NCBI GenBank assembly: GCA_020051175.1 | Contig: JAGVJJ010000048.1 | Location: forward strand, 1-64,000 | Source of the DNA: Bacteroidia bacterium | GTDB lineage: Bacteria; Bacteroidota; Bacteroidia; 2-12-FULL-35-15 | Direction of reading: 5' to 3' | DNA: 64,000 bases | Shown here: positions 1-64,000 of the stretch, piece by piece | How the letters are laid out: the number at the start of each line of letters is the position of its first letter | Position numbering within the stretch: the stretch's first letter is position 1 | The notes under the pieces: generated by a model | The model's input: only the letters and a program-made list of their open reading frames with translations | Databases searched by the model: none | Told to the model about the DNA's origin: nothing | Translations under genes and position numbers: made by a program

Positions 1-395
1 ATCTGGTGAAAGATATTCTGAACATCCACAAAACGCCTGCTTTTAACATCAAACTCAACTTCCGCACGCATAAACTCTTCTACAAGAACAGGAATATCAA
101 ACTTATTGGAATTGTAACCTGCCAGGTCACAGTTTTTTAAAAATTCTGCCAGGCTTTTCGCTATCCCTTTAAATGTGGGCTCATTGGCAACATCTTTATC
201 ATAAATGCCATGTACCAATGATGACTGCAATGGAATAGGAATAGTGGGATTTATGCGTTTTGTTTTTATTTCTTTGGTACCATCCGGAGAAACTTTCAGG
301 ATGGATATTTCAACAATCCGGTCAGAAGCCACATTCACACCTGTTGTTTCCAAATCAAAAAAAGCAATTGGCCGGGTTAAATTCAGTTGAATCAT
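1..395 (-). CDS. 3'-5' exonuclease, DnaQ / DNA pol III epsilon-like (partial, runs off window start)
   Basis: Reverse complement reads MIQLNLTRPIAFFDLETTGVNVASDRIVEISILKVSPDG...LVHGI...CDLAGYNSNKFDIPVL; ExoI motif FDLETTG. Not in ORF track because it is open at the edge. Confidence 0.85.
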   Translation of the reverse strand, partial: MIQLNLTRPIAFFDLETTGVNVASDRIVEISILKVSPDGTKEIKTKRINPTIPIPLQSSLVHGIYDKDVANEPTFKGIAKSLAEFLKNCDLAGYNSNKFDIPVLVEEFMRAEVEFDVKSRRFVDVQNIFHQ

Positions 396-568
396 AATAA
401 AATTAATAGTTATATGGTGTTACTACCAGAACAATAATAAGGAATATTTATGGAAGAGCCAAAGGAATTAATGCAAATTCGTTAGTAAAATCAGGTGTAT
501 TACAATTTTTTAACCTATTCTTGTACACCGAATCTGAGTTTTGATCTTTGTTAATAAAAAGAATACCG

Positions 569-712
569 ATGAAAAAGAATATTTTTAAGCTTTTAGCTAA
601 ATTCAATAAAATTGTATTGCCCAAATACTACAAAAGAGATTTGACCAAATTGAAGAAATGGGAAAAAGCCATAGTAGGCTATAAATATTGGGTAACCACT
701 CAAGCGCTTTAA
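569..712 (+). CDS. small basic conserved-looking protein (47 aa)
   Basis: ATG...TAA: MKKNIFKLLAKFNKIVLPKYYKRDLTKLKKWEKAIVGYKYWVTTQAL; resembles a small Bacteroidota family of about 47 aa; below the ORF track cutoff. Confidence 0.6.
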   Translation: MKKNIFKLLAKFNKIVLPKYYKRDLTKLKKWEKAIVGYKYWVTTQAL

Positions 713-734
713 TAATACAGTTCGCACTTTCTCA

Positions 735-3700
735 CTATCTTACTAAAGTTACTATACCCTTTAATGACTTTTTATTTCCTCTGAAAGTCTTTAGTTCAAT
801 TTTCCACACGTAAACATCCCTCTGAACCATCGTATTTCCCTGTGCCTGATAGCTGCCGTCCCAACCTTTATCAAAGCTATTACTATGGAAAACCATATTG
901 CCCCAGCGGTCGAAAATAGTGAATTTATAACCCTCTGAACTGATGCCTATACCTTTTGGAATAAAAATATCGTTTATACCATCACTGTTTGGTGTAAAGG
1001 CATTAGGAATGTTTATAGCATATTCTTCTTCAACAGAGATATTTTTTGTGATTGTATCTGTACAACCATGAGTGGTGGTTACAACCAGTGTAACCGGATA
1101 ACTACCCGCTGCAGGGAATGCGAACTGCGGGTTTCGTAGCGTATCTGTAGAATCACCGGCTATCCAAAGCCATGAAAGAATGGTATCGTTCAATGTTAAA
1201 TCAGTAAATTGAATTTCAGGGTTTAACGTGGAAGCAACTTCCGGATCATATGTAAAATCAGCCTCTGGCAAAGGATAAACACTTACAATTGAATATGCTG
1301 TATCTGTGCAACCATTGGTGTCAGTAACGGTCAGACTGGTTGAATAAAAGCCATCCTGGTCATAGCAATTAAATGGTGCGAACAAAGCGGATGTCTGGTT
1401 ATTACCAAAGTCCCAAAAACATCCGGTAATATCAGCACCTGCAGAGTTCAGGTATGTAAGACAATATGGGACACACCCGGAAGCATTGAGCGGACTTATA
1501 ACTGCGGAGGGCAGCGGATTAACCAAAACAATAGCTGATGCGGTATCCTTGCAATTATTCATATCGATTCCTAACACTGTATAAACCGAAGTTGTTGATG
1601 GAGTCGCTAGCACAGTATCCCCTATTGCTACATTCAATCCGGACACAGGACTCCAGGTGTATGCGGCTGCTCCATTTGCAATAAGAGGCGCAACACCACC
1701 GGCACATATAGTGGCACCTGATACACTTACCACAGGCGATGAGTTTACAGTTACAGTTAAACCTGCTGATGAGGAACAGTTATTGGTATCAGTACCGGTT
1801 ACGGTATAAGGGCTTGTAGCCGCAGGAAAAGCCGATATTACCGCTCCCAGTGTGCTGCTTAATCCTGTAGCCGGACTCCAAACAAATGTAGAAGCGCCAG
1901 AAGCTGCTAAAATTGCGGTATCACCGACACATATAGCAGGCGAGTTTACCACAATCTGAGGCAATGGAGCAGCCATTACATTTATTGTTGCTATTGCCTG
2001 GCAGCCATTGGTATCAGTCACATTAACGGAATAGAGGCCAGCGAGTGCAGGTACTATACTATCAACCTGTGGGTTCTGAACGGACGAAGCAAATCCACCC
2101 GGTCCGCTCCACAAATAACTCGAACTTACTGAAACAGTAAGGTTAAGAGTATCACCCACACAAACGGGACTGTTGCTTCCAGCAACAGGTACTGGTAATG
2201 GGTTTACAACAGCCGTGACGGAATCCGTTCCGGTACAACCTGATGAACCTATTGCTGTAAGTGTATACGTCCCAGCCATTGCAGGTGAAGCTAAACCAAC
2301 AACCGGATTTTGCAATGTAGAGTTAAACCCTGAAGGTCCGTCCCAGTTCCAGCTTACACCAGCATCTGCAAATAATCTTAAAGTGTCACCCGCACAAACA
2401 GGGCTATTACCGGAAGCATTTATTAATAGCCCCGGAGTTACCAGTACAATTGCAGTATCGTTAGTAACACAGTTGTTGGCACCTGTTACGGTCACCACAT
2501 AACTGCCACTCATTACCAGTGAAGCATTTGCCAGTTGCGGATTTTGAGCAGAAGAACTGTATGAATTAGGTCCTGCCCAGGAATAACTGGTGCCACCAGA
2601 TACGCCAATTGTAATGGTTTGTGTCAAACATACTGTATCTCCGATAGCGTTTGCAACAGGCAATGGATTAACCGTTACATTTACTGTTGCTGTTGCTTCG
2701 CAGCCATTTATATCTGTAACTGTAACTGAATATAAACCTGCTGATGCAAGTGTTGCATTGCTGACAGAAGGGTTTTGAATGTTGGAACTAAAGCCACCGG
2801 GACCGATCCAGGAATAATTTGCTCCTGCCGATACTGTAAGGTTCAATGCATCGCCTTCACACACGGGGCTGTTGCTGCCTGAACTCACATTAGGAAGAGC
2901 ATAAACCAGGACGTTTGCCTGTGCCGTATCAGAACAACCTGCAGTTGTTCCAATAACACTGTAAATGGTGGTATCTGATGGAAAAGCGTAAACACTTGCA
3001 CCGTTTGTACTGCTCAGTCCTGAGGATGGGCTCCAGGAATAGAGACCCGCCCCTGAAGCGGTAAGCAGTATAGAGTCACCATTACACAAATTTCCTGAAT
3101 TAACACTAACCACTGGTGTTGTAGCAATAGTAACTACAGATGTTGCCGTATCCGAGCAGCCATTGCTTGTACCGGTTACAGTATAGGTTGTAGTTGATAG
3201 TGGGTTGGCGGTTACGCTTGCACCAGTTGTGCTGCTCAACCCCGTTGAATTAGCCCAACTGTACGTGCTGGCTCCGGTTGCTGTAAGCGTTGCCAGGCTA
3301 CCGGAACAAACAGCTGCGTTATTTACATTTACTGATAGAGCTGGCACTACTGTTACATTGGAATGAGCAGTATCGGTACATCCGGCTGTTGTCCCTGTAA
3401 CGGTATATGTTGTTGGGTTTACAGGTACAGCAATTGCTGTATTTGTACCGGTTGAAGTTGCCCCACTCGTCCAGGTATAAGACGTAGCTCCAGAGGCAAT
3501 AAGATTGGCTGTATCTCCAATACAGATAGTTGGCGAGTTTACAGTCACAGCAGGTTTCGGATTAACCGTTACTGTTGAAACAGCAGTGGTTATACAGGAT
3601 CCACTAGTTCCTGTTACAGTATATGTTGTTGTACTTAACGGTACAGCATTTGCTGTATTAACTCCCGTTGAAGTAGCACCAGCCGACCATGTATAAGATG

Positions 3701-5327
3701 TAGCCCCGGAAGCAACTAAGTTAGCCGTATCTCCTGCACAGGTTGTTGGCGAGTTTACAGAAACAGTTGTGAGAGCTGTGATATGAATTGTATCGCTTGT
3801 GGAGCCACAACTATTTGTAACCTTTACATAATATGTTCCTGCAGCTAACACTGTTTTGGTTTGAGTTGTAGTTGCGTCTTGCCATAAATATGCTGTGTAC
3901 CCGACTCCGGCATCAAGAACAATAGAAGCTCCGTTACATAATGATGTGTCGTTGCCTAATGTAAAAACAGGTGGCCCTTTAATCACAGTAATATTAATTA
4001 ATGTATCAATAACCGAACCCGCATATATAATTGCTGAAACGGTATATGTTCCAATGCTTGTAAAAATATGCCACGGATAAAGAAGTTTAGATGTATTGGA
4101 TATTCCGGATGAGGGATCATTAAAATTCCACAGTACAGAATCAATTGCAGAAGTGTCCGAAAGTGAAAAATAGGTAGAATCTCCAAAACAAGTATCAACA
4201 TGAGCAATTGAAGGAGAAGTAAAGGATGAGGGTATAAAATAATCAGGCAATCCAAGCTGGCATATTTTTCCTGAAAGACTTACTGCATTGTCAACATACC
4301 CGCACGCGCCCCCCAATGCATTGGGGTTGTTGATGCAGCCTATAGCTCCTCCATTAAACCTGGCTACATATATCTTTCCATCCGGTCCAGTTTGAATAGC
4401 CCCGATTTCTGCTGCCGTAGATGTGCCTATTAAAGTACCAGAAGCAATAATAGCTGCAGAAGTACCAAGTGTCATATCATACTGAAAAATCCTTAAGTCA
4501 ACTTCAGCATCAACATACAACCGCGTACCATCCGGTGAAAATTCAACACCATAAGTATATAATGTTGAAAAAGGTGGACTGAAAGAAAAATCCGAAGTTA
4601 CAATTCCTGTTGCAGGATTAAAATTTAACACATCCACTATTCCCATGCCCCAATTTGCCTGTACCAATTTTTTTCCATCAGGAGAGGGCTTCAGATGACC
4701 ATATCCTGCTGAAGTATTAACAGTACCAGCGTTACTAGTAACGGGTGTAGTATTAACTCCTGCACTGGTAACAGAATAAGCAAGAAATGTATTTGTTGTA
4801 TATTCATGTGATATTACCCAAATACCATTGGACTTTGCTACTGCAGTAATTTTTTCAGTTACTTTGGGGGCAAGTTGTACATTTTTTGTAGGGGTAACAT
4901 CTCCTAAGCCCCCGGCCAGTGACATATCTACTTCAGAATATCTAAGTCCATTTACACCTCCCACGGCATCCGCAGTAAATATATAATAGATACTAGTACT
5001 ACCGGGCTTAGGAACAATAATAGCAGATTGAGTTGAAGAAAATTGTCCTAACAAACCGGTACCATTTGGCATGGGAGAATGTTGGTTGTTCCAGACGGTC
5101 GTACCATCAGTATAAAATCGAAGCACACCTGCAGATGTAGATACAGTCGCACACCCTTCGGTAGTTTCCAAAGCCCCATTTGTAAGGGGCACAGGTGCCC
5201 CGCCATTAAAATCAAGCCCTGCCTTATTACCAAAATACCAAATATTGCCTTCTCCTTGTGCATAAGCTCTATCCGAACAGATACAAAAAATCACAAGCAC
5301 TAAAGAAAATACCCATTTAATCTTCAT
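735..5327 (-). CDS. large secreted protein with about 10 Ig-like/PKD-like repeats and gliding motility-associated C-terminal (CHU_C, T9SS type B) domain
   Basis: Signal peptide; N-terminal WGXXXP/beta-propeller-like region; repeats CxGDTxxLxASGA...; PKD; C-term IPNAFTPNSDGINDIFIPKGI...FDRWGNMVFHS...WDGSYQAQGN. Confidence 0.9.
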   Translation of the reverse strand: MKIKWVFSLVLVIFCICSDRAYAQGEGNIWYFGNKAGLDFNGGAPVPLTNGALETTEGCATVSTSAGVLRFYTDGTTVWNNQHSPMPNGTGLLGQFSSTQSAIIVPKPGSTSIYYIFTADAVGGVNGLRYSEVDMSLAGGLGDVTPTKNVQLAPKVTEKITAVAKSNGIWVISHEYTTNTFLAYSVTSAGVNTTPVTSNAGTVNTSAGYGHLKPSPDGKKLVQANWGMGIVDVLNFNPATGIVTSDFSFSPPFSTLYTYGVEFSPDGTRLYVDAEVDLRIFQYDMTLGTSAAIIASGTLIGTSTAAEIGAIQTGPDGKIYVARFNGGAIGCINNPNALGGACGYVDNAVSLSGKICQLGLPDYFIPSSFTSPSIAHVDTCFGDSTYFSLSDTSAIDSVLWNFNDPSSGISNTSKLLYPWHIFTSIGTYTVSAIIYAGSVIDTLINITVIKGPPVFTLGNDTSLCNGASIVLDAGVGYTAYLWQDATTTQTKTVLAAGTYYVKVTNSCGSTSDTIHITALTTVSVNSPTTCAGDTANLVASGATSYTWSAGATSTGVNTANAVPLSTTTYTVTGTSGSCITTAVSTVTVNPKPAVTVNSPTICIGDTANLIASGATSYTWTSGATSTGTNTAIAVPVNPTTYTVTGTTAGCTDTAHSNVTVVPALSVNVNNAAVCSGSLATLTATGASTYSWANSTGLSSTTGASVTANPLSTTTYTVTGTSNGCSDTATSVVTIATTPVVSVNSGNLCNGDSILLTASGAGLYSWSPSSGLSSTNGASVYAFPSDTTIYSVIGTTAGCSDTAQANVLVYALPNVSSGSNSPVCEGDALNLTVSAGANYSWIGPGGFSSNIQNPSVSNATLASAGLYSVTVTDINGCEATATVNVTVNPLPVANAIGDTVCLTQTITIGVSGGTSYSWAGPNSYSSSAQNPQLANASLVMSGSYVVTVTGANNCVTNDTAIVLVTPGLLINASGNSPVCAGDTLRLFADAGVSWNWDGPSGFNSTLQNPVVGLASPAMAGTYTLTAIGSSGCTGTDSVTAVVNPLPVPVAGSNSPVCVGDTLNLTVSVSSSYLWSGPGGFASSVQNPQVDSIVPALAGLYSVNVTDTNGCQAIATINVMAAPLPQIVVNSPAICVGDTAILAASGASTFVWSPATGLSSTLGAVISAFPAATSPYTVTGTDTNNCSSSAGLTVTVNSSPVVSVSGATICAGGVAPLIANGAAAYTWSPVSGLNVAIGDTVLATPSTTSVYTVLGIDMNNCKDTASAIVLVNPLPSAVISPLNASGCVPYCLTYLNSAGADITGCFWDFGNNQTSALFAPFNCYDQDGFYSTSLTVTDTNGCTDTAYSIVSVYPLPEADFTYDPEVASTLNPEIQFTDLTLNDTILSWLWIAGDSTDTLRNPQFAFPAAGSYPVTLVVTTTHGCTDTITKNISVEEEYAINIPNAFTPNSDGINDIFIPKGIGISSEGYKFTIFDRWGNMVFHSNSFDKGWDGSYQAQGNTMVQRDVYVWKIELKTFRGNKKSLKGIVTLVR

Positions 5328-5561
5328 AACTAATTATACAAAAGCTACTGAACATTTCCGATATTATAATCAAACAGTTTTGGTCGCATTCTTTCAGCCT
5401 TTAGCCGAGATGAAAAGTATTAAAACAAACCTGAAAAGACAAAAAGACTATTGCAAATTCTTTGAAAAGTACAAATTACAAAAAAAATATAATCAATTAA
5501 CAATCAGCTATATATTTTGCTTACATATATGTTTTAAATTATATTTGATAAAAAACATACA

Positions 5562-6692
5562 ATGAAAAAATTATTACTTATTACAATTGCAGCCTTATTC
5601 TGCCTTACCGCAATCTCACAAACCTACCCTACTTTCGGTCCTGAAAAACCAGTTACAATCTCCGGGCTTACCTTCGATGCCATGGAACCATTTCTATCTG
5701 CAGATGGAAACTATATGTTTTTTAATTCCCTGAATGATGGAGTAAATACAAGTTTGTATTATGCATCACGCGTAAATGATACCACATTTACCCTTGTTGC
5801 ACAAGTAAATGGGGTGAATTATCCTGCCCCTCACCTTGATGCCGTTGCGTCTATGGATTCACTCAATAATTTTTATTGGGTAACTACACGCAATTATCCG
5901 AACACAATGGACAATTTTTGTCATGGCGCTTTTAACGCGGGAAATGTAACCGATACAGGACGTGTACATGGTAATTTTTACATCTATTCACCCGGCTGGT
6001 TAATTATGGATGCAACAATAAACCATGGTGGAAATCTGCTTTATTATTGCAACGCTTATTTCAATAACTGCAATATTCCTTGCTGGTCAACTATGGGAAT
6101 AGCAGTCAAAATAACCGACACCACATTTGCAAAACTGCCTTCGTCCGATACCAACCTACAGCTCGTAAACGATACCAATTACATCAATTACGCCCCGGCT
6201 ATTACGAAAGATGAACTGGAACTTTATTTTACAAGGGTTTTAAGAAGCAATCCTTCTCAAAGCGAAATATGTGTAGCCGTGAGAAGCAATGCTTCCGCTA
6301 ATTTCAGTGCACCATCCGTTATCTATGCATCGGCACTTATTCCCGAAGGACCAACTTTAACAGCCGACAAAACAAAAATGTATTATCATAAAAAAGATGG
6401 TGCTTTGTATAAATTGTTTCTGCGTTACAGGACTACAATAACCAATATAGAAGAAACAGAAAATGAAATTGTTGCTGTTTGTCCCAACCCATCCAATAAT
6501 ATAATTACAATAACCCCTGCACTAAAAAACGAAGATTTTTTTGTTGACATTTATTCATTACAAGGTCAAAAACTGCTTACTTCACAAAAAACAACAGTTA
6601 TTGATATTTCGACTCTTGCTCCGGGAGTGTATACTGTAGTGGTAAAACAGAAAAACAAACACTGGAAAAATAAAATTGTTAAGTACCAATAA
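5562..6692 (+). CDS. T9SS type A sorting domain-containing protein (PD40/TolB-like N-term)
   Basis: Signal peptide; C-term VCPNPSNNIITITPAL...VDIYSLQGQKLLTSQKT...LAPGVYTVVVKQ. Confidence 0.8.
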   Translation: MKKLLLITIAALFCLTAISQTYPTFGPEKPVTISGLTFDAMEPFLSADGNYMFFNSLNDGVNTSLYYASRVNDTTFTLVAQVNGVNYPAPHLDAVASMDSLNNFYWVTTRNYPNTMDNFCHGAFNAGNVTDTGRVHGNFYIYSPGWLIMDATINHGGNLLYYCNAYFNNCNIPCWSTMGIAVKITDTTFAKLPSSDTNLQLVNDTNYINYAPAITKDELELYFTRVLRSNPSQSEICVAVRSNASANFSAPSVIYASALIPEGPTLTADKTKMYYHKKDGALYKLFLRYRTTITNIEETENEIVAVCPNPSNNIITITPALKNEDFFVDIYSLQGQKLLTSQKTTVIDISTLAPGVYTVVVKQKNKHWKNKIVKYQ

Positions 6693-6716
6693 ACAGATTA
6701 ACAGACGAAACAAAAA

Positions 6717-7049
6717 GTGGGTTATAAGATAACACCTCGAACTATAATCACTGTAGTTATTGTACTGCTTGGGTTTCAACTGCATGCACAAAACAAATCA
6801 CAATCCAAAGACTTAAAAACTACGGTGGTATATACTATTAACGATAAAAATGTAAGTATTAAAGAGTTTGGTAAATTTCTTGGAAGCCTGAAAGAAATTA
6901 AAGATACCTGGTTTTGTGCTGAAACAAATTATGGCGGCATTACGGGCTATGATGCAAAAGATAAGCTGGGGAAAATATATGAATACAGGGCCAAATCAGA
7001 CCAAAGCGGCAGTACAAATTCTATTAAGAAAAAGACAACACAATATTGA
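6717..7049 (+). CDS. hypothetical small secreted protein
   Basis: GTG-start ORF with signal-peptide-like N-term ITVVIVLLGFQLHAQN. Confidence 0.45.
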   Translation: MGYKITPRTIITVVIVLLGFQLHAQNKSQSKDLKTTVVYTINDKNVSIKEFGKFLGSLKEIKDTWFCAETNYGGITGYDAKDKLGKIYEYRAKSDQSGSTNSIKKKTTQY

Positions 7050-7087
7050 CTTTTTAAATACCTGATTTTCAATAAAATAACCAACAG

Positions 7088-7136
7088 ATACTATGCAAGC
7101 ATAAATATTTTCATTAATACTATGCTTGCATAGTAT
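7088..7136. promoter_or_regulatory. paired palindromic operator upstream of MarR gene
   Basis: ATACTATGCAAGCATA (7088-7103) and ATACTATGCTTGCATAGTAT (7117-7136); the second is a 9-bp inverted repeat with TT centre and the two are mutually inverted. Followed by TAACTTTG (-7-like, 7144-7151). Confidence 0.7.
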
Positions 7137-7158
7137 TTTTTTGTAACTTTGTATCGTC

Positions 7159-7626
7159 ATGGAAAAAATAGCAGAAAAAAAACACGCTGAAACAATCGAC
7201 TCGAAGCTGAAGAACGGCTGGCAAATCGTTTCCCGGATGTACAACGCAGAGGCCATGAAATATGGCGGCTCTATTGCAATCGGACATTTTCTTCTGAACA
7301 TCGACAGCAAAGAGGGTTCTTACGCATCTGATATTGCACCCAAATTGGGAATGGAAACGACTTCGCTTTCAAGAATCATTCAAACACTTGAAAAAGAAGG
7401 GCTGATAATAAAAAAAGCGGACACTTCAGATAAACGAAAAGTTAAACTTTTGTTAACTGAAAAAGGAAAAGAAAATAAAGAGCTGGCTAAAAATATTGTT
7501 CGTAAATTTAACAGCTTAGTGATAGAGAAAATAGGCACAGAAAGAATTGAAGAGTTCTTTAAAACAATTGATGAAATAACACAACTTGCCGAACAACAAC
7601 ATAAACTTCTGAAATCAGCATACTAA
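7159..7626 (+). CDS. MarR family transcriptional regulator
   Basis: Winged-helix: SDIAPKLGMETTSLSRIIQTLEKEGLIIKKADTSDKRKVKLLLTEKGKE. Confidence 0.9.
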   Translation: MEKIAEKKHAETIDSKLKNGWQIVSRMYNAEAMKYGGSIAIGHFLLNIDSKEGSYASDIAPKLGMETTSLSRIIQTLEKEGLIIKKADTSDKRKVKLLLTEKGKENKELAKNIVRKFNSLVIEKIGTERIEEFFKTIDEITQLAEQQHKLLKSAY

Positions 7627-7646
7627 ACAATTTTAAACCAAACCAT

Positions 7647-10031
7647 ATGAACAGAATCATCAAAAAAGTAGCAGTGCTTGGCTCCGGTGTCATGGGAAGC
7701 CGTATTGCATGTCATTTTGCAAACATTGGTGTTGAAGTGTTATTACTCGACATCGTGCCTAAAGATGTCCCGCAAGAAAGCGGGAATAAAAAAAGCCGCA
7801 ACAAAATAGTGAATGATGCACTTGATTTCGCTCTGAAATCAAACCCATCTCCTATTTACCGCAAAGCGTATGCAAAACGCATTACCACCGGAAACTTTGA
7901 AGACGATATGAAAAATATCGCAAGCTGTGACTGGGTGATTGAAGTTGTTATTGAGCGTTTGGATATTAAAAAACAGGTTTTTGAAAATGTAGAGAAATAC
8001 CGTAAACCGGGAACATTGATCACTTCCAACACTTCCGGTATCCCTATCCATATGATGACCGAAGGCAGAAGCGAAGATTTCCAGAAGCATTTCTGTGGAA
8101 CCCACTTCTTCAACCCTCCACGTTATTTACGTTTATTAGAGATTATCCCTACTCCTAAAACATCTCCAGAAGTAGTGGATTTCTTAATGCATTATGGTGA
8201 ATTGTTCTTAGGAAAAACCACCGTATTGTGTAAAGATACCCCGGCATTTATTGCCAACAGAATTGGTGTATTCGGTATCATGAGCCTGTTCCACTTGGTG
8301 GAGAAAATGGGCTTAACTGTGGAAGAAGTGGATAAACTGACCGGACCAGTATTGGGCCGCCCGAAATCAGCTACTTTCCGTACATGTGATGTTGTTGGTT
8401 TGGATACCTTGGTACACGTGGCTAACGGTGTTGCAGCTACCTGCCCTAAAGACGAAGCCATCGAGCAATTCAAAATCCCTGGATTTATTGCTAAAATGGT
8501 AGAGAACAAATGGCTTGGAAGCAAAACCGAACAAGGATTCTTCAAAAAAGTAAGAGCTGCCAATGGCAAATCTGAAATTCATGCTTTGGACATCAAAACA
8601 CTGGAGTACAAACCATCTGAAAAAGTAAAATTTGCTACTCTTGAAGCTACCAAAACAATTGATAATTTAAGAGCAAGAATGAAAGTGCTTCTTGCCGGAA
8701 AAGACAAAGCCGGTGAGTTTTACCGTGAATCATTCTACAGCCTGTTTGCTTATGTAAGCAACCGTATCCCGGAAATTACTGATGAGCTTTTCAAAATAGA
8801 TGCTGCTATGAATGCAGGTTTTGCATGGGAATTAGGACCATTCGAAGCTTGGGATGCATTGGGTGTTGCTGAAACTGTAAAAGCAATGGAAGCTGCAGGT
8901 AAAAAGCCAGCGCAGTGGGTATACGATATGCTGGCAGGCGGTGCTGCTTCTTTCTACAAAGTAGAAAACGGTACTAAAAAATATTACGATATCCCTTCTA
9001 AATCATATAAAACTATCCCTGGAACAGAATCATTCATCCTGTTGGATAATATCCGCGAGAAAAACACCATCTGGAAAAACAGCGGAACTACTATTACCGA
9101 CATCGGTGACGGAATCATCAACCTGGAGTTCCATACAAAAATGAACTCTATTGGTGGTGAAGTAATTGAAGGTATCAACAAAGCAATTGATTTAGCTGAG
9201 AAAAACTATCGCGGACTTGTAATCTCTAACGAAGGAGCCAACTTCAGCGCTGGGGCCAACGTGGGAATGATTTTCATGATGGCGGTTGAACAGGAGTACG
9301 ATGAATTAAATTTTGCTATCAAAGCATTCCAGGACGCTATGATGCGTATCCGTTACTCTTCTATTCCGGTAGTGGTAGCGCCTCACAACCTGGCATTAGG
9401 CGGTGCCTGCGAAATGAGCTTGCATGCCGACAGAGTAGTGGCTCATGCTGAAACCTATATGGGACTGGTTGAATTTGGTGTTGGTTTGATCCCTGGCGGT
9501 GGCGGAAGCAAAGAATTTGCTGTGCGTTTGGCAGATGAATTACAGGAAGGTGATGTGGAATTGAACAATTTCCGCGATCGTTTCTTAACTATCGGACAGG
9601 CGAAAGTATCTACATCAGCTGCTGAAGCATTTGATTTAGGTTACTTACGTAAAGGTAAAGATGTAATTGTGATTTCACGTAACCGTTTATTAGCTGAGGC
9701 AAAAGCAAACTGCCTTGAATTGGCAGATGCAGGTTATACTCAACCTGTTCAGCGTAAAGATATCCGTGTGCTTGGTAAACAGGCATTAGGCTTGGCTTAC
9801 CTGGGTGCTAACTCTATGAAATCAGGGAACTACATCAGCGAACACGATGAAAAAATTTCAAGAAAATTAGCGTATGTGCTTGCTGGTGGTGATTTATCAG
9901 CTCCAACTGTTGTAAGCGAACAATACTTACTTGACTTAGAGCGTGAAGCTTTCTTATCACTTTGTACTGAAAAGAAAACATTGGAGCGTATTCAGTCGAT
10001 TATTACAGGTGGTAAAATTTTGAGAAATTAG
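7647..10031 (+). CDS. fadN: 3-hydroxyacyl-CoA dehydrogenase / enoyl-CoA hydratase (FadN-type domain order)
   Basis: N-term Rossmann VAVLGSGVMGSRIACHFANIG, HADH domain, C-terminal crotonase domain ISNEGANFSAGANVGMIF. Confidence 0.9.
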   Translation: MNRIIKKVAVLGSGVMGSRIACHFANIGVEVLLLDIVPKDVPQESGNKKSRNKIVNDALDFALKSNPSPIYRKAYAKRITTGNFEDDMKNIASCDWVIEVVIERLDIKKQVFENVEKYRKPGTLITSNTSGIPIHMMTEGRSEDFQKHFCGTHFFNPPRYLRLLEIIPTPKTSPEVVDFLMHYGELFLGKTTVLCKDTPAFIANRIGVFGIMSLFHLVEKMGLTVEEVDKLTGPVLGRPKSATFRTCDVVGLDTLVHVANGVAATCPKDEAIEQFKIPGFIAKMVENKWLGSKTEQGFFKKVRAANGKSEIHALDIKTLEYKPSEKVKFATLEATKTIDNLRARMKVLLAGKDKAGEFYRESFYSLFAYVSNRIPEITDELFKIDAAMNAGFAWELGPFEAWDALGVAETVKAMEAAGKKPAQWVYDMLAGGAASFYKVENGTKKYYDIPSKSYKTIPGTESFILLDNIREKNTIWKNSGTTITDIGDGIINLEFHTKMNSIGGEVIEGINKAIDLAEKNYRGLVISNEGANFSAGANVGMIFMMAVEQEYDELNFAIKAFQDAMMRIRYSSIPVVVAPHNLALGGACEMSLHADRVVAHAETYMGLVEFGVGLIPGGGGSKEFAVRLADELQEGDVELNNFRDRFLTIGQAKVSTSAAEAFDLGYLRKGKDVIVISRNRLLAEAKANCLELADAGYTQPVQRKDIRVLGKQALGLAYLGANSMKSGNYISEHDEKISRKLAYVLAGGDLSAPTVVSEQYLLDLEREAFLSLCTEKKTLERIQSIITGGKILRN

Positions 10032-10492
10032 ATTTGAGATGTGAGATATGCGATCTGAGACATTCAAATAAAAATAAAAATGCACAACTTAAAGGAACTT
10101 AAAATATGGAATAAAGCTATCGACCTTACGGTTGAAGTATATAAAGCTACAGCAAGCTTTCCGAAAGAAGAAGCTTACGGGCTTACTTCACAAATAAGGA
10201 GATCTGCTGTTTCTGTTCCTTCAAATATTTCAGAGGGTGCCGGAAGAAATTCAAATAAAGAATTTATCCACTTCTTAGGTATTGCAAACGGTTCATCTTA
10301 TGAATTACAAACTCAACTTGTTATCTCAAATAAACTAAATCTAATGAATGATGAAACACTTCAACCTTTGTTAAAAGAGATTGAAGAAATACAAAAAATG
10401 AATTACAAATTTCAAAATACATTGTCTAACCAGATGTGAGACGAGATCTAAGACATCCCAGTCTCAAATCTCATATCTCACATCTCAAATCT
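10030..10492. mobile_element. putative IVS-like cassette: inverted heptad-repeat arms enclosing a four-helix-bundle (S23-like) ORF
   Basis: Left arm 10030-10061 AGATTTGAGATGTGAGATATGCGATCTGAGAC; right arm 10461-10492 GTCTCAAATCTCATATCTCACATCTCAAATCT; 30/32 reverse-complement identity. Confidence 0.5.
10080..10439 (+). CDS. four helix bundle protein (S23 / IVS-encoded family)
   Basis: LKIWNKAIDLTVEVYKATASFPKEEAYGLTSQIRRSAVSVPSNISEGAGRNSNKEFIHFLGIANGSSYELQTQL; hallmark of the TIGR02436-like family. Confidence 0.92.
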   Translation: MHNLKELKIWNKAIDLTVEVYKATASFPKEEAYGLTSQIRRSAVSVPSNISEGAGRNSNKEFIHFLGIANGSSYELQTQLVISNKLNLMNDETLQPLLKEIEEIQKMNYKFQNTLSNQM

Positions 10493-10493
10493 A

Positions 10494-11681
10494 ATGAACA
10501 TGAACGCATATATAGTAGCCGGATTCAGATCCGCAGTAGGTAAAGCAAACAGAGGGGGGTTCCGTTTCACCCGTCCTGATGACATTTCCGCACAGGTTAT
10601 AAAAAAATTAATGGCTGCCGTGCCAAGTGTAAAAGAAGAGGAAATAGATGACCTTATTGTAGGTTGTGCTATGCCTGAAGCAGAACAAGGTATGAACATG
10701 GCCCGCTTCATCTCCCTGAAAGCATTTAAAACAGACAAAGTTCCTGGAATGGTAGTAAACCGCTACTGCTCGTCCGGATTGGAAACCATTGCATTGGCAT
10801 CCAACAGAATCAATTCAGGAATTGCTGATTGTATCATTGCTGGTGGTGCAGAAAGCATGAGCTTAATACCAATGGGTGGCTGGAAAATTGTTCCGGACCC
10901 TGCTATTGCGCTTAGCAATCCTGACTACTACTGGGGTATGGGCTTAACAGCAGAAGCTGTTGCTAAGGAGTACAAAGTCAGCCGCGAAGACCAGGATGCG
11001 TTTGCTCTTGAATCACACAGAAGAGCGGTAAAAGCACTGGCAGAAGGCAAATTCAAAGATGATATCGCTCCGGTAACAATTACCGAGACATATATTGATG
11101 AAGCTACAGGTAAAAAGAAAAACCGTGATTTTGTTGTAGATACAGATGAAGGTCCTCGTGCAGATACTACTGTTGAAGCATTGGCGAAGTTAAAACCGGT
11201 GTTTGATGCAAAAGGTTCTGTTACTGCAGGTAACTCTTCACAAACAAGTGATGGTGCAGCTTTCGTGATGATCGTGAGTGAAAAATTCATGAAAGAGCAC
11301 AATTTAAAACCAATCGCACGTTTAGTGAGTTATGCCGTTGCAGGTGTTCCTCCACGTATCATGGGAATCGGACCAATTGCAGCTATTCCAAAAGCATTGA
11401 AACTTGCTAACCTTACATTGGATCAAATTGATTTGATTGAATTGAACGAAGCTTTCGCTTCTCAGTCATTGGCTATTGTTCGTGAGCTTGGACTAAACCC
11501 TGAGATAGTAAACGTAAACGGTGGTGCTATTTCATTGGGCCATCCTTTGGGATGTACAGGCGCTAAATTATCTGTACAATTGTTCAATGAATTGAAACGC
11601 AGAAACAAAAAATATGGTATTGTTTCTATGTGTATCGGTACAGGGCAAGGTGCTGCGGGGGTTTTTGAAATGATGAACTAA
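10494..11681 (+). CDS. fadA: acetyl-CoA acyltransferase (thiolase)
   Basis: RYCSSGLETIALAS, NVNGGAISLGHPLGCTGAK, MCIGTGQGAAGVFE. Confidence 0.93.
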   Translation: MNMNAYIVAGFRSAVGKANRGGFRFTRPDDISAQVIKKLMAAVPSVKEEEIDDLIVGCAMPEAEQGMNMARFISLKAFKTDKVPGMVVNRYCSSGLETIALASNRINSGIADCIIAGGAESMSLIPMGGWKIVPDPAIALSNPDYYWGMGLTAEAVAKEYKVSREDQDAFALESHRRAVKALAEGKFKDDIAPVTITETYIDEATGKKKNRDFVVDTDEGPRADTTVEALAKLKPVFDAKGSVTAGNSSQTSDGAAFVMIVSEKFMKEHNLKPIARLVSYAVAGVPPRIMGIGPIAAIPKALKLANLTLDQIDLIELNEAFASQSLAIVRELGLNPEIVNVNGGAISLGHPLGCTGAKLSVQLFNELKRRNKKYGIVSMCIGTGQGAAGVFEMMN

Positions 11682-11820
11682 AAAGCCCCCTCCTAACCTC
11701 CCCCCAAGGGGGAGGAATTTTAGGGATAATAAAAACTAAATTTTCAATAAAAAAACTAAATAACTAATTATTAACCACGCTTCGAACTCCTCCCCTTTGG
11801 GGAGGCCGGGAGGGGCTCTT
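11682..11820. repeat. inverted pair of GC-rich palindromic repeats between fadA and fadE
   Basis: AAAAGCCCCCTCCTAACCTCCCCCCAAGGGGGAGGAATTTTAG (11681-11723) and its diverged inverse GAACTCCTCCCCTTTGGGGAGGCCGGGAGGGGCTCTT (11784-11820). Confidence 0.8.
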
Positions 11821-11832
11821 ACTCTAAAAACC

Positions 11833-13629
11833 ATGTCAACACTAACTCAAAAAGGCGCTGCAATTAAAGGTGGCGAATTCCTTATCAAAGAAACAGAAGC
11901 AAATGATATTTTTATTCCTGAAGAGTTCAACGAGGAACAACGTATGATTGCGAAAAGCAGCCAGGACTTTATTGAACAAAACGTATGGCCTAACCTTAAC
12001 CGTATTGATAAACAAGAAGAAGGTTTAATGGTTGACCTGTTGAACAAAGCCGGAGAACTGGGTTTATTAGGCATTTCAGTTCCTGAAGATTTAGGCGGAT
12101 TTGGTAAAGACTTCGCAACATCTCAGCTGGTAACTGAGGTATTGGGTGCCAGTCACTCTTTTGCAGTAGCTATTTCGGCACATACAGGTATTGGTACATT
12201 GCCAATTCTATATTATGGCAACGAAGCTCAAAAAGCAAAATACATCCCTAAACTGGCTTCTGGCGAGTGGAAAGCCTGTTATTGCTTGACTGAGCCAAGC
12301 GCAGGTTCTGATGCAAACTCAGGAAAAACACGTGCTACGCTTTCTGCTGATGGTAAACACTACATCCTGAACGGACAAAAAATGTGGATCACCAATGGTG
12401 GTTTCGCTGATATTTTCACTGTATTTGCGAAAATTGATGATGATGCCAACTTAAGCGCATTCATTGTTGAGAAGAGCTTTGGTGGCGTTACCTTGAACCC
12501 GGAAGAAGATAAAATGGGTATTAAAGGAAGCTCTACCCGCCAGGTGTTCTTCAACGACTGCAAAGTGCCGGTAGAAAACCTTTTATCTGATCGTCAGAAC
12601 GGATTTAAAATTGCCGTGAATATCCTTAACCTTGGCCGTATTAAGCTTGGTGCTGCTGCAGTAGGTGGTTCTAAAGAAATCGCTACTAAATCTATCCAGT
12701 ACGCAAACGAGCGCCAGCAGTTCGGTCGCCCGATTGCTAAATATGGTGCTATCCGTTATAAATTAGCTGAACAAGCTATCCGTATTTTTGCATGCGAGTC
12801 TGCTACTTACAGAGCCAGCCAGAACATTGAAGATGCTACCAATGCCTTAATCGCGGGTGGTATGGACGAAGCAAAAGCAAAACTGAAAGGTGTTGAGCAG
12901 TTTGCTGTTGAAGCTGCTATTTTGAAAGTACACGGTTCTGAAATACTTGACTATGTAGTTGATGAAGGAGTTCAAATCTATGGTGGTATGGGTTACAGCG
13001 CTGAAGCTCCAATGGACCGCTCTTACCGCGATGCACGTATCAACCGTATCTTCGAAGGAACAAACGAAATCAACCGTATGCTTACTGTTGACATGATGCT
13101 GAAACGCGCCATGAAAGGTGAGTTGGATTTGATGGGGCCAGCAATGAAAGTTGCAGGAGAATTGATGAGCATTCCTGACTTTGGCAGTTCAGAAAAAACA
13201 TTGTTCTCTGAAGAGAAAAAATATGTTGCGAACTTCAAAAAAGCAACATTAATGGTTGCCGGTTCAGCGGTTCAGAAATTAATGCAAAACCTTGCCAAAG
13301 AGCAGGAAGTATTGATGAACCTTGCTGACATGATCATTGAATTGTATATCTCAGAATCAGTAATGTTACGTGTTGAAAAACTAGTTAGCCTACGTGGTGA
13401 AGAGGCTTGTAAAGAGCAATTGGATATGATGCGTGTATATATCAATGATGCTGCCGACAAAATCCACAAATCAGGTAAAGAAGCTATCAACAGCTTCGCT
13501 GAAGGTGATGAGCAACGTATTATGCTTACAGGTTTGAAACGTTTCACAAAAACTGACAATCTGAACACCACTGCAGCACGCAGAAATGTTGCTGCTAAGC
13601 TGATTGCTGAGAACAAATATTGTTTCTAA
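11833..13629 (+). CDS. fadE: acyl-CoA dehydrogenase
   Basis: CYCLTEPSAGSDANSGKTRA, YGGMGYSAEAPMDRSYRDARINRIFEGTNEINR. ORF track begins at a TTG (11797) inside a repeat; ATG at 11833 preferred. Confidence 0.92.
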   Translation: MSTLTQKGAAIKGGEFLIKETEANDIFIPEEFNEEQRMIAKSSQDFIEQNVWPNLNRIDKQEEGLMVDLLNKAGELGLLGISVPEDLGGFGKDFATSQLVTEVLGASHSFAVAISAHTGIGTLPILYYGNEAQKAKYIPKLASGEWKACYCLTEPSAGSDANSGKTRATLSADGKHYILNGQKMWITNGGFADIFTVFAKIDDDANLSAFIVEKSFGGVTLNPEEDKMGIKGSSTRQVFFNDCKVPVENLLSDRQNGFKIAVNILNLGRIKLGAAAVGGSKEIATKSIQYANERQQFGRPIAKYGAIRYKLAEQAIRIFACESATYRASQNIEDATNALIAGGMDEAKAKLKGVEQFAVEAAILKVHGSEILDYVVDEGVQIYGGMGYSAEAPMDRSYRDARINRIFEGTNEINRMLTVDMMLKRAMKGELDLMGPAMKVAGELMSIPDFGSSEKTLFSEEKKYVANFKKATLMVAGSAVQKLMQNLAKEQEVLMNLADMIIELYISESVMLRVEKLVSLRGEEACKEQLDMMRVYINDAADKIHKSGKEAINSFAEGDEQRIMLTGLKRFTKTDNLNTTAARRNVAAKLIAENKYCF

Positions 13630-13634
13630 TATTT

Positions 13635-13713
13635 TAGATATGAGTATTGGGATATGAGACGTGAGAAACCTTTTTAAGGTATTTTACGTACTCATATCTC
13701 ACATCTCAAATCT
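13635..13713. repeat. GATNTGA heptad-repeat element between fadE and ogt
   Basis: GATATGAGTATTGGGATATGAGACGTGAGAAACC ... CTCATATCTCACATCTCAAATCT; the right 23 nt are identical to 10470-10492. Confidence 0.75.
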
Positions 13714-13715
13714 TC

Positions 13716-14210
13716 ATGTCAACACATCACATCACATACTTCTCCTCTCCTATTGGTATCATTGAAATTACAGGCAATGAAGATGGTATCGCAACCCTTT
13801 ATTTTGTTGATACAAAAAAAGAAGATGTTCCACAAGTGGTTGCTCCTTCCTTAAAGGAGTGTGTGTACCAGCTGGATGAATACTTTAAAGGTATCCGCAA
13901 GGAATTCGGGCTCAAACTAAACCCTCAAGGGAGCGAATTTCAGAAAAAGGTCTGGAATGAGCTGCATACTGTTCCTTTCGGAAAAACAGCATCTTATTTA
14001 CAGATATCAAAACAAATTGGTGATCCCAACGCCACTCGTGCCGTGGGTAATGCCAATGGCAGCAATCCTATTTCTATTATTGTTCCCTGTCACAGGGTAA
14101 TTGGAAGCAATGGGAAACTTACCGGTTATGGTGGCGGACTGTGGCGAAAAGAATGGCTGCTCAACCACGAAAAAACTATTGTTTTCGGAAAGCAGGCGGA
14201 ATTATTTTAA
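13716..14210 (+). CDS. ogt: methylated-DNA--[protein]-cysteine S-methyltransferase
   Basis: IIVPCHRVIGSNGKLTGYGGGLWRKEWLL. Confidence 0.93.
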   Translation: MSTHHITYFSSPIGIIEITGNEDGIATLYFVDTKKEDVPQVVAPSLKECVYQLDEYFKGIRKEFGLKLNPQGSEFQKKVWNELHTVPFGKTASYLQISKQIGDPNATRAVGNANGSNPISIIVPCHRVIGSNGKLTGYGGGLWRKEWLLNHEKTIVFGKQAELF

Positions 14211-14230
14211 TTTGCTTATTGATTCGAACA

Positions 14231-14274
14231 AAAAATAAAGAGGCTTACACTAAAGTGTAAGCCTCTTTATTTTT
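14231..14274. terminator. bidirectional rho-independent terminator
   Basis: Perfect 20-bp stem AAAAATAAAGAGGCTTACAC-TAAA-GTGTAAGCCTCTTTATTTTT between convergent ogt and ndk. Confidence 0.9.
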
Positions 14275-14296
14275 AGCCACAAGCAAGCTCCACACA

Positions 14297-14351
14297 TTTC
14301 TCGACAAGCTCGAAATGACAGGGCGCAGGTAATTTCGAGCTTGTCGAGAAA
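14297..14351. repeat. palindromic intergenic repeat
   Basis: Perfect 20-bp arms TTTCTCGACAAGCTCGAAAT / ATTTCGAGCTTGTCGAGAAA, 15-nt spacer. Confidence 0.85.
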
Positions 14352-14375
14352 CGTGCGCATGGCTATATTTATCTC

Positions 14376-14795
14376 CTAGAAACGCTCCAGTTTAGAGAAG
14401 AAGAAATCTCCTTCAATCTGTGCGTTTTCATCGCTGTCAGAACCGTGAACGGCATTTGCAGCAATTGATTTAGCATAAATTTTACGGATAGTACCTTCCG
14501 CAGCTTTAGTAGGGTCAGTAGCACCGATTAAATTTCTGAAATCAGCAACTGCATTTTCTTTTTCCAAAATAGCTGCTACGATTGGTCCAGCTGACATATA
14601 GTCTACAAGCTCACCATAAAAACCACGCTCTTTGTGCACTTCATAAAATTTACCAGCAGCCTCGCTCGATAGTTTTGTATATTTCATTGCAACAATGCGG
14701 AAACCAGCATCATTGATCATTTTTAAAATACCACCAATGTATCCATTTCCAACCGCATCCGGTTTAATCATTGTAAATGTTCTGTTCGTTGCCAT
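14376..14795 (-). CDS. ndk: nucleoside-diphosphate kinase
   Basis: [21 protein letters not shown]...[20 protein letters not shown]. Confidence 0.95.
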
Positions 14796-14851
14796 AATAT
14801 CAATATAAAGTTTAATTTTTGTGGCTGCAAAATTAGAAAAATATATTGATT

Positions 14852-14885
14852 GAAATGGAAAATGGCAGATGGAAAGTGGAAAATG
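14852..14885. repeat. heptad repeat array (AAATGGA-type)
   Basis: AAATGGA AAATGGC AGATGGA AAGTGGA AAATG, 7-nt period. Confidence 0.75.
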
Positions 14886-15061
14886 TAATTTTTGACACTT
14901 TTAATAAGTAGAATTGATTATTAAACCCTAGCGCAACTTTGTGGTTTTGTTATAAAATCTCAACCGCTCTGCCAACAGTCTTCGACCTGTTCAGTTCTGA
15001 GACCTATCCAAAGCCCCCCCCACGCAACTATTACATAAAATATAAAATATTACATTTTAAA

Positions 15062-15113
15062 CATTCTACAAGACATCTACCATCTTCCATTCTACATCGT
15101 CCATCAATTTTAC
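15062..15113. repeat. heptad repeat array (CATCTTC-type), inverse of 14852-14885
   Basis: CATCTAC CATCTTC CATTCTA CATCGTC CATCAAT, 7-nt period. Confidence 0.75.
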
Positions 15114-15125
15114 TATTTTTGCCCT

Positions 15126-15743
15126 ATGCAACAGAACTTAAAACCGGAAGAGCGCGAAGTCATTAAGTTAGTAAGCTTTTTTAGGAAGAAAGCAGAAAAG
15201 TTAATGGAAGAAAAGAAGCTGCCTGAAGAATACGGACAGCTCCTTGAAACCTCAGACAAGCTTGTGGAACAAATTAATATTCATGCCAAAAACCGTGAAA
15301 CCATCCTTAATGAGCGTACACAGCTGCAAAGCATGATTAAGGAAAACGCACAATGCCCAAAATGCTCCAAAAATGACAAGCTGAAGCGTACCGGAACCGA
15401 TAAAAGCCCACGGGGATGGAAAAGCAATAAGTACAAATGCCGTGGCTGCAATATAGAATTTGTATGGAATGCCCCCAACAACCCCTGGGATATGATACCT
15501 TACGTGGAACATTTCGTGGAACAACTGAAAAGCAAATTACAGAATGAGCCGGATGAATTCACCCGCACACAAACCCAGGCTGTCATCCAGCAAATGGAAG
15601 CTAACATTGCTAAACTAAAGCCGGTTGTTGAAGCCTCTGACCTGGATTTAGCCGATCTTGAAACACGTGAAAAAGAAATGGCGGAAGTGGTACATAAGTT
15701 TAAAAAACACCTGATGATTGAAAAAATAAGGATTGAAGATTAG
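15126..15743 (+). CDS. coiled-coil protein with internal zinc ribbon, unknown function
   Basis: CPKCSKNDKLKRTGTDKSPRGWKSNKYKCRGCNIEFVW (two CxxC) flanked by charged helical segments. Confidence 0.75.
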   Translation: MQQNLKPEEREVIKLVSFFRKKAEKLMEEKKLPEEYGQLLETSDKLVEQINIHAKNRETILNERTQLQSMIKENAQCPKCSKNDKLKRTGTDKSPRGWKSNKYKCRGCNIEFVWNAPNNPWDMIPYVEHFVEQLKSKLQNEPDEFTRTQTQAVIQQMEANIAKLKPVVEASDLDLADLETREKEMAEVVHKFKKHLMIEKIRIED

Positions 15744-15912
15744 CCAACCACTCAAATACCTGACTATCAATATTTTAATTACATAAATTTAAAACACAGG
15801 CTTTTGGTCTGTGTTTTTGTTTTTATACTCACTTTCGGTGATTTTAAGAAATATTAAGATAAAAAGCTGGCCGAAATAGTGTAAATTTGCTACTTACCAA
15901 AAAGTAAACACA

Positions 15913-16968
15913 TTGAACTCTAAACAGGTACAGGAACTAAAAGCGCTTTTAAGCAGCCCAAAAAAAATAGTAATTGTTACACATTGGTCGCCTGATGGAG
16001 ATGCTATGGGTTCATCTTTAGGCCTATACAATTACCTGACAAAGAAAAAACACCAGGTAACAGTAATCACTCCAAACGATTACCCTTCTTTTTTGGAATG
16101 GCTGCCGGGCAATAAAAAAGTAATTAATTTTTCTGAAAAGGCAAAACCGGCAAAAGCCGCTGTTGCCAAAGCAAATATCATCTTCTGCCTGGATTTTAAC
16201 TCACTGAAGCGCATTGATACCCTTGGTGAAGAAGTAGGAAAAGCCAAAGCCGTAAAATGCATGATTGATCATCATTTACAACCCGAGGATTTTGCTGCAT
16301 TCATGCTCCATGATGTAAAAGCCTGCTCCACCTGCGAGCTGGTGTATGATTTTATTGAGCTGATGGAAGATAAGAAATACCTGACCAAAGATATTGCAAA
16401 TTGCCTGTATACGGGCATTATGACCGATACCGGTTCGTTCCGCTTTCCGTCCACACAAGCTAAAACGCACCGCATTATAGCCGACTTAATTGAAGCAGGT
16501 GCAGAAAATTCCAGCATACACGAACGTATTTATGACGATAATACAGAAGACAAGCTTCGTTTGCTCGGGTTCTGCCTGGAAGAAAAGCTTACTGTTCTGA
16601 AAGAGTTCTGCACCGCTTTCTTTCATTTGAGAGAAGATGAGTTGAGACGTTTTCATTACAAAAAAGGAGATACCGAAGGTCTTGTAAATTATGCACTTTC
16701 CATCAAAGGGATACGCTTTGCTGCATTTTTTGTGGAACGCGATGGAATTATAAAAACCTCTTTCCGCTCCAAAGGCGATTTTAATGTCAACCTCTTTGCC
16801 CGCAAGCATTTTAACGGTGGCGGCCATGCCAATGCTGCCGGTGGCATGAGTGACCTGACCCTGGACGAGAGTATCATCAAATTTGTTTCAGTGCTTGCCG
16901 ATTATAAAAACGAACTGAACCCATCATCAACGGTGAAAAAAGCAAAGAGCAAAAAGGCATCAGTATAA
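15913..16968 (+). CDS. nrnA: DHH/DHHA1 bifunctional oligoribonuclease / PAP phosphatase NrnA
   Basis: THWSPDGDAMGSSLGLYNYL, CMIDHHLQPEDFA, FNGGGHANAAGG; TTG start at 15913. Confidence 0.92.
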   Translation: MNSKQVQELKALLSSPKKIVIVTHWSPDGDAMGSSLGLYNYLTKKKHQVTVITPNDYPSFLEWLPGNKKVINFSEKAKPAKAAVAKANIIFCLDFNSLKRIDTLGEEVGKAKAVKCMIDHHLQPEDFAAFMLHDVKACSTCELVYDFIELMEDKKYLTKDIANCLYTGIMTDTGSFRFPSTQAKTHRIIADLIEAGAENSSIHERIYDDNTEDKLRLLGFCLEEKLTVLKEFCTAFFHLREDELRRFHYKKGDTEGLVNYALSIKGIRFAAFFVERDGIIKTSFRSKGDFNVNLFARKHFNGGGHANAAGGMSDLTLDESIIKFVSVLADYKNELNPSSTVKKAKSKKASV

Positions 16969-16974
16969 TCCACA

Positions 16975-17532
16975 ATGCACATAAAAATCATTTTTAAGCC
17001 TTTTTTAAGCCCCATTGCAACGTTTTTGCTTGTTATGGTATTTCTTGCTTCTTGTGGCGATAGTCACAAAAAGAACGCAAAAAATACCAATATACAAAGC
17101 AAGGAGTTTCAGGACAAGCTCGTGGAAGCCAATAAAATGTACGTAAAGCAGGAAAGTGATGAAATTGACCAGTATATTAACCATCGCGGCTGGAACATGA
17201 CCGCTACAGGTACAGGACTTCGGTACATGATCACCAAAAAAGGCGATGGAGAGCCCGCTGTGGCAGAAAAGTTTGCCCGGGTGAAATACAAAATAAGCCT
17301 GCTCGATGGTACTGTTTGTTACTCATCGGATTCTACCGGTGCAAGGGATTTTCTTGTGGGGCAGGACCATGTGGAAAGCGGGTTGCATGAAGCCATTCAG
17401 CTGATGCACGTTGGCGATAAGGCTACCATTATCCTGCCTTCGCACCTGGCACACGGACTTATAGGTGACGAAAATAAAATCCCGCCTAAAGCATCCGTTA
17501 TTTACGACATTGAATTGCTGGCAGTACATTAA
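16975..17532 (+). CDS. gldI: FKBP-type peptidyl-prolyl isomerase lipoprotein, GldI-like
   Basis: Lipobox LASC; single FKBP domain ending IPPKASVIYDIELLAVH; downstream of nrnA/ndk as seen for gldI in flavobacteria. Confidence 0.7.
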   Translation: MHIKIIFKPFLSPIATFLLVMVFLASCGDSHKKNAKNTNIQSKEFQDKLVEANKMYVKQESDEIDQYINHRGWNMTATGTGLRYMITKKGDGEPAVAEKFARVKYKISLLDGTVCYSSDSTGARDFLVGQDHVESGLHEAIQLMHVGDKATIILPSHLAHGLIGDENKIPPKASVIYDIELLAVH

Positions 17533-17553
17533 CACTTTTTGATTTTTTTTTGA

Positions 17554-18477
17554 ATGCTACGTTGTTTGACCCCTTTCAGGAATACCTTCTACTACTTTTT
17601 TATTTTCACTTTTGCAGCAGCCTTGCTCAGCTCCTGCTGGGAATCACCTTATAAGGGTTATACCCCCACTCCATCCGGACTTTATTATAAATTACAAATG
17701 ATTGGGGACGGCAAAAATGTTCCCGCCCTGGGCGACTTTTTACAGCTTAAAATCACCTACCGTACGGCAAAAGATTCGGTATTTTATGATACCTATTCTA
17801 TTAATGAAACAGGAATGGTTATCCTGCCTTTTGCCCGCTCTTCGTTCCAGGGCAGCTTTGAGGAAGGACTTACAAAAATGAATGCTGGCGACAGCGTATC
17901 TTTTATTGTTAGTGCTGATTCACTATTCACGAAATTTTTCAAATCTCCACTGCCAATATTTCTTCAGCCGGGCGATGTTGTGAAAATGGATATAAAGCTT
18001 CACCGCATCCTCAACAAGCAGGAATATATGGAAGAGCTGAAAAAATACAAGATGATAGTAGAAGACCGTGATATTGAAGAGCTAAGAAAGCTGTCCGTTT
18101 TTCTTGATACCTGCGAAACCTTGTTTTACCCGCTTCCCAATGGAATGTATTATACTCCTGTTCAACAGGGCGCGGGCGAAAACACCGCTTATGGCGATAT
18201 GATCAAAATACATTACAAAGGATACTTTTTAAATGGAAAGCAGTTTGAGTCCACCTACGTACGTGCACAACCCATGGAATTTACTTATGGTGATGAAGGC
18301 CAGGTTATCCCGGGCTTTAAAACCGCGCTTACCATGATGAACCAGGGTTGCAAAATGAAATTCGTTATTCCGTCAGCACTGGCTTTTGGCTCATCCGGCT
18401 CATCCGGCAATATTGTTCCACCTTATACAACTACAATATATGAAATTGAAATTGTAAGCTTAATAAAACCCAATTGA
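17554..18477 (+). CDS. FKBP-type peptidyl-prolyl isomerase lipoprotein (two domains)
   Basis: Lipobox LLSSC; C-term FKBP domain YGDMIKIHYKGYFLNGKQFEST...VIPGFKTALTMMNQG...NIVPPYTTTIYEIEI. Confidence 0.88.
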   Translation: MLRCLTPFRNTFYYFFIFTFAAALLSSCWESPYKGYTPTPSGLYYKLQMIGDGKNVPALGDFLQLKITYRTAKDSVFYDTYSINETGMVILPFARSSFQGSFEEGLTKMNAGDSVSFIVSADSLFTKFFKSPLPIFLQPGDVVKMDIKLHRILNKQEYMEELKKYKMIVEDRDIEELRKLSVFLDTCETLFYPLPNGMYYTPVQQGAGENTAYGDMIKIHYKGYFLNGKQFESTYVRAQPMEFTYGDEGQVIPGFKTALTMMNQGCKMKFVIPSALAFGSSGSSGNIVPPYTTTIYEIEIVSLIKPN

Positions 18478-18566
18478 TACACATACCAATTGAAGGGATG
18501 TGCTTATATTTGCGGCTCTTAAAATTGAAACCAAACAAACATTCTAAATAAATCTTAAAACAAAAA

Positions 18567-19538
18567 ATGAAAAACAAATTCTCCAGACAAATGGCACTTG
18601 CAGCCATCGGAACAACTGTACTTGCTTTCACCGCCTGCAAAAAATCCCCATATCCAGGCTATGACCAGGCAGAAAATGGCGTGTATGCTAAGTTCTATAC
18701 CCAAGCAGAAAATGGTGTAAAACCCAAAGAAGGAGATGTTGTAAAGCTTACCCTGGTTTATAAAAACAGCAAAGATTCGGTAATATTTGATTCTCAAAAG
18801 AACAATCCTTCCGGCACACCATACATTGAGTTCCAGCTTACCAAATCTGCATTTAAAGGCAGTTTTGAAGATGCTTTGTCCCTTATGTCGGTAGGCGACA
18901 GCGCCAGCTTTAAAATAAACGCAGATTCACTTTACCTTCAAACATTCCGTTTAAAAGAAGTTCCTCCTTTTGTTGAAAAAGGGAGTATGCTGACGTTTGA
19001 GGCCAAACTTGAAAAAATAACAACCAAAGAAACGCTTGAGGAAGAACGCAGAAAGCGGATGGAGGAAAGAAAAGCCCTTACTGAATCACGTAAAGCTTTA
19101 GAGCCGGCTGAATTTGAAAAATACATTCAAAGCAACAATATAAAGGCCAAGCCAACTGCAAGCGGACTTTATTACATTGAAACACAAAAAGGCCACGGCC
19201 CAAAACCTAATAAAGGTGACGTTGTAAAAGTAAAATACACCGGCCGCCTGCTGGATGGTACTGTATTTGATACCAGCGAAGAATCAGTTGCAAAAGAAGA
19301 AGGTTTATACAATCCGGAAGAACAAAGACCATACAAGCCAATTGAGATCCCAATAGGTGTTGGACAGGTTATCCCAGGCTGGGATGAAGGTATTTCCATG
19401 ATGAGTGCCGGTTCAAAAGCAAAGCTTATCATCCCTTCTTCCATTGGTTACGGTGAGTCTGGCGGTGGCCCGATCCCCCCTTATTCTACCTTGGTTTTTG
19501 ATGTGGAACTGATAAGTTTTAAACCAGCAGCTAAATAA
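18567..19538 (+). CDS. FKBP-type peptidyl-prolyl isomerase lipoprotein (two domains)
   Basis: Lipobox FTAC; VKVKYTGRLLDGTVFDTS...GVGQVIPGWDEGISMMSAGSKAKLIIPSSIGYG. Confidence 0.92.
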   Translation: MKNKFSRQMALAAIGTTVLAFTACKKSPYPGYDQAENGVYAKFYTQAENGVKPKEGDVVKLTLVYKNSKDSVIFDSQKNNPSGTPYIEFQLTKSAFKGSFEDALSLMSVGDSASFKINADSLYLQTFRLKEVPPFVEKGSMLTFEAKLEKITTKETLEEERRKRMEERKALTESRKALEPAEFEKYIQSNNIKAKPTASGLYYIETQKGHGPKPNKGDVVKVKYTGRLLDGTVFDTSEESVAKEEGLYNPEEQRPYKPIEIPIGVGQVIPGWDEGISMMSAGSKAKLIIPSSIGYGESGGGPIPPYSTLVFDVELISFKPAAK

Positions 19539-19548
19539 AACCTGATTT

Positions 19549-20484
19549 ATGAAAAAACTGCTAATATTACTTTTGGCCTTAGTTGCCGTACCGTTAATGG
19601 CACAAAATACAAAAGGCTATAAAAAAACCAAGGACGGGCTGTATTATAGGCTTTATACCGAGGCTAAAGGGATTAAACCGAAAGAAGGCGACATTGTTAA
19701 ATTAAGCCTTTCTTATAAGAACAGTAAAGATTCTGTTATTTTTGATTCAAAGATAAACAGCCAGGATGGTACGCCATTTATTGAGTTTATGCTTACCGCC
19801 CCAAGCTTCAAAGGCAGTTTTGAAGATGCGTTGACACTGATGACCGAAGGCGACAGCGCCAGCTTCCTTATCAATGCAGACTCTGTTTTCCTGAAATCTT
19901 TTTTACTGCCCGAGCTGCCTTCCTATATTGCCAAAGGCAGTATGCTTACATTCAACACAAGGCTTGTAAAGGTTACATCTGCAGAAGCGTATGAACTGCA
20001 GCGGGTTGCCATGGAAGAAAAAGCTGCTGCTGAAGCTGAAGCCAACCGTGTAATGGAATCACAAGTGCTGGAGAAGTATGTTAAAGATCACAACATTCAG
20101 GTAAAACCCACTCCAAGCGGCCTTTATTATGTTGAGAGAGTAAAAGGCAGTGGAGCCGCACCTGGCAAAGGCAGCAAAGTAAAAGTAAATTATACCGGTC
20201 GTTTCCTTGACGGTACTATATTTGATACCAGCGATGAGGCTACAGCAAAAGCTGAAGGCGTTTACGATGCAAGAAGACCTTATGAGCCAATTGAGTTTAA
20301 TTTAGGCAAAGGCATGGTGATTCCCGGTTGGGAAGAAGGTATTGCACTAATGAGTGCCGGAACCAAAGCACAGTTTATATTGCCATCATCTATTGCTTAT
20401 GGCGCTGCAGGTGCAGGACCTATTGCCCCGTATTCAACACTTTTGTTTGATGTGGAGCTGGTAAGTTTTTCGCCTGCTGAATAA
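19549..20484 (+). CDS. FKBP-type peptidyl-prolyl isomerase, periplasmic (two domains)
   Basis: Signal peptide MKKLLILLLALVAVPLMAQ; VKVNYTGRFLDGTIFDTS...GMVIPGWEEGIALMSAGTKAQF. Confidence 0.92.
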   Translation: MKKLLILLLALVAVPLMAQNTKGYKKTKDGLYYRLYTEAKGIKPKEGDIVKLSLSYKNSKDSVIFDSKINSQDGTPFIEFMLTAPSFKGSFEDALTLMTEGDSASFLINADSVFLKSFLLPELPSYIAKGSMLTFNTRLVKVTSAEAYELQRVAMEEKAAAEAEANRVMESQVLEKYVKDHNIQVKPTPSGLYYVERVKGSGAAPGKGSKVKVNYTGRFLDGTIFDTSDEATAKAEGVYDARRPYEPIEFNLGKGMVIPGWEEGIALMSAGTKAQFILPSSIAYGAAGAGPIAPYSTLLFDVELVSFSPAE

Positions 20485-20509
20485 ATTAAGAATTCAAAAA
20501 AGTATACAG

Positions 20510-21730
20510 ATGAAAAAATTAGTGTTCGTTCTTCTTGCATTGGCCACGGGTATACTGAATGCCCAGCAAAAACCAACAAGCCAGAAAATTACAAACCCGC
20601 AAACCGTAAAAACTGCTTCGGGACTGGAGTATACCATTAAAGAAAAAGGCAATGGTAAAAAGCCTCTTGTTGGTGATAAAGTGGTGGTGCATTATACCGG
20701 CCGCTTAACAAACGATACTGTTTTCGACAGTTCGGTGAACAAAGGCAAGCCTTTTACTTTTAAGCTGGGCGTAGGTCAGGTAATCAAAGGATGGGACGAG
20801 GCTTTTCAGCTGTTGCAGGTGGGCGATAAAGCCACCATTAAGTTTGGATATGAGCTTGGATATGGCGAAAGAGGCGCTGGGGCCATCCCACCTAAAGCAA
20901 CCCTTATTTTTGATGTGGAACTGCTGGATGTGATTGAAGCACCCAGACAATGGGTAGCTACCGGCAAAGATACCGTTAAGCTTGCCGGAGGCGTAAAATA
21001 CTTGCTTATAAAAGGCAATAAAACCGGTGAGCAGGTTGTTGGCGATGCCAAAGTAACCTTGCATTACAGCGGCTTTTTTACCGATGGTAAACCTTTCGAC
21101 TCGTCTGTAGAGCGCGGACAGCCTTTCTCCGTTAAACTGGGTAAAGCAATGGTGCTAAAATCATTGGAAGATGTACTGGTTCACCTTCGCAAAGGAGAAA
21201 AAGCGAAAGTATTTATCCCTTATGATCTTGCGTATGGAGAAGCTGGGCACCCGCCTATTATTCCACCAAAATCAGATTTGATTTTTGATATTGAAGTATT
21301 GGATGTAATGCCTGCATTTGTACCGGAAAAATTCAATATCACGGGCAAGGAGCAAAAGACAACAGCATCAGGCTTAAAGTACTATGAAATATTAAAAAGA
21401 AACGATACACCGAAAGCCGCAGCTGGAAGTACTGTAAAAGTGCATTATTCGGGCTACCTGGCAGATGGCTCCATGTTCGACTCTTCGGTTGAGCGCGGCT
21501 TCCCACTGGAATTTAAACTGGGTGTAGGCCAGGTTATCCAGGGCTGGGATGAAGGCCTGTCGCTGATGCATGTTGGGGAAAAGTTCCGGCTTGTGATACC
21601 TTATTATTTAGCCTATGGCGAAGTAGGCCGTCCACCGTCAATCCCTGCAAAAGCAGAGCTTACTTTTGATGTGGAGCTAATGGAGGTAAATGGGGTGGGT
21701 GCCCCGGCAACGCCCAATACTGGTAAATAG
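20510..21730 (+). CDS. FKBP-type peptidyl-prolyl isomerase, periplasmic (three domains)
   Basis: Signal peptide; three FKBP domains each with V(H/L)HY(T/S)G...FDSSV...G, VIKGWDEAFQLLQVG / VLKSLEDVLVHLRKG / VIQGWDEGLSLMHVG. Confidence 0.93.
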   Translation: MKKLVFVLLALATGILNAQQKPTSQKITNPQTVKTASGLEYTIKEKGNGKKPLVGDKVVVHYTGRLTNDTVFDSSVNKGKPFTFKLGVGQVIKGWDEAFQLLQVGDKATIKFGYELGYGERGAGAIPPKATLIFDVELLDVIEAPRQWVATGKDTVKLAGGVKYLLIKGNKTGEQVVGDAKVTLHYSGFFTDGKPFDSSVERGQPFSVKLGKAMVLKSLEDVLVHLRKGEKAKVFIPYDLAYGEAGHPPIIPPKSDLIFDIEVLDVMPAFVPEKFNITGKEQKTTASGLKYYEILKRNDTPKAAAGSTVKVHYSGYLADGSMFDSSVERGFPLEFKLGVGQVIQGWDEGLSLMHVGEKFRLVIPYYLAYGEVGRPPSIPAKAELTFDVELMEVNGVGAPATPNTGK

Positions 21731-21740
21731 ATATTGAGCC

Positions 21741-21768
21741 GTCATTCCGACCGAAGCGTAGGAATCTT
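21741..21768. repeat. dispersed repeat GTCATTCCGACCGAAGCGTAGGAATCTT
   Basis: 27/28 identical to 35508-35535. Confidence 0.85.
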
Positions 21769-21796
21769 CTGACTGTAAAGACCGTATAATATTACC

Positions 21797-21877
21797 AAAT
21801 AAAAACGTCATTCCGTTTGAAACAACCTTTGGTTAACCAAACTTAAAGGTTGCCCTTCTGCAATGACGTTTTATTTT
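21797..21877. terminator. long bidirectional hairpin between convergent genes
   Basis: AAATAAAAACGTCATT...AATGACGTTTTATTT with inner CAACCTTT/AAAGGTTG arms. Confidence 0.75.
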
Positions 21878-21912
21878 TTAGTCTTCGGCAATAACAGGTT
21901 TGTACCTGTATC

Positions 21913-21939
21913 GACTTCTGACTTTTAACTTTTGACTCC
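21913..21939. repeat. heptad repeat CTTTTGA-type
   Basis: CTTCTGA CTTTTAA CTTTTGA CTCC, 7-nt period, just 3' of DUF4142 gene. Confidence 0.6.
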
Positions 21940-21951
21940 AGCACTTACATA

Positions 21952-22452
21952 CTAAGCCTTCTTCACCGCTTTACACGTTTCCTCCCACATTTCTTTATGC
22001 TGCTTAAGTGTAGGAAGTTTTGCTGCTGCCCAGCTTTTCAGATCACTATCCTTTCCTTTTTTGCTCTCTTTTTTGAACAGGCAGACAGCCTTTTTATGGT
22101 CTTTCACCATGCATTTGGAATAGTGCTTGTCAAAGTCTTTACCCTGAAGCTTAGCCATCTTATCATACTTTTTTTGTTGCTTTTCGGTCAAGGTAGTTGG
22201 TAACGCTATGTTCTTTTTTGCAGCCACTGTTTTAAGCTCTTCATTAGCTTTGGTATGGTCCTCCACCATCATGGCAGCATGTTTTTTTACATCAGCATTA
22301 GAAGCGTTGGCCATAGCAAGCTGTCCGAGCTTTACTTCAAGCATGCCGTCTTTGGCAGCGCATTTTGCAAATTTTTCGTCTTTTTTACTGACTGTTTGTG
22401 CCGACATTACTGCGGTACAGCCCACCAGCAATGCAATAAATAACTTTTTCAT
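21952..22452 (-). CDS. DUF4142 domain-containing protein
   Basis: Signal peptide; ...DGMLEVKLGQLAMANASNADVKKHAAMMVEDHTKANEELKTVAAKKNIALP. Confidence 0.88.
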   Translation of the reverse strand: MKKLFIALLVGCTAVMSAQTVSKKDEKFAKCAAKDGMLEVKLGQLAMANASNADVKKHAAMMVEDHTKANEELKTVAAKKNIALPTTLTEKQQKKYDKMAKLQGKDFDKHYSKCMVKDHKKAVCLFKKESKKGKDSDLKSWAAAKLPTLKQHKEMWEETCKAVKKA

Positions 22453-22680
22453 AAGTTTTGTTTTTATTTAGTTTTTTAAATTTTTTGTTCCTGTTATTTT
22501 AGATACTTAACGACAATAAAAAAGCATACCACAGCATACTGTGAGAACGATAAACGAAGAACAGTGCTTTGGCATGAGCAGCAAAGTCCTCAGAAGCGAA
22601 AAAAAATTCACAATACCGCAAGGCAAAAAAATTGAATTGCAGCAAGGATATACGGGCACATCACAAACAACCGGAACTTT

Positions 22681-23151
22681 ATGCATGCAGAGATAAACGC
22701 TTTTGTAAAAACACTTCAGCAGAAAAAACTTACACTGGCCCTGGCTGAAAGCGTTACCTGCGGCATGGCTACGCACAAACTCGCCACCTGTAAAGGAACA
22801 TCCGAAGTGCTGGCGGGTTCTGTTATCTGCTATACACCGGAAGTAAAGAAGAAACTACTGAAAGTACCAGCAGCCACTATTGATAAATGCACCTGCGAAA
22901 GTAAACAGGTTACCGAAATACTTTCCCGGAATCTGGCAAAGCTCATAAAAGCAGATATCCATGCGGCCATTACCGGACTTGCAGCCAAAGGCGGCAGCGA
23001 AACAAAGGAAAAACCTGTGGGGACTATTTTTTTCAGCGTCAGCTACAAAAACAAAACATACGGGTTCCGGAGACTTTTCAGAGGGTCGCCCCAGACAATC
23101 AAGGAAAAAGCCTGCCTGGAGCTCTACCGCTCCATATTAAAGGTTATCTGA
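22681..23151 (+). CDS. CinA C-terminal family protein (nicotinamide-nucleotide amidohydrolase)
   Basis: LALAESVTCGMATHKLATCKGTSEVLAGSVICYTPEVKKKLL...ITGLAAKGGSETKEKPVGTIFF. Confidence 0.88.
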   Translation: MHAEINAFVKTLQQKKLTLALAESVTCGMATHKLATCKGTSEVLAGSVICYTPEVKKKLLKVPAATIDKCTCESKQVTEILSRNLAKLIKADIHAAITGLAAKGGSETKEKPVGTIFFSVSYKNKTYGFRRLFRGSPQTIKEKACLELYRSILKVI

Positions 23152-23193
23152 TTGCATTTTAACCCTTACTTTTGTTTTACACCCGCTTCAAAT

Positions 23194-23752
23194 ATGCTAA
23201 AAACAAAGAAAGAAAAAACAGTATTTAAAGATCACATCACCATACAGGAAGCCTGGATTACAGATGGAAAAGACAAAGAATTTTCAAGGCTTTACATCAG
23301 GCGTGAAGATGCAGCAGTGGTGCTGATCGTAAATACCGATACCAATAAAGTGGTATTAACACGGCAGTTCCGCTGCGCTGTTGACTCTAAAATAAATGAG
23401 CGGATTCTCGAAATTGTTGCCGGCAAAGTGGATGGTGATGAAGAACCGATGCACACCGCCATAAGAGAATCTGAAGAAGAAGCTGGTTACAGGATAAAAC
23501 CCGAAAATATAAAGTTCATCCTTTCCTGCTTCACATCACCCGGCTACAGCTCTGAACGTTTCTTTTTTTTATTATGCCACTGTTACGAATGCCGATAAGG
23601 TTGCTAAGGGCGGTGGTTTAAAAGAAGAAAATGAATACATCGATATAGTTGAGCTGGATATTTCCGAGTTTAAGCAACTGGTTAAGGAACGAAAGCTACA
23701 AGACGCAAAAACATACCTTGCAGGGATGTTTCTGGATGAATATCTGGGATAG
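23194..23752 (+). CDS. NUDIX hydrolase with apparent frameshift in T8 tract near 23562-23570
   Basis: NUDIX box GKVDGDEEPMHTAIRESEEEAG; reading continues out of frame as YYATVTNADKVAKGGGLKEENEYIDIVELDISEFKQLVKE...MFLDEYLG*. Confidence 0.85.
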
Positions 23753-23755
23753 AAC

Positions 23756-23866
23756 GTTATTAGTTATTAGTTATTAGTTATTGGTGATTAGTGATTAATG
23801 ATTAATGATTAGTTAATGGGGTAGTATAACAGATAACTCAATAACTCAATAACTCAATAACCCCCA
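23756..23866. repeat. heptad (TTATTAG) and octad (AATAACTC) repeat arrays
   Basis: GTTATTAGTTATTAGTTATTAGTTATTGGTGATTAGTGATTAATGATTAATGATTAG ... AACTCAATAACTCAATAACTCAATAACC. Confidence 0.85.
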
Positions 23867-23976
23867 TAAACACATTTCAAGGAACTTTCGTAACTTGTTC
23901 CAGCTTTTGGCACAATATCTGTTGGTACATATACTTTTCAATGAATTAGCCGTTCTGCCAGCCTTAAATCCTGTTT

Positions 23977-26793
23977 ATGAGAAAGTTCCTCTGTCTTTTT
24001 TTTCTTTGTTTATTCCATTTTTCCTTTACAATTGCACAAAACCTTTCCGTAAGCGGACAACTTTATGACAAAGCCAACCAGCCAGTGCCATTTGCCAGCA
24101 TTGCAGTGCTTCGTCAGCCCGATTCAACTCTGGTAACCGGAACCACCAGTGATATGAACGGAAATTTTAAAATTGATAACCTGAGTTCAGCCCAATACAT
24201 TGTAAAAGTCAGTTTCCTTGGTTTTGAAGACAAGTTTCTTAACCTTTCCTTAAACGGAGCTTCGCAAAACCTTGGAAGCCTGTTCCTGGCTGAAAAAACT
24301 ACAAAGCTGAAAGAGGTAACCGTAGTAACCACTATGACCCCTGTATTGCAAAAAGGTGATACCACGCAAATAAATGCCGGGGCATTTAAAGTGAATAAAG
24401 ATGCCAGCACAGAGGATCTTGTAACCAAAATGCCGGGAATTACCATGCAGGACGGAAAAGTACAGGCCCAGGGCGAAAATGTGCAGAAAGTGCTGGTTGA
24501 CGGCAAAGAGTTCTTTGGAGACGATGCCGCTTCTGTACTTAAAAACCTGCCTGCCGAAGTAGTGGACAAAATTCAGGTATTCGATAAAAAGAGCGACCAA
24601 AGCCAGTTCAGTGGTTTTGACGATGGAAATTCAGCTAAAACATTAAATATTATTACTAAACCACAGTTCAGGAACGGCACTTTCGGGAGGGTTTCAGGAG
24701 GGTATGGTTATGATGACAAGTGGAAAGGTAGCATGAACCTTAACTTTTTTAAAGACAAAAGGCGCATCACCATTCTCGCCAATTCCAACAACATTAACGA
24801 ACAGAATTTTTCTACTGAAGACTTGCTGGGAGTTGTAAGCAGCTCGGGTGGCGGTGGAAACAGGGGCGGTGGTATGGGTGGCCGTCCGGGTGGCGGAATG
24901 GGAAGGCCCGGACAACAGGATGCATCCGGTAATTTTTTAGTGGACCAGAAAAATGGCATCACCACAACTCATTCATTTGGAGTGAATTATGCCGACCAAT
25001 GGAAAGATGTAACCTTCACCGGAAGTTATTTTATGAACTATGGGGATAATACCGCAGTGAGTAATTTGCTCCGACTGTATATCACCAGCAGAAGCGAAGG
25101 CCTCTCCTACCTCGAGAACAGCGACCGGGCCAGTACCAATATCAACCACAGGGCCAACTTTAAAATAGAGTGGAAAATAGATTCATTAAACTCCCTGTTG
25201 ATACAACCCAGGCTCTCTGTTCAGCAAAACGATGGTAAAAGCGCCCTTTTTGGAGAAAACAGCCAGTCCGGCAGCAAAATAAGCAGTACCGGCAATAATT
25301 ACAACTCAGATTTAGTGGGAGTAAACTATTCGCTACCAATACTTTACAGGCACTCTTTCAACAAGAAAGGAAGAACCATTTCCCTGAATTTTACACCCGG
25401 CTATAACCAAAACAAAGGCAATAGCGATTTAAGCACTACCACCAGCTATTTCCTGGATACACTTTTTACCGATTCCATAAACCAGGTAGCTGACCTGGAT
25501 GTACAAGGGCTTACATTTTCTACTAATGTAGTATACACAGAACCCTTAAGTACCAATGGACAGCTGATGTTTAGCTATGGAAATAATTTCAACAAAAGCG
25601 AATCCAATAAGGAAACGTACAACGTATCAGGGCTGGACAATATTTACCGCGCTTTTGACACCACGCTTTCCAACCGTTTCAACAGTCTTTACCAGTCGCA
25701 CTCATTTGGGGCCAGCTATCAGTACCAGAAGGAGAAGCTGAATTTAACCGCTGGCCTCTCATACCAGTATGCCGAACTCACTGCGGAGCAGTTTTTCCCT
25801 TACGCTTTCACACTTTACAAACCCTTTAGCAGCCTGCTGCCCAATGCGAGAATGGTTTATAAGTTTTCTCCAAAACAAATCCTTCGTATGTTTTACCGCA
25901 GCAGCAACAACCCACCATCGGTGAACCAGCTTCAGAATGTTATCAATAACAGCAACCCATTACAGCTCACTACCGGTAACCCCGACCTGAAGCAGGACTG
26001 GCAAAATTCCGTGAATATGCACTATTCGGCTTCCAATACCGAAAAATCAACATCCCTGTTTGTGTTATTGGGTGGTACTTACACTCAAAATTACATTGTA
26101 AACAGCACCTTTATTGCTTCGGCTGATACGGTGGTTGCACCCGGAATTATTCTTACCAGCGGCTCACAGCTTTCAAAGCCTGTAAACCAGGATGGTTATT
26201 TCAGTGTTCGCTCGTTTAACAATTACAGCTTCCCGCTTTCTAAAATAAAATCCAATTTAAACATCAATGTTGGCGGCACCTATTCCAGGACACCGGGAGT
26301 GGTGAACGACAGGCTTACGTATACATCCAATTCCAATGTAGGCTTAGGACTTACATTGAGCAGCAATATCAGTGAACTGGTTGATTTTACGCTATCTTCC
26401 AACACAACGTACAACAACACAGTAAATACCCTGCAAAGCAGCCTGAACACCACGTATTACAACCAAAGCTCAAAATTCAAAATACAGGTGATCCCATGGA
26501 AAGCCCTGGTGCTGCAAACGGAGCTGAACCACCAGCACAATACAGGACTTTCGCAGAATTATAACCAGGACTTTTTACTTTGGAATGCCGCCATCGGGTA
26601 TAAATTCCTGAAAAACAAGCAGGGCGAGCTTCGACTGAGCGTATTTGACATTTTAAAACAAAACAACAGCATCAAACGAAACACCACAGAAACCTATTAC
26701 GAAGACGTGCAAACCAACGTGCTGCAGCAATACTTCATGCTTACTTTTACTTATAATATAAAGAAGTTTAAGGAAAGTAAAGGGAGAGAATAG
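23977..26793 (+). CDS. outer membrane beta-barrel / TonB receptor-like protein with carboxypeptidase-regulatory-like N-term (OMP_b-brl_3 type)
   Basis: SVSGQLYDKANQPVPFASIAVLRQPDS...; plug-like VTKMPGITMQDGKVQAQGENVQKVLVDGKEFFGDDAASVLKNLPAEVVDKIQVF; Gly-rich insert. Confidence 0.9.
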   Translation: MRKFLCLFFLCLFHFSFTIAQNLSVSGQLYDKANQPVPFASIAVLRQPDSTLVTGTTSDMNGNFKIDNLSSAQYIVKVSFLGFEDKFLNLSLNGASQNLGSLFLAEKTTKLKEVTVVTTMTPVLQKGDTTQINAGAFKVNKDASTEDLVTKMPGITMQDGKVQAQGENVQKVLVDGKEFFGDDAASVLKNLPAEVVDKIQVFDKKSDQSQFSGFDDGNSAKTLNIITKPQFRNGTFGRVSGGYGYDDKWKGSMNLNFFKDKRRITILANSNNINEQNFSTEDLLGVVSSSGGGGNRGGGMGGRPGGGMGRPGQQDASGNFLVDQKNGITTTHSFGVNYADQWKDVTFTGSYFMNYGDNTAVSNLLRLYITSRSEGLSYLENSDRASTNINHRANFKIEWKIDSLNSLLIQPRLSVQQNDGKSALFGENSQSGSKISSTGNNYNSDLVGVNYSLPILYRHSFNKKGRTISLNFTPGYNQNKGNSDLSTTTSYFLDTLFTDSINQVADLDVQGLTFSTNVVYTEPLSTNGQLMFSYGNNFNKSESNKETYNVSGLDNIYRAFDTTLSNRFNSLYQSHSFGASYQYQKEKLNLTAGLSYQYAELTAEQFFPYAFTLYKPFSSLLPNARMVYKFSPKQILRMFYRSSNNPPSVNQLQNVINNSNPLQLTTGNPDLKQDWQNSVNMHYSASNTEKSTSLFVLLGGTYTQNYIVNSTFIASADTVVAPGIILTSGSQLSKPVNQDGYFSVRSFNNYSFPLSKIKSNLNINVGGTYSRTPGVVNDRLTYTSNSNVGLGLTLSSNISELVDFTLSSNTTYNNTVNTLQSSLNTTYYNQSSKFKIQVIPWKALVLQTELNHQHNTGLSQNYNQDFLLWNAAIGYKFLKNKQGELRLSVFDILKQNNSIKRNTTETYYEDVQTNVLQQYFMLTFTYNIKKFKESKGRE

Positions 26794-26796
26794 CTT

Positions 26797-26840
26797 TTTG
26801 CGGTGAAAAAAGCAGACATTCACCGCAAATTTGCGGTGAA
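26797..26840. terminator. three-arm alternating hairpin downstream of OMP gene
   Basis: TTTGCGGTGAA (26797) / TTCACCGCAAA (26819) / TTTGCGGTGAA (26830); 26819-26840 is a perfect 22-bp palindrome. Confidence 0.6.
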
Positions 26841-27141
26841 TAATGTGAGGAAAAATTCATTCAGAACGGATAAACCATTTCCTTTATTACCTGGCTTACA
26901 AGCGGTTAAAATTCTGCCAGTAGTTAGCGTTCGTAACATACGAAATGCTTGGTTCGAACCGGATATAGCCAATCTAAATCTTCCAAAGGACTTATACTAT
27001 TTTAAACACCAAAATGAGCAATACGTTTTTTATTGAAAAAGTGGTTTACCAATAGTCATAAACATTTTTTGAACAACCGTTCAAATTCATCCAAAAAGAA
27101 CTATCTTCGCGCAAAATTTAATCACTTAAACTATATTAATA

Positions 27142-28731
27142 ATGAGAAAAAAATTACAATTAGTCGCTTCTTTAGGCTTATTGGCCTGTTCCGCGATGGG
27201 CTTTGCTCAAAGTGCACGTTATTTAGATGAAGTATTTACCAATGTTACCGTTACTTCTAACGTAATTTATGGTAACAACATTTCCGTTTTAACTGGTACT
27301 CCAACGGCTGCGGATATTACAATGGATGTTTATCAGCCAACCGGAGATACTGAAACGGCAAGACCTTTGGTGATTGTATTACATACTGGTAGCTTCCTTC
27401 CAGCTGTAATGAACGGACAACCCACCGGTAAAAAAACTGACAGTGCTGTTGTTGAAATGTGTATGCGTTTTGCGAAAAAAGGTTACGTAGCCGTAGCAGC
27501 TGATTACCGTTTGGGATGGAACCCTATCTCTGGTGACCAGGACGTTAGAACAAGCACACTTTTGCAAGCTGTGTACCGTGCTATCCAGGACGCAAAAAAC
27601 TGCGTTCGTTACTTTAAAAACGACAAAGCAACTGTTAACACGTACAAAATCGACACGGCAAAAATTGCTGTAGGTGGTCTAGGTTCAGGTGGTTATATTG
27701 CTTTGGCTTATGCATCACTTAATCAGGCTTCAGAACTTACTTTAGGTAAATTTCTTAATAACAGCACAACCCCTCCAACACCTTATGTTGTTCCTAGCGT
27801 TTATGGAAATTTTGATGGTACAGATTCGACCGCATATATGGGTGTTACCATGAATAAACCAAATTATGCAAGTTATTCATCAGAAATCCAAATGGTATTT
27901 AATATTGGAGGCGCAATAGGTGACACAACTTGGATAAATGCGGGTGAAGTACCAGTAGTTAGTTTGCAATGTGTAAACGATCCAAATGCACCTTATACTA
28001 CAGGAGCGGTTATTGTTCCAAGTACCATGGAGTTCGTTGTAGAAGCTAGCGGAAGTTACGATGTTATTCGTGTTGTAAACAAAACAGCTATAAACAACAA
28101 TGCTATTTTTAACAATTCATTGTTTACTGACGGGTATACAACAATTGCAAACATGCACAATGACGGTTACGAAGGATTATATCCATTCTTCACTCCTGCT
28201 CCAGGTGCTGCATTCTCTTGCACAGGCTTAAACCAGAATGCACAAACTGAGCAAGGTGCACCGTGGGATTGGTGGGATTCTACAGCTTACGCTAACTCTC
28301 CAGGTCACCCAAACAGCATCCCAGGTTCAGTAATGGCTTGTCTTGCTAAAACTGGTAACCCGAATATGTCTGCTGCAAAAGGAAGAGCATATATCGACAC
28401 TATCCAGGGCTATGTTGCTCCACGTATGGTTTGCGCTTTAGGTCTTCCTGGCTGCACTCCTGACCCATCTGGTATCAAAGAAAAAGCAAATGCTGCTAAC
28501 GTAATTGCTTTCCCTAACCCGGCTACTGATGCAGTTCATTTCTCTTCAAAAGGAAGCAACATTCAATCAGTTGAATTGTTTGACCTTACAGGAAGAATGG
28601 TGAAAAAAGCTGCTGGCTTAAACGTTACTGAATACACAGTTGAACTTAAAGGTTTAACTGCTGGTGTTTACGTAGCTAAAATTAAATCTGACAAAGGCGC
28701 TGTGGCAACTAAGCGTGTTGTTGTGAAATAA
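27142..28731 (+). CDS. secreted alpha/beta hydrolase-like protein with T9SS type A sorting domain
   Basis: LVIVLHTGSFLPA...VAVAADYRLGWNP...KIAVGGLGSGGYIALAYA; C-term AFPNPATDAVHF...VELFDLTGRMVKKA...LTAGVYVAKIKSDKG. Confidence 0.88.
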   Translation: MRKKLQLVASLGLLACSAMGFAQSARYLDEVFTNVTVTSNVIYGNNISVLTGTPTAADITMDVYQPTGDTETARPLVIVLHTGSFLPAVMNGQPTGKKTDSAVVEMCMRFAKKGYVAVAADYRLGWNPISGDQDVRTSTLLQAVYRAIQDAKNCVRYFKNDKATVNTYKIDTAKIAVGGLGSGGYIALAYASLNQASELTLGKFLNNSTTPPTPYVVPSVYGNFDGTDSTAYMGVTMNKPNYASYSSEIQMVFNIGGAIGDTTWINAGEVPVVSLQCVNDPNAPYTTGAVIVPSTMEFVVEASGSYDVIRVVNKTAINNNAIFNNSLFTDGYTTIANMHNDGYEGLYPFFTPAPGAAFSCTGLNQNAQTEQGAPWDWWDSTAYANSPGHPNSIPGSVMACLAKTGNPNMSAAKGRAYIDTIQGYVAPRMVCALGLPGCTPDPSGIKEKANAANVIAFPNPATDAVHFSSKGSNIQSVELFDLTGRMVKKAAGLNVTEYTVELKGLTAGVYVAKIKSDKGAVATKRVVVK

Positions 28732-28749
28732 TTATTACAAACAAAAAGG

Positions 28750-28785
28750 AATCCCCTGCCGACTTATTGTTAGCAGGGGATTTTT
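28750..28785 (+). terminator. rho-independent terminator
   Basis: AATCCCCTGC...GCAGGGGATTTTT. Confidence 0.88.
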
Positions 28786-28933
28786 ATTTATAGGACCAAG
28801 GACTATTAAACAACCGCCCTTATTTATTCATTGAGCCTTAGAGCCTTTGTGCTAATTTTTTTGCCACTAAGACGCGAAGACACAAAGTTTTAATATATAT
28901 ATCATGAAGCCTTTAATCACCTTTAATCATAAC

Positions 28934-28993
28934 AATCCGCGTCATCTGCGTTCCTATTTTATTTAAAATATTGGAACGCTGATTTCGCTGATT
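28934..28993. repeat. palindromic intergenic repeat
   Basis: AATCCGCGTCATCTGCGTTCC ... GGAACGCTGATTTCGCTGATT imperfect inverted arms. Confidence 0.7.
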
Positions 28994-29011
28994 AAACTGA
29001 TAAATTATGAT

Positions 29012-30343
29012 TTAGTTAGCCCTTTTCTCCTCAAACACAATCCCAAACGTTTCCAGCTCGGCCAGCAAAGGCTCATAAATTTCTTTTGTGGTTGGTATAA
29101 CCACCCCACGGGCCTTTATTTTCCCCTGCAAAATCATTTTTGATGCGATAGCAAGCGGTAAACCTACCGTTTTTGCCATGGCAGTATACACCTGATCCTC
29201 CCCTTTTACAACCAGTGAGGAAGTCAGTTTCTGTGTTTTTTTGTCTTTTGTTGTATATTCAAACAGATGCTGCATTACAATCATGTCTTTATCATGTGGT
29301 TGCAGCTTCCATTTTTCTTCCAGCAAGTCCTGCAATATCTGGGCAGGTGTGGCATTCGCAAGCCGTATTTTGCGGTCTTCAAAAACACCCAGCCATTCGA
29401 TTTTGCTAAGTGCTTCTGCATCCATTTCATTGCCCATGAACGCCACCAGCTTTTGTTTAGTTGTAGATTTTCCAGCAGGAAGGTAAGCTTCAAGTAACCA
29501 TCTATAAGTCATTGATTCAGAAGCCTCTATTTTATAAGTATCGTCCGTGAGTCCCAGTTTCACGAAAACGTTCCACGCTTTGCAATAACCGGGCATACGC
29601 AATGTTCCACGCAACATGGTCGGGATGCCTGAAATATTGTATAACTTCCTGTACGACAAGGAGTCGCGATTGGCATAGGCATCGAATTTACCATGGCCTT
29701 CTACTTCAATCGTATCAATTTGAGTGAATAACCTGTTGTAAGGCAGGTATTTGTATTCGCCATGCTCAATGTACTGGGCTGTACCCTGTCCTGCCAGGAC
29801 CACATTTCTGGGGTTCCAGGAGAATTTGTATCCCCAGGGGTTATCATTGCTCTCCGGGGCTACTAAACCACCACAAAACGATTTAAAAGAAGTCAGTTCC
29901 CCGCCCTGCTCATGGATATCATCAATCACTTTCATGGCCGAAGCATGGTCAATTCCCGGGTCAAGACCTGTTTCATTCATCAGGATAATACCGGCAGCTT
30001 TTGCCTCTGCATCCAGCTCCCCCATTTCTTTAGATACATAAGAAGCTGTTGCCAGGTGCTTTTTAAAACGCACACAATCCCTTGCCACATTCATGTGCAT
30101 GGTTGCCGGAAGCATGGAAATAACCATATCCGCACGTTTAATTTCATCCTCCCGCTGCTGATCGTTGGTAATGTCAAACACTATGGCACGTGCATTGGGA
30201 TGGTTGTTCGTTTTTTGCTTTACCAGTTCCAGCGATACATCCCCAACAGTCACCGACCAGTTTTCCGCTGTAGAATGCTCCAAAAGGTATTTAATCAGCG
30301 ATGATGCCGAACGGCCTGCTCCTATTACTAAAATATTCTTCAA
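29012..30343 (-). CDS. saccharopine dehydrogenase family protein
   Basis: MKNILVIGAGRSASSLIKYLLEHS...ETGLDPGIDHASAMKVIDDIHEQGGE...SFCGGLVAPESNDNPWGYKFSWNPRNV. Confidence 0.92.
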   Translation of the reverse strand: MKNILVIGAGRSASSLIKYLLEHSTAENWSVTVGDVSLELVKQKTNNHPNARAIVFDITNDQQREDEIKRADMVISMLPATMHMNVARDCVRFKKHLATASYVSKEMGELDAEAKAAGIILMNETGLDPGIDHASAMKVIDDIHEQGGELTSFKSFCGGLVAPESNDNPWGYKFSWNPRNVVLAGQGTAQYIEHGEYKYLPYNRLFTQIDTIEVEGHGKFDAYANRDSLSYRKLYNISGIPTMLRGTLRMPGYCKAWNVFVKLGLTDDTYKIEASESMTYRWLLEAYLPAGKSTTKQKLVAFMGNEMDAEALSKIEWLGVFEDRKIRLANATPAQILQDLLEEKWKLQPHDKDMIVMQHLFEYTTKDKKTQKLTSSLVVKGEDQVYTAMAKTVGLPLAIASKMILQGKIKARGVVIPTTKEIYEPLLAELETFGIVFEEKRAN

Positions 30344-30484
30344 TTTATCTATGAATTACGAATTTATACGAATTACCGAATCAGACTGCTATTATCGTCT
30401 GAAATCTTGTACGCTGTCAGTCTGAGCCTGTCAAAGACACAAAGGCTGGCAAGTACCTTTTTGAACCCTGCGAATTTACGAAAA

Positions 30485-30523
30485 CATGGTTACAGATAAC
30501 GAATCGGTTACGAATTTACGAAA
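30485..30523. repeat. dispersed repeat, inverted copy of 37406-37443
   Basis: CATGGTTACAGATAACGAATCGGTTACGAATTTACGAAA; differs from the other copy by one indel. Confidence 0.85.
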
Positions 30524-30637
30524 CAAGCTTGAGTTCTATTATCAGGGAAATAGCTGATCTCTAAATAATTTTCATTTCACATACAATAAGTAAAAAGTAT
30601 GCCCGTTATCGTATTGTAAAACAAATCAAAAAACTGC

Positions 30638-30820
30638 ATGAACAAAACTTCTACTAAAAAAAATTTATCTGACAGCAAATTGAATAAAGAGATGGATGAT
30701 GCAAAAGATTTTCCATACGAACCCGGAGACAACATCATCAATAACATCCTGAACTATTCAAAAGCACTGAGCGTGCGTAAGTCCAAACAAATGGACCATT
30801 TTGAAATGGTGCTGAACTAA
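30638..30820 (+). CDS. hypothetical small protein
   Basis: 60-aa ORF followed directly by a terminator. Confidence 0.55.
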   Translation: MNKTSTKKNLSDSKLNKEMDDAKDFPYEPGDNIINNILNYSKALSVRKSKQMDHFEMVLN

Positions 30821-30831
30821 AAAGATAAAAA

Positions 30832-30867
30832 ACAAGAGGCGGTTTCTGATGAAGCCGCCTCTTTTGT
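30832..30867 (+). terminator. rho-independent terminator
   Basis: AAGAGGCGG-TTTCTGATGAAG-CCGCCTCTTTTGTT. Confidence 0.88.
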
Positions 30868-30905
30868 TATATCTCTTGCTATATTTATTGGACAATATTA
30901 CCCCC

Positions 30906-31526
30906 ATGAACCTTTTCAATACGGATGAAAGTTCCGGTACCACCATCCACACGTTTGATTTGCCGGATGCCGACATTGTTTTTTACGAGCATTTTTTTAC
31001 AAATCGTCAAAGCGATGAGCTGTTCAAAAAGCTGAAGGAAAACATACGCTGGCAGCAGGATAAAATTAAGCTTTATGGCAAAATCATTGACCTTCCACGC
31101 CTTACCGCATGGTATGGTGAAAAAGCATACGGGTACTCAGGAATAACAATGCCCGTGCATCCCTTTACTGATGAATTACAGCTGATAAAATCTGCCATTG
31201 AAAAAGCAACGGATACAAAATTTACAGGTGTGCTGCTCAATTATTACCGCAATGGCAACGACAGCGTGAGCTGGCATTCCGATGACGAAAAAGAACTTGG
31301 AAAAAATCCCATTATTGCCTCAGTATCTTTTGGTGCAACACGTACGTTCCAGCTGCGACATAAGACCAGGAAAGACCTGAAAAAGCAGGCTATTTCTTTA
31401 TCCAATGGTTCACTGCTCCTGATGAAAGGCAGCACACAGCATTTCTGGGAGCACCAGGTACCTAAAACATCAAAACCAATCGGGCCGCGTATCAACCTCA
31501 CCTTCAGGGATATACAATCCCACTGA
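30906..31526 (+). CDS. alkB: AlkB family alpha-ketoglutarate-dependent dioxygenase
   Basis: LLNYYRNGNDSVSWHSDDEKELGKNPIIASVSFGATRTFQLRHK; ATG 30906 preferred because 30849 lies in the terminator. Confidence 0.9.
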   Translation: MNLFNTDESSGTTIHTFDLPDADIVFYEHFFTNRQSDELFKKLKENIRWQQDKIKLYGKIIDLPRLTAWYGEKAYGYSGITMPVHPFTDELQLIKSAIEKATDTKFTGVLLNYYRNGNDSVSWHSDDEKELGKNPIIASVSFGATRTFQLRHKTRKDLKKQAISLSNGSLLLMKGSTQHFWEHQVPKTSKPIGPRINLTFRDIQSH

Positions 31527-31633
31527 TACGTTCTTTCATAAAAGCTGTAAAAAAAAGATATATGCGCTTGTTTTGTTATATTTGAGCTGCAATTGAGTGC
31601 ATTCATGTATTTTACTAGTAAGCTTATTCTGGT

Positions 31634-33595
31634 TTGAAAAAACGCATTTTCTATTTTTTATTTCTCTGTCTTTATTCCTTCAGCAGCTTCGCTCAACTAA
31701 GCCGGCTTGATTCATTAAAGCGCCAACTTGCAACTGCTCCGGACGATACAAATAAAATTGTTCTATACCTAAAGGTATGCATGTTGGCAGATTCTCTTCC
31801 CTGTGGTGAAGAAGCGTTAAAACTTGCAAAAAAACTTGATTCCAAAGAAGGGATTGCAATTTCCGTTATGACCATCGGAGATTTTCATTATCGGAAACAA
31901 CAATACGATAAGGCCCTTGAGTATTATGCAAAAGCAACAAAACTATGCGAGGCTGGAGGCTTTAAAGATTATTTAGCACGTCTGTACATGCATATCGGTT
32001 ATATCTACCGGCCTAATGAACCCAATATTGCTCTTGAATACTATGAAAAAAGCCTTCAGGTTGTAAATGAACTCAAGGATGAATTAAGCGCATCGTACAT
32101 GCTTAGTGCTATTGGTAATGTATACGAAGGCACTTATGGGACCAAAACTTATAATGGACATAATGCACTTGAATATTATGAAAAAAGCCTGGAAATACGT
32201 GAACGGCTGGGTTCTCCGGAAGAGATTGCCGCCTCATTGAATGAAACGTCCAGGATATATGAACAGTCGGGCAATGTTGAGAAAGCAGCCTCTTTCTGGC
32301 AAAAAGGACTTTCAATAGCAGAAAAGATTGGCAGTGGGAATAATATTGTCTACTTCTGTAACCTTATCGGACAAAGCCATTATAGGAAAGGCGACTATTC
32401 AAAAGCCTTGGAATACCAGCAAAAGGCATATAAAGTTGTTTCAGCAAACAAGGTTATTGATTATACAATTATGAGTGAGGTAGCTTATGCACTGGCGCTT
32501 ACGTATTCGAAACAGGAAGACTATAAAAAAGCCACCGAATACTATGAGCTTTACAATGCGTGCAATGATACCTTAAGGGCCCGAACCGATAATGTTAGCC
32601 TTGTTAACCTGAAGCATACGCTTGCCACGGAACGTGAGCAGGAACATTTACTTTTAAAAGATGCTGAAATAGAGAAACAGAAGGCCATTGTAGAAACCCA
32701 GATTGTACTCCGCAATGCCTTTCTTATAGGGCTCGGACTGGTGATTGCCCTGGTGGTTTTTATTTTAAGAGGTTACCGCCAAAAACAGAAAGCCAACCAA
32801 AAGCTTGAAGGTGCTTATAAAATCATTGAAGAAAAAACAAAAGCCATTACAGATAGCATCCGTTATGCCCTTCGTATACAAAGGGCTTCCCTGCCCCACC
32901 GTAGTGAGATATGGGCCGCTTTACAGCAAAGTTTTGTTTTATACATACCAAAGGACATTGTAAGTGGCGACTTTTACTGGTTCAATAAAAGCAGCTCTAC
33001 AGTTTTCCTTGCTGCTGTAGACTGTACCGGTCATGGTGTTCCTGGGGCATTTATGAGTATTGTGGGTTCGGAGCGGCTAAACGATGCTGCTGAAGTGGAA
33101 AATGACCCTGGTAAAATGCTTGCACTGCTTAACAAAGGAATAAAACGATCCCTCAGGCAGTCCGAACATGCTGAATCTACCCGTGATGGGATGGACATTG
33201 CACTGTGTTCTATTGATTTGGACAATTACCGCCTTTCGTATGCAGGTGCCAACCGCCCATTGTGGATTATCCGGAAGGACAGCAATACCATTGAAGAAAT
33301 CAAGGCTACTAAAATGGCCATTGGCGGGCTCACCAGGGACGATCAATCTTTTGACACACATACCGTACAGCTTCAGAAAGGCGATAACTTTTACATATTT
33401 ACAGATGGCTATATGGACCAGTTTGGCGGCCCTGAAGGTAAAAAAATGACCACAAAAAGATTCAAGGAAATATTACTCAGCATACAGGATAGAACCATGC
33501 AGGATCAACGGAAATATTTAACAACTTTTGCAGAATCCTGGAAAGGCAACCTGGAACAGGTGGACGATATCCTGGTAATGGGAGTAAAACTATAA
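31634..33595 (+). CDS. TPR repeat - transmembrane - SpoIIE/PP2C-type serine phosphatase
   Basis: TPR units (ALEYYEKSLEI..), TM helix NAFLIGLGLVIALVVFIL, DIVSGDFYWF...AAVDCTGHGVPGAFMSIVG...DDILVMGVKL. TTG start. Confidence 0.88.
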   Translation: MKKRIFYFLFLCLYSFSSFAQLSRLDSLKRQLATAPDDTNKIVLYLKVCMLADSLPCGEEALKLAKKLDSKEGIAISVMTIGDFHYRKQQYDKALEYYAKATKLCEAGGFKDYLARLYMHIGYIYRPNEPNIALEYYEKSLQVVNELKDELSASYMLSAIGNVYEGTYGTKTYNGHNALEYYEKSLEIRERLGSPEEIAASLNETSRIYEQSGNVEKAASFWQKGLSIAEKIGSGNNIVYFCNLIGQSHYRKGDYSKALEYQQKAYKVVSANKVIDYTIMSEVAYALALTYSKQEDYKKATEYYELYNACNDTLRARTDNVSLVNLKHTLATEREQEHLLLKDAEIEKQKAIVETQIVLRNAFLIGLGLVIALVVFILRGYRQKQKANQKLEGAYKIIEEKTKAITDSIRYALRIQRASLPHRSEIWAALQQSFVLYIPKDIVSGDFYWFNKSSSTVFLAAVDCTGHGVPGAFMSIVGSERLNDAAEVENDPGKMLALLNKGIKRSLRQSEHAESTRDGMDIALCSIDLDNYRLSYAGANRPLWIIRKDSNTIEEIKATKMAIGGLTRDDQSFDTHTVQLQKGDNFYIFTDGYMDQFGGPEGKKMTTKRFKEILLSIQDRTMQDQRKYLTTFAESWKGNLEQVDDILVMGVKL

Positions 33596-33668
33596 TAGCC
33601 GATGCGTAAGAAACGCCAATACAGCAACTAAAAATATAAAACGGATAAAAATAATTAAAACGGATATC

Positions 33669-35492
33669 ATGAAAAAAAAATTAATTCTTATCAGCAGCAT
33701 TGTTGCTCTCTTCGGTTGCGGCAATGATAAATCTCATAACAGTGGGGCCAACAAAGCACTACAGGACAGTGTTCAAACCTTTCTGAATGATTACAACAAA
33801 CGCTACCAGGAGCTGAACATTGTTGCCAATGAAACATCATGGCTCACCCAGACCCGAATTGTGGAAGGCGATTCCAGCAATGCCATTGCCAACAACAAGG
33901 CGCAGGAAGCGTATGCCGAATTTTCGGGAAGTAGCGCCAATATTGAAAATGCAACCAAATTCCTGAAACAGCAGGATAAATTAACTCCCCTGCAGGTAAA
34001 GCAGTTAAAAAGTATTTTGTACAAGGCAGCCAATAATCCCGGTACTTTACCAGACCTGGTTAAAGCACGCATTAAGGCGGAAACCAAACAAACGGAAGAT
34101 TTGTTCGGTTTCGATTTTAAAATTGATGGCAAATCTGTAAGCGCAAATGATATTGATGAAGCGCTGGCGGATGAAAAAAATATAATGAAGCGCCAGAAGG
34201 CCTGGGAATCAAGCAAAGAAGTTGGTAAAGGCCTGAAAGCAGGGTTATTGAACCTGCGCGACCTGCGCAACAAAACCGTTCAGGGACTAGGTTACAATGA
34301 CTTTTTTGAATACCAGGTTTCGGAGTATGGCATGACAACTAAGGAAATGGTAGATATGCTGCAGAAGTTCAATAAGGAGTTGTATCCATTGTTCCGTGAG
34401 CTGCATACCTATACCCGCTATGAACTGGCTAAAAAATACGATGTGAAAGATGTTCCGGATTTGATTCCTGCACATTGGCTGCCAAACCGGTGGGGACAAG
34501 ACTGGAGCAGCCTGGTAGATGTAAAAGGCATTAACCTTGACAGCGCCCTGAAAACAAAAGATGCGGAGTGGATTGTGAAACAGGGTGAGCGCTTTTATGT
34601 AAGTCTTGGTTTCCCGGAATTACCTAAAACATTCTGGGAAAAATCGGATTTGTATCCATTGGAAAAAGATGCAAAGTATAAAAAGAACAACCATGCTTCT
34701 GCATGGCACATGGACCTCGACAATGATGTACGTTCCCTGATGAGCGTTATCCCTAACAGCGAGTGGTATGAAACATCCCACCAAGAACTGGGACATATCT
34801 ATTATTACCTGTCATATAGCAACCCGGAAGTGCCATTCCTGCTGCGCGAAGGCGCTAACCGCGCATACCATGAGGCATTGGGGAGCATGATGGGAATGGC
34901 CGCTATGCAAAAGCCTTTCATGGAGAACCTGGATCTGATTCCTAAAAATACCAAGTCGGATGAGATGCAAACCTTGCTGAAAGAGGCTTTGAACTATGTG
35001 GTGTTTATCCCTTTCAGCACCGGCACAATGAGTATGTTTGAGCACGATTTATACTCCAACAATTTACCTGCGGACCAGCTGAACAAACGTTGGTGGGAGC
35101 TTGCGGCACAATACCAGGGTATTGCGCCTCCAACAGCCAGAGGTGAAGAATTCTGCGATGCTGCCACTAAAACGCATATCAATGACGATCCTGCACAATA
35201 CTATGATTATGCACTCTCCTTTGTGCTGTTGTTCCAGGTACACGATCACATTGCAAAAAACATCCTGCACCAGGACCCTCACGCTACCAACTATTATGGA
35301 AACAAGGAAGTAGGCAAGTTCATTGCTGAAATCATGAAGCCTGGTGCCAGCAAGGATTGGAGAGAAGTGCTGAAAGAAAAAACAGGAAGCGAGCTGAGTG
35401 CAAAAGCCATGCTGGACTACTTTTCACCGCTGATGGATTATTTGAAAAAACAAAACGAAGGCAGGAAATATACCTTGCCGGAGTTGAAGTAG
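33669..35492 (+). CDS. M2 family (ACE-like) metallopeptidase homolog, lipoprotein
   Basis: Lipobox LFGC; SHQELGHIYYYLSYSNPEVPFLLREGANRAYHEALGSMMGMA aligned to the ACE HHEMGH...EGxxxxxHEAxG region. Confidence 0.88.
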   Translation: MKKKLILISSIVALFGCGNDKSHNSGANKALQDSVQTFLNDYNKRYQELNIVANETSWLTQTRIVEGDSSNAIANNKAQEAYAEFSGSSANIENATKFLKQQDKLTPLQVKQLKSILYKAANNPGTLPDLVKARIKAETKQTEDLFGFDFKIDGKSVSANDIDEALADEKNIMKRQKAWESSKEVGKGLKAGLLNLRDLRNKTVQGLGYNDFFEYQVSEYGMTTKEMVDMLQKFNKELYPLFRELHTYTRYELAKKYDVKDVPDLIPAHWLPNRWGQDWSSLVDVKGINLDSALKTKDAEWIVKQGERFYVSLGFPELPKTFWEKSDLYPLEKDAKYKKNNHASAWHMDLDNDVRSLMSVIPNSEWYETSHQELGHIYYYLSYSNPEVPFLLREGANRAYHEALGSMMGMAAMQKPFMENLDLIPKNTKSDEMQTLLKEALNYVVFIPFSTGTMSMFEHDLYSNNLPADQLNKRWWELAAQYQGIAPPTARGEEFCDAATKTHINDDPAQYYDYALSFVLLFQVHDHIAKNILHQDPHATNYYGNKEVGKFIAEIMKPGASKDWREVLKEKTGSELSAKAMLDYFSPLMDYLKKQNEGRKYTLPELK

Positions 35493-35507
35493 TAATTATT
35501 ATTGGTA

Positions 35508-35591
35508 GTCATTCCGACCGAAGCGGAGGAATCTTTTGATGTAATTATGTATCATTTTTTTTAAAAGATTTCCCCCACTCCGGCCGGATGG
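35508..35591. repeat. palindromic repeat, GTCATTCCGACCGAAGCGGAGGAATCTT family
   Basis: Left arm 35508-35537 and diverged right arm AAAAGATTTCCCCCACTCCGGCCGGATGG. Confidence 0.8.
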
Positions 35592-35611
35592 CATACAGTA
35601 AAAAACTGTAA

Positions 35612-36139
35612 ATGAACTTTACCGCGCAGCTTGCCATAGAGCATTCCCGCTCAAATACAGACCTTATCACAAAGGCCATTGGGAGCAGTTCGAAAAAATT
35701 TAAAGAGATTGTTGATATTATTTACAACGAACAAGCACCGTTGCCACAGCGGGCATCCTGGTTGCTGGCTGCAGTAAATGAGAAGCACCCCGAATTGCTG
35801 AACCAATACATCCCTTTATTTATAACTACGGTTCACAAATTTAAAATTGACGGTATAAAAAGGAATATGCTTTCGGCACTTTCCCAACATACCATCCCGG
35901 AAGAACTGCAGGGACAAATAGTAAATACCTGCTTTGAGTTTTTGTTGTCGTCAGACGAAACTGTTGCAGTAAAAGTGTTTGCCATGCAAATCATTGCGAA
36001 CATTGCAAAAGAACACCCTGAGCTACAGGATGAATTAAAGGCGGTAATTGAAGACCAGCTGCCAAAAAGCAGTGCAGCGTTTCACGCGCGGGCAAAGCGG
36101 ATTTTAAAAGGGTTCCGACAAAATTTAAAAAAAGTATGA
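35612..36139 (+). CDS. hypothetical HEAT-like helical repeat protein
   Basis: Alpha-helical repeats; overlaps bioA start by 4 nt. Confidence 0.6.
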   Translation: MNFTAQLAIEHSRSNTDLITKAIGSSSKKFKEIVDIIYNEQAPLPQRASWLLAAVNEKHPELLNQYIPLFITTVHKFKIDGIKRNMLSALSQHTIPEELQGQIVNTCFEFLLSSDETVAVKVFAMQIIANIAKEHPELQDELKAVIEDQLPKSSAAFHARAKRILKGFRQNLKKV

Positions 36140-37413
36140 CTTTACAGGAAAGAGATAAAAATACAGTGTGGCACCCTTTCACACAGCTGAAAACAGCTCC
36201 ATTGCCCATTGCAATTGTAAAGGGTGAAGGCGCTTATTTCTATGACGAGCAGGGCAAACGCTATATTGATGGCATTGCTTCCTGGTGGGTGAATGTACAT
36301 GGGCATTGCCACCCATATCTTACAAAAAAAATATCGGAACAATTACATACCCTTGAACATACGTTATTTTCAGGCTTTACGCATGAACCCGCAGTGCAAC
36401 TTGCAGAGCGCCTTTTGAAACGTTTGCCCGGCAACCAAAGTAAAGTATTTTATTCCGACAATGGTTCTACGGCTGTAGAAGTAGCTTTGAAAATGGCATT
36501 CCAGTTCTGGAGCAACATGGGTGCGCCAAAAACAAAAGTGATTGCATTCGAAAATGCCTATCATGGCGACACATTCGGAGGTATGTCTGTTGGTGCGAGG
36601 AATGCATTCAATAAGCCTTTTTCAAAACTTTTGTTTGATGTGATCCATATACCGGTGCCAGTAAAAGGCAGAGAGCAGGAATCACTGAATGTTTTGAAAA
36701 CTGCGCTGCAACAGGGCGATGTGGCTTCCTTTATTTTTGAGCCATTGGTACAGGGAGCAGCAGGAATGGTAATGTATTCTCCTGAAATACTGGACGAATT
36801 GATAAAAATATGTAAATCCGAAAGTGTTATTACCATTGCAGATGAGGTAATGACCGGTTTCGGACGCACTGGTAAATTCTTTGCGTCAAACTATTTAGAG
36901 CAGCAGCCGGATATTGTTTGCATGAGCAAAGGCATAACAGGCGGTGTAATGCCGCTGGGGGCAACATCCTGCGCTCAGTTTATTTACGATGCTTTCCTGA
37001 GTGATGATAAAATGAAAACATTTTTTCACGGACACTCCTATACTGCCAACCCAACAGCCTGTTCTGCTGCCCTTGCCAGTATGGACTTGTTCGATAAGCC
37101 GGAAGCCTTTGAAAACATTGAACGCATTGCAAAAAAACATTCCGCATTTTTAGAAAAAATAAAAATGCACAAAACGCTCAAGGATGCACGTCATACCGGC
37201 ACCATCCTTGCCTTTGAGGTTAAAACCAGTGAACATACGCATTACCTGAACTCATTAGCCGAGCACATTTCCAGCTTCTTTATTGCCAAGGGTATTATTT
37301 TACGCCCTTTAGGGAACATACTGTATATATTGCCTCCCTATTGTATCAGCAATGAGGATTTGGAATATATTTATACAAACATTGAAACGTTTTTAAACAC
37401 CCTCATTTCGTAA
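36136..37413 (+). CDS. bioA: adenosylmethionine--8-amino-7-oxononanoate transaminase
   Basis: VWHPFTQLKTAP...IDGIASWWVNVHGHCHPYL...MSKGITGGVMPLGA. Confidence 0.94.
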   Translation: MTLQERDKNTVWHPFTQLKTAPLPIAIVKGEGAYFYDEQGKRYIDGIASWWVNVHGHCHPYLTKKISEQLHTLEHTLFSGFTHEPAVQLAERLLKRLPGNQSKVFYSDNGSTAVEVALKMAFQFWSNMGAPKTKVIAFENAYHGDTFGGMSVGARNAFNKPFSKLLFDVIHIPVPVKGREQESLNVLKTALQQGDVASFIFEPLVQGAAGMVMYSPEILDELIKICKSESVITIADEVMTGFGRTGKFFASNYLEQQPDIVCMSKGITGGVMPLGATSCAQFIYDAFLSDDKMKTFFHGHSYTANPTACSAALASMDLFDKPEAFENIERIAKKHSAFLEKIKMHKTLKDARHTGTILAFEVKTSEHTHYLNSLAEHISSFFIAKGIILRPLGNILYILPPYCISNEDLEYIYTNIETFLNTLIS

Positions 37414-37443
37414 ATTCGTAACCATTCGTTATCTGTAACCATG
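37406..37443. repeat. dispersed repeat spanning bioA stop to next start codon
   Basis: TTTCGTAAATTCGTAACCATTCGTTATCTGTAACCATG; inverted copy at 30485-30523. Confidence 0.85.
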
Positions 37444-38184
37444 TTTAAATCCAAGCGTGAATTCGTTTTCATTATCCTTGCCGGGATATTTATTACCAAC
37501 GCTGTTATTGCTGAGTTAATTGGTGGCAAGCTAATTCAAATAGGCCCATACCCTATATGGGACACAGGGTATGCTTTTGGGCCTTTTATCATGAGCATTG
37601 GCATTATACCGTGGCCAGTGGTATTTTTGACCACCGACCTTATCAATGAATATTACGGGAAAGCAGGCGTAAAACGCCTTTCAATTATAACTGCTTCACT
37701 GATTGCGTACGCTTTTGTAATACTTTTTGTTGCTATTAAAGTGCCTGCAGCTGCCGGAATATCCAGCGTTACAGACGAACAGTTTTTTGCCGTTTTCGGA
37801 CAAAGCCTGTGGATTATTGTTGCAAGTATTATTGCGTTTTTATTGTCACAATTTATTGATGTGTTTATTTTCTGGCTATTGCGTGACAAAACAGGAAAAA
37901 AGATGATTTGGCTTCGCAGTACCGGCTCCACAGCAATTTCGCAATTGGTAGATACCTTTGTAGTACTGGGAATTGCTTTTTGGCTCCCTGGCAAAATGAC
38001 TACTGCCGTATATATAAATGCTGCGCTTACAGGCTACACGTTTAAATTGCTTATTGCAGTTACCCTCACCCCACTGATTTACGCGGGGCACTCCGCACTT
38101 GACAAGTACTTTGGAAATGAAGAAGCAGGGAAACTTATTGAAAAGTCGGCTGAACAATCCTTGGGGCATAAGGTGGAGGAATAG
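37441..38184 (+). CDS. queuosine precursor transporter (YhhQ/DUF165 family)
   Basis: Polytopic; VFLTTDLINEYYGKAGVKRL...FIFWLLRDKTGKKMIWLRSTGSTAISQLVDTFVV. Confidence 0.92.
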   Translation: MFKSKREFVFIILAGIFITNAVIAELIGGKLIQIGPYPIWDTGYAFGPFIMSIGIIPWPVVFLTTDLINEYYGKAGVKRLSIITASLIAYAFVILFVAIKVPAAAGISSVTDEQFFAVFGQSLWIIVASIIAFLLSQFIDVFIFWLLRDKTGKKMIWLRSTGSTAISQLVDTFVVLGIAFWLPGKMTTAVYINAALTGYTFKLLIAVTLTPLIYAGHSALDKYFGNEEAGKLIEKSAEQSLGHKVEE

Positions 38185-38305
38185 AATTAGGAATTGTACT
38201 TTACTTACATGGAGTTAAATTGGCATAATTTTAGTTCCAATTTATTAGAAGCTTCAGTTCTGTTAACTTTATGTTTTCATTAATATTTAAGCTTAAAATG
38301 GCCAA

Positions 38306-39571
38306 ATGAAAAGTGCGATTTATATTCTCTTGTCTTGTACAGTTAGCTTAAAGGTATTTTCCCAGACAGTGTATATTAATTCTATTTCCACATCACGACA
38401 ATCAAATGGTGATAATGGTTACACACTTGATGGTCTGCGTATGACGGCAGGGTCTCGCCCTAAATTATTAAACCCTAACAATTTCAGTTTGACTGGAATA
38501 TATCCGAAAAATGTTTTAATATTTGATGGTTATAGTACTTCGGGTAGCTTAAATACTGTATCAAATATTCCTTTGAATAATATTTTTTTCTTTGGTTCTT
38601 TTAACAAAAATGATATATCAACTCAACCGTTTACATTAGATGAAATTGATTCTCTATACAATTGGTCATTACGAGGAGGCAAATTAATTATTGCTTCCGG
38701 AGGCTCTTACAGTACATTTTTTGATGCCAATATCTTAAATAGTAAATGGGGTTATAGTTACCAATCTCAAAATCCATGCAGTTTTATCCCCACTTCATAT
38801 GGAACAGGGACTGATATATTCAATGGTCCTTTTGGAAACGTAATCGCAGCAAATCAAGGCGCAGCTGCTCAGGGATATTTTAATTCCGTAACTACTAATT
38901 CGAAAATTTTAGCCACAGATGCAAACGGAAATGCAACTCTGTTTATGGATTGTAACACATTAGATTTAATTATTTCAGATGTGGATGGTTATACTGATTT
39001 AGGTGGAATAACCTCCGGAGCCACAATTATTAATGCACAAGATAAATTTTGGACAAATACAATCGTTTTTATGGATAATTTACAACCTCTACCGGTTATT
39101 ACAAAGGTCTCCAATACTTTAACACTTAATTCAACTTATATTAGCTATCAATGGTATTTAAATAATACTCCAGTTATTTATAATGGAAACCAATCTTACA
39201 ATGCTTCCGAGAATGGAAATTACTACGTAGAAGTAACTGTTAATGGTGGTTGTACAGTAAGATCCAATATTCTAACAATTGATTCAATTGAAACTGATTT
39301 GGTTGAATTACCGAACATATTTTCTCCAAATGGTGATGGGATAAACGATACATTTATTCCAACAAGGCTAGCCGGAATTAAAATAAATCAAATATTTATA
39401 TTCAACAGGTGGGGCAAGTTAGTATACAATAAGACTAACCCAATAACACTCTGGGACGGTAAAATAAACAATAATGACTCAACTGAAGGAGTTTACTACT
39501 GGATACTTGAATACCAAGATTCAATGGAAACTATGGGGAAAAAGACTGGTTTTGTACAACTGATCCGATAA
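38306..39571 (+). CDS. gliding motility-associated C-terminal domain (T9SS type B) protein
   Basis: C-term ELPNIFSPNGDGINDTFIPTRLAG...IFNRWGKLVYNKTNPITLWDGKINNNDSTEGVYYWILEY. Confidence 0.88.
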   Translation: MKSAIYILLSCTVSLKVFSQTVYINSISTSRQSNGDNGYTLDGLRMTAGSRPKLLNPNNFSLTGIYPKNVLIFDGYSTSGSLNTVSNIPLNNIFFFGSFNKNDISTQPFTLDEIDSLYNWSLRGGKLIIASGGSYSTFFDANILNSKWGYSYQSQNPCSFIPTSYGTGTDIFNGPFGNVIAANQGAAAQGYFNSVTTNSKILATDANGNATLFMDCNTLDLIISDVDGYTDLGGITSGATIINAQDKFWTNTIVFMDNLQPLPVITKVSNTLTLNSTYISYQWYLNNTPVIYNGNQSYNASENGNYYVEVTVNGGCTVRSNILTIDSIETDLVELPNIFSPNGDGINDTFIPTRLAGIKINQIFIFNRWGKLVYNKTNPITLWDGKINNNDSTEGVYYWILEYQDSMETMGKKTGFVQLIR

Positions 39572-39587
39572 AATAATATTTATTAGA

Positions 39588-40571
39588 CTACTTTTTCTCC
39601 TCCTCCACACTCTGCTCCACCCCTGCTTTATACACTTTTTTCTCAAGCTCCTGCCCGTTTTCATCATAGCTTATCCACTCCCCTTCCAGGATGCCGTCCA
39701 GGTAATTTTCTTTTACACTTGCTATTCCGTTTTCATGATAAAGCATCCATAACCCTTCTTTTTTACCGCCTTTGTACATGCCTTTTCGGCTGGGCTGTCC
39801 GTTGTCGTGGTAGTACAACCACTCGCCTTCCGGCAGGCCTGCGATATAGTTCCCTTGCTCCCTTAATTGCTTGTTCTCATAATAATCGAGCCACTCCCCC
39901 TCTTCTTTGCCATCACGGAACATTCCTTTTTTTAATACTTCTCCGCTTTCGTAATATTCTGCAACCTCACCTTCCTGCCTGCCATTAATATAAAATTCCC
40001 GCTTTTTCAATTTGCCATTTTTGTAATGTTCCGTCCACTCCCCTTCTTTTTTACCGTTAACATATAAACCCCGGGAAGCTACCGATGCACTATCATACAG
40101 CTCCATCCATGGTCCTTCAGCTTTTCCGTTTTTATAATTCAGCTTTGCAATAAGTTTGCTTTGCTTGTTATACAGCAGCCAAGTACCTGAAAAGTAGTGT
40201 GGTGGCGTATCGTAACGTGCCACAGCAGTATACACCGTATCTTTTACCGAATCTATTACTGTATGCCGCACGTCCATACTTATCAGTTTACTGATATTGC
40301 CTGAACGAAGCTCTTCCAGCTCATTCCAGGGCGCTTCTTTGTAACGCGGATGCAGTACCAGATGACCCGTACTATCTATAATACCATACAAGTCCACCTT
40401 TTTAACAAGCGCAAAGCCATTCAGAAAATTACCCTGATGAAGCAACTCTCCATTATTGTTTTCAATGGTTCCGGAATGCGTCAGTTGTACGTTATACTTC
40501 TGGGAAAAGCTATTAAAGGATATAAACAGAAAGAATAAATAAAAAAAACGCTGCATAGGCTCTTGTATCAA
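39588..40571 (-). CDS. MORN-variant / YwqK-like repeat protein
   Basis: About seven repeats of type GKKEGEWxxYYENGQLxxKGxYxxG. Confidence 0.88.
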   Translation of the reverse strand: MIQEPMQRFFYLFFLFISFNSFSQKYNVQLTHSGTIENNNGELLHQGNFLNGFALVKKVDLYGIIDSTGHLVLHPRYKEAPWNELEELRSGNISKLISMDVRHTVIDSVKDTVYTAVARYDTPPHYFSGTWLLYNKQSKLIAKLNYKNGKAEGPWMELYDSASVASRGLYVNGKKEGEWTEHYKNGKLKKREFYINGRQEGEVAEYYESGEVLKKGMFRDGKEEGEWLDYYENKQLREQGNYIAGLPEGEWLYYHDNGQPSRKGMYKGGKKEGLWMLYHENGIASVKENYLDGILEGEWISYDENGQELEKKVYKAGVEQSVEEEKK

Positions 40572-40646
40572 CGTTTTAAAAATAATGAAGTTTTGGCAGA
40601 AAAAAAATTAAATATCTTTCAAACCGCCAAACAGATTTATTTACTA

Positions 40647-41918
40647 CTAATGGCCCTTATTTGTAGTTTCATCAATTACCCCATCATTCTTGATTTCCAG
40701 GAGCCCATCATTATTACCGAACAGACGTTCCAAAGCAGTGGTACTGGTTTTTATTTTAACACCCTCCCACTTTTTACCTGCACCGGTTATCGTTCCACCA
40801 TCAACAATTAAGCGGCCTCCCCGTTTAATAATGATTTCACCTTGCTCAGGCATTAGTATCCGGCCAGTAACAGTAAGTGTTGCACCAGCCTCCACCACAA
40901 TCGGGCTGTAACACCGTATATCAAAATTCCACGTTTCATCCTTTTTTATACGGTATTCACGATTGTCAAACACATCGTCTTTCACGTATTTCCGGGGCGA
41001 CTTTATAGCCAACGCCCTGTGCAGTTTTCCGATCTGCATGGGTGAGAAATAGTAATACAACATATTATTACCGCCCATCATGTTGTTGGTGCAGGTATTT
41101 TCACCCGGTGTGATGGTGCAGCCAAAACGTCCCTGCTCATAACAGTCTGCCGGAGGGTTAGGCCCAAACACATCGTACAGGTATTCCGGGTCAGATGCAT
41201 TGCAGGTTTCAGGACAGCAGGCACGATTGTATGTGTGCAGTAAGTCCAACGCATGGCCCAATTCATGTGCAAGGGTTTGTGAATTGACATAGTTTGGAAA
41301 GAGTGTGCTGATATAGACGGCAACATTGCCCTCCAGTGAAGAAGGATGTGTGCCTGTATGTCCTTGCAGGATAAAATTCGGATAGGGTGAAATAGCATGT
41401 GGCTGGGCAGTGCCACCATCGGTAATATAAATGTTTAAATTATTGAGCCTTTCCGGATCCACGCCCGCAATATGCTTTTCAAGCACACTGATGGAGGAAG
41501 TATTGTATAGTTTTGTCCCTTCATAAAAATAAAGCCGGTCGTCAAGGTCAAAACGGATTTTGGTATCTTTTATCCAGGGTACACCAGCAATACCGTATGT
41601 TGCGGAATCAACATTGGCATAAAAGCCATTCAGCCATAACATCATTTGCTTTATTGCAGCCCGCGTTGAATCGGTGTTCTGCATGGTACCCGGACCGGTA
41701 AAAATATTTACCGCAACTCGGATATGCTTTACCGGGCTGTATTCATCGGGTATATAACTTTCAATTTTTTTATAATAACCAGTATAATCGGGGTTGGTGT
41801 TGGCATTGGAATTATCGGGTGCAGCCTTTTTTGTTTTTACCTGTGCCCATAAAAGAGTCTGCTGAAAGGCAAAAACATAAAGTAAAAAAACAATGTATTT
41901 TGTTTTACCGGTATTCAT
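40647..41918 (-). CDS. M43 (pappalysin-like) zinc metallopeptidase, secreted
   Basis: LAHELGHALDLLHTYN plus Met-turn-like NMMGGNNMLYYYFSPMQIGKLHRAL. Confidence 0.8.
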   Translation of the reverse strand: MNTGKTKYIVFLLYVFAFQQTLLWAQVKTKKAAPDNSNANTNPDYTGYYKKIESYIPDEYSPVKHIRVAVNIFTGPGTMQNTDSTRAAIKQMMLWLNGFYANVDSATYGIAGVPWIKDTKIRFDLDDRLYFYEGTKLYNTSSISVLEKHIAGVDPERLNNLNIYITDGGTAQPHAISPYPNFILQGHTGTHPSSLEGNVAVYISTLFPNYVNSQTLAHELGHALDLLHTYNRACCPETCNASDPEYLYDVFGPNPPADCYEQGRFGCTITPGENTCTNNMMGGNNMLYYYFSPMQIGKLHRALAIKSPRKYVKDDVFDNREYRIKKDETWNFDIRCYSPIVVEAGATLTVTGRILMPEQGEIIIKRGGRLIVDGGTITGAGKKWEGVKIKTSTTALERLFGNNDGLLEIKNDGVIDETTNKGH

Positions 41919-42051
41919 TAGAAAACGCTATGCACTATGGACACAAATGTAACAACAAATGCCTTGCAGAACCCTCCGTAAAGCACCATTTCCCCTGTTG
42001 GCCTTTGTGTTGGAAACACAAAGCAATAATTGTACCCTTTTAAAAATGGAA

Positions 42052-42468
42052 TTATTTACAATCGCAGCTATCGTTTTCCATGTTGAGATCAATAGCTGTT
42101 ACTACCCTGGAGGTAGTATCACAGTCTGCAATGACGATGCGCAGTTTTTTTCCCGAAGCAGTAAGGCCTTCTATAGCATAGGTGGGACAAGGCTTATCGT
42201 GCACTTCGCTTTTATCGTAATTCACTTTGCCGCTTTTCATTGCCTGCTTTAGTTCTTCTTCTGTAATGTTGCGGCATTTCATGCGGCACTCCCCATGCTG
42301 CGTGTATTCCAGCTTCTGATAATTCAGTTCTTCCAGCTTTACCGAGGAAGGCATTTTACAGCCCTTGCCTTTATAGATAAAGCTTACAGCAAGCAAGCCC
42401 AGGCAGAAGCCAAAACCATAAAATTTAAGGCGTCTTATCAAATCTGCATTTTTACCCGGAATAGCCAT
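42052..42468 (-). CDS. DUF4258 domain-containing protein
   Basis: YTQHGECRMKCRNITEEELKQAMKSGKVNYDKSEVHDKPCPTYAIEGLTASGKKLRIVIADCDTTSRVVTAIDL. Confidence 0.85.
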   Translation of the reverse strand: MAIPGKNADLIRRLKFYGFGFCLGLLAVSFIYKGKGCKMPSSVKLEELNYQKLEYTQHGECRMKCRNITEEELKQAMKSGKVNYDKSEVHDKPCPTYAIEGLTASGKKLRIVIADCDTTSRVVTAIDLNMENDSCDCK

Positions 42469-42476
42469 GTTTTTTT

Positions 42477-42608
42477 AATTGGAGAATTGGAGAATTGGTG
42501 AGTTGGAGAATTTTAGAATTAGTGAATTGGTAATATAGAGAATTGGAGAATTGTAACTGATGAAAATTTAGCCTTCTCTAATTCTCTATATCACCAAATC
42601 TCCAATTC
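42477..42608. repeat. octad repeat array (GGAGAATT) as inverted arms
   Basis: GGAGAATT GGAGAATT GGTGAGTT GGAGAATT TTAGAATT AGTGAATT ... versus TTCTCT AATTCTCT ATATCACC AAATCTCC AATTC; fills the ald-DUF4258 intergenic. Confidence 0.88.
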
Positions 42609-42610
42609 TT

Positions 42611-43828
42611 TTATATCCCCGGCATCAGCAAATTAATATCCTTATGCGGCAGTTTAAACATTTCGCCAAGCACACGGTTGGTAAGCACTCCGTTGTAAAT
42701 GTATATTCCGTTACGCACGCCTTCATCCCTGCGGAGCATGTTTTTTACACCACCCTCTTCGCCAATATTTAAAAGGATTGGAGCAAAAATAGTGCTCAAA
42801 GCATACGATGCCGTGCGCGATACGCGTGATGCAATGTTTGGCACACAATAGTGCACAACACCATATTTGCGGAACACTGGCTTGGAGTGGTTTGTTACTT
42901 CAGAAGTTTCAAAACATCCGCCCTGATCAATGCTTACATCAATTACAACGGAACCCGCTTTCATTTCGCTCACCATTTCGGAAGTAACCACCAATGGTGT
43001 ACGTCCGTGTTGTGCACGGATAGCACCAATCACCACATCGGCAGTTTTTAAATGCTTTGCAAGTACGCGTGGCTGGATAACAGAAGTAAAAATACGTGTT
43101 CCTATATCGCTTTGTAAACGTCTCAAACGGTAAATGGAATTATCAAACACCTTTACGGACGCACCCAGTCCAAGTGCCGCACGTGTAGCAAATTCTCCTA
43201 CAGTACCTGCACCCAGTACAACCACCTCTGTAGGTGAAATGCCAGAAATACCACCCAGTATGGAACCTTGCCCGTTGTTTACATTACTCAGGTACTCAGC
43301 GGCAATCAGGATTGATGTGCTGCCGGCAATCTCTCCCATAGAGCGTATTACAGTATAAATGCCATCATCGTCCTTTATCCACTCAAAACCAATGGCTGTG
43401 ATTTTTTTAGCAATCAGTTTCTTCAAAAAATCTTCCGGCTGAACGGTCAGCTGCAATGCAGAAATCAGTGTCTGGTTCTGCTGCATCATCTCAATTTCGG
43501 CCTGTGATGGCGGTGCCACCTTTAAAATAATATCGGCTTTATATACCTCTTCCGTGCTGTAAACAATCTCCGCACCGGCTTCACTGTAATCGTGATCCTG
43601 GAAGTTGGCCATTTTGCCGGCATTACTTTCCACCACAATATGATGTCCATTATTCACAAGCAATGCAACAGCATCCGGAACCAGTGCCACACGGTTTTCC
43701 TGAAAAGATATTTCTTTGGGAATCCCGATAAACAGCTTACTTTTTTTGCGGCCTATTTCAAGCATTTCTTCCTGGGGCATTAAAGCTGTTTGTGTAAGAG
43801 AAGCAAGTAGTTCTTTTGATGTTTTCAT
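42611..43828 (-). CDS. ald: alanine dehydrogenase
   Basis: GIPKEISFQENRVALVPDAVALLVNNGHHIVVESNAG...VVLGAGTVGEFATRAALGLGASVKVFD...VVIDVSIDQGGCFETS. Confidence 0.9.
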   Translation of the reverse strand: MKTSKELLASLTQTALMPQEEMLEIGRKKSKLFIGIPKEISFQENRVALVPDAVALLVNNGHHIVVESNAGKMANFQDHDYSEAGAEIVYSTEEVYKADIILKVAPPSQAEIEMMQQNQTLISALQLTVQPEDFLKKLIAKKITAIGFEWIKDDDGIYTVIRSMGEIAGSTSILIAAEYLSNVNNGQGSILGGISGISPTEVVVLGAGTVGEFATRAALGLGASVKVFDNSIYRLRRLQSDIGTRIFTSVIQPRVLAKHLKTADVVIGAIRAQHGRTPLVVTSEMVSEMKAGSVVIDVSIDQGGCFETSEVTNHSKPVFRKYGVVHYCVPNIASRVSRTASYALSTIFAPILLNIGEEGGVKNMLRRDEGVRNGIYIYNGVLTNRVLGEMFKLPHKDINLLMPGI

Positions 43829-43962
43829 TGTATGTAAGTGTTGTTTTTTTGAATGAGTGCAAAGCTATGAAATACTGTTTATACAAAAAATGGTGCCGAT
43901 GGTGAGTTATTAAGGATGGAATGTTAACAGCGGTTTTCGGGAAATATGCATTTAAAGCAGAA

Positions 43963-44008
43963 AGCCACAGATTCACAGATTAAATAGCAAATCTGTAAAT
44001 CTGTGGCT
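43963..44008. repeat. palindromic repeat AGCCACAGATT...
   Basis: AGCCACAGATTCACAGATT / AATCTGTAAATCTGTGGCT (18/19). Confidence 0.85.
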
Positions 44009-44036
44009 AAAACACAAAACCCCAATTATTTGAATT

Positions 44037-44468
44037 TCAATCAATTAACTCATCAACAGTAAAAATCCGTTGTTCATTTTCCCCTATGCTGATACTTACC
44101 TTTACGTAATCCTCTGGTAGCAGCTCCAGGATTTTTTCGGGCCATTCAATAAAACAAAAGGCATCGGAATAAAAATAATCCTCATATCCCATGTCAAAAG
44201 CCTCGCTTACAGATTTTATCCTGTAAAAATCAAAATGGAAGATTTTTTTTCCATTAGCAGTCCGGTATTCATTCACAATTGAAAAAGTGGGACTACTGAT
44301 GGAATCTGTAACCCCCAGCGCTTCACAAAGCTTTTTTATGAAAGTGGTTTTTCCCGCTCCCATTGGGGCATAAAACGCAAATACCCTTTTATCTGAGTAA
44401 TCACTGATTATCTGTGTTGCCAGTGCAGGCAATCTGGAGATATTGTTAATTGTATATGTTTGAGGCAT
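44037..44468 (-). CDS. tsaE: tRNA threonylcarbamoyladenosine biosynthesis ATPase
   Basis: PMGAGKTTFIKKLCEALGVTDSISSPTFSIVNEYRTANGKKIFHFDFYRIKS...FIEWPEKILELLP. Confidence 0.94.
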   Translation of the reverse strand: MPQTYTINNISRLPALATQIISDYSDKRVFAFYAPMGAGKTTFIKKLCEALGVTDSISSPTFSIVNEYRTANGKKIFHFDFYRIKSVSEAFDMGYEDYFYSDAFCFIEWPEKILELLPEDYVKVSISIGENEQRIFTVDELID

Positions 44469-44533
44469 AATTCTTCTGTAGGACTACAAAAATAGTATTC
44501 TTATCGTATCAAAAGCTGCATCACAGAAAATCA

Positions 44534-45643
44534 CTATTCGAAGCGAATTGCCACCGAAGCCGTGACTGCAAGATTGCTTTGGGTATAACTGCTTCCTAGA
44601 GGATAAATATTTGCCGGACTACTAAGCCATCTTCCTTCTACTCGGCATGCAAAAACCGGTACGGGGGTATAATCCAGGTTCAGAGAAAGACCGGAAGTAT
44701 ATAATGCATGATTTTTCACCGCTGCAGCCGGAACAATGATGTTGAACTTGTCCTCATAATATTCATAACGAACCGCTGTTGCCAGCTTTGGAGTAAATTT
44801 ACACCTCGCTATCAGCACAGGACTAAACCAGTAGCCGTACTCCTGGCTACGCTTCAATTTTTGCTGCATACCAATATCAAAACCAGCGATAATTCCTATC
44901 TTTTCAGAAAACTGGAATTGTCCGTAAAAATTATTGAAATAACGCATTCGCCTTGTTATGTTCGAATCATCTGTCCCGACAAATGTGCTCCAGTTCAAAA
45001 GAACATTTTTTGAATGCGTGTACTTAAGCTGTGTACCAAAAGCAGGAAGCGAATTTCCTACAACTGGTTGTATGCGTTGCCAGCCATTGCATACAAGAGC
45101 TGCCAGTTCCAATTTTTTAGAAGGGTTGTAAGTCAGTTTAGCCCCTGCCATATAGTAAGGACTCAGTTCTGCCAGCAATGATCGTGTTAAATTCCAGTTA
45201 TCAATAGAAACGGCACTTTCAAAGCCGATGTGTGAATTGAGAATACCAACATCCAGCCAGAGGTTTCTCTTTTGGTTAAGGGCAGCCCCCACATTGCATT
45301 CACTGATGTATTTCAGAAAATCGGGTTCAGCCGCATAGTTATCAACTGCATAAGTTCCAGCCTGTATAGCTATAGCCGACCTGTACCTGGAATGATCCAA
45401 TACAATTTTAATAAGTGCCAGGTTAACATTAAACCTGTTGTGCCGGTTGTGATTGACAAGGAAAGGCAAGCGGTACTTGTCTGAAGACTGATTGAAGTCA
45501 TAGGCATAAAAAGCATCAACAAAGCCGGAAGCATTTACCAGTCTTTTTTTTTGAGAACTGGTAGTATCCTGTTGTGCAAAACCAGTTTGCACCAGGAGTA
45601 ATAGAAAAATATAGAAAAACGGAGTAGCCTTTTTAGAAACCAA
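44534..45643 (-). CDS. outer membrane beta-barrel porin-like protein
   Basis: Signal peptide; ASGFVDAFYAYDFNQSSDKYRLPFLVNHNRHNRFNVNLALI...; terminal AVTASVAIRFE. Confidence 0.8.
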   Translation of the reverse strand: MVSKKATPFFYIFLLLLVQTGFAQQDTTSSQKKRLVNASGFVDAFYAYDFNQSSDKYRLPFLVNHNRHNRFNVNLALIKIVLDHSRYRSAIAIQAGTYAVDNYAAEPDFLKYISECNVGAALNQKRNLWLDVGILNSHIGFESAVSIDNWNLTRSLLAELSPYYMAGAKLTYNPSKKLELAALVCNGWQRIQPVVGNSLPAFGTQLKYTHSKNVLLNWSTFVGTDDSNITRRMRYFNNFYGQFQFSEKIGIIAGFDIGMQQKLKRSQEYGYWFSPVLIARCKFTPKLATAVRYEYYEDKFNIIVPAAAVKNHALYTSGLSLNLDYTPVPVFACRVEGRWLSSPANIYPLGSSYTQSNLAVTASVAIRFE

Positions 45644-45827
45644 GATAAATAGGATTGTATCCGGCTAAAATAACATAATATTGTTGAACGAACACATCTT
45701 CTCCTGCGCAATATGCGACACCGTATACTCTCCCACAGTCCTCCACCAAGCTCTCTATAGGAGTCCTTCGGACAGACTGACAACCCACTTTGCTATTAAC
45801 TATTAACCAATAAACAAATTAACCCAA

Positions 45828-47381
45828 TCACTTCGCACTCAAAGTCACATACGGAATAATCATTTCCTCAAGTGACACACCTCCATGCTGGAATGTATTA
45901 CGGTAATAGCTTACGTAGTAATTGTAATTGTTGGGGTAAGCAAAAAACTTGTCTTCTTTTACAAATACAAAAGTGGTGCTCATGTGTTGTCTTGGTAAAA
46001 ATGCATCAGCCGGATTCTTTACCTCAAACACTTCTTTTTTAACATAATCAAGGCTCTTGCCCTGTTTGTACCTTAAATTGGTATTTACATTCTTGTCCCC
46101 AACCACTTTGGATGGCTCACTTACCTTGATTGTGCCATGGTCGGTAGTGATGATCAACCTGCCTTTTTTAGCAGCTATCTGCTTCAGCATATCGTGCAGC
46201 GGAGAATGCTCAAACCACGACAATGTAATGGAGCGGTATGCCTTTTCATCGTCTGCCAGCTCACGGATGATTTCCATCTCCGTACGGGCATGGGAAAGCA
46301 TATCCACGAAGTTATATACAATCACATTCAGCTTGTTCTGCATCAGGTTGCTCATGTTTTCTGCCAGCTTTTTACCGGCAGCATGATTGGTAATTTTATT
46401 ATAGCTCACTTTTATGTCCTTGCCCAAACGTTTCAACTGATCAAGCATCAGCTCCTCCTCGTGCATGTTCTTTCCACCTTCGTCTTCATCGTTCAACCAC
46501 AGTTTCGGGAAGCGTTTTTCAATTTCAGAAGGCATAAGACCGGCAAAAAAAGCATTTCGGGCATATTGAGTCGCGGTTGGTAAAATACTGCTGTAAAGCT
46601 CTTCGTTTTCCACCTTAAAGTACTCAGCCACAATGGGTTGAATAACCTTCCACTGATCGTAACGCAGGTTATCAATCAGCACAAGAAATGTGGTTTCGGG
46701 TTTATCCAGCATGGGCACTACCCTGTTTTTAAACACGGTATGTGAAAACAACGGACCATTTGGTTGTTTGCCGTTGAGCCAACTGATGTAATTATTTTCA
46801 ATAAACTTACAGAATTGAGTATTCGCTTCGGATTTCTGCATTTTCAGAATTTCCATCATGCTTTCGTCCTTGCTGCTGTCTAACTCTAACTCCCAGTAAA
46901 CCAATTTCTTATAAACCTCGCTCCATTCGTTCCAGTTCAAACGGTCGCCAAGGGTCATACCTATCTGGCGGAACTCCTGTTGATAGTTGGAGGTAGTTTT
47001 TTCGCTTATCAAACGCTTGTTGTCAAGGGTCTTTTTCAGAGATAGCAATATTTGTTTGGGATTAACAGGCTTAATCAGGTAATCGGATATTTTGGATCCA
47101 ATAGCATCTTCCATCAGGTATTCTTCCTCACTTTTGGTGATCATAATCACCGGAAGGTCCGCGTGTTTGGTTTTTAAGCGGTTCAATGTTTCCAAACCCG
47201 ATAATCCCGGCATATTTTCATCCAGCAGGATAGCTCCGAAATCGTTTTTTTCTACCAGTTCAAGCACTTCATCCCCACTATTGGCAGTATGTACATCGTA
47301 ACCTTTATCTTTCAGGAAAAGGATATGTGGTTTCAGCAAATCGATTTCATCGTCTGCCCATAGAATGCTTATTTTTTCCAT
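45828..47381 (-). CDS. porX: PorX-type response regulator with PglZ/alkaline phosphatase-like domain (T9SS regulator)
   Basis: ISILWADDEIDLLKPHILFLKDKGYDVHTANSGDEVLELV...LLDENMPGLSGLETLNRLK plus PglZ-like domain TFLVLIDNLRYDQWKVIQPIV...IITTDHGTIKV. Confidence 0.93.
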   Translation of the reverse strand: MEKISILWADDEIDLLKPHILFLKDKGYDVHTANSGDEVLELVEKNDFGAILLDENMPGLSGLETLNRLKTKHADLPVIMITKSEEEYLMEDAIGSKISDYLIKPVNPKQILLSLKKTLDNKRLISEKTTSNYQQEFRQIGMTLGDRLNWNEWSEVYKKLVYWELELDSSKDESMMEILKMQKSEANTQFCKFIENNYISWLNGKQPNGPLFSHTVFKNRVVPMLDKPETTFLVLIDNLRYDQWKVIQPIVAEYFKVENEELYSSILPTATQYARNAFFAGLMPSEIEKRFPKLWLNDEDEGGKNMHEEELMLDQLKRLGKDIKVSYNKITNHAAGKKLAENMSNLMQNKLNVIVYNFVDMLSHARTEMEIIRELADDEKAYRSITLSWFEHSPLHDMLKQIAAKKGRLIITTDHGTIKVSEPSKVVGDKNVNTNLRYKQGKSLDYVKKEVFEVKNPADAFLPRQHMSTTFVFVKEDKFFAYPNNYNYYVSYYRNTFQHGGVSLEEMIIPYVTLSAK

Positions 47382-47497
47382 ATATTTTAAAATAATTTTC
47401 GTTTAAATTAAAAACCGTAATTTAAACGAAAGTAGTCTATTTATATTGTTTGAAAATTGGGTTTAACTTATTTTGGCAAACGGATGCTTGTTAAGTG

Positions 47498-47614
47498 TTA
47501 TATGTTATATGTTATATGTTATATGTTATATGTTATATGTTATATGTTATATGTTATATGTTAAAGGTTATTGGGTTATTAAGGTGAACTAATAACTAAT
47601 AACTAATAACTAAT
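47498..47614. repeat. perfect TTATATG heptad array (9 units) and AACTAAT heptad array (4 units)
   Basis: 47498-47560 = 9 x TTATATG; 47587-47614 = 4 x AACTAAT, which includes the FMN reductase stop codon. Confidence 0.95.
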
Positions 47615-48194
47615 AACCCAACCTCTGAAGAAACTCCACAAGCGACTTACCCAGATTCTCCACCGAAGCCTGTGTTTTTTCATTTTTCAGCTTCCCGTTG
47701 TCATCAAATGCCTCGTCTGCCTTTGGTACAGTTACCTGTCCCGGCAGTACAATCACTTTAATATTCCCAAGCACCGAACGTAGCTGTGCAAGTCCTCTTA
47801 CACCCCCTAAACCTCCTGGTGAGGCACTCATAAGACAAGCAACTTTACCATCAAACGCTATCATATCTTTAACTCCCTTTTCAGGCCTTGAAATCCAATC
47901 GATGGTATTTTTCAATACACCGGAAAAAGAACTGTTATATTCAGGCGAAGCAATCAGGAAACCATCGTGCTCAATCATCAACTTCTTTAGTTTCTGTCCA
48001 TTTTCCGGTAATCCCTTCTCTTTTTCCAAATCACCATCAAATAAAGGCATTGGATAATCTTTCAAATCAACAACTGTTACTTCTGCACCTTTATTTTGGG
48101 CAGCTTCTACAGCCAGTTGCAGCAGCTTTTTATTGAATGAACCTTTGCGGGTGCTCCCTGCAAAAGCAAGTATTTTAGGATTGGACTTCATCAA
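47610..48194 (-). CDS. NADPH-dependent FMN reductase family protein
   Basis: KILAFAGSTRKGSFNKKLLQLAVEAA...ASPEYNSSFSGVLKNTIDWISRP...SASPGGLGGVRGLAQLR. Confidence 0.92.
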   Translation of the reverse strand: MMKSNPKILAFAGSTRKGSFNKKLLQLAVEAAQNKGAEVTVVDLKDYPMPLFDGDLEKEKGLPENGQKLKKLMIEHDGFLIASPEYNSSFSGVLKNTIDWISRPEKGVKDMIAFDGKVACLMSASPGGLGGVRGLAQLRSVLGNIKVIVLPGQVTVPKADEAFDDNGKLKNEKTQASVENLGKSLVEFLQRLGY

Positions 48195-48247
48195 TATTAT
48201 AATTGTTTTTAATTAGTTATCAAAAAACTATTTTCTATAAAAAAATG

Positions 48248-48300
48248 AGCCACAGATTTCCAGATTTTTTTTAACTGTTTCAATCTGTGAATCTGTGGCC
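48248..48300. repeat. second copy of AGCCACAGATT palindromic repeat
   Basis: AGCCACAGATTTCCAGATT ... AATCTGTGAATCTGTGGCC. Confidence 0.8.
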
Positions 48301-48318
48301 TAAATATATTGTTTGTAA

Positions 48319-49590
48319 CTATAATGCAGGCAATAATTTACCCGCAGCTTCACCAAACCCTATACGTACGCCATCTTTTTCACAGTAGCCACGCAGAATC
48401 ACAGTATCATTATCATTGATGAACTTACGTTCAGTGCCATCTTTTAATTTAAGTGGTTTTGTCCCTTTCCAGGAAAGTTCAAGCATGGAGCCATAAGAAT
48501 CTGGTGTTGGCCCACTGATGGTGCCAGAAGCCATTAAATCACCAATATTTATATTACACCCATTCACAGTATGGTGTGCCAGCTGCTGCTCCATGGTCCA
48601 GTACATAAACTTATAATTGGAACGGCAAATCAGGTTTTCTTCCCCTTTTTCGGGCTGTAACAGCACTTCAAGGTTAATATCAATATTCTTTTCCCCTTTA
48701 TATTCCAGGTAAGGCAATACTTTAGGCTCCTGTTGATAACCGGCAGTACGGAAAGGCTCCAGCGCCTCCAGCGTAACTACCCAGGGAGAAATGGTAGAAG
48801 CAAAATTTTTGGCCAGGAAAGGGCCAAGTGGCACATATTCCCAGGTTTGAATATCGCGTGCACTCCAGTCGTTAAACAAGGTTACACCAAAAATATAATT
48901 ATCGGCATCTGCAGTAGAAACGCTTTGTCCTAATTCAGTGGATTTGCCAATAATAAAGGCAACCTCCAGCTCAAAATCAAGTGATTTGGATGGTCCGAAA
49001 ACAGGTAATTCGGCATCGGCAGGTTTTGTTTGTCCTTTCGGCCGGTGGAACGGTGTACCTGAAACAACAATAGAGGATGCCCTACCATGATACCCTACAG
49101 GTAAATGTTTCCAGTTAGGTAATAAGGCATTTGCAGGGTCACGGAACATGGTGCCCACATTGGTAGCGTGGTCGATGCTCGAATAAAAATCGGTGTAATC
49201 CCCTACTTTTACAGGCATCTGCATCTGCACATTAGTTATTGAATGTAAAACCTTGCTACGGGCTATTTTATTATCCCTCAGCTCAGCATTGTTTTCATTC
49301 AGCAAATTTGAAATACGCTGACGGAAAGTGCTGCAGAACGGTTTGCCCAAAGCAATGAAATCATTCAAATACTGGTTGTCAAAAACAGAATCTTCAATTT
49401 TAAAATCACTTAAAAAACCAAGTTTATTCAGCATCAGTAAGTCAATTACCTGATCGCCAATGGCAACACCTACACGTGATGTAGAGCTTTGGGTCTTAAA
49501 AATTCCGAAAGGGAGATTTTGTATGGGAAAATCACTATTTGGTTGAACTTCAATCCAGGATTTCAAACTAGGGTCATTTGCTTTTATCAT
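48319..49590 (-). CDS. fahA: fumarylacetoacetase
   Basis: SWIEVQPNSDFPIQNLPFGIF...DYTDFYSSIDHATNVGTMFR...LPVGYHGRASSIVVSGTP...ND WSARDIQTWEYVPLGPFLAKNF; ATG at 49590 preferred over 49620. Confidence 0.93.
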   Translation of the reverse strand: MIKANDPSLKSWIEVQPNSDFPIQNLPFGIFKTQSSTSRVGVAIGDQVIDLLMLNKLGFLSDFKIEDSVFDNQYLNDFIALGKPFCSTFRQRISNLLNENNAELRDNKIARSKVLHSITNVQMQMPVKVGDYTDFYSSIDHATNVGTMFRDPANALLPNWKHLPVGYHGRASSIVVSGTPFHRPKGQTKPADAELPVFGPSKSLDFELEVAFIIGKSTELGQSVSTADADNYIFGVTLFNDWSARDIQTWEYVPLGPFLAKNFASTISPWVVTLEALEPFRTAGYQQEPKVLPYLEYKGEKNIDINLEVLLQPEKGEENLICRSNYKFMYWTMEQQLAHHTVNGCNINIGDLMASGTISGPTPDSYGSMLELSWKGTKPLKLKDGTERKFINDNDTVILRGYCEKDGVRIGFGEAAGKLLPAL

Positions 49591-49714
49591 GGGGGCAAAA
49601 GTAATAAATTCACCCAACAATTATGGTTTATCATTAATAATGACCAATAGCAGGATATAACAACCGGATAATTACCCTAATTCGACAAATTTATCATTGG
49701 TAAAGAATTTATTA

Positions 49715-49722
49715 TATCTTTG
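49715..49722 (+). promoter_or_regulatory. Bacteroidota -7-like element TATCTTTG
   Basis: TTG...TATCTTTG upstream of the 49752 ORF. Confidence 0.45.
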
Positions 49723-49751
49723 GCCTTTGACTAAAAAGCTTACTGTTTTTT

Positions 49752-51281
49752 ATGAAAAGGATTTTTTCCGCTTTCATTTTGAGTGCTTCTTTATTTTCTG
49801 CTTCAGCGCAGGAAAGGATAGGTATTGCAAACAGCAACTATTCAAGCATCAACAGCATATTCCTGAATCCTTCGTCTTCGGTAGATTGCCGCACACTTGC
49901 ACAGTTCAACCTTGTTGGCCTTAACCTGTATGCCATGAACAACCAGGTGTATATCCCTCAGCTGAATGTAAAGGATGCAATGAACGGTATTGTACAGGAC
50001 CCGGAAATAAGGGAAAAAGGGTTCAAAAGGTTTGCTTATGTAAAAGCAGAAGTAAACGGACCATCGCTTATCGTGAGCAACCAGGAAATTGGTGCCGGAC
50101 TGTTTACCAGGGCACGTATGGAGCTTAGTGTCAACAACATTCCGGCCGAGCTTACCCAAATGCTTGTAAAAGAAAAAATTGATACCGCGCAGCAATTCAG
50201 TCTCGACATTAAAAATACGCGTGTAATGCAAATGTCGTGGGTGGAATGGGGTGCCAACTTTGGCTGGATGTATTTTAAGCACAACAAAACGCTTATTACC
50301 GTTGGCGGTAATGCTAAATACATTACGGGTGTAAATGTGGCGTATGGCAATATTTACAGGCTGAATGCCGATGTAAACGGCAGCCAGTTTACTGTACAGG
50401 ATGCGAGGGCAAGGGTACGGTACAATGAGCCGGGATGGAACACAGGTAAAGGCTTTGGACTTGATTTGGGTATTACCTATAAAAAAACACTGAACTTTGT
50501 GGAAGGATATTATGCCAACTCACAAAAATCAGGTTGTAAATACATTGACTACAAATATAAATTAGGTGCCTCCTTCCTTGATATAGGAGCTATCAAATTT
50601 AATCCAAATACGTATAAAGGTGATGTTTCCGGCAGCACGGTGATCAATGATTTCAAAAACTCAGACATTGATTCTATCTTAAGGGCAGATTTTACTCTCA
50701 GCCAGCGAACAGATGTTCCGGTATGGGCTTCCCTGCCGGCAGCGTTCAGCCTCCAGGGCGATTTAAACCTTACACATCACTTTTATGTGAATGCAACACT
50801 TGTACAAGGTATTACCACCAGCCGTATGGTGGGTGTGCAGCACGCCAATTCCATTTCTATTACCCCGCGTTTTGAAACAAGGAATATTGAAATTGCAGTA
50901 CCATTCACCATGTACCGTTATATTTATCCTCAGCTGGGTGCTGCAATACGTTTCCGCACCTTTGTTATTGGAATGGACAATATCATGCCTTTCCTGACAA
51001 GGAGCAATGTATATGGCGGGAACATTTATTTTAACCTGGGACTGTCCATATTCAAGAATCCAAAATGCAAAAAGAGCAAGCCGCGTTATACACCAACCAA
51101 GAAAACGTATGAAGGCTATACTTTCCTTTCTCTTAAAAACAAGAAAAGAAGTGTGATTGCCAATGGCCAGGGCGAAGCACCTGAAGGATTTGCAGGTGGT
51201 AATGGTAAACGTACCAAAGGCGCCAAAGTCAAAAAGGAAAAACGCAGGGGTATTATCCGCAGAAAGAGCAAAAAACTATAA
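49752..51281 (+). CDS. outer membrane protein, DUF5723-like
   Basis: Signal peptide; ERIGIANSNYSSINSIFLNPSSSVDCRTLAQFNLVGLNLYAMNNQVYIP; basic C-term. Confidence 0.75.
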   Translation: MKRIFSAFILSASLFSASAQERIGIANSNYSSINSIFLNPSSSVDCRTLAQFNLVGLNLYAMNNQVYIPQLNVKDAMNGIVQDPEIREKGFKRFAYVKAEVNGPSLIVSNQEIGAGLFTRARMELSVNNIPAELTQMLVKEKIDTAQQFSLDIKNTRVMQMSWVEWGANFGWMYFKHNKTLITVGGNAKYITGVNVAYGNIYRLNADVNGSQFTVQDARARVRYNEPGWNTGKGFGLDLGITYKKTLNFVEGYYANSQKSGCKYIDYKYKLGASFLDIGAIKFNPNTYKGDVSGSTVINDFKNSDIDSILRADFTLSQRTDVPVWASLPAAFSLQGDLNLTHHFYVNATLVQGITTSRMVGVQHANSISITPRFETRNIEIAVPFTMYRYIYPQLGAAIRFRTFVIGMDNIMPFLTRSNVYGGNIYFNLGLSIFKNPKCKKSKPRYTPTKKTYEGYTFLSLKNKKRSVIANGQGEAPEGFAGGNGKRTKGAKVKKEKRRGIIRRKSKKL

Positions 51282-51332
51282 AAGCAGGATTGGTTTTGTT
51301 TCACCCCGCAAGCTCTCCCGACTTATCACAAG

Positions 51333-51367
51333 AAACCCCGTTATATAGGCCATATAACGGGGTTTTT
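51333..51367. terminator. bidirectional rho-independent terminator
   Basis: AAACCCCGTTATAT-AGGCC-ATATAACGGGGTTTTT between convergent genes. Confidence 0.9.
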
Positions 51368-51388
51368 CAATGAATAAATATAGAAATC

Positions 51389-52096
51389 CTATTTCAGATT
51401 ATGATATACTTTTTGAATATCATCTTCTTCCTCCAGCTTGGTTACCAGATTCATCACTTCTTCCATCTGCTCGTCAGTCAGCTCAACAGTTGAAGTAGGT
51501 ATACGCTCCAGTTCCGAACTGATAATATTCAGTTTCCTGTCTTCCAGGGCCTTTTGCATTTTTCCAAAATCGCTAAAAGCTGTGGTTACAGCAATTTCTT
51601 CTTCATCGTATTCAAATTCTTCAGCACCAAAATCAATAAGGTCCATCTCCAGCTCTTCCAGGTTTACATTCTCTTTTTTAATCCTGAAAACACCTTTCCG
51701 TTCGAACAAATAATCTAATGATCCGGTCTTGCCAAGCTCACCACCATTCCTGTTGAAATGCATCCTTACATTTGCAACCGTACGCGTAGGATTATCCGTA
51801 GCGCACTCGCACAAGATACCAATTCCGTAAGGCGCTTTCCCTTCATAAACAACCTCTTCCAGATTGGAAGCATCTTTGGATGTTGCACGTTTGATTGCTG
51901 CATCAATACGGTCTTTTGGCATATTCAAACCTTTGGCATTCTGGATAGCCAATCGCAAACGTGAATTGCCGGCAGGATCACCTCCCCCAAGCTTTATCGC
52001 AATTGCAATCTCTTTCCCGATGCGGGTAAAGCCTTTTGCCATTTTATCATAACGGGCAAACATTTTATACTTACGCTTTTCAAATACACGTCCCAT
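51389..52096 (-). CDS. YebC/PmpR family DNA-binding regulator
   Basis: MGRVFEKRKYKMFARYDKMAKGFTRIGKEIAIAIKLGGGDPAGNSRLRLAIQNAKGLNMPKDRIDAAIKRA. Confidence 0.94.
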   Translation of the reverse strand: MGRVFEKRKYKMFARYDKMAKGFTRIGKEIAIAIKLGGGDPAGNSRLRLAIQNAKGLNMPKDRIDAAIKRATSKDASNLEEVVYEGKAPYGIGILCECATDNPTRTVANVRMHFNRNGGELGKTGSLDYLFERKGVFRIKKENVNLEELEMDLIDFGAEEFEYDEEEIAVTTAFSDFGKMQKALEDRKLNIISSELERIPTSTVELTDEQMEEVMNLVTKLEEEDDIQKVYHNLK

Positions 52097-52141
52097 AGTG
52101 TGAGTTTTATTAAGATTTTAATATTACAAATTTAAAAAATT

Positions 52142-53428
52142 TTATGAATTAAGTAATTTTAAGTAAGTCGCAAAATCCCACGTTTCCCCATAAAAACAAC
52201 CGTCATAATAATATTCCATATCCATGTTCAGATAGCAGCAAAATAAAATACACGCTGCAGTTATATAACGATAATATTTATGCTTAAAGCCATATTCAAT
52301 AAAGTACGCAAATGGGATTATAAGCAGTGCGTAATACTCTATAAAACTGCGCGCACCAAAAGCACAACCAAACCACCAGCACCACCAACTCGCAAACAAA
52401 TAACTAATTACCAAGAACTTACAAGCAATAAAATAGGCTTCAATTTTCCTTCCGGATTTTATCATTACAATAATTCCAACCAGACATAAAAGCGCCAAAG
52501 GTGTATAGGGAAAAAGCCCATTTTTTGTACTAAACCATACCTCAATCAACTTGGGTGAATTCCAGTTGATAAATCCCTCATTTCCATAAGAATAGGTAAT
52601 TAAATTACCAGTGGTTTTATACCAGTAAATAAATTGGGGCAGTGCCAGCAACAAGGATAGTAACGCAGCGGACAATGCAATGAATTTTTTACCTAAAATT
52701 AATTGAAAACGCTCCTTCAACTCAAGTTTATTTCTGATATTATAAAACAATGGAAACAAAGCAATGATCACATTGGTTGGCCTTGTTAATCCTATTAAGA
52801 CCATGCAACAAAAAAACATGAGCCAGTATGTAAAATTGTTTTTTTCTAAAAGCGATGGCGTAATATTAACAATAAAGCAAAATAAAAAGAATGAATACAC
52901 ATGTGACATACCTGGCATGTCAATACTATAGTAAAACAAATTGGTACCAGCAAAAATCAATAATGGCGCTGCTACTGAAACAGCCCTTGAAAAATATCTT
53001 ATTAGGAAACCATACAGTAAAAACAGCCCGGCAGCACAGTAAAAAATACCTGAAAAGTACAAACCGAAAGAATATATTCTTGAAAAACCGTTAGCCTCAA
53101 ACCCCAAGGGTTTAGCAAGAAAATGGCACACCAAAAAAAACGGACTTTGTAACAAGGCCGTGCCACAAGGATACTTCGTAATTATCCTGTTGGAAACCCT
53201 GTCGAGGCTAAAACCATATCCTGTATGCGCTTCAACGCTATCAGGAAATGCAGCTGGATTGTTTCCATAGATAAACCACATTGGCTGATACACAAAATAT
53301 CCGGCCGCATCGGCCCAAATCACTCCGTGATAACTGTTTGCTTTGTCTTTACTATGTTTATTGAGCGACAGAAACAGTAATACAGCCAAACACAAAATAA
53401 ACCAACCTACAACCGACTTTCTTTGCAT
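52142..53428 (-). CDS. polytopic membrane protein, GT-C glycosyltransferase-like
   Basis: About 10 hydrophobic helices; DSVEAHTGYGFSLDRVSNRIITKYPCGTALLQSPFF. Confidence 0.65.
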   Translation of the reverse strand: MQRKSVVGWFILCLAVLLFLSLNKHSKDKANSYHGVIWADAAGYFVYQPMWFIYGNNPAAFPDSVEAHTGYGFSLDRVSNRIITKYPCGTALLQSPFFLVCHFLAKPLGFEANGFSRIYSFGLYFSGIFYCAAGLFLLYGFLIRYFSRAVSVAAPLLIFAGTNLFYYSIDMPGMSHVYSFFLFCFIVNITPSLLEKNNFTYWLMFFCCMVLIGLTRPTNVIIALFPLFYNIRNKLELKERFQLILGKKFIALSAALLSLLLALPQFIYWYKTTGNLITYSYGNEGFINWNSPKLIEVWFSTKNGLFPYTPLALLCLVGIIVMIKSGRKIEAYFIACKFLVISYLFASWWCWWFGCAFGARSFIEYYALLIIPFAYFIEYGFKHKYYRYITAACILFCCYLNMDMEYYYDGCFYGETWDFATYLKLLNS

Positions 53429-53433
53429 TTTGA

Positions 53434-54888
53434 TTAGTTCTTAAAATAATGGACATCATAAATTTCAAAAACATGAAATACATGATGCTCTTTATATTTG
53501 GCCTCAACGGCTTTTAATATTCTATTGTCGGGATCCATAAATTCTGTACCTGCCTGCACGTAAATAATTGCTGGTGGCTTTTGATTATTTATAATTTCAT
53601 TCGCCCGTTCCATTGAAGCAATTGGAAATATTTTTTCGCGGTTCAAAAGCTCAACAGTTTTTGGCGCCTGTTGAAAATACTCCAGATTATAATGGTAACT
53701 AAAACTCATGTATGCATAATCCGGGGCAAGCAAAACAGGAGTTTCAGTTTTCTTTAATTTCGCAACAACATCTACCAGCTCTTTCAATCTACGATTATTA
53801 TCCGGGTTGAGCTGAACGGTTATTAGCTGACTACAGACAAAAACTGTCAAAACTGCAATCAGGAATCTTTTTGCTTCGTATAAATATGAAAGAAGAACCA
53901 CAATGACAATAAAAAACGGTACCGAAGTAAATAAAATATACCTGTCAATAAACATAGGATACTTGAAAGATACAGTAAACATGATTAAATAAGGAATAAC
54001 AAACCAGGCTAGAACAATTTTAAAATATACATTTGATAATATCCCCTTGATTTTATGCTTCAGCTTGTTTTCGTAAATAAGCAAACAGCACGCAACCGTA
54101 AATAAAACCAAAAGTACCATTGTATTGTACTTGTTATTTAAAAAACGGTTCAGATTGCCGTAAAGCTCCGTTACACCGGGGGCAACCACCCAGGTTCCTT
54201 TTCCAGTAGACACTCCCAAACGATGAATAAAAATTAAAATCATTGGGATATAACAAAGCCCTGCAAAAAGCATAAGCAGAAAAAACGAACGTATAAGTTT
54301 TTTCTTTTCTTTCAACAGAACCAATGAAACCACCTCGATAAATAAAACAAAAAAACCAAAATAGTGGCTGTATATAAGAAGTACGTTTAAAGCAAATAGC
54401 CAATAATAGTCCTTTTTATTTAATGGGGAGGATGCTATCTTCAAAAAATAATACAACGAGCCGGCAGTAAGCAATACAAATAAAGGATACACCCTCGCTT
54501 CATGCGAAAAGAAAATATGCATGGTGGAAAACGTAAATATTAATGCCGCTCCAATCCCTGCAATCCTGCTAAAAAATTTGTCTCCGATTTTATATATCAC
54601 AACCGCAGTAAATGCACTGAAAAGCAAGGAAGGAAACCTTACCGCAACCGGCCCCATCCCAAATAATTTTATTACAAAATGTAATATAAAAAAGTGCAAT
54701 GGAGGATTGTTTTCATTGTAAAGCATTTCAACAATTTCGGCCATGCTCATTTGACCGTAATAAATGCTGAAAGGCTCATCCAAAGCAATATCCCTGTTGC
54801 TCAGAAAAAGAGATTTAATCAGGATATTTAGCAGAAATAGAAAAAGAGGAATAAGAAATGAATATGGTGTATTCTTTTTAAACTCCAC
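53434..54888 (-). CDS. glycosyltransferase family 39 protein
   Basis: NRDIALDEPFSIYYGQMSMAEIVEMLYNENNPPLHFFILHFVIKLFGMGPVAVRFPSLLFSAFTAVVIYKIG. Confidence 0.88.
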   Translation of the reverse strand: MEFKKNTPYSFLIPLFLFLLNILIKSLFLSNRDIALDEPFSIYYGQMSMAEIVEMLYNENNPPLHFFILHFVIKLFGMGPVAVRFPSLLFSAFTAVVIYKIGDKFFSRIAGIGAALIFTFSTMHIFFSHEARVYPLFVLLTAGSLYYFLKIASSPLNKKDYYWLFALNVLLIYSHYFGFFVLFIEVVSLVLLKEKKKLIRSFFLLMLFAGLCYIPMILIFIHRLGVSTGKGTWVVAPGVTELYGNLNRFLNNKYNTMVLLVLFTVACCLLIYENKLKHKIKGILSNVYFKIVLAWFVIPYLIMFTVSFKYPMFIDRYILFTSVPFFIVIVVLLSYLYEAKRFLIAVLTVFVCSQLITVQLNPDNNRRLKELVDVVAKLKKTETPVLLAPDYAYMSFSYHYNLEYFQQAPKTVELLNREKIFPIASMERANEIINNQKPPAIIYVQAGTEFMDPDNRILKAVEAKYKEHHVFHVFEIYDVHYFKN

Positions 54889-54890
54889 GT

Positions 54891-56360
54891 TTAATTATTT
54901 TGAACTGAAATTTTGGTAATATAACGGGTATTTTCTGCAATTATTTCAACGAAATACATACCGTTTTTAATTGCAGATGTAGTAAATTCAAAAATTGTAC
55001 GTGATTGCGTTTTTTGCGATTCAATAGTTTGATTACTAATCATTTGTCCACTTACCGAATATAGCTTTAATTCTACTGTTCCGGAAAGTTGAGGAAGTAT
55101 GACATTGCAAACCCCATTTGTTACAGGATTTGGATAAATCACCATTGGAATACTTATATATTCAGTAGCAGACGAAATATCCGTTGCAAGATTTATCACT
55201 GTTCCTGACGCAACACCCACACTATCTGTTTTAAATAAATAAACATCCCCTAAACCATTATTGAATCCGGTTGTGTTACCCACTACTATATAACCATGGT
55301 CAATAGTTTGTTGAATATACCTTCCCTCGTTGTTACCGTATGAGCCAAGTGTATAAGAAAAGTTCCAGTTCGCAAAAGCATCAATTTTGTACAGGTATAC
55401 TTTATACTCACTTCCGATTTTGAGTTTTCCAACCCAAGCATAACCACCATCAACTGTCTGACAAACAGAATAGGCAGCTGCATCGTTAGGCGCTCCATAT
55501 CTTCTTGTATAAATAGTATCACCAATCACATTTGTTTTAACAAGTATAGCTTCACTAAATCCTCCCGCAACACTCTCCGAAACACCGGCAACCATATAGC
55601 CACCGTCTGTCGTTTGAATAATCTGATAAGCATTATCTGCACCAGGAAAGTTTAACTTCTTTGTCCACAGCGTATCTCCTAAACTATTGGTTTTAACGGT
55701 AAACAAATCGCCACCCTCATCCCCAAAGCTTTTGGTGTATCCTGTTAGTATATATCCACCATCGCTTGTTTGCGTTACGCAGTTAGCCTCATCAGCCGCT
55801 AAACCACCGTAGGTTTTTGTCCATATCGTATCGCCTGTCGGATTTGTCTTAATGAGGTACATATCTTCATTTCCTTTTCCATAACTATAAGTCCCGCCCG
55901 CAATGATATAACCACCATCGGCAGTTTGTTCAACAGAATAGCCAAAATCCCAATCCGTGCCTCCATACGTTTTTGTCCAGCTAGTATCCCCAAGCTTATT
56001 AGCCTTTATGAGGTAAATATCATATCCTCCTGAACCGAAACTGTTGGTATATCCTGAAATTACAAAACCTGTATCCGTTGTCTCTTTGATAGAAAAGGCA
56101 CGCTCTATATTTATTCCCCCTATCTTTTTCTGCCATTTCAAAGTTCCTGCTGAATCAGTTTTAAAAATATACATATCTGCACTCTCATTTCCGAAACTGG
56201 TGGTTGAGCCGGCAATAACATATCCTTTATCCTTAGTTTGAACAACAGAATAACCAAAGTCATAGCCAGTTCCACCATATATTTTTTCAAATTTTATTAC
56301 CTGGCCATGAGCAACATATCCAAGGCAAATAAAAATAAAAAGTGTTACATAATTTTTCAT
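54891..56360 (-). CDS. T9SS type A sorting domain protein with about 7 beta-propeller-like repeats
   Basis: Repeats KTYGGTDWDFGYSVEQTADGGYIIAGGTYSYGKGNEDMYLIKTNPTGDTIW; C-term IYPNPVTNGVCNV...KLYSVSGQMI. ATG 56360 avoids overlap with kdsA. Confidence 0.88.
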   Translation of the reverse strand: MKNYVTLFIFICLGYVAHGQVIKFEKIYGGTGYDFGYSVVQTKDKGYVIAGSTTSFGNESADMYIFKTDSAGTLKWQKKIGGINIERAFSIKETTDTGFVISGYTNSFGSGGYDIYLIKANKLGDTSWTKTYGGTDWDFGYSVEQTADGGYIIAGGTYSYGKGNEDMYLIKTNPTGDTIWTKTYGGLAADEANCVTQTSDGGYILTGYTKSFGDEGGDLFTVKTNSLGDTLWTKKLNFPGADNAYQIIQTTDGGYMVAGVSESVAGGFSEAILVKTNVIGDTIYTRRYGAPNDAAAYSVCQTVDGGYAWVGKLKIGSEYKVYLYKIDAFANWNFSYTLGSYGNNEGRYIQQTIDHGYIVVGNTTGFNNGLGDVYLFKTDSVGVASGTVINLATDISSATEYISIPMVIYPNPVTNGVCNVILPQLSGTVELKLYSVSGQMISNQTIESQKTQSRTIFEFTTSAIKNGMYFVEIIAENTRYITKISVQNN

Positions 56361-56364
56361 GATG

Positions 56365-57186
56365 TTACAAGTCAACAATTACTTTCCTGATTTTTACCAA
56401 ATCCTGCATCAGTTTCTCAAAATGGTCAAGGTGAAGCATATTTGCACCATCTGATTTTGCTACCTTCGGATTTGGATGTGTTTCAATAAATATCCCATCT
56501 GCGCCAACAGCAATAGCTGCTTTGGCAATAGTTCCAATCAATTCAGGCTTACCACCCGTAACACCACTGGTCTGGTTAGGTTGCTGCAGTGAGTGTGTAA
56601 TATCCATTATTACAGGTACATTATTCTTCTGCATTTCAGGTATACCGCGGTAATCAACAACCAGGTCCTGATAACCAAGAAAAGTGCCCCGTTCAGTCAG
56701 CATAATATTTGCATTGCCTGATTCACGTACCTTATCCACCGCAAATTTCATTGATTCGGGCGCCAGAAACTGTCCCTTTTTAATGTTTACATGTTTACCA
56801 GTCTTTGCAGCAGCAACAAGCAATTCTGTCTGGCGGCAAAGGAAGGCTGGTATCTGCAATACATCTACATATTTAGCAGCCAAAGCAGCTTCTTCATTGG
56901 TATGGATATCCGTAACTGTAGGCAAATTAAAATGTTTACCTACTTTCTGAATAATTTCCAGCCCTTTCTCATCACCAATACCCGTAAACGAATCCAGTCT
57001 CGACCGGTTGGCTTTCCGGTACGATGCTTTAAATATATACGGAATCCCCAGCTTGTCGGTTACTTTTTTTACACGCTCAGCTACCTCAAAGCACACTTCT
57101 TCCGATTCAACCACGCACGGACCGGCAAGTACAAAGAAATTATTGTTTTCTAAATGCTGAATATTGGGGATGTTTTTTAATGACAT
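56365..57186 (-). CDS. kdsA: 3-deoxy-8-phosphooctulonate synthase
   Basis: FVLAGPCVVESEEV...FKASYRKANRSRLDSFTGIGDEKGLEIIQKV...ILPAFLCRQTELL-type motif; DITHSLQQPNQTSGVTGG. Confidence 0.95.
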   Translation of the reverse strand: MSLKNIPNIQHLENNNFFVLAGPCVVESEEVCFEVAERVKKVTDKLGIPYIFKASYRKANRSRLDSFTGIGDEKGLEIIQKVGKHFNLPTVTDIHTNEEAALAAKYVDVLQIPAFLCRQTELLVAAAKTGKHVNIKKGQFLAPESMKFAVDKVRESGNANIMLTERGTFLGYQDLVVDYRGIPEMQKNNVPVIMDITHSLQQPNQTSGVTGGKPELIGTIAKAAIAVGADGIFIETHPNPKVAKSDGANMLHLDHFEKLMQDLVKIRKVIVDL

Positions 57187-57189
57187 ATT

Positions 57190-58461
57190 TTATTTAAAAT
57201 TTTTAATCAACGATAAATACACTCCCTGCCCTGCATGTGTTTTAGGAGCAAAATACCCTTCCAGGTTATTGCTGCCTGCATACACCACCACACCATTCTT
57301 AAAATTAGTGAATAGGCCAAGACCATAATTAAAACGCCCATAGCCGCCATAGCCGCCATAACCAAACGTGGCAGACATCATAAAGCGTGGTGTAATGTAA
57401 AAGTTTCCTCTGAGATAGGCCAGTAAGCCATAGTTAGCATTAAATACATAACGCATCCCTTCCATAATATGAAAACGTTCTGTGAGCTTGGTTTCATAAG
57501 TAAGATCGAATACAGCAGGTAAACTCGCGGAATAGCCTTTTTTTGCAAATGGTAAAATTGAATCAATAATACTCTCCGTTGAGCCGCTGCCATCTGCATT
57601 GATATTGAACAGGCTGTTTACATTTATACCATTGTAATGATAGGTTGAATCAGCTTTTAAGGTCAGCGTCTGTTTGTTATAACGGATAATGCCAATATCA
57701 GAAACAGACAGCTTTATTTTTGAACTGCCCAGTCGTGTTTCAAAAGGGGCCTCAAAATAAATATCCACTCCTACACCATAGCCATTAAATGCACCAAGGC
57801 CAGTGCGCGCAGTATCGGACTTTTCCACTTCCAGCTCTGTAGCAAAATCAATATACTGACCATCTTCACTTGTAAACAGCTCAGCCTTCTTCGCCTGCAC
57901 TGACAGGTAATCCTGCCCTTTTAAAAACGACAAGCCAATTCCCCAGCGGGCTGCACTGTCCAGGTTAGATGAAAACATGCCCACCTGAAACTGCTGATAA
58001 TGCAGCACATTCAGGCTGAAATCATTCATATAGGCAGTTTTGCCAGCAAACTGCTGATTGCCATATAAAGCAAGCTTGTATACATCTCTTGAAAACTGAG
58101 CATCAGCATGGAACCTGTCCCTCACACTCACAAAAAAACTAAGGTATCTTTTTTTATGAGAAATGGAATCCGGCCTGTAAGCGGCATAAATACCCATTCC
58201 ATAGTTACCCCCAATGCGGTTTTTGTTCCTCAATCCCTCAAGCACATTGTTCTTTAGGCTTTCATCGATATACCCGCCTGTATAAAATTTGGTTATAAAT
58301 GAGTTGGGAAGCGCGTTGGAATTTAAGTCGTACTCTCCGGTAATGCCAATGCGTGCGGTAGAAAATTCCGGGAAATCATCTGAAAAAATGGCGCCAATCT
58401 GGGCTTTCACCGTATATTGGCTCAATGCCGCAACTATCAGTATAATAGTAAATTTCTTCAC
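57190..58461 (-). CDS. outer membrane protein, DUF5723-like
   Basis: Signal peptide and alternating beta-barrel-like pattern; terminal VYLSLIKNFK. Confidence 0.6.
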   Translation of the reverse strand: MKKFTIILIVAALSQYTVKAQIGAIFSDDFPEFSTARIGITGEYDLNSNALPNSFITKFYTGGYIDESLKNNVLEGLRNKNRIGGNYGMGIYAAYRPDSISHKKRYLSFFVSVRDRFHADAQFSRDVYKLALYGNQQFAGKTAYMNDFSLNVLHYQQFQVGMFSSNLDSAARWGIGLSFLKGQDYLSVQAKKAELFTSEDGQYIDFATELEVEKSDTARTGLGAFNGYGVGVDIYFEAPFETRLGSSKIKLSVSDIGIIRYNKQTLTLKADSTYHYNGINVNSLFNINADGSGSTESIIDSILPFAKKGYSASLPAVFDLTYETKLTERFHIMEGMRYVFNANYGLLAYLRGNFYITPRFMMSATFGYGGYGGYGRFNYGLGLFTNFKNGVVVYAGSNNLEGYFAPKTHAGQGVYLSLIKNFK

Positions 58462-58479
58462 AAACTTTCCTTTTCCCTA

Positions 58480-60069
58480 TTAGTTTAAATGCACCGAATA
58501 ATTAATATCCCCTACCAACTTCACATTAATCGTGTAATTGCTGTAAATCTTAATATACTGTGGTTGCGAAGCAGTATTGAATTTCACTTTCATAATAATC
58601 CTTTTGGTGTTCAGTAAGTGAGTCATTTTAGCTTCGCTTACAGGAACAGCAATTTTTGTAAGCCTTTTGGTGATAACCTTGAGGTTTGAGTCAACAGGAG
58701 CTTCGTCAATGGTGTTATAACTTGCAAAAACAGAATCGGAAACCACATTCATATCATTCAGCATATACAGTTGCAGGGATGCATCAAACGGAAAGCCATT
58801 GTCGGCAAACAAGGTAAACGTAGCACTTTTCACATTCTCCGCCCCATTGCCTGAAATGTTTAAATCCAGCGTATCGGCCAGTGTTAAATCGGAGGCAACC
58901 AGTGAAAGTGGAATTTCTATATCCAGCGTGGCATTCAACAAATGATCGGAATAAATAAAATCATTGGAGCCCGAAATATTACCCAACGGATTGGCAATGA
59001 TCTGCATGGAATAACCGAGTTTATCAGGTAAATTCTCTATCATCTGTTTGATATTTGAATTCCCCGGATTTAATGGGAAGTTAACGGTGTAAGGATAAAT
59101 AAACCCTCCACTTTCCGATGCCCTGTTTATATTAATAGGCGACCCTATTATAGAATTGCTCAGGTTTATTGTTGTACCGGTACGTGTGTTCACTGAGCTC
59201 AGGTTATCAATAAGTATGCGCGCATCGAGGCCAATAGGATTGTTAATTCTTAGATTAAAATCAACATCTTCCAATTGCACCGTTCCACCTACAATACGTT
59301 TAAACAAATCAAAGTTCGACTCAGAGGGCCCAATGTTAAATGTGTTCTGGCCAAAATATCCCTTTGCATAATAAGGTATTAAATCCTGGAAGGTGTTTTC
59401 AATAATCAGGCTATCCTGGTTGTTTACCATCACAGGCTGTCCAAAGTCAAATACAGAAGCAGTAAATGATGTGTAGAGTGTATTTACCTTATTGTGATTA
59501 ATACCAGTCATATCAATTACATAACCCGACAAATCATAAACAGCATCATAAATACCCGGTTCATCACCAACAGCGGCAGGTACAACCACATCAATGGAAA
59601 AGGCAACACCATTGAGCTTGGCAGCGGGTATGCTGTAAACAAATTTGGTTTTCTCATTGATAAAGCTTTTTATCTTGTAATGCACAGAGCCCGATTTAAC
59701 AATGGAAGTGCGCAGCTGCACTCCGGGAAGATTGTATGTGGTTTCGGAAGTATTGTTATTCACTACTACCTGGCCTGGATTTAATGTTACCGGTAAAGGT
59801 ATGGCATAAGCCTGCTTTAATGTTGTATCCGGGATTTTAAACAATGTATCCATGGAAAGTCTGTACACATCATTCTGATACACTATTTTCAATGAGCTGT
59901 CCGGATTGGCCTGCAAAATGGAATCAGCAAGCAGGTTGTTTATATCCAGCGATGCATTCACCATAGGACCTAAAAAACGTGTATCCCAATGGGTGCTGTC
60001 TTCCTTTCTGCAAGAAAAAAACAGCAATGCGCAAATGATGAATAATGAAAAATAATTTCCGGCCTTCAT
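58480..60069 (-). CDS. hypothetical lipoprotein
   Basis: Lipobox LLFFSC; beta-rich; same orientation as 57190-58461. Confidence 0.65.
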   Translation of the reverse strand: MKAGNYFSLFIICALLFFSCRKEDSTHWDTRFLGPMVNASLDINNLLADSILQANPDSSLKIVYQNDVYRLSMDTLFKIPDTTLKQAYAIPLPVTLNPGQVVVNNNTSETTYNLPGVQLRTSIVKSGSVHYKIKSFINEKTKFVYSIPAAKLNGVAFSIDVVVPAAVGDEPGIYDAVYDLSGYVIDMTGINHNKVNTLYTSFTASVFDFGQPVMVNNQDSLIIENTFQDLIPYYAKGYFGQNTFNIGPSESNFDLFKRIVGGTVQLEDVDFNLRINNPIGLDARILIDNLSSVNTRTGTTINLSNSIIGSPININRASESGGFIYPYTVNFPLNPGNSNIKQMIENLPDKLGYSMQIIANPLGNISGSNDFIYSDHLLNATLDIEIPLSLVASDLTLADTLDLNISGNGAENVKSATFTLFADNGFPFDASLQLYMLNDMNVVSDSVFASYNTIDEAPVDSNLKVITKRLTKIAVPVSEAKMTHLLNTKRIIMKVKFNTASQPQYIKIYSNYTINVKLVGDINYSVHLN

Positions 60070-60182
60070 TTTGTCTGGTATTCCAATTTAAAAATAGTAA
60101 AATTTATCAAACATTACCAATTTATTAAATAAGACACCAGGTAAAATACAAAGAGCCATACCAGCTTACTCCAGCAGTCTGT

Positions 60183-61466
60183 TCAATATCCATATTTTTC
60201 ACTCCATAATTTCTTCAAATAAGCCCTCAACTCGTTCTCGCGCGCATTATTCCCCGGGTCATAAAACTTAGTCCCCTTAATGCTTTCAGGAAGATATTCC
60301 TGTTTTGCGAAATTAGAAGTGTAGTCATGAGCATACTGGTATTCTTTGCCATAACCAATATCCTTCATCAGTTTAGTTGGTGCATTCCGCAAATGAAGCG
60401 GAACAGGCAAATCACCATTGGCCCTTACAGCTTCCTGCGCATAATTAATGGCCATATAAGCCGCATTGCTTTTCGCAGATGCTGCCATATATGTTACCGC
60501 CTGCGACAATACAATACGGCCCTCAGGCATACCTATCACATTGATTGCCTGAAAACAGTTGGTAGCAATAACGAGCGCGGTAGGATTCGCATTTCCGATA
60601 TCTTCAGAGGCGAGGATCACCAGTCTGCGTGCAATAAACAACGGGTCTTCCCCACCCTCTAGCATACGTGCGAGCCAATAAACTGCAGCATTCGGGTCGC
60701 TGCCACGGATGGATTTTATAAAGGCTGAAATAATATCGTAATGGTTCTCGCCCGCCTTATCATAGATAGCAATGTTTTGCTGAACAATACGCGTTACCTT
60801 TTCATTCGTTATTTCAACCGTATTGCCACCAATGGAGTTTACAACCAGTTCAAACACGTTGAGTAGTTTTCTGCCATCACCACCTGAAAGCCTCAGCAGC
60901 GCTTCATATTCAAGAATATTGATTGTTTTTGTTTTCAGCACCACATCAGTTTTAATAGCCAAATCAAGCATGGCAATTAAATCATCCTTATCCAAATGCT
61001 TAAGTACATATACCTGGCAACGCGATAACAATGCCGAAATCACTTCAAACGAAGGATTTTCGGTAGTAGCCCCAATGAGTGTAATGGTGCCCTTTTCAAC
61101 GGCCCCTAACAGGGAATCCTGCTGGGATTTGCTGAACCGGTGAATCTCATCAATAAAAAGGATAGGATTTTTTTGAGCGAACAGGTTATTGTCCTTCGCT
61201 TTTTCTATTACCTCGCGTATGTCCTTTACACCGGAGTTAATAGCACTTAAAGCAAAGAATGGCCTTTTCAGCTGATGTGCAATAATATTGGCAAGCGTAG
61301 TTTTTCCAACACCCGGAGGGCCCCACAAAATAATGGAGGGCAGGAGATTGGATTCAATGGCATTGCGCAAAATAGCCCCTTCACCAACAATATGTTTCTG
61401 TCCAATATAATTGTCCAGGCTTGTTGGGCGCATACGTTCTGCGAGAGGAGCTGCGCTGTCTGTCAT
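60183..61466 (-). CDS. rarA: replication-associated recombination protein A (AAA+ ATPase)
   Basis: PLAERMRPTSLDNYIGQKHIVGEGAILRNAIESN...ILWGPPGVGKTTLANIIA...IGATTENPSFEVISALLSRCQVYVL. Confidence 0.95.
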   Translation of the reverse strand: MTDSAAPLAERMRPTSLDNYIGQKHIVGEGAILRNAIESNLLPSIILWGPPGVGKTTLANIIAHQLKRPFFALSAINSGVKDIREVIEKAKDNNLFAQKNPILFIDEIHRFSKSQQDSLLGAVEKGTITLIGATTENPSFEVISALLSRCQVYVLKHLDKDDLIAMLDLAIKTDVVLKTKTINILEYEALLRLSGGDGRKLLNVFELVVNSIGGNTVEITNEKVTRIVQQNIAIYDKAGENHYDIISAFIKSIRGSDPNAAVYWLARMLEGGEDPLFIARRLVILASEDIGNANPTALVIATNCFQAINVIGMPEGRIVLSQAVTYMAASAKSNAAYMAINYAQEAVRANGDLPVPLHLRNAPTKLMKDIGYGKEYQYAHDYTSNFAKQEYLPESIKGTKFYDPGNNARENELRAYLKKLWSEKYGY

Positions 61467-61831
61467 TATTTCATTCCGTTAGAAATCCAACACTCAATTT
61501 TGTCGATACTTGCTTTATCCAGCTGCACCCCATTTGGAGGCATTTGCGGAAAGCCGCTGTGCCATTTAATTGTACCTAGCAATTCCCCTTTATTTGCAGC
61601 CTTAACAATATCACTTTTATTGTTAAAATTCAAACCGTCTGCTCCTCCTTCGCCATGGCAACTGGTACAATGCTGTTCCATAATGGGTTTTATATCGGCA
61701 ACGTAAGAAAAGTTTGTGCCATTGCAATCAGGGGCTTTTTCTGTCTTTACCGTTTCTGCTGGCTTTTTGGCCGTTTTACAGGCTGCAAAGATTGCTATCC
61801 CTGCAAACGCCATTACTATTACTTTTTTCAT
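61466..61831 (-). CDS. monoheme c-type cytochrome lipoprotein
   Basis: Lipobox IFAAC; CTSCHGEGGADGLNF. Confidence 0.85.
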   Translation of the reverse strand: MKKVIVMAFAGIAIFAACKTAKKPAETVKTEKAPDCNGTNFSYVADIKPIMEQHCTSCHGEGGADGLNFNNKSDIVKAANKGELLGTIKWHSGFPQMPPNGVQLDKASIDKIECWISNGMK

Positions 61832-61849
61832 AAAATGTATTGAATTTTA

Positions 61850-62740
61850 TTACAACTGTTCATTCACTACTGCAGGCTTTTTATGCTTCCATCTGCGGTG
61901 CGTCCACAGCCAATACTGTGGCACGGCACGTATATCTTTTTCAAGCAGCCGGGTTACTTTTTCTGTTATCTCCCCGTAAGCCGTTTCCCGTGGTTTTTCA
62001 ACCACATCCATAAAATCCAGGCTGTAATGCCCTCGCTTTACAAGGTTCATACGGCAGTATACTACCGGAAAATTATAGTCTTTCGCATACTTCTCTGTAC
62101 CGAAAAGCACCCCTGAATCCTGGTTCAGAAAGGTAGTCCAGTATGCCTTGTTAGGATTGGAAGGTGACTGATCAATAGCAAATGCAGGTGCAATGAGTTC
62201 ATTGGTATTATCATCAAAAAACTCCTTTACCTTTTTTGTAGGAACCATTGTAAGACCATACTTACCCCGCACCTTGCGCATTTTTTCTTCAAAAAATTTA
62301 TTTGTAAGCGGCTGATAAATGCCTCCCACTTTGTGCTTCAACAACCTGTCAATACCCACTGCAAACATTTGAGTATTGTTGTAATGCCCTGCAGCAATGA
62401 TTACACTTTGCCCCCTGTCAAAATACTTATCAATTACACCTGGATCATGGCACACAACTCTTTTTGCCAGCTCCCTTTCGGATATAGTGAATGTTTTGAG
62501 TGTTTCCAGGATAACATCACAGAAATACCTGTAAAACTGCTTGCTTATCTTAATATGTTCCTCGGTTGTTTTTTCGGGAAATGAATTACGGATATTTTGC
62601 AAAACAACCTTTTTCCGATAACCGAAGCCATGATACACAAGCACATAAACCCCATCTGAAATAAGGTACAATATGGGCATAGGGAGCAACGATAATGGTA
62701 TTATAACCAAATAATACAATATCAGGTTTAAAACGATCAT
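61850..62740 (-). CDS. LpxL/HtrB-like lysophospholipid acyltransferase family protein
   Basis: VIIAAGHYNNTQMFAVGIDRLLKHKVGGIYQPLTNKFFEEKMRKVRGKYGL; paralog of 62966-63856. Confidence 0.88.
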   Translation of the reverse strand: MIVLNLILYYLVIIPLSLLPMPILYLISDGVYVLVYHGFGYRKKVVLQNIRNSFPEKTTEEHIKISKQFYRYFCDVILETLKTFTISERELAKRVVCHDPGVIDKYFDRGQSVIIAAGHYNNTQMFAVGIDRLLKHKVGGIYQPLTNKFFEEKMRKVRGKYGLTMVPTKKVKEFFDDNTNELIAPAFAIDQSPSNPNKAYWTTFLNQDSGVLFGTEKYAKDYNFPVVYCRMNLVKRGHYSLDFMDVVEKPRETAYGEITEKVTRLLEKDIRAVPQYWLWTHRRWKHKKPAVVNEQL

Positions 62741-62820
62741 TTTTAAATTTAATTATTAGTAACTATCGGCCACTTTACCCAATTGGCCATACCTGTCAGA
62801 TAAATTGTCCAATCGCTTTT

Positions 62821-62881
62821 TCCCGACCAACTCGAATGACCTGCGCGCTGTCATCTCAAACTTGTCGGAAAACGTGGGAAG
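62821..62881. repeat. degenerate copy of the CGACAAGCTCGAAATGAC palindromic repeat
   Basis: CCGACCAACTCGAATGACCTGCGCGCTGTCATCTCAAACTTGTCGGAAAACGTGGGA versus 14301-14357. Confidence 0.55.
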
Positions 62882-62965
62882 ATTTTACGGTCTATCTAAA
62901 TCGGCTTCTGTATTAATTTTAGAGCAAATATACAGTTTACTTTTTGTATTTTTTCCACAACGTCT

Positions 62966-63856
62966 TCAGGCATCCGGGCTTACTGGTCTTTTCTGTTTCC
63001 ATCGTCTATGTGTCCAGAGCCAATATTGTGGCCCGGCTTGTATGTCCTTTTCAAGCAGGCGTGTTACCTTTTCAGTAATTTCTCCATAAGCCATTTGCCC
63101 GGGATTGTCTGTAACCAGAACAAATTCAAGTTCGTAATGGCCTCTTTTTACTTTGTTTAACCTGCCATACAGCACCGGGTACCCATACTCCTTTGCAAAC
63201 TTTTCAGTTCCAAACTGTACCCCGGTTTCCTGGTTCAGAAAGGTCATCCAGTAAGCGCTTTTCGGATTCGAGGGTGATTGATCCACACCGAAAATAGTAG
63301 CTGTAAGCCGGTGTTTGTTTTCTTCAAAAAAACGTTTTACTTCCCTGGTGGCAACCATCTGCAACCCGTATTTGCTGCGTGTGCTGCGCATTTTATCATC
63401 AAAAAATTTATTTCTGAGAGGGGTATAAATGCCTACTGTGTCATGTTTGATAATCTTATCTACTGCAACCGCAAACAGCTCCCAGTTGTTGTAATGCCCG
63501 CCAGCTATAATTACGCTTCTGTTCTGCTCAAAATACATGTCAATAAGCTCCGGATGTCTGCAAACTACACGTTTCTGCACCTGTCTTTCTGAAATTGTGA
63601 ATGCTTTGAGGCTTTCTACCACCAAATCGCAGAAGTGCCGGTAAAACAGCTTACTTATTTTAATACAGTCTTTTTCCGTTTTTTCAGGGAAAGAATTTTG
63701 AATATTGCTGATAACCACCCTTTTACGGTATCCAACGATGTGATAAATCAGAAGATAAAGGAAATCGGAAATGAAGTACAGGACCGGGAAAGGCAGCAAT
63801 GATATCGGAATAATAACCAGGTAATAAAGCAGGATATTAAGGACAATCATTTGCAA
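62966..63856 (-). CDS. LpxL/HtrB-like lysophospholipid acyltransferase
   Basis: VIIAGGHYNNWELFAVAVDKIIKHDTVGIYTPLRNKFFDDKMRSTRSKYGL; HX4E motif intact. Confidence 0.9.
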   Translation of the reverse strand: MQMIVLNILLYYLVIIPISLLPFPVLYFISDFLYLLIYHIVGYRKRVVISNIQNSFPEKTEKDCIKISKLFYRHFCDLVVESLKAFTISERQVQKRVVCRHPELIDMYFEQNRSVIIAGGHYNNWELFAVAVDKIIKHDTVGIYTPLRNKFFDDKMRSTRSKYGLQMVATREVKRFFEENKHRLTATIFGVDQSPSNPKSAYWMTFLNQETGVQFGTEKFAKEYGYPVLYGRLNKVKRGHYELEFVLVTDNPGQMAYGEITEKVTRLLEKDIQAGPQYWLWTHRRWKQKRPVSPDA

Positions 63857-63965
63857 AAATTTTTTTTAACAAAGATAAAAGTATAGTTTTACAAAATGTA
63901 AGTATTTTGAAACAGGCATGGTAATTGCTTTTGTTCAAAAACCAATAATTAAAAACACAGAAAAC

Positions 63966-64000
63966 ATGATGTATTCATCTGCAATCAAATCAACCCTGCT
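63966..64000 (+). CDS. possible start of a CDS truncated by window end
   Basis: ATGATGTATTCATCTGCAATCAAATCAACCCTGCT (MMYSSAIKSTL...), open to the edge. Confidence 0.3.
   Translation, partial: MMYSSAIKSTL

Follow-up and report, generated by a model that had tools for sequence, protein, structure and literature searches.

Stems of intervening sequences (IVSs) in 23S rRNA are RNase III substrates, and in the Coxiella IVS tandem heptamers (GACAGAT) are located just upstream of the S23 start, and vary in copy number between strains, with the first repeat as the RNase III cleavage site (PMC4990558). In bacteria at large, heptamers are over-represented, and slippage has been proposed as their source (PMC4692102). 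Heptamer repeats are regarded as quadruplex-forming or regulatory, and S23/four-helix-bundle genes are unmentioned in the respective papers (PMC4692102, PMC4679880).

In the window, by which we mean the whole stretch of 64,000 nucleotides of Bacteroidia DNA that was analyzed, an IVS-like architecture is found in an mRNA operon, as the first-pass annotation had recognized: an S23 ORF is enclosed by a long inverted repeat that fills the whole gap from the fadN stop codon to the fadA start codon (Table 1). The inverted repeat and the ORF had been correctly located, but the arms are 35 nt long and 94% complementary (33/35), not 32 nt (30/32), at a separation of 399 nt. Likewise, the fadN stop codon (TAG, 10029-10031) indeed falls within the left arm, whereas the right arm extends 2 nt into the annotated fadA ATG (10494) and does not stop before it. 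The four-helix-bundle assignment of the loop product was confirmed by a profile search, in which the ORF matched PF05635 (23S_rRNA_IVP) with an E-value of 4e-42 and also TIGR02436 (four helix bundle protein). A point absent from the first-pass annotation is that both arms consist of tandem copies of a 7-mer, GAGATNT. The RNA fold of the cassette has a z-score of -7.2, with 0 of 100 shuffles as stable. Allowing one mismatch at most, GAGATNTGAGAT occurs 9 times in the window versus 0.6 expected, and the exact motif is present 51 times in the genome (G000, a 4.05 Mb draft of 117 contigs) versus 0 for the reversed control pattern. The fold z-score and these counts demonstrate that the cassette is not a product of chance.

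Table 1. Positions of the cassette, its flanking genes, and the neighboring hairpin in the window.
Feature	Position	Strand	Remarks
fadN-like 3-hydroxyacyl-CoA dehydrogenase/enoyl-CoA hydratase (3HCDH/ECH)	7647..10031	+	upstream flank
Left arm	10027..10061	+	tandem 7-mers (ATTAGATTTGAGATGTGAGATATGCGATCTGAGAC); fadN stop codon inside
S23/23S_rRNA_IVP four-helix-bundle ORF	10080..10439	+	119 aa; in loop; sense with operon
Right arm	10461..10495	+	reverse complement of left arm, 33/35; ends at fadA start codon
fadA-like thiolase	10494..11681	+	downstream flank
ORF-less hairpin of GAGATNT unit	13631..13704	+	between acyl-CoA dehydrogenase and ogt

With the 23S rRNA IVSs of Coxiella, Leptospira, and others, the cassette shares the S23 ORF in the loop, a size of about 430-470 nt, the long terminal inverted repeats that form a stem, and a sporadic distribution; the heptamer repeats are shared with the Coxiella IVS, which has them in its 5' region. 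Unlike these IVSs, it is positioned between the stop and start codons of an mRNA operon and not in a 23S rRNA stem-loop. The S23 ORF of the cassette is intact and under purifying selection, with dN values of about 0.02-0.16 and dS values of about 0.2-4.9, to beyond saturation, among nine fadN-fadA copies, whereas the Coxiella IVS S23 is reportedly decaying. We consider it likely that a mobile hairpin cassette of the IVS type resides here in a protein-coding operon. Spread of such a cassette would proceed via a DNA or RNA copy into short spacers between genes, which may tolerate an insert that disrupts neither gene, as the variable stem-loops of 23S rRNA do. S23 would be made from the mRNA of the host operon and could act on the hairpin, to whose repeated stem it may bind, and hairpins without S23 would be decayed or dependent copies of S23 cassettes. 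RNase III excision without religation is a property of the rRNA IVSs, and trimming of the cassette stem in the mRNA by this enzyme is plausible only by analogy. When S23 inside 23S rRNA was sought among the fetched loci with short motifs, which is a weak test, one single-motif match was obtained (L095).

The comparison of relatives agrees with the mobility that the first-pass annotation had suspected, as the cassette is not fixed at fadN-fadA and empty sites exist. Within one genus, its presence or absence is polymorphic at three junctions (fadN-fadA, C26, and radA). S23 with GAG arms occupies the fadN-fadA junction in nine species, and a tenth case ends at a contig edge. G031 and G006 retain a remnant with the C-terminal end of S23 plus the right arm, short GAG-like hairpins without S23 are found in G016 and G024, at least five species are nearly spacer-free (G007, G011, G014, G015, and G023), and further species have hairpins of a quite different kind. 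At the C26 junction, the nearest relative G013 (flanks 82% identical) is without S23 and has an ATAAC-type 7-mer array, and other species have other inserts. The junction upstream of radA contains S23 in four species and just 23 nt between matching flanks in G006, G024, G025, and G031.

An S23 lineage with ATAGACA arms was found upstream of radA (L138, L139, L144) and also upstream of rnhA (L153 and L154, in G009 and G032), these gene names being assigned by eye from the starts of the encoded proteins. The nucleotide identity across loci (L144 at radA and L154 at rnhA, 83%) exceeds that of L144 to its own locus-mates (79-80%). As one S23 lineage with like arms is thus present at radA or at rnhA depending on the species, the cassette moves as a unit, and this joint movement of S23 and arms is well supported. 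In another lineage, the side of one neighbor gene on which the cassette is located differs between species (L124 versus L125 and L128). The idea that S23 pairs of 75-86% identity are all without shared neighbors was rejected by protein comparison, which revealed a shared locus of L125 and L128 and one of their neighbors also at L124. The copy at fadN-fadA is an old one, inherited mostly vertically, and not the result of a recent jump. There was no signal of arm co-evolution among the fadN-fadA orthologues (self 21.5 versus cross 21.0) because they share the unit. Another long hairpin, of a CCTCCCC-rich repeat family, is situated in the window at the fadA/acyl-CoA dehydrogenase junction (11683-11826), and G013 and G030 have a repeat resembling this family between fadN and fadA.

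It was in principle conceivable that the stem is an operon processing device, i.e., an RNase III site or an mRNA stabilizer selected to separate fadN and fadA expression. The very stable folds of the two GAG elements of the window (z = -7.2 and -9.2), the cleavage of rRNA IVS stems by RNase III (PMC4990558), and the retention of the cassette by about 10 congeneric species are in line with this explanation. We nevertheless regard it as distinctly unlikely, as the same junction is hairpin-free or has quite different hairpins in other species, and as inserts occur in unrelated pathways (fad, radA, rnhA, cas, and ribonucleotide reductase). The arm mismatches also speak against it: if RNA pairing maintained the stems, more mismatches of the G-U than of the A-C type would be expected, but the G-U-compatible ones were not in excess (62 versus 73, p=0.39), although this test is weak if arms merely decay. 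The mismatches thus gave no support for stems kept by RNA pairing, and this indirect test for selection on pairing was negative. The 5' arm was richer in G than in C in 48 elements versus 9 (p=1.5e-7), whichever strand was read, and this bias constitutes an arm polarity that every model must explain.

The cassette-like arrangement is not restricted to this operon. S23/four-helix-bundle proteins were found in 236 of 297 sampled Bacteroidota genomes, and we compared the 200 nt on either side of S23 ORFs by aligning the upstream stretch to the downstream one in reverse complement, with a threshold score of 15. For 103 Bacteroidota loci, the median arm score was 16.5 compared to 8.5 for mismatched pairs, and the threshold was reached by 67 of the 103 ORFs versus 2.9% of the mismatched pairs. 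After thinning to less than 70% identity, 51 loci remained, of which 26 reached the threshold (20/30 in the own genus and 6/21 in the rest of the phylum), as opposed to none of the 52 genes for NDK or HepT that served as controls (p=1.5e-10). Of 724 genes predicted in 864 kb of the window's own genome, only 10 scored 15 or more, and these included two S23 genes and four genes of one C26 cluster with GTTAT-type hairpins. Among the small genes of this genome, the proportion was 5/209, as opposed to the 20/30 of the own-genus S23 genes (p=2e-17). In a scan of all genomes, 33 of 79 S23 loci reached the threshold versus 1.1% of mismatched pairs. The arms were inverted repeats of 7-8-nt units in 26/51 Bacteroidota and 33/79 all-genome loci, and the best arm period of the 39 scan loci that scored at least 14 was 7 (17 loci), 14 (11), 8 (6), 9 (3), 5 (1), or 12 (1). 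As this test detected no arms in about half of the S23 loci (25/51 and 46/79), the association, though strong, does not hold for every locus. S23 was oriented in sense with co-oriented neighbors in 103 of 106 cases and opposite in 3 (p=5e-27; neighbors from simple longest-ORF gene calls), and the median gap was 74 nt on the upstream and 45 nt on the downstream side. At fadN and, as judged by eye, also at the radA locus of L139, the arm includes the stop codon of the preceding gene.

In the window's own genome, the GAGATNTGAGAT copies are spread over about 25 GAG sites (manual count), about 14 of which are two-armed hairpins and the remainder one-armed arrays. One of these sites holds S23 and most have no ORF; most GAG elements look short-looped by eye and often abut a stop codon on one side and the following start codon on the other. 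The neighboring element without ORF that had been noted in the first-pass annotation is a real hairpin of the GAGATNT unit with 16-nt arms and a fold z-score of -9.2, and it has further ORF-less counterparts in the genome. The presence of two GAG elements in the window could hint at local clustering. Genomes with GAG-armed S23 are richer in GAG repeats (p=9e-5, shared ancestry ignored), and genomes with ATAGACA-armed S23 are richer in dispersed ATAGACA arms (p=4e-6, hand counts, shared ancestry ignored). In some species (G011, G013, G015, and G016), repeats occur without a matching S23. One GAG-armed hairpin (L044, G000 C102:123380-123990) encloses a different ORF of 173 aa with a hydrophobic N-terminus and no Pfam match. 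In the census of this genome, ORF-less hairpins with period-8 arms (CACAGATT, GTTCATTG) were seen in addition to the period-7 families.

These S23-less hairpins bear on the explanation that the host makes the hairpins by replication slippage and template switching, which would build inverted arrays of 7-8-nt units in its intergenic gaps, and that S23 is a passenger there by happenstance. Many S23-less families of 7-8-nt units fill gaps (inverted repeats in 33 of 475 gaps of the own genome, 0 in shuffles), the 173-aa ORF is enclosed in place of S23 in one GAG element, heptamers are over-represented in bacteria with slippage as the proposed source (PMC4692102), and the RNA-pairing signature is absent from the arms, all of which would suit such an origin. 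However, S23 is enclosed far more often than other genes (20/30 versus 5/209, and 0/52 controls), S23 and its arm type reach new loci together, and the association recurs in other phyla. A host-made origin with S23 as a chance passenger is therefore unlikely in our view.

The IVS-type cassette also resembles REP/RAYT elements and MITEs in being a short intergenic palindrome that occurs both with and without an ORF in the same genome. By analogy, a Y1 (HUH) transposase of the host could move the hairpins, with S23 as an accessory or cargo. The layout of one ORF-bearing and many ORF-less hairpins, the occurrence of Y1_Tnp in 29 of 36 genomes, and the fixed arm polarity (5' arm G-richer in 48 versus 9) are compatible with such a mover, which we still consider quite improbable: S23 is no known transposase, the profile search identified the loop ORF as S23 and not as Y1 transposase, and G004, which is rich in GAG repeats and 99% complete, gave just weak Y1 hits. 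Furthermore, the terminal sequence is not fixed across families, the cassette arms differing between lineages. The Y1 genes of the own genome are on contigs other than that of the cassette. No transposase was found for the cassette, a point against its mobility, and in the comparison between species, no target-site duplication was obvious by eye at the fadN-fadA, C26, and radA junctions.

The first-pass annotation had also suggested a search for the arms around other four-helix-bundle ORFs, but the GAG arms of the cassette do not surround the other S23 genes of the genome, which have other 7-mers, and GAG arms were thus rejected as a general mark of S23 genes. There are four further PF05635 hits, three of which lie within 7-mer arms of non-GAG sequence: the C26 gene with arms of GATAACR (43 nt, 84%), the C24 gene with arms of GCAGTTG/GCAATTT, and the C79 gene with weaker arms of the GTTTCA type. 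At C26 (G000 C26:121693-129210; L048, L325), four nearby junctions contain GTTAT-type 7-mer hairpins, one of which encloses S23, and these hairpins look as if they had spread locally. The fourth hit, at C31, is weak (31.7 bits, below the cut-off) and was left out of the S23 counts because a reverse transcriptase follows about 1 kb downstream of this S23/Avd-like gene (L049, G000 C31:932-2967). A region near L049:1650-1800 resembles, by eye, a C-type-lectin template or variable repeat, and the C31 gene probably serves as Avd in a diversity-generating retroelement (DGR).

In DGRs, Avd works on RNA together with reverse transcriptase. The S23 protein of the cassette belongs to a related family, but its match to the Avd model NF033474 is weak (25 bits, cut-off 80); the bAvd model matches a relative. 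In contrast to DGR Avd genes, it is accompanied by neither a reverse transcriptase nor a template repeat, as the adjoining ORFs are the fad genes, the reverse transcriptase genes of the genome are on other contigs, and the Avd-like gene sits elsewhere, at C31. The idea that a cellular reverse transcriptase is the mover was rejected because no PF00078 match was found in G004, G034, G019, and G021, all four of which are rich in GAG repeats.

The architecture links three puzzles that have been treated separately, namely S23/four-helix-bundle proteins, for which we know of no function, rRNA IVSs, which to our knowledge have no known origin, and bacterial heptamer tandem repeats, for which we are aware of no accepted cause. 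As it is mobile, conserved, and shared, all three become testable via one small gene and its arms. We tentatively raise the possibility, doubtful as it is, that S23 cassettes form a phylum-spanning mobile class in which S23 recognizes and spreads heptamer-stem hairpins together with ORF-less dependents, IVSs and many heptamer repeats being its products. Tandem units may be added at the element ends during mobilization, which would account for the same unit in the same polarity in both arms. This broad link between S23, IVSs, and heptamers is the part that we expect to surprise specialists. A literature search that lacked most subscription journals and preprints found no paper linking non-rRNA S23 genes to heptamer arms, and a search for the arm sequences found nothing relevant.

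While S23 has until now been known mainly from rRNA inserts, we found it between genes, with arms, in about ten phyla as judged from record titles, which include Bacteroidota, Chloroflexota, Acidobacteria, Cyanobacteria, Proteobacteria, WOR-3, Kaiserbacteria, Omnitrophota, and others. The arms share intergenic 7-mers of many sequences with the described short heptanucleotide tandem repeats (cyanobacterial; GGGAATC of Xanthomonas/Nostoc; TAACTGA of Beggiatoaceae), and units of this heptanucleotide kind also border the cyanobacterial S23 genes of our set. In a Cecembia sp. MAG (L407), an S23 gene of another genus has arms of a nearly identical GAGATNT unit, so that this unit recurs outside the genus of the window. 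Of ten plasmid S23 loci (nine cyanobacterial and one from Riemerella), eight had arms. On plasmids of Pseudanabaena galeata (L191) and Anabaena sp. 90 (L197), a heptamer-armed S23 lies between cas6 and cas4, and on pNe_5 of Nostoc edaphicum (L194), an ACTCCCT-armed S23 cassette lies between two ribonucleotide reductase subunit genes, as one of the few antisense cases.
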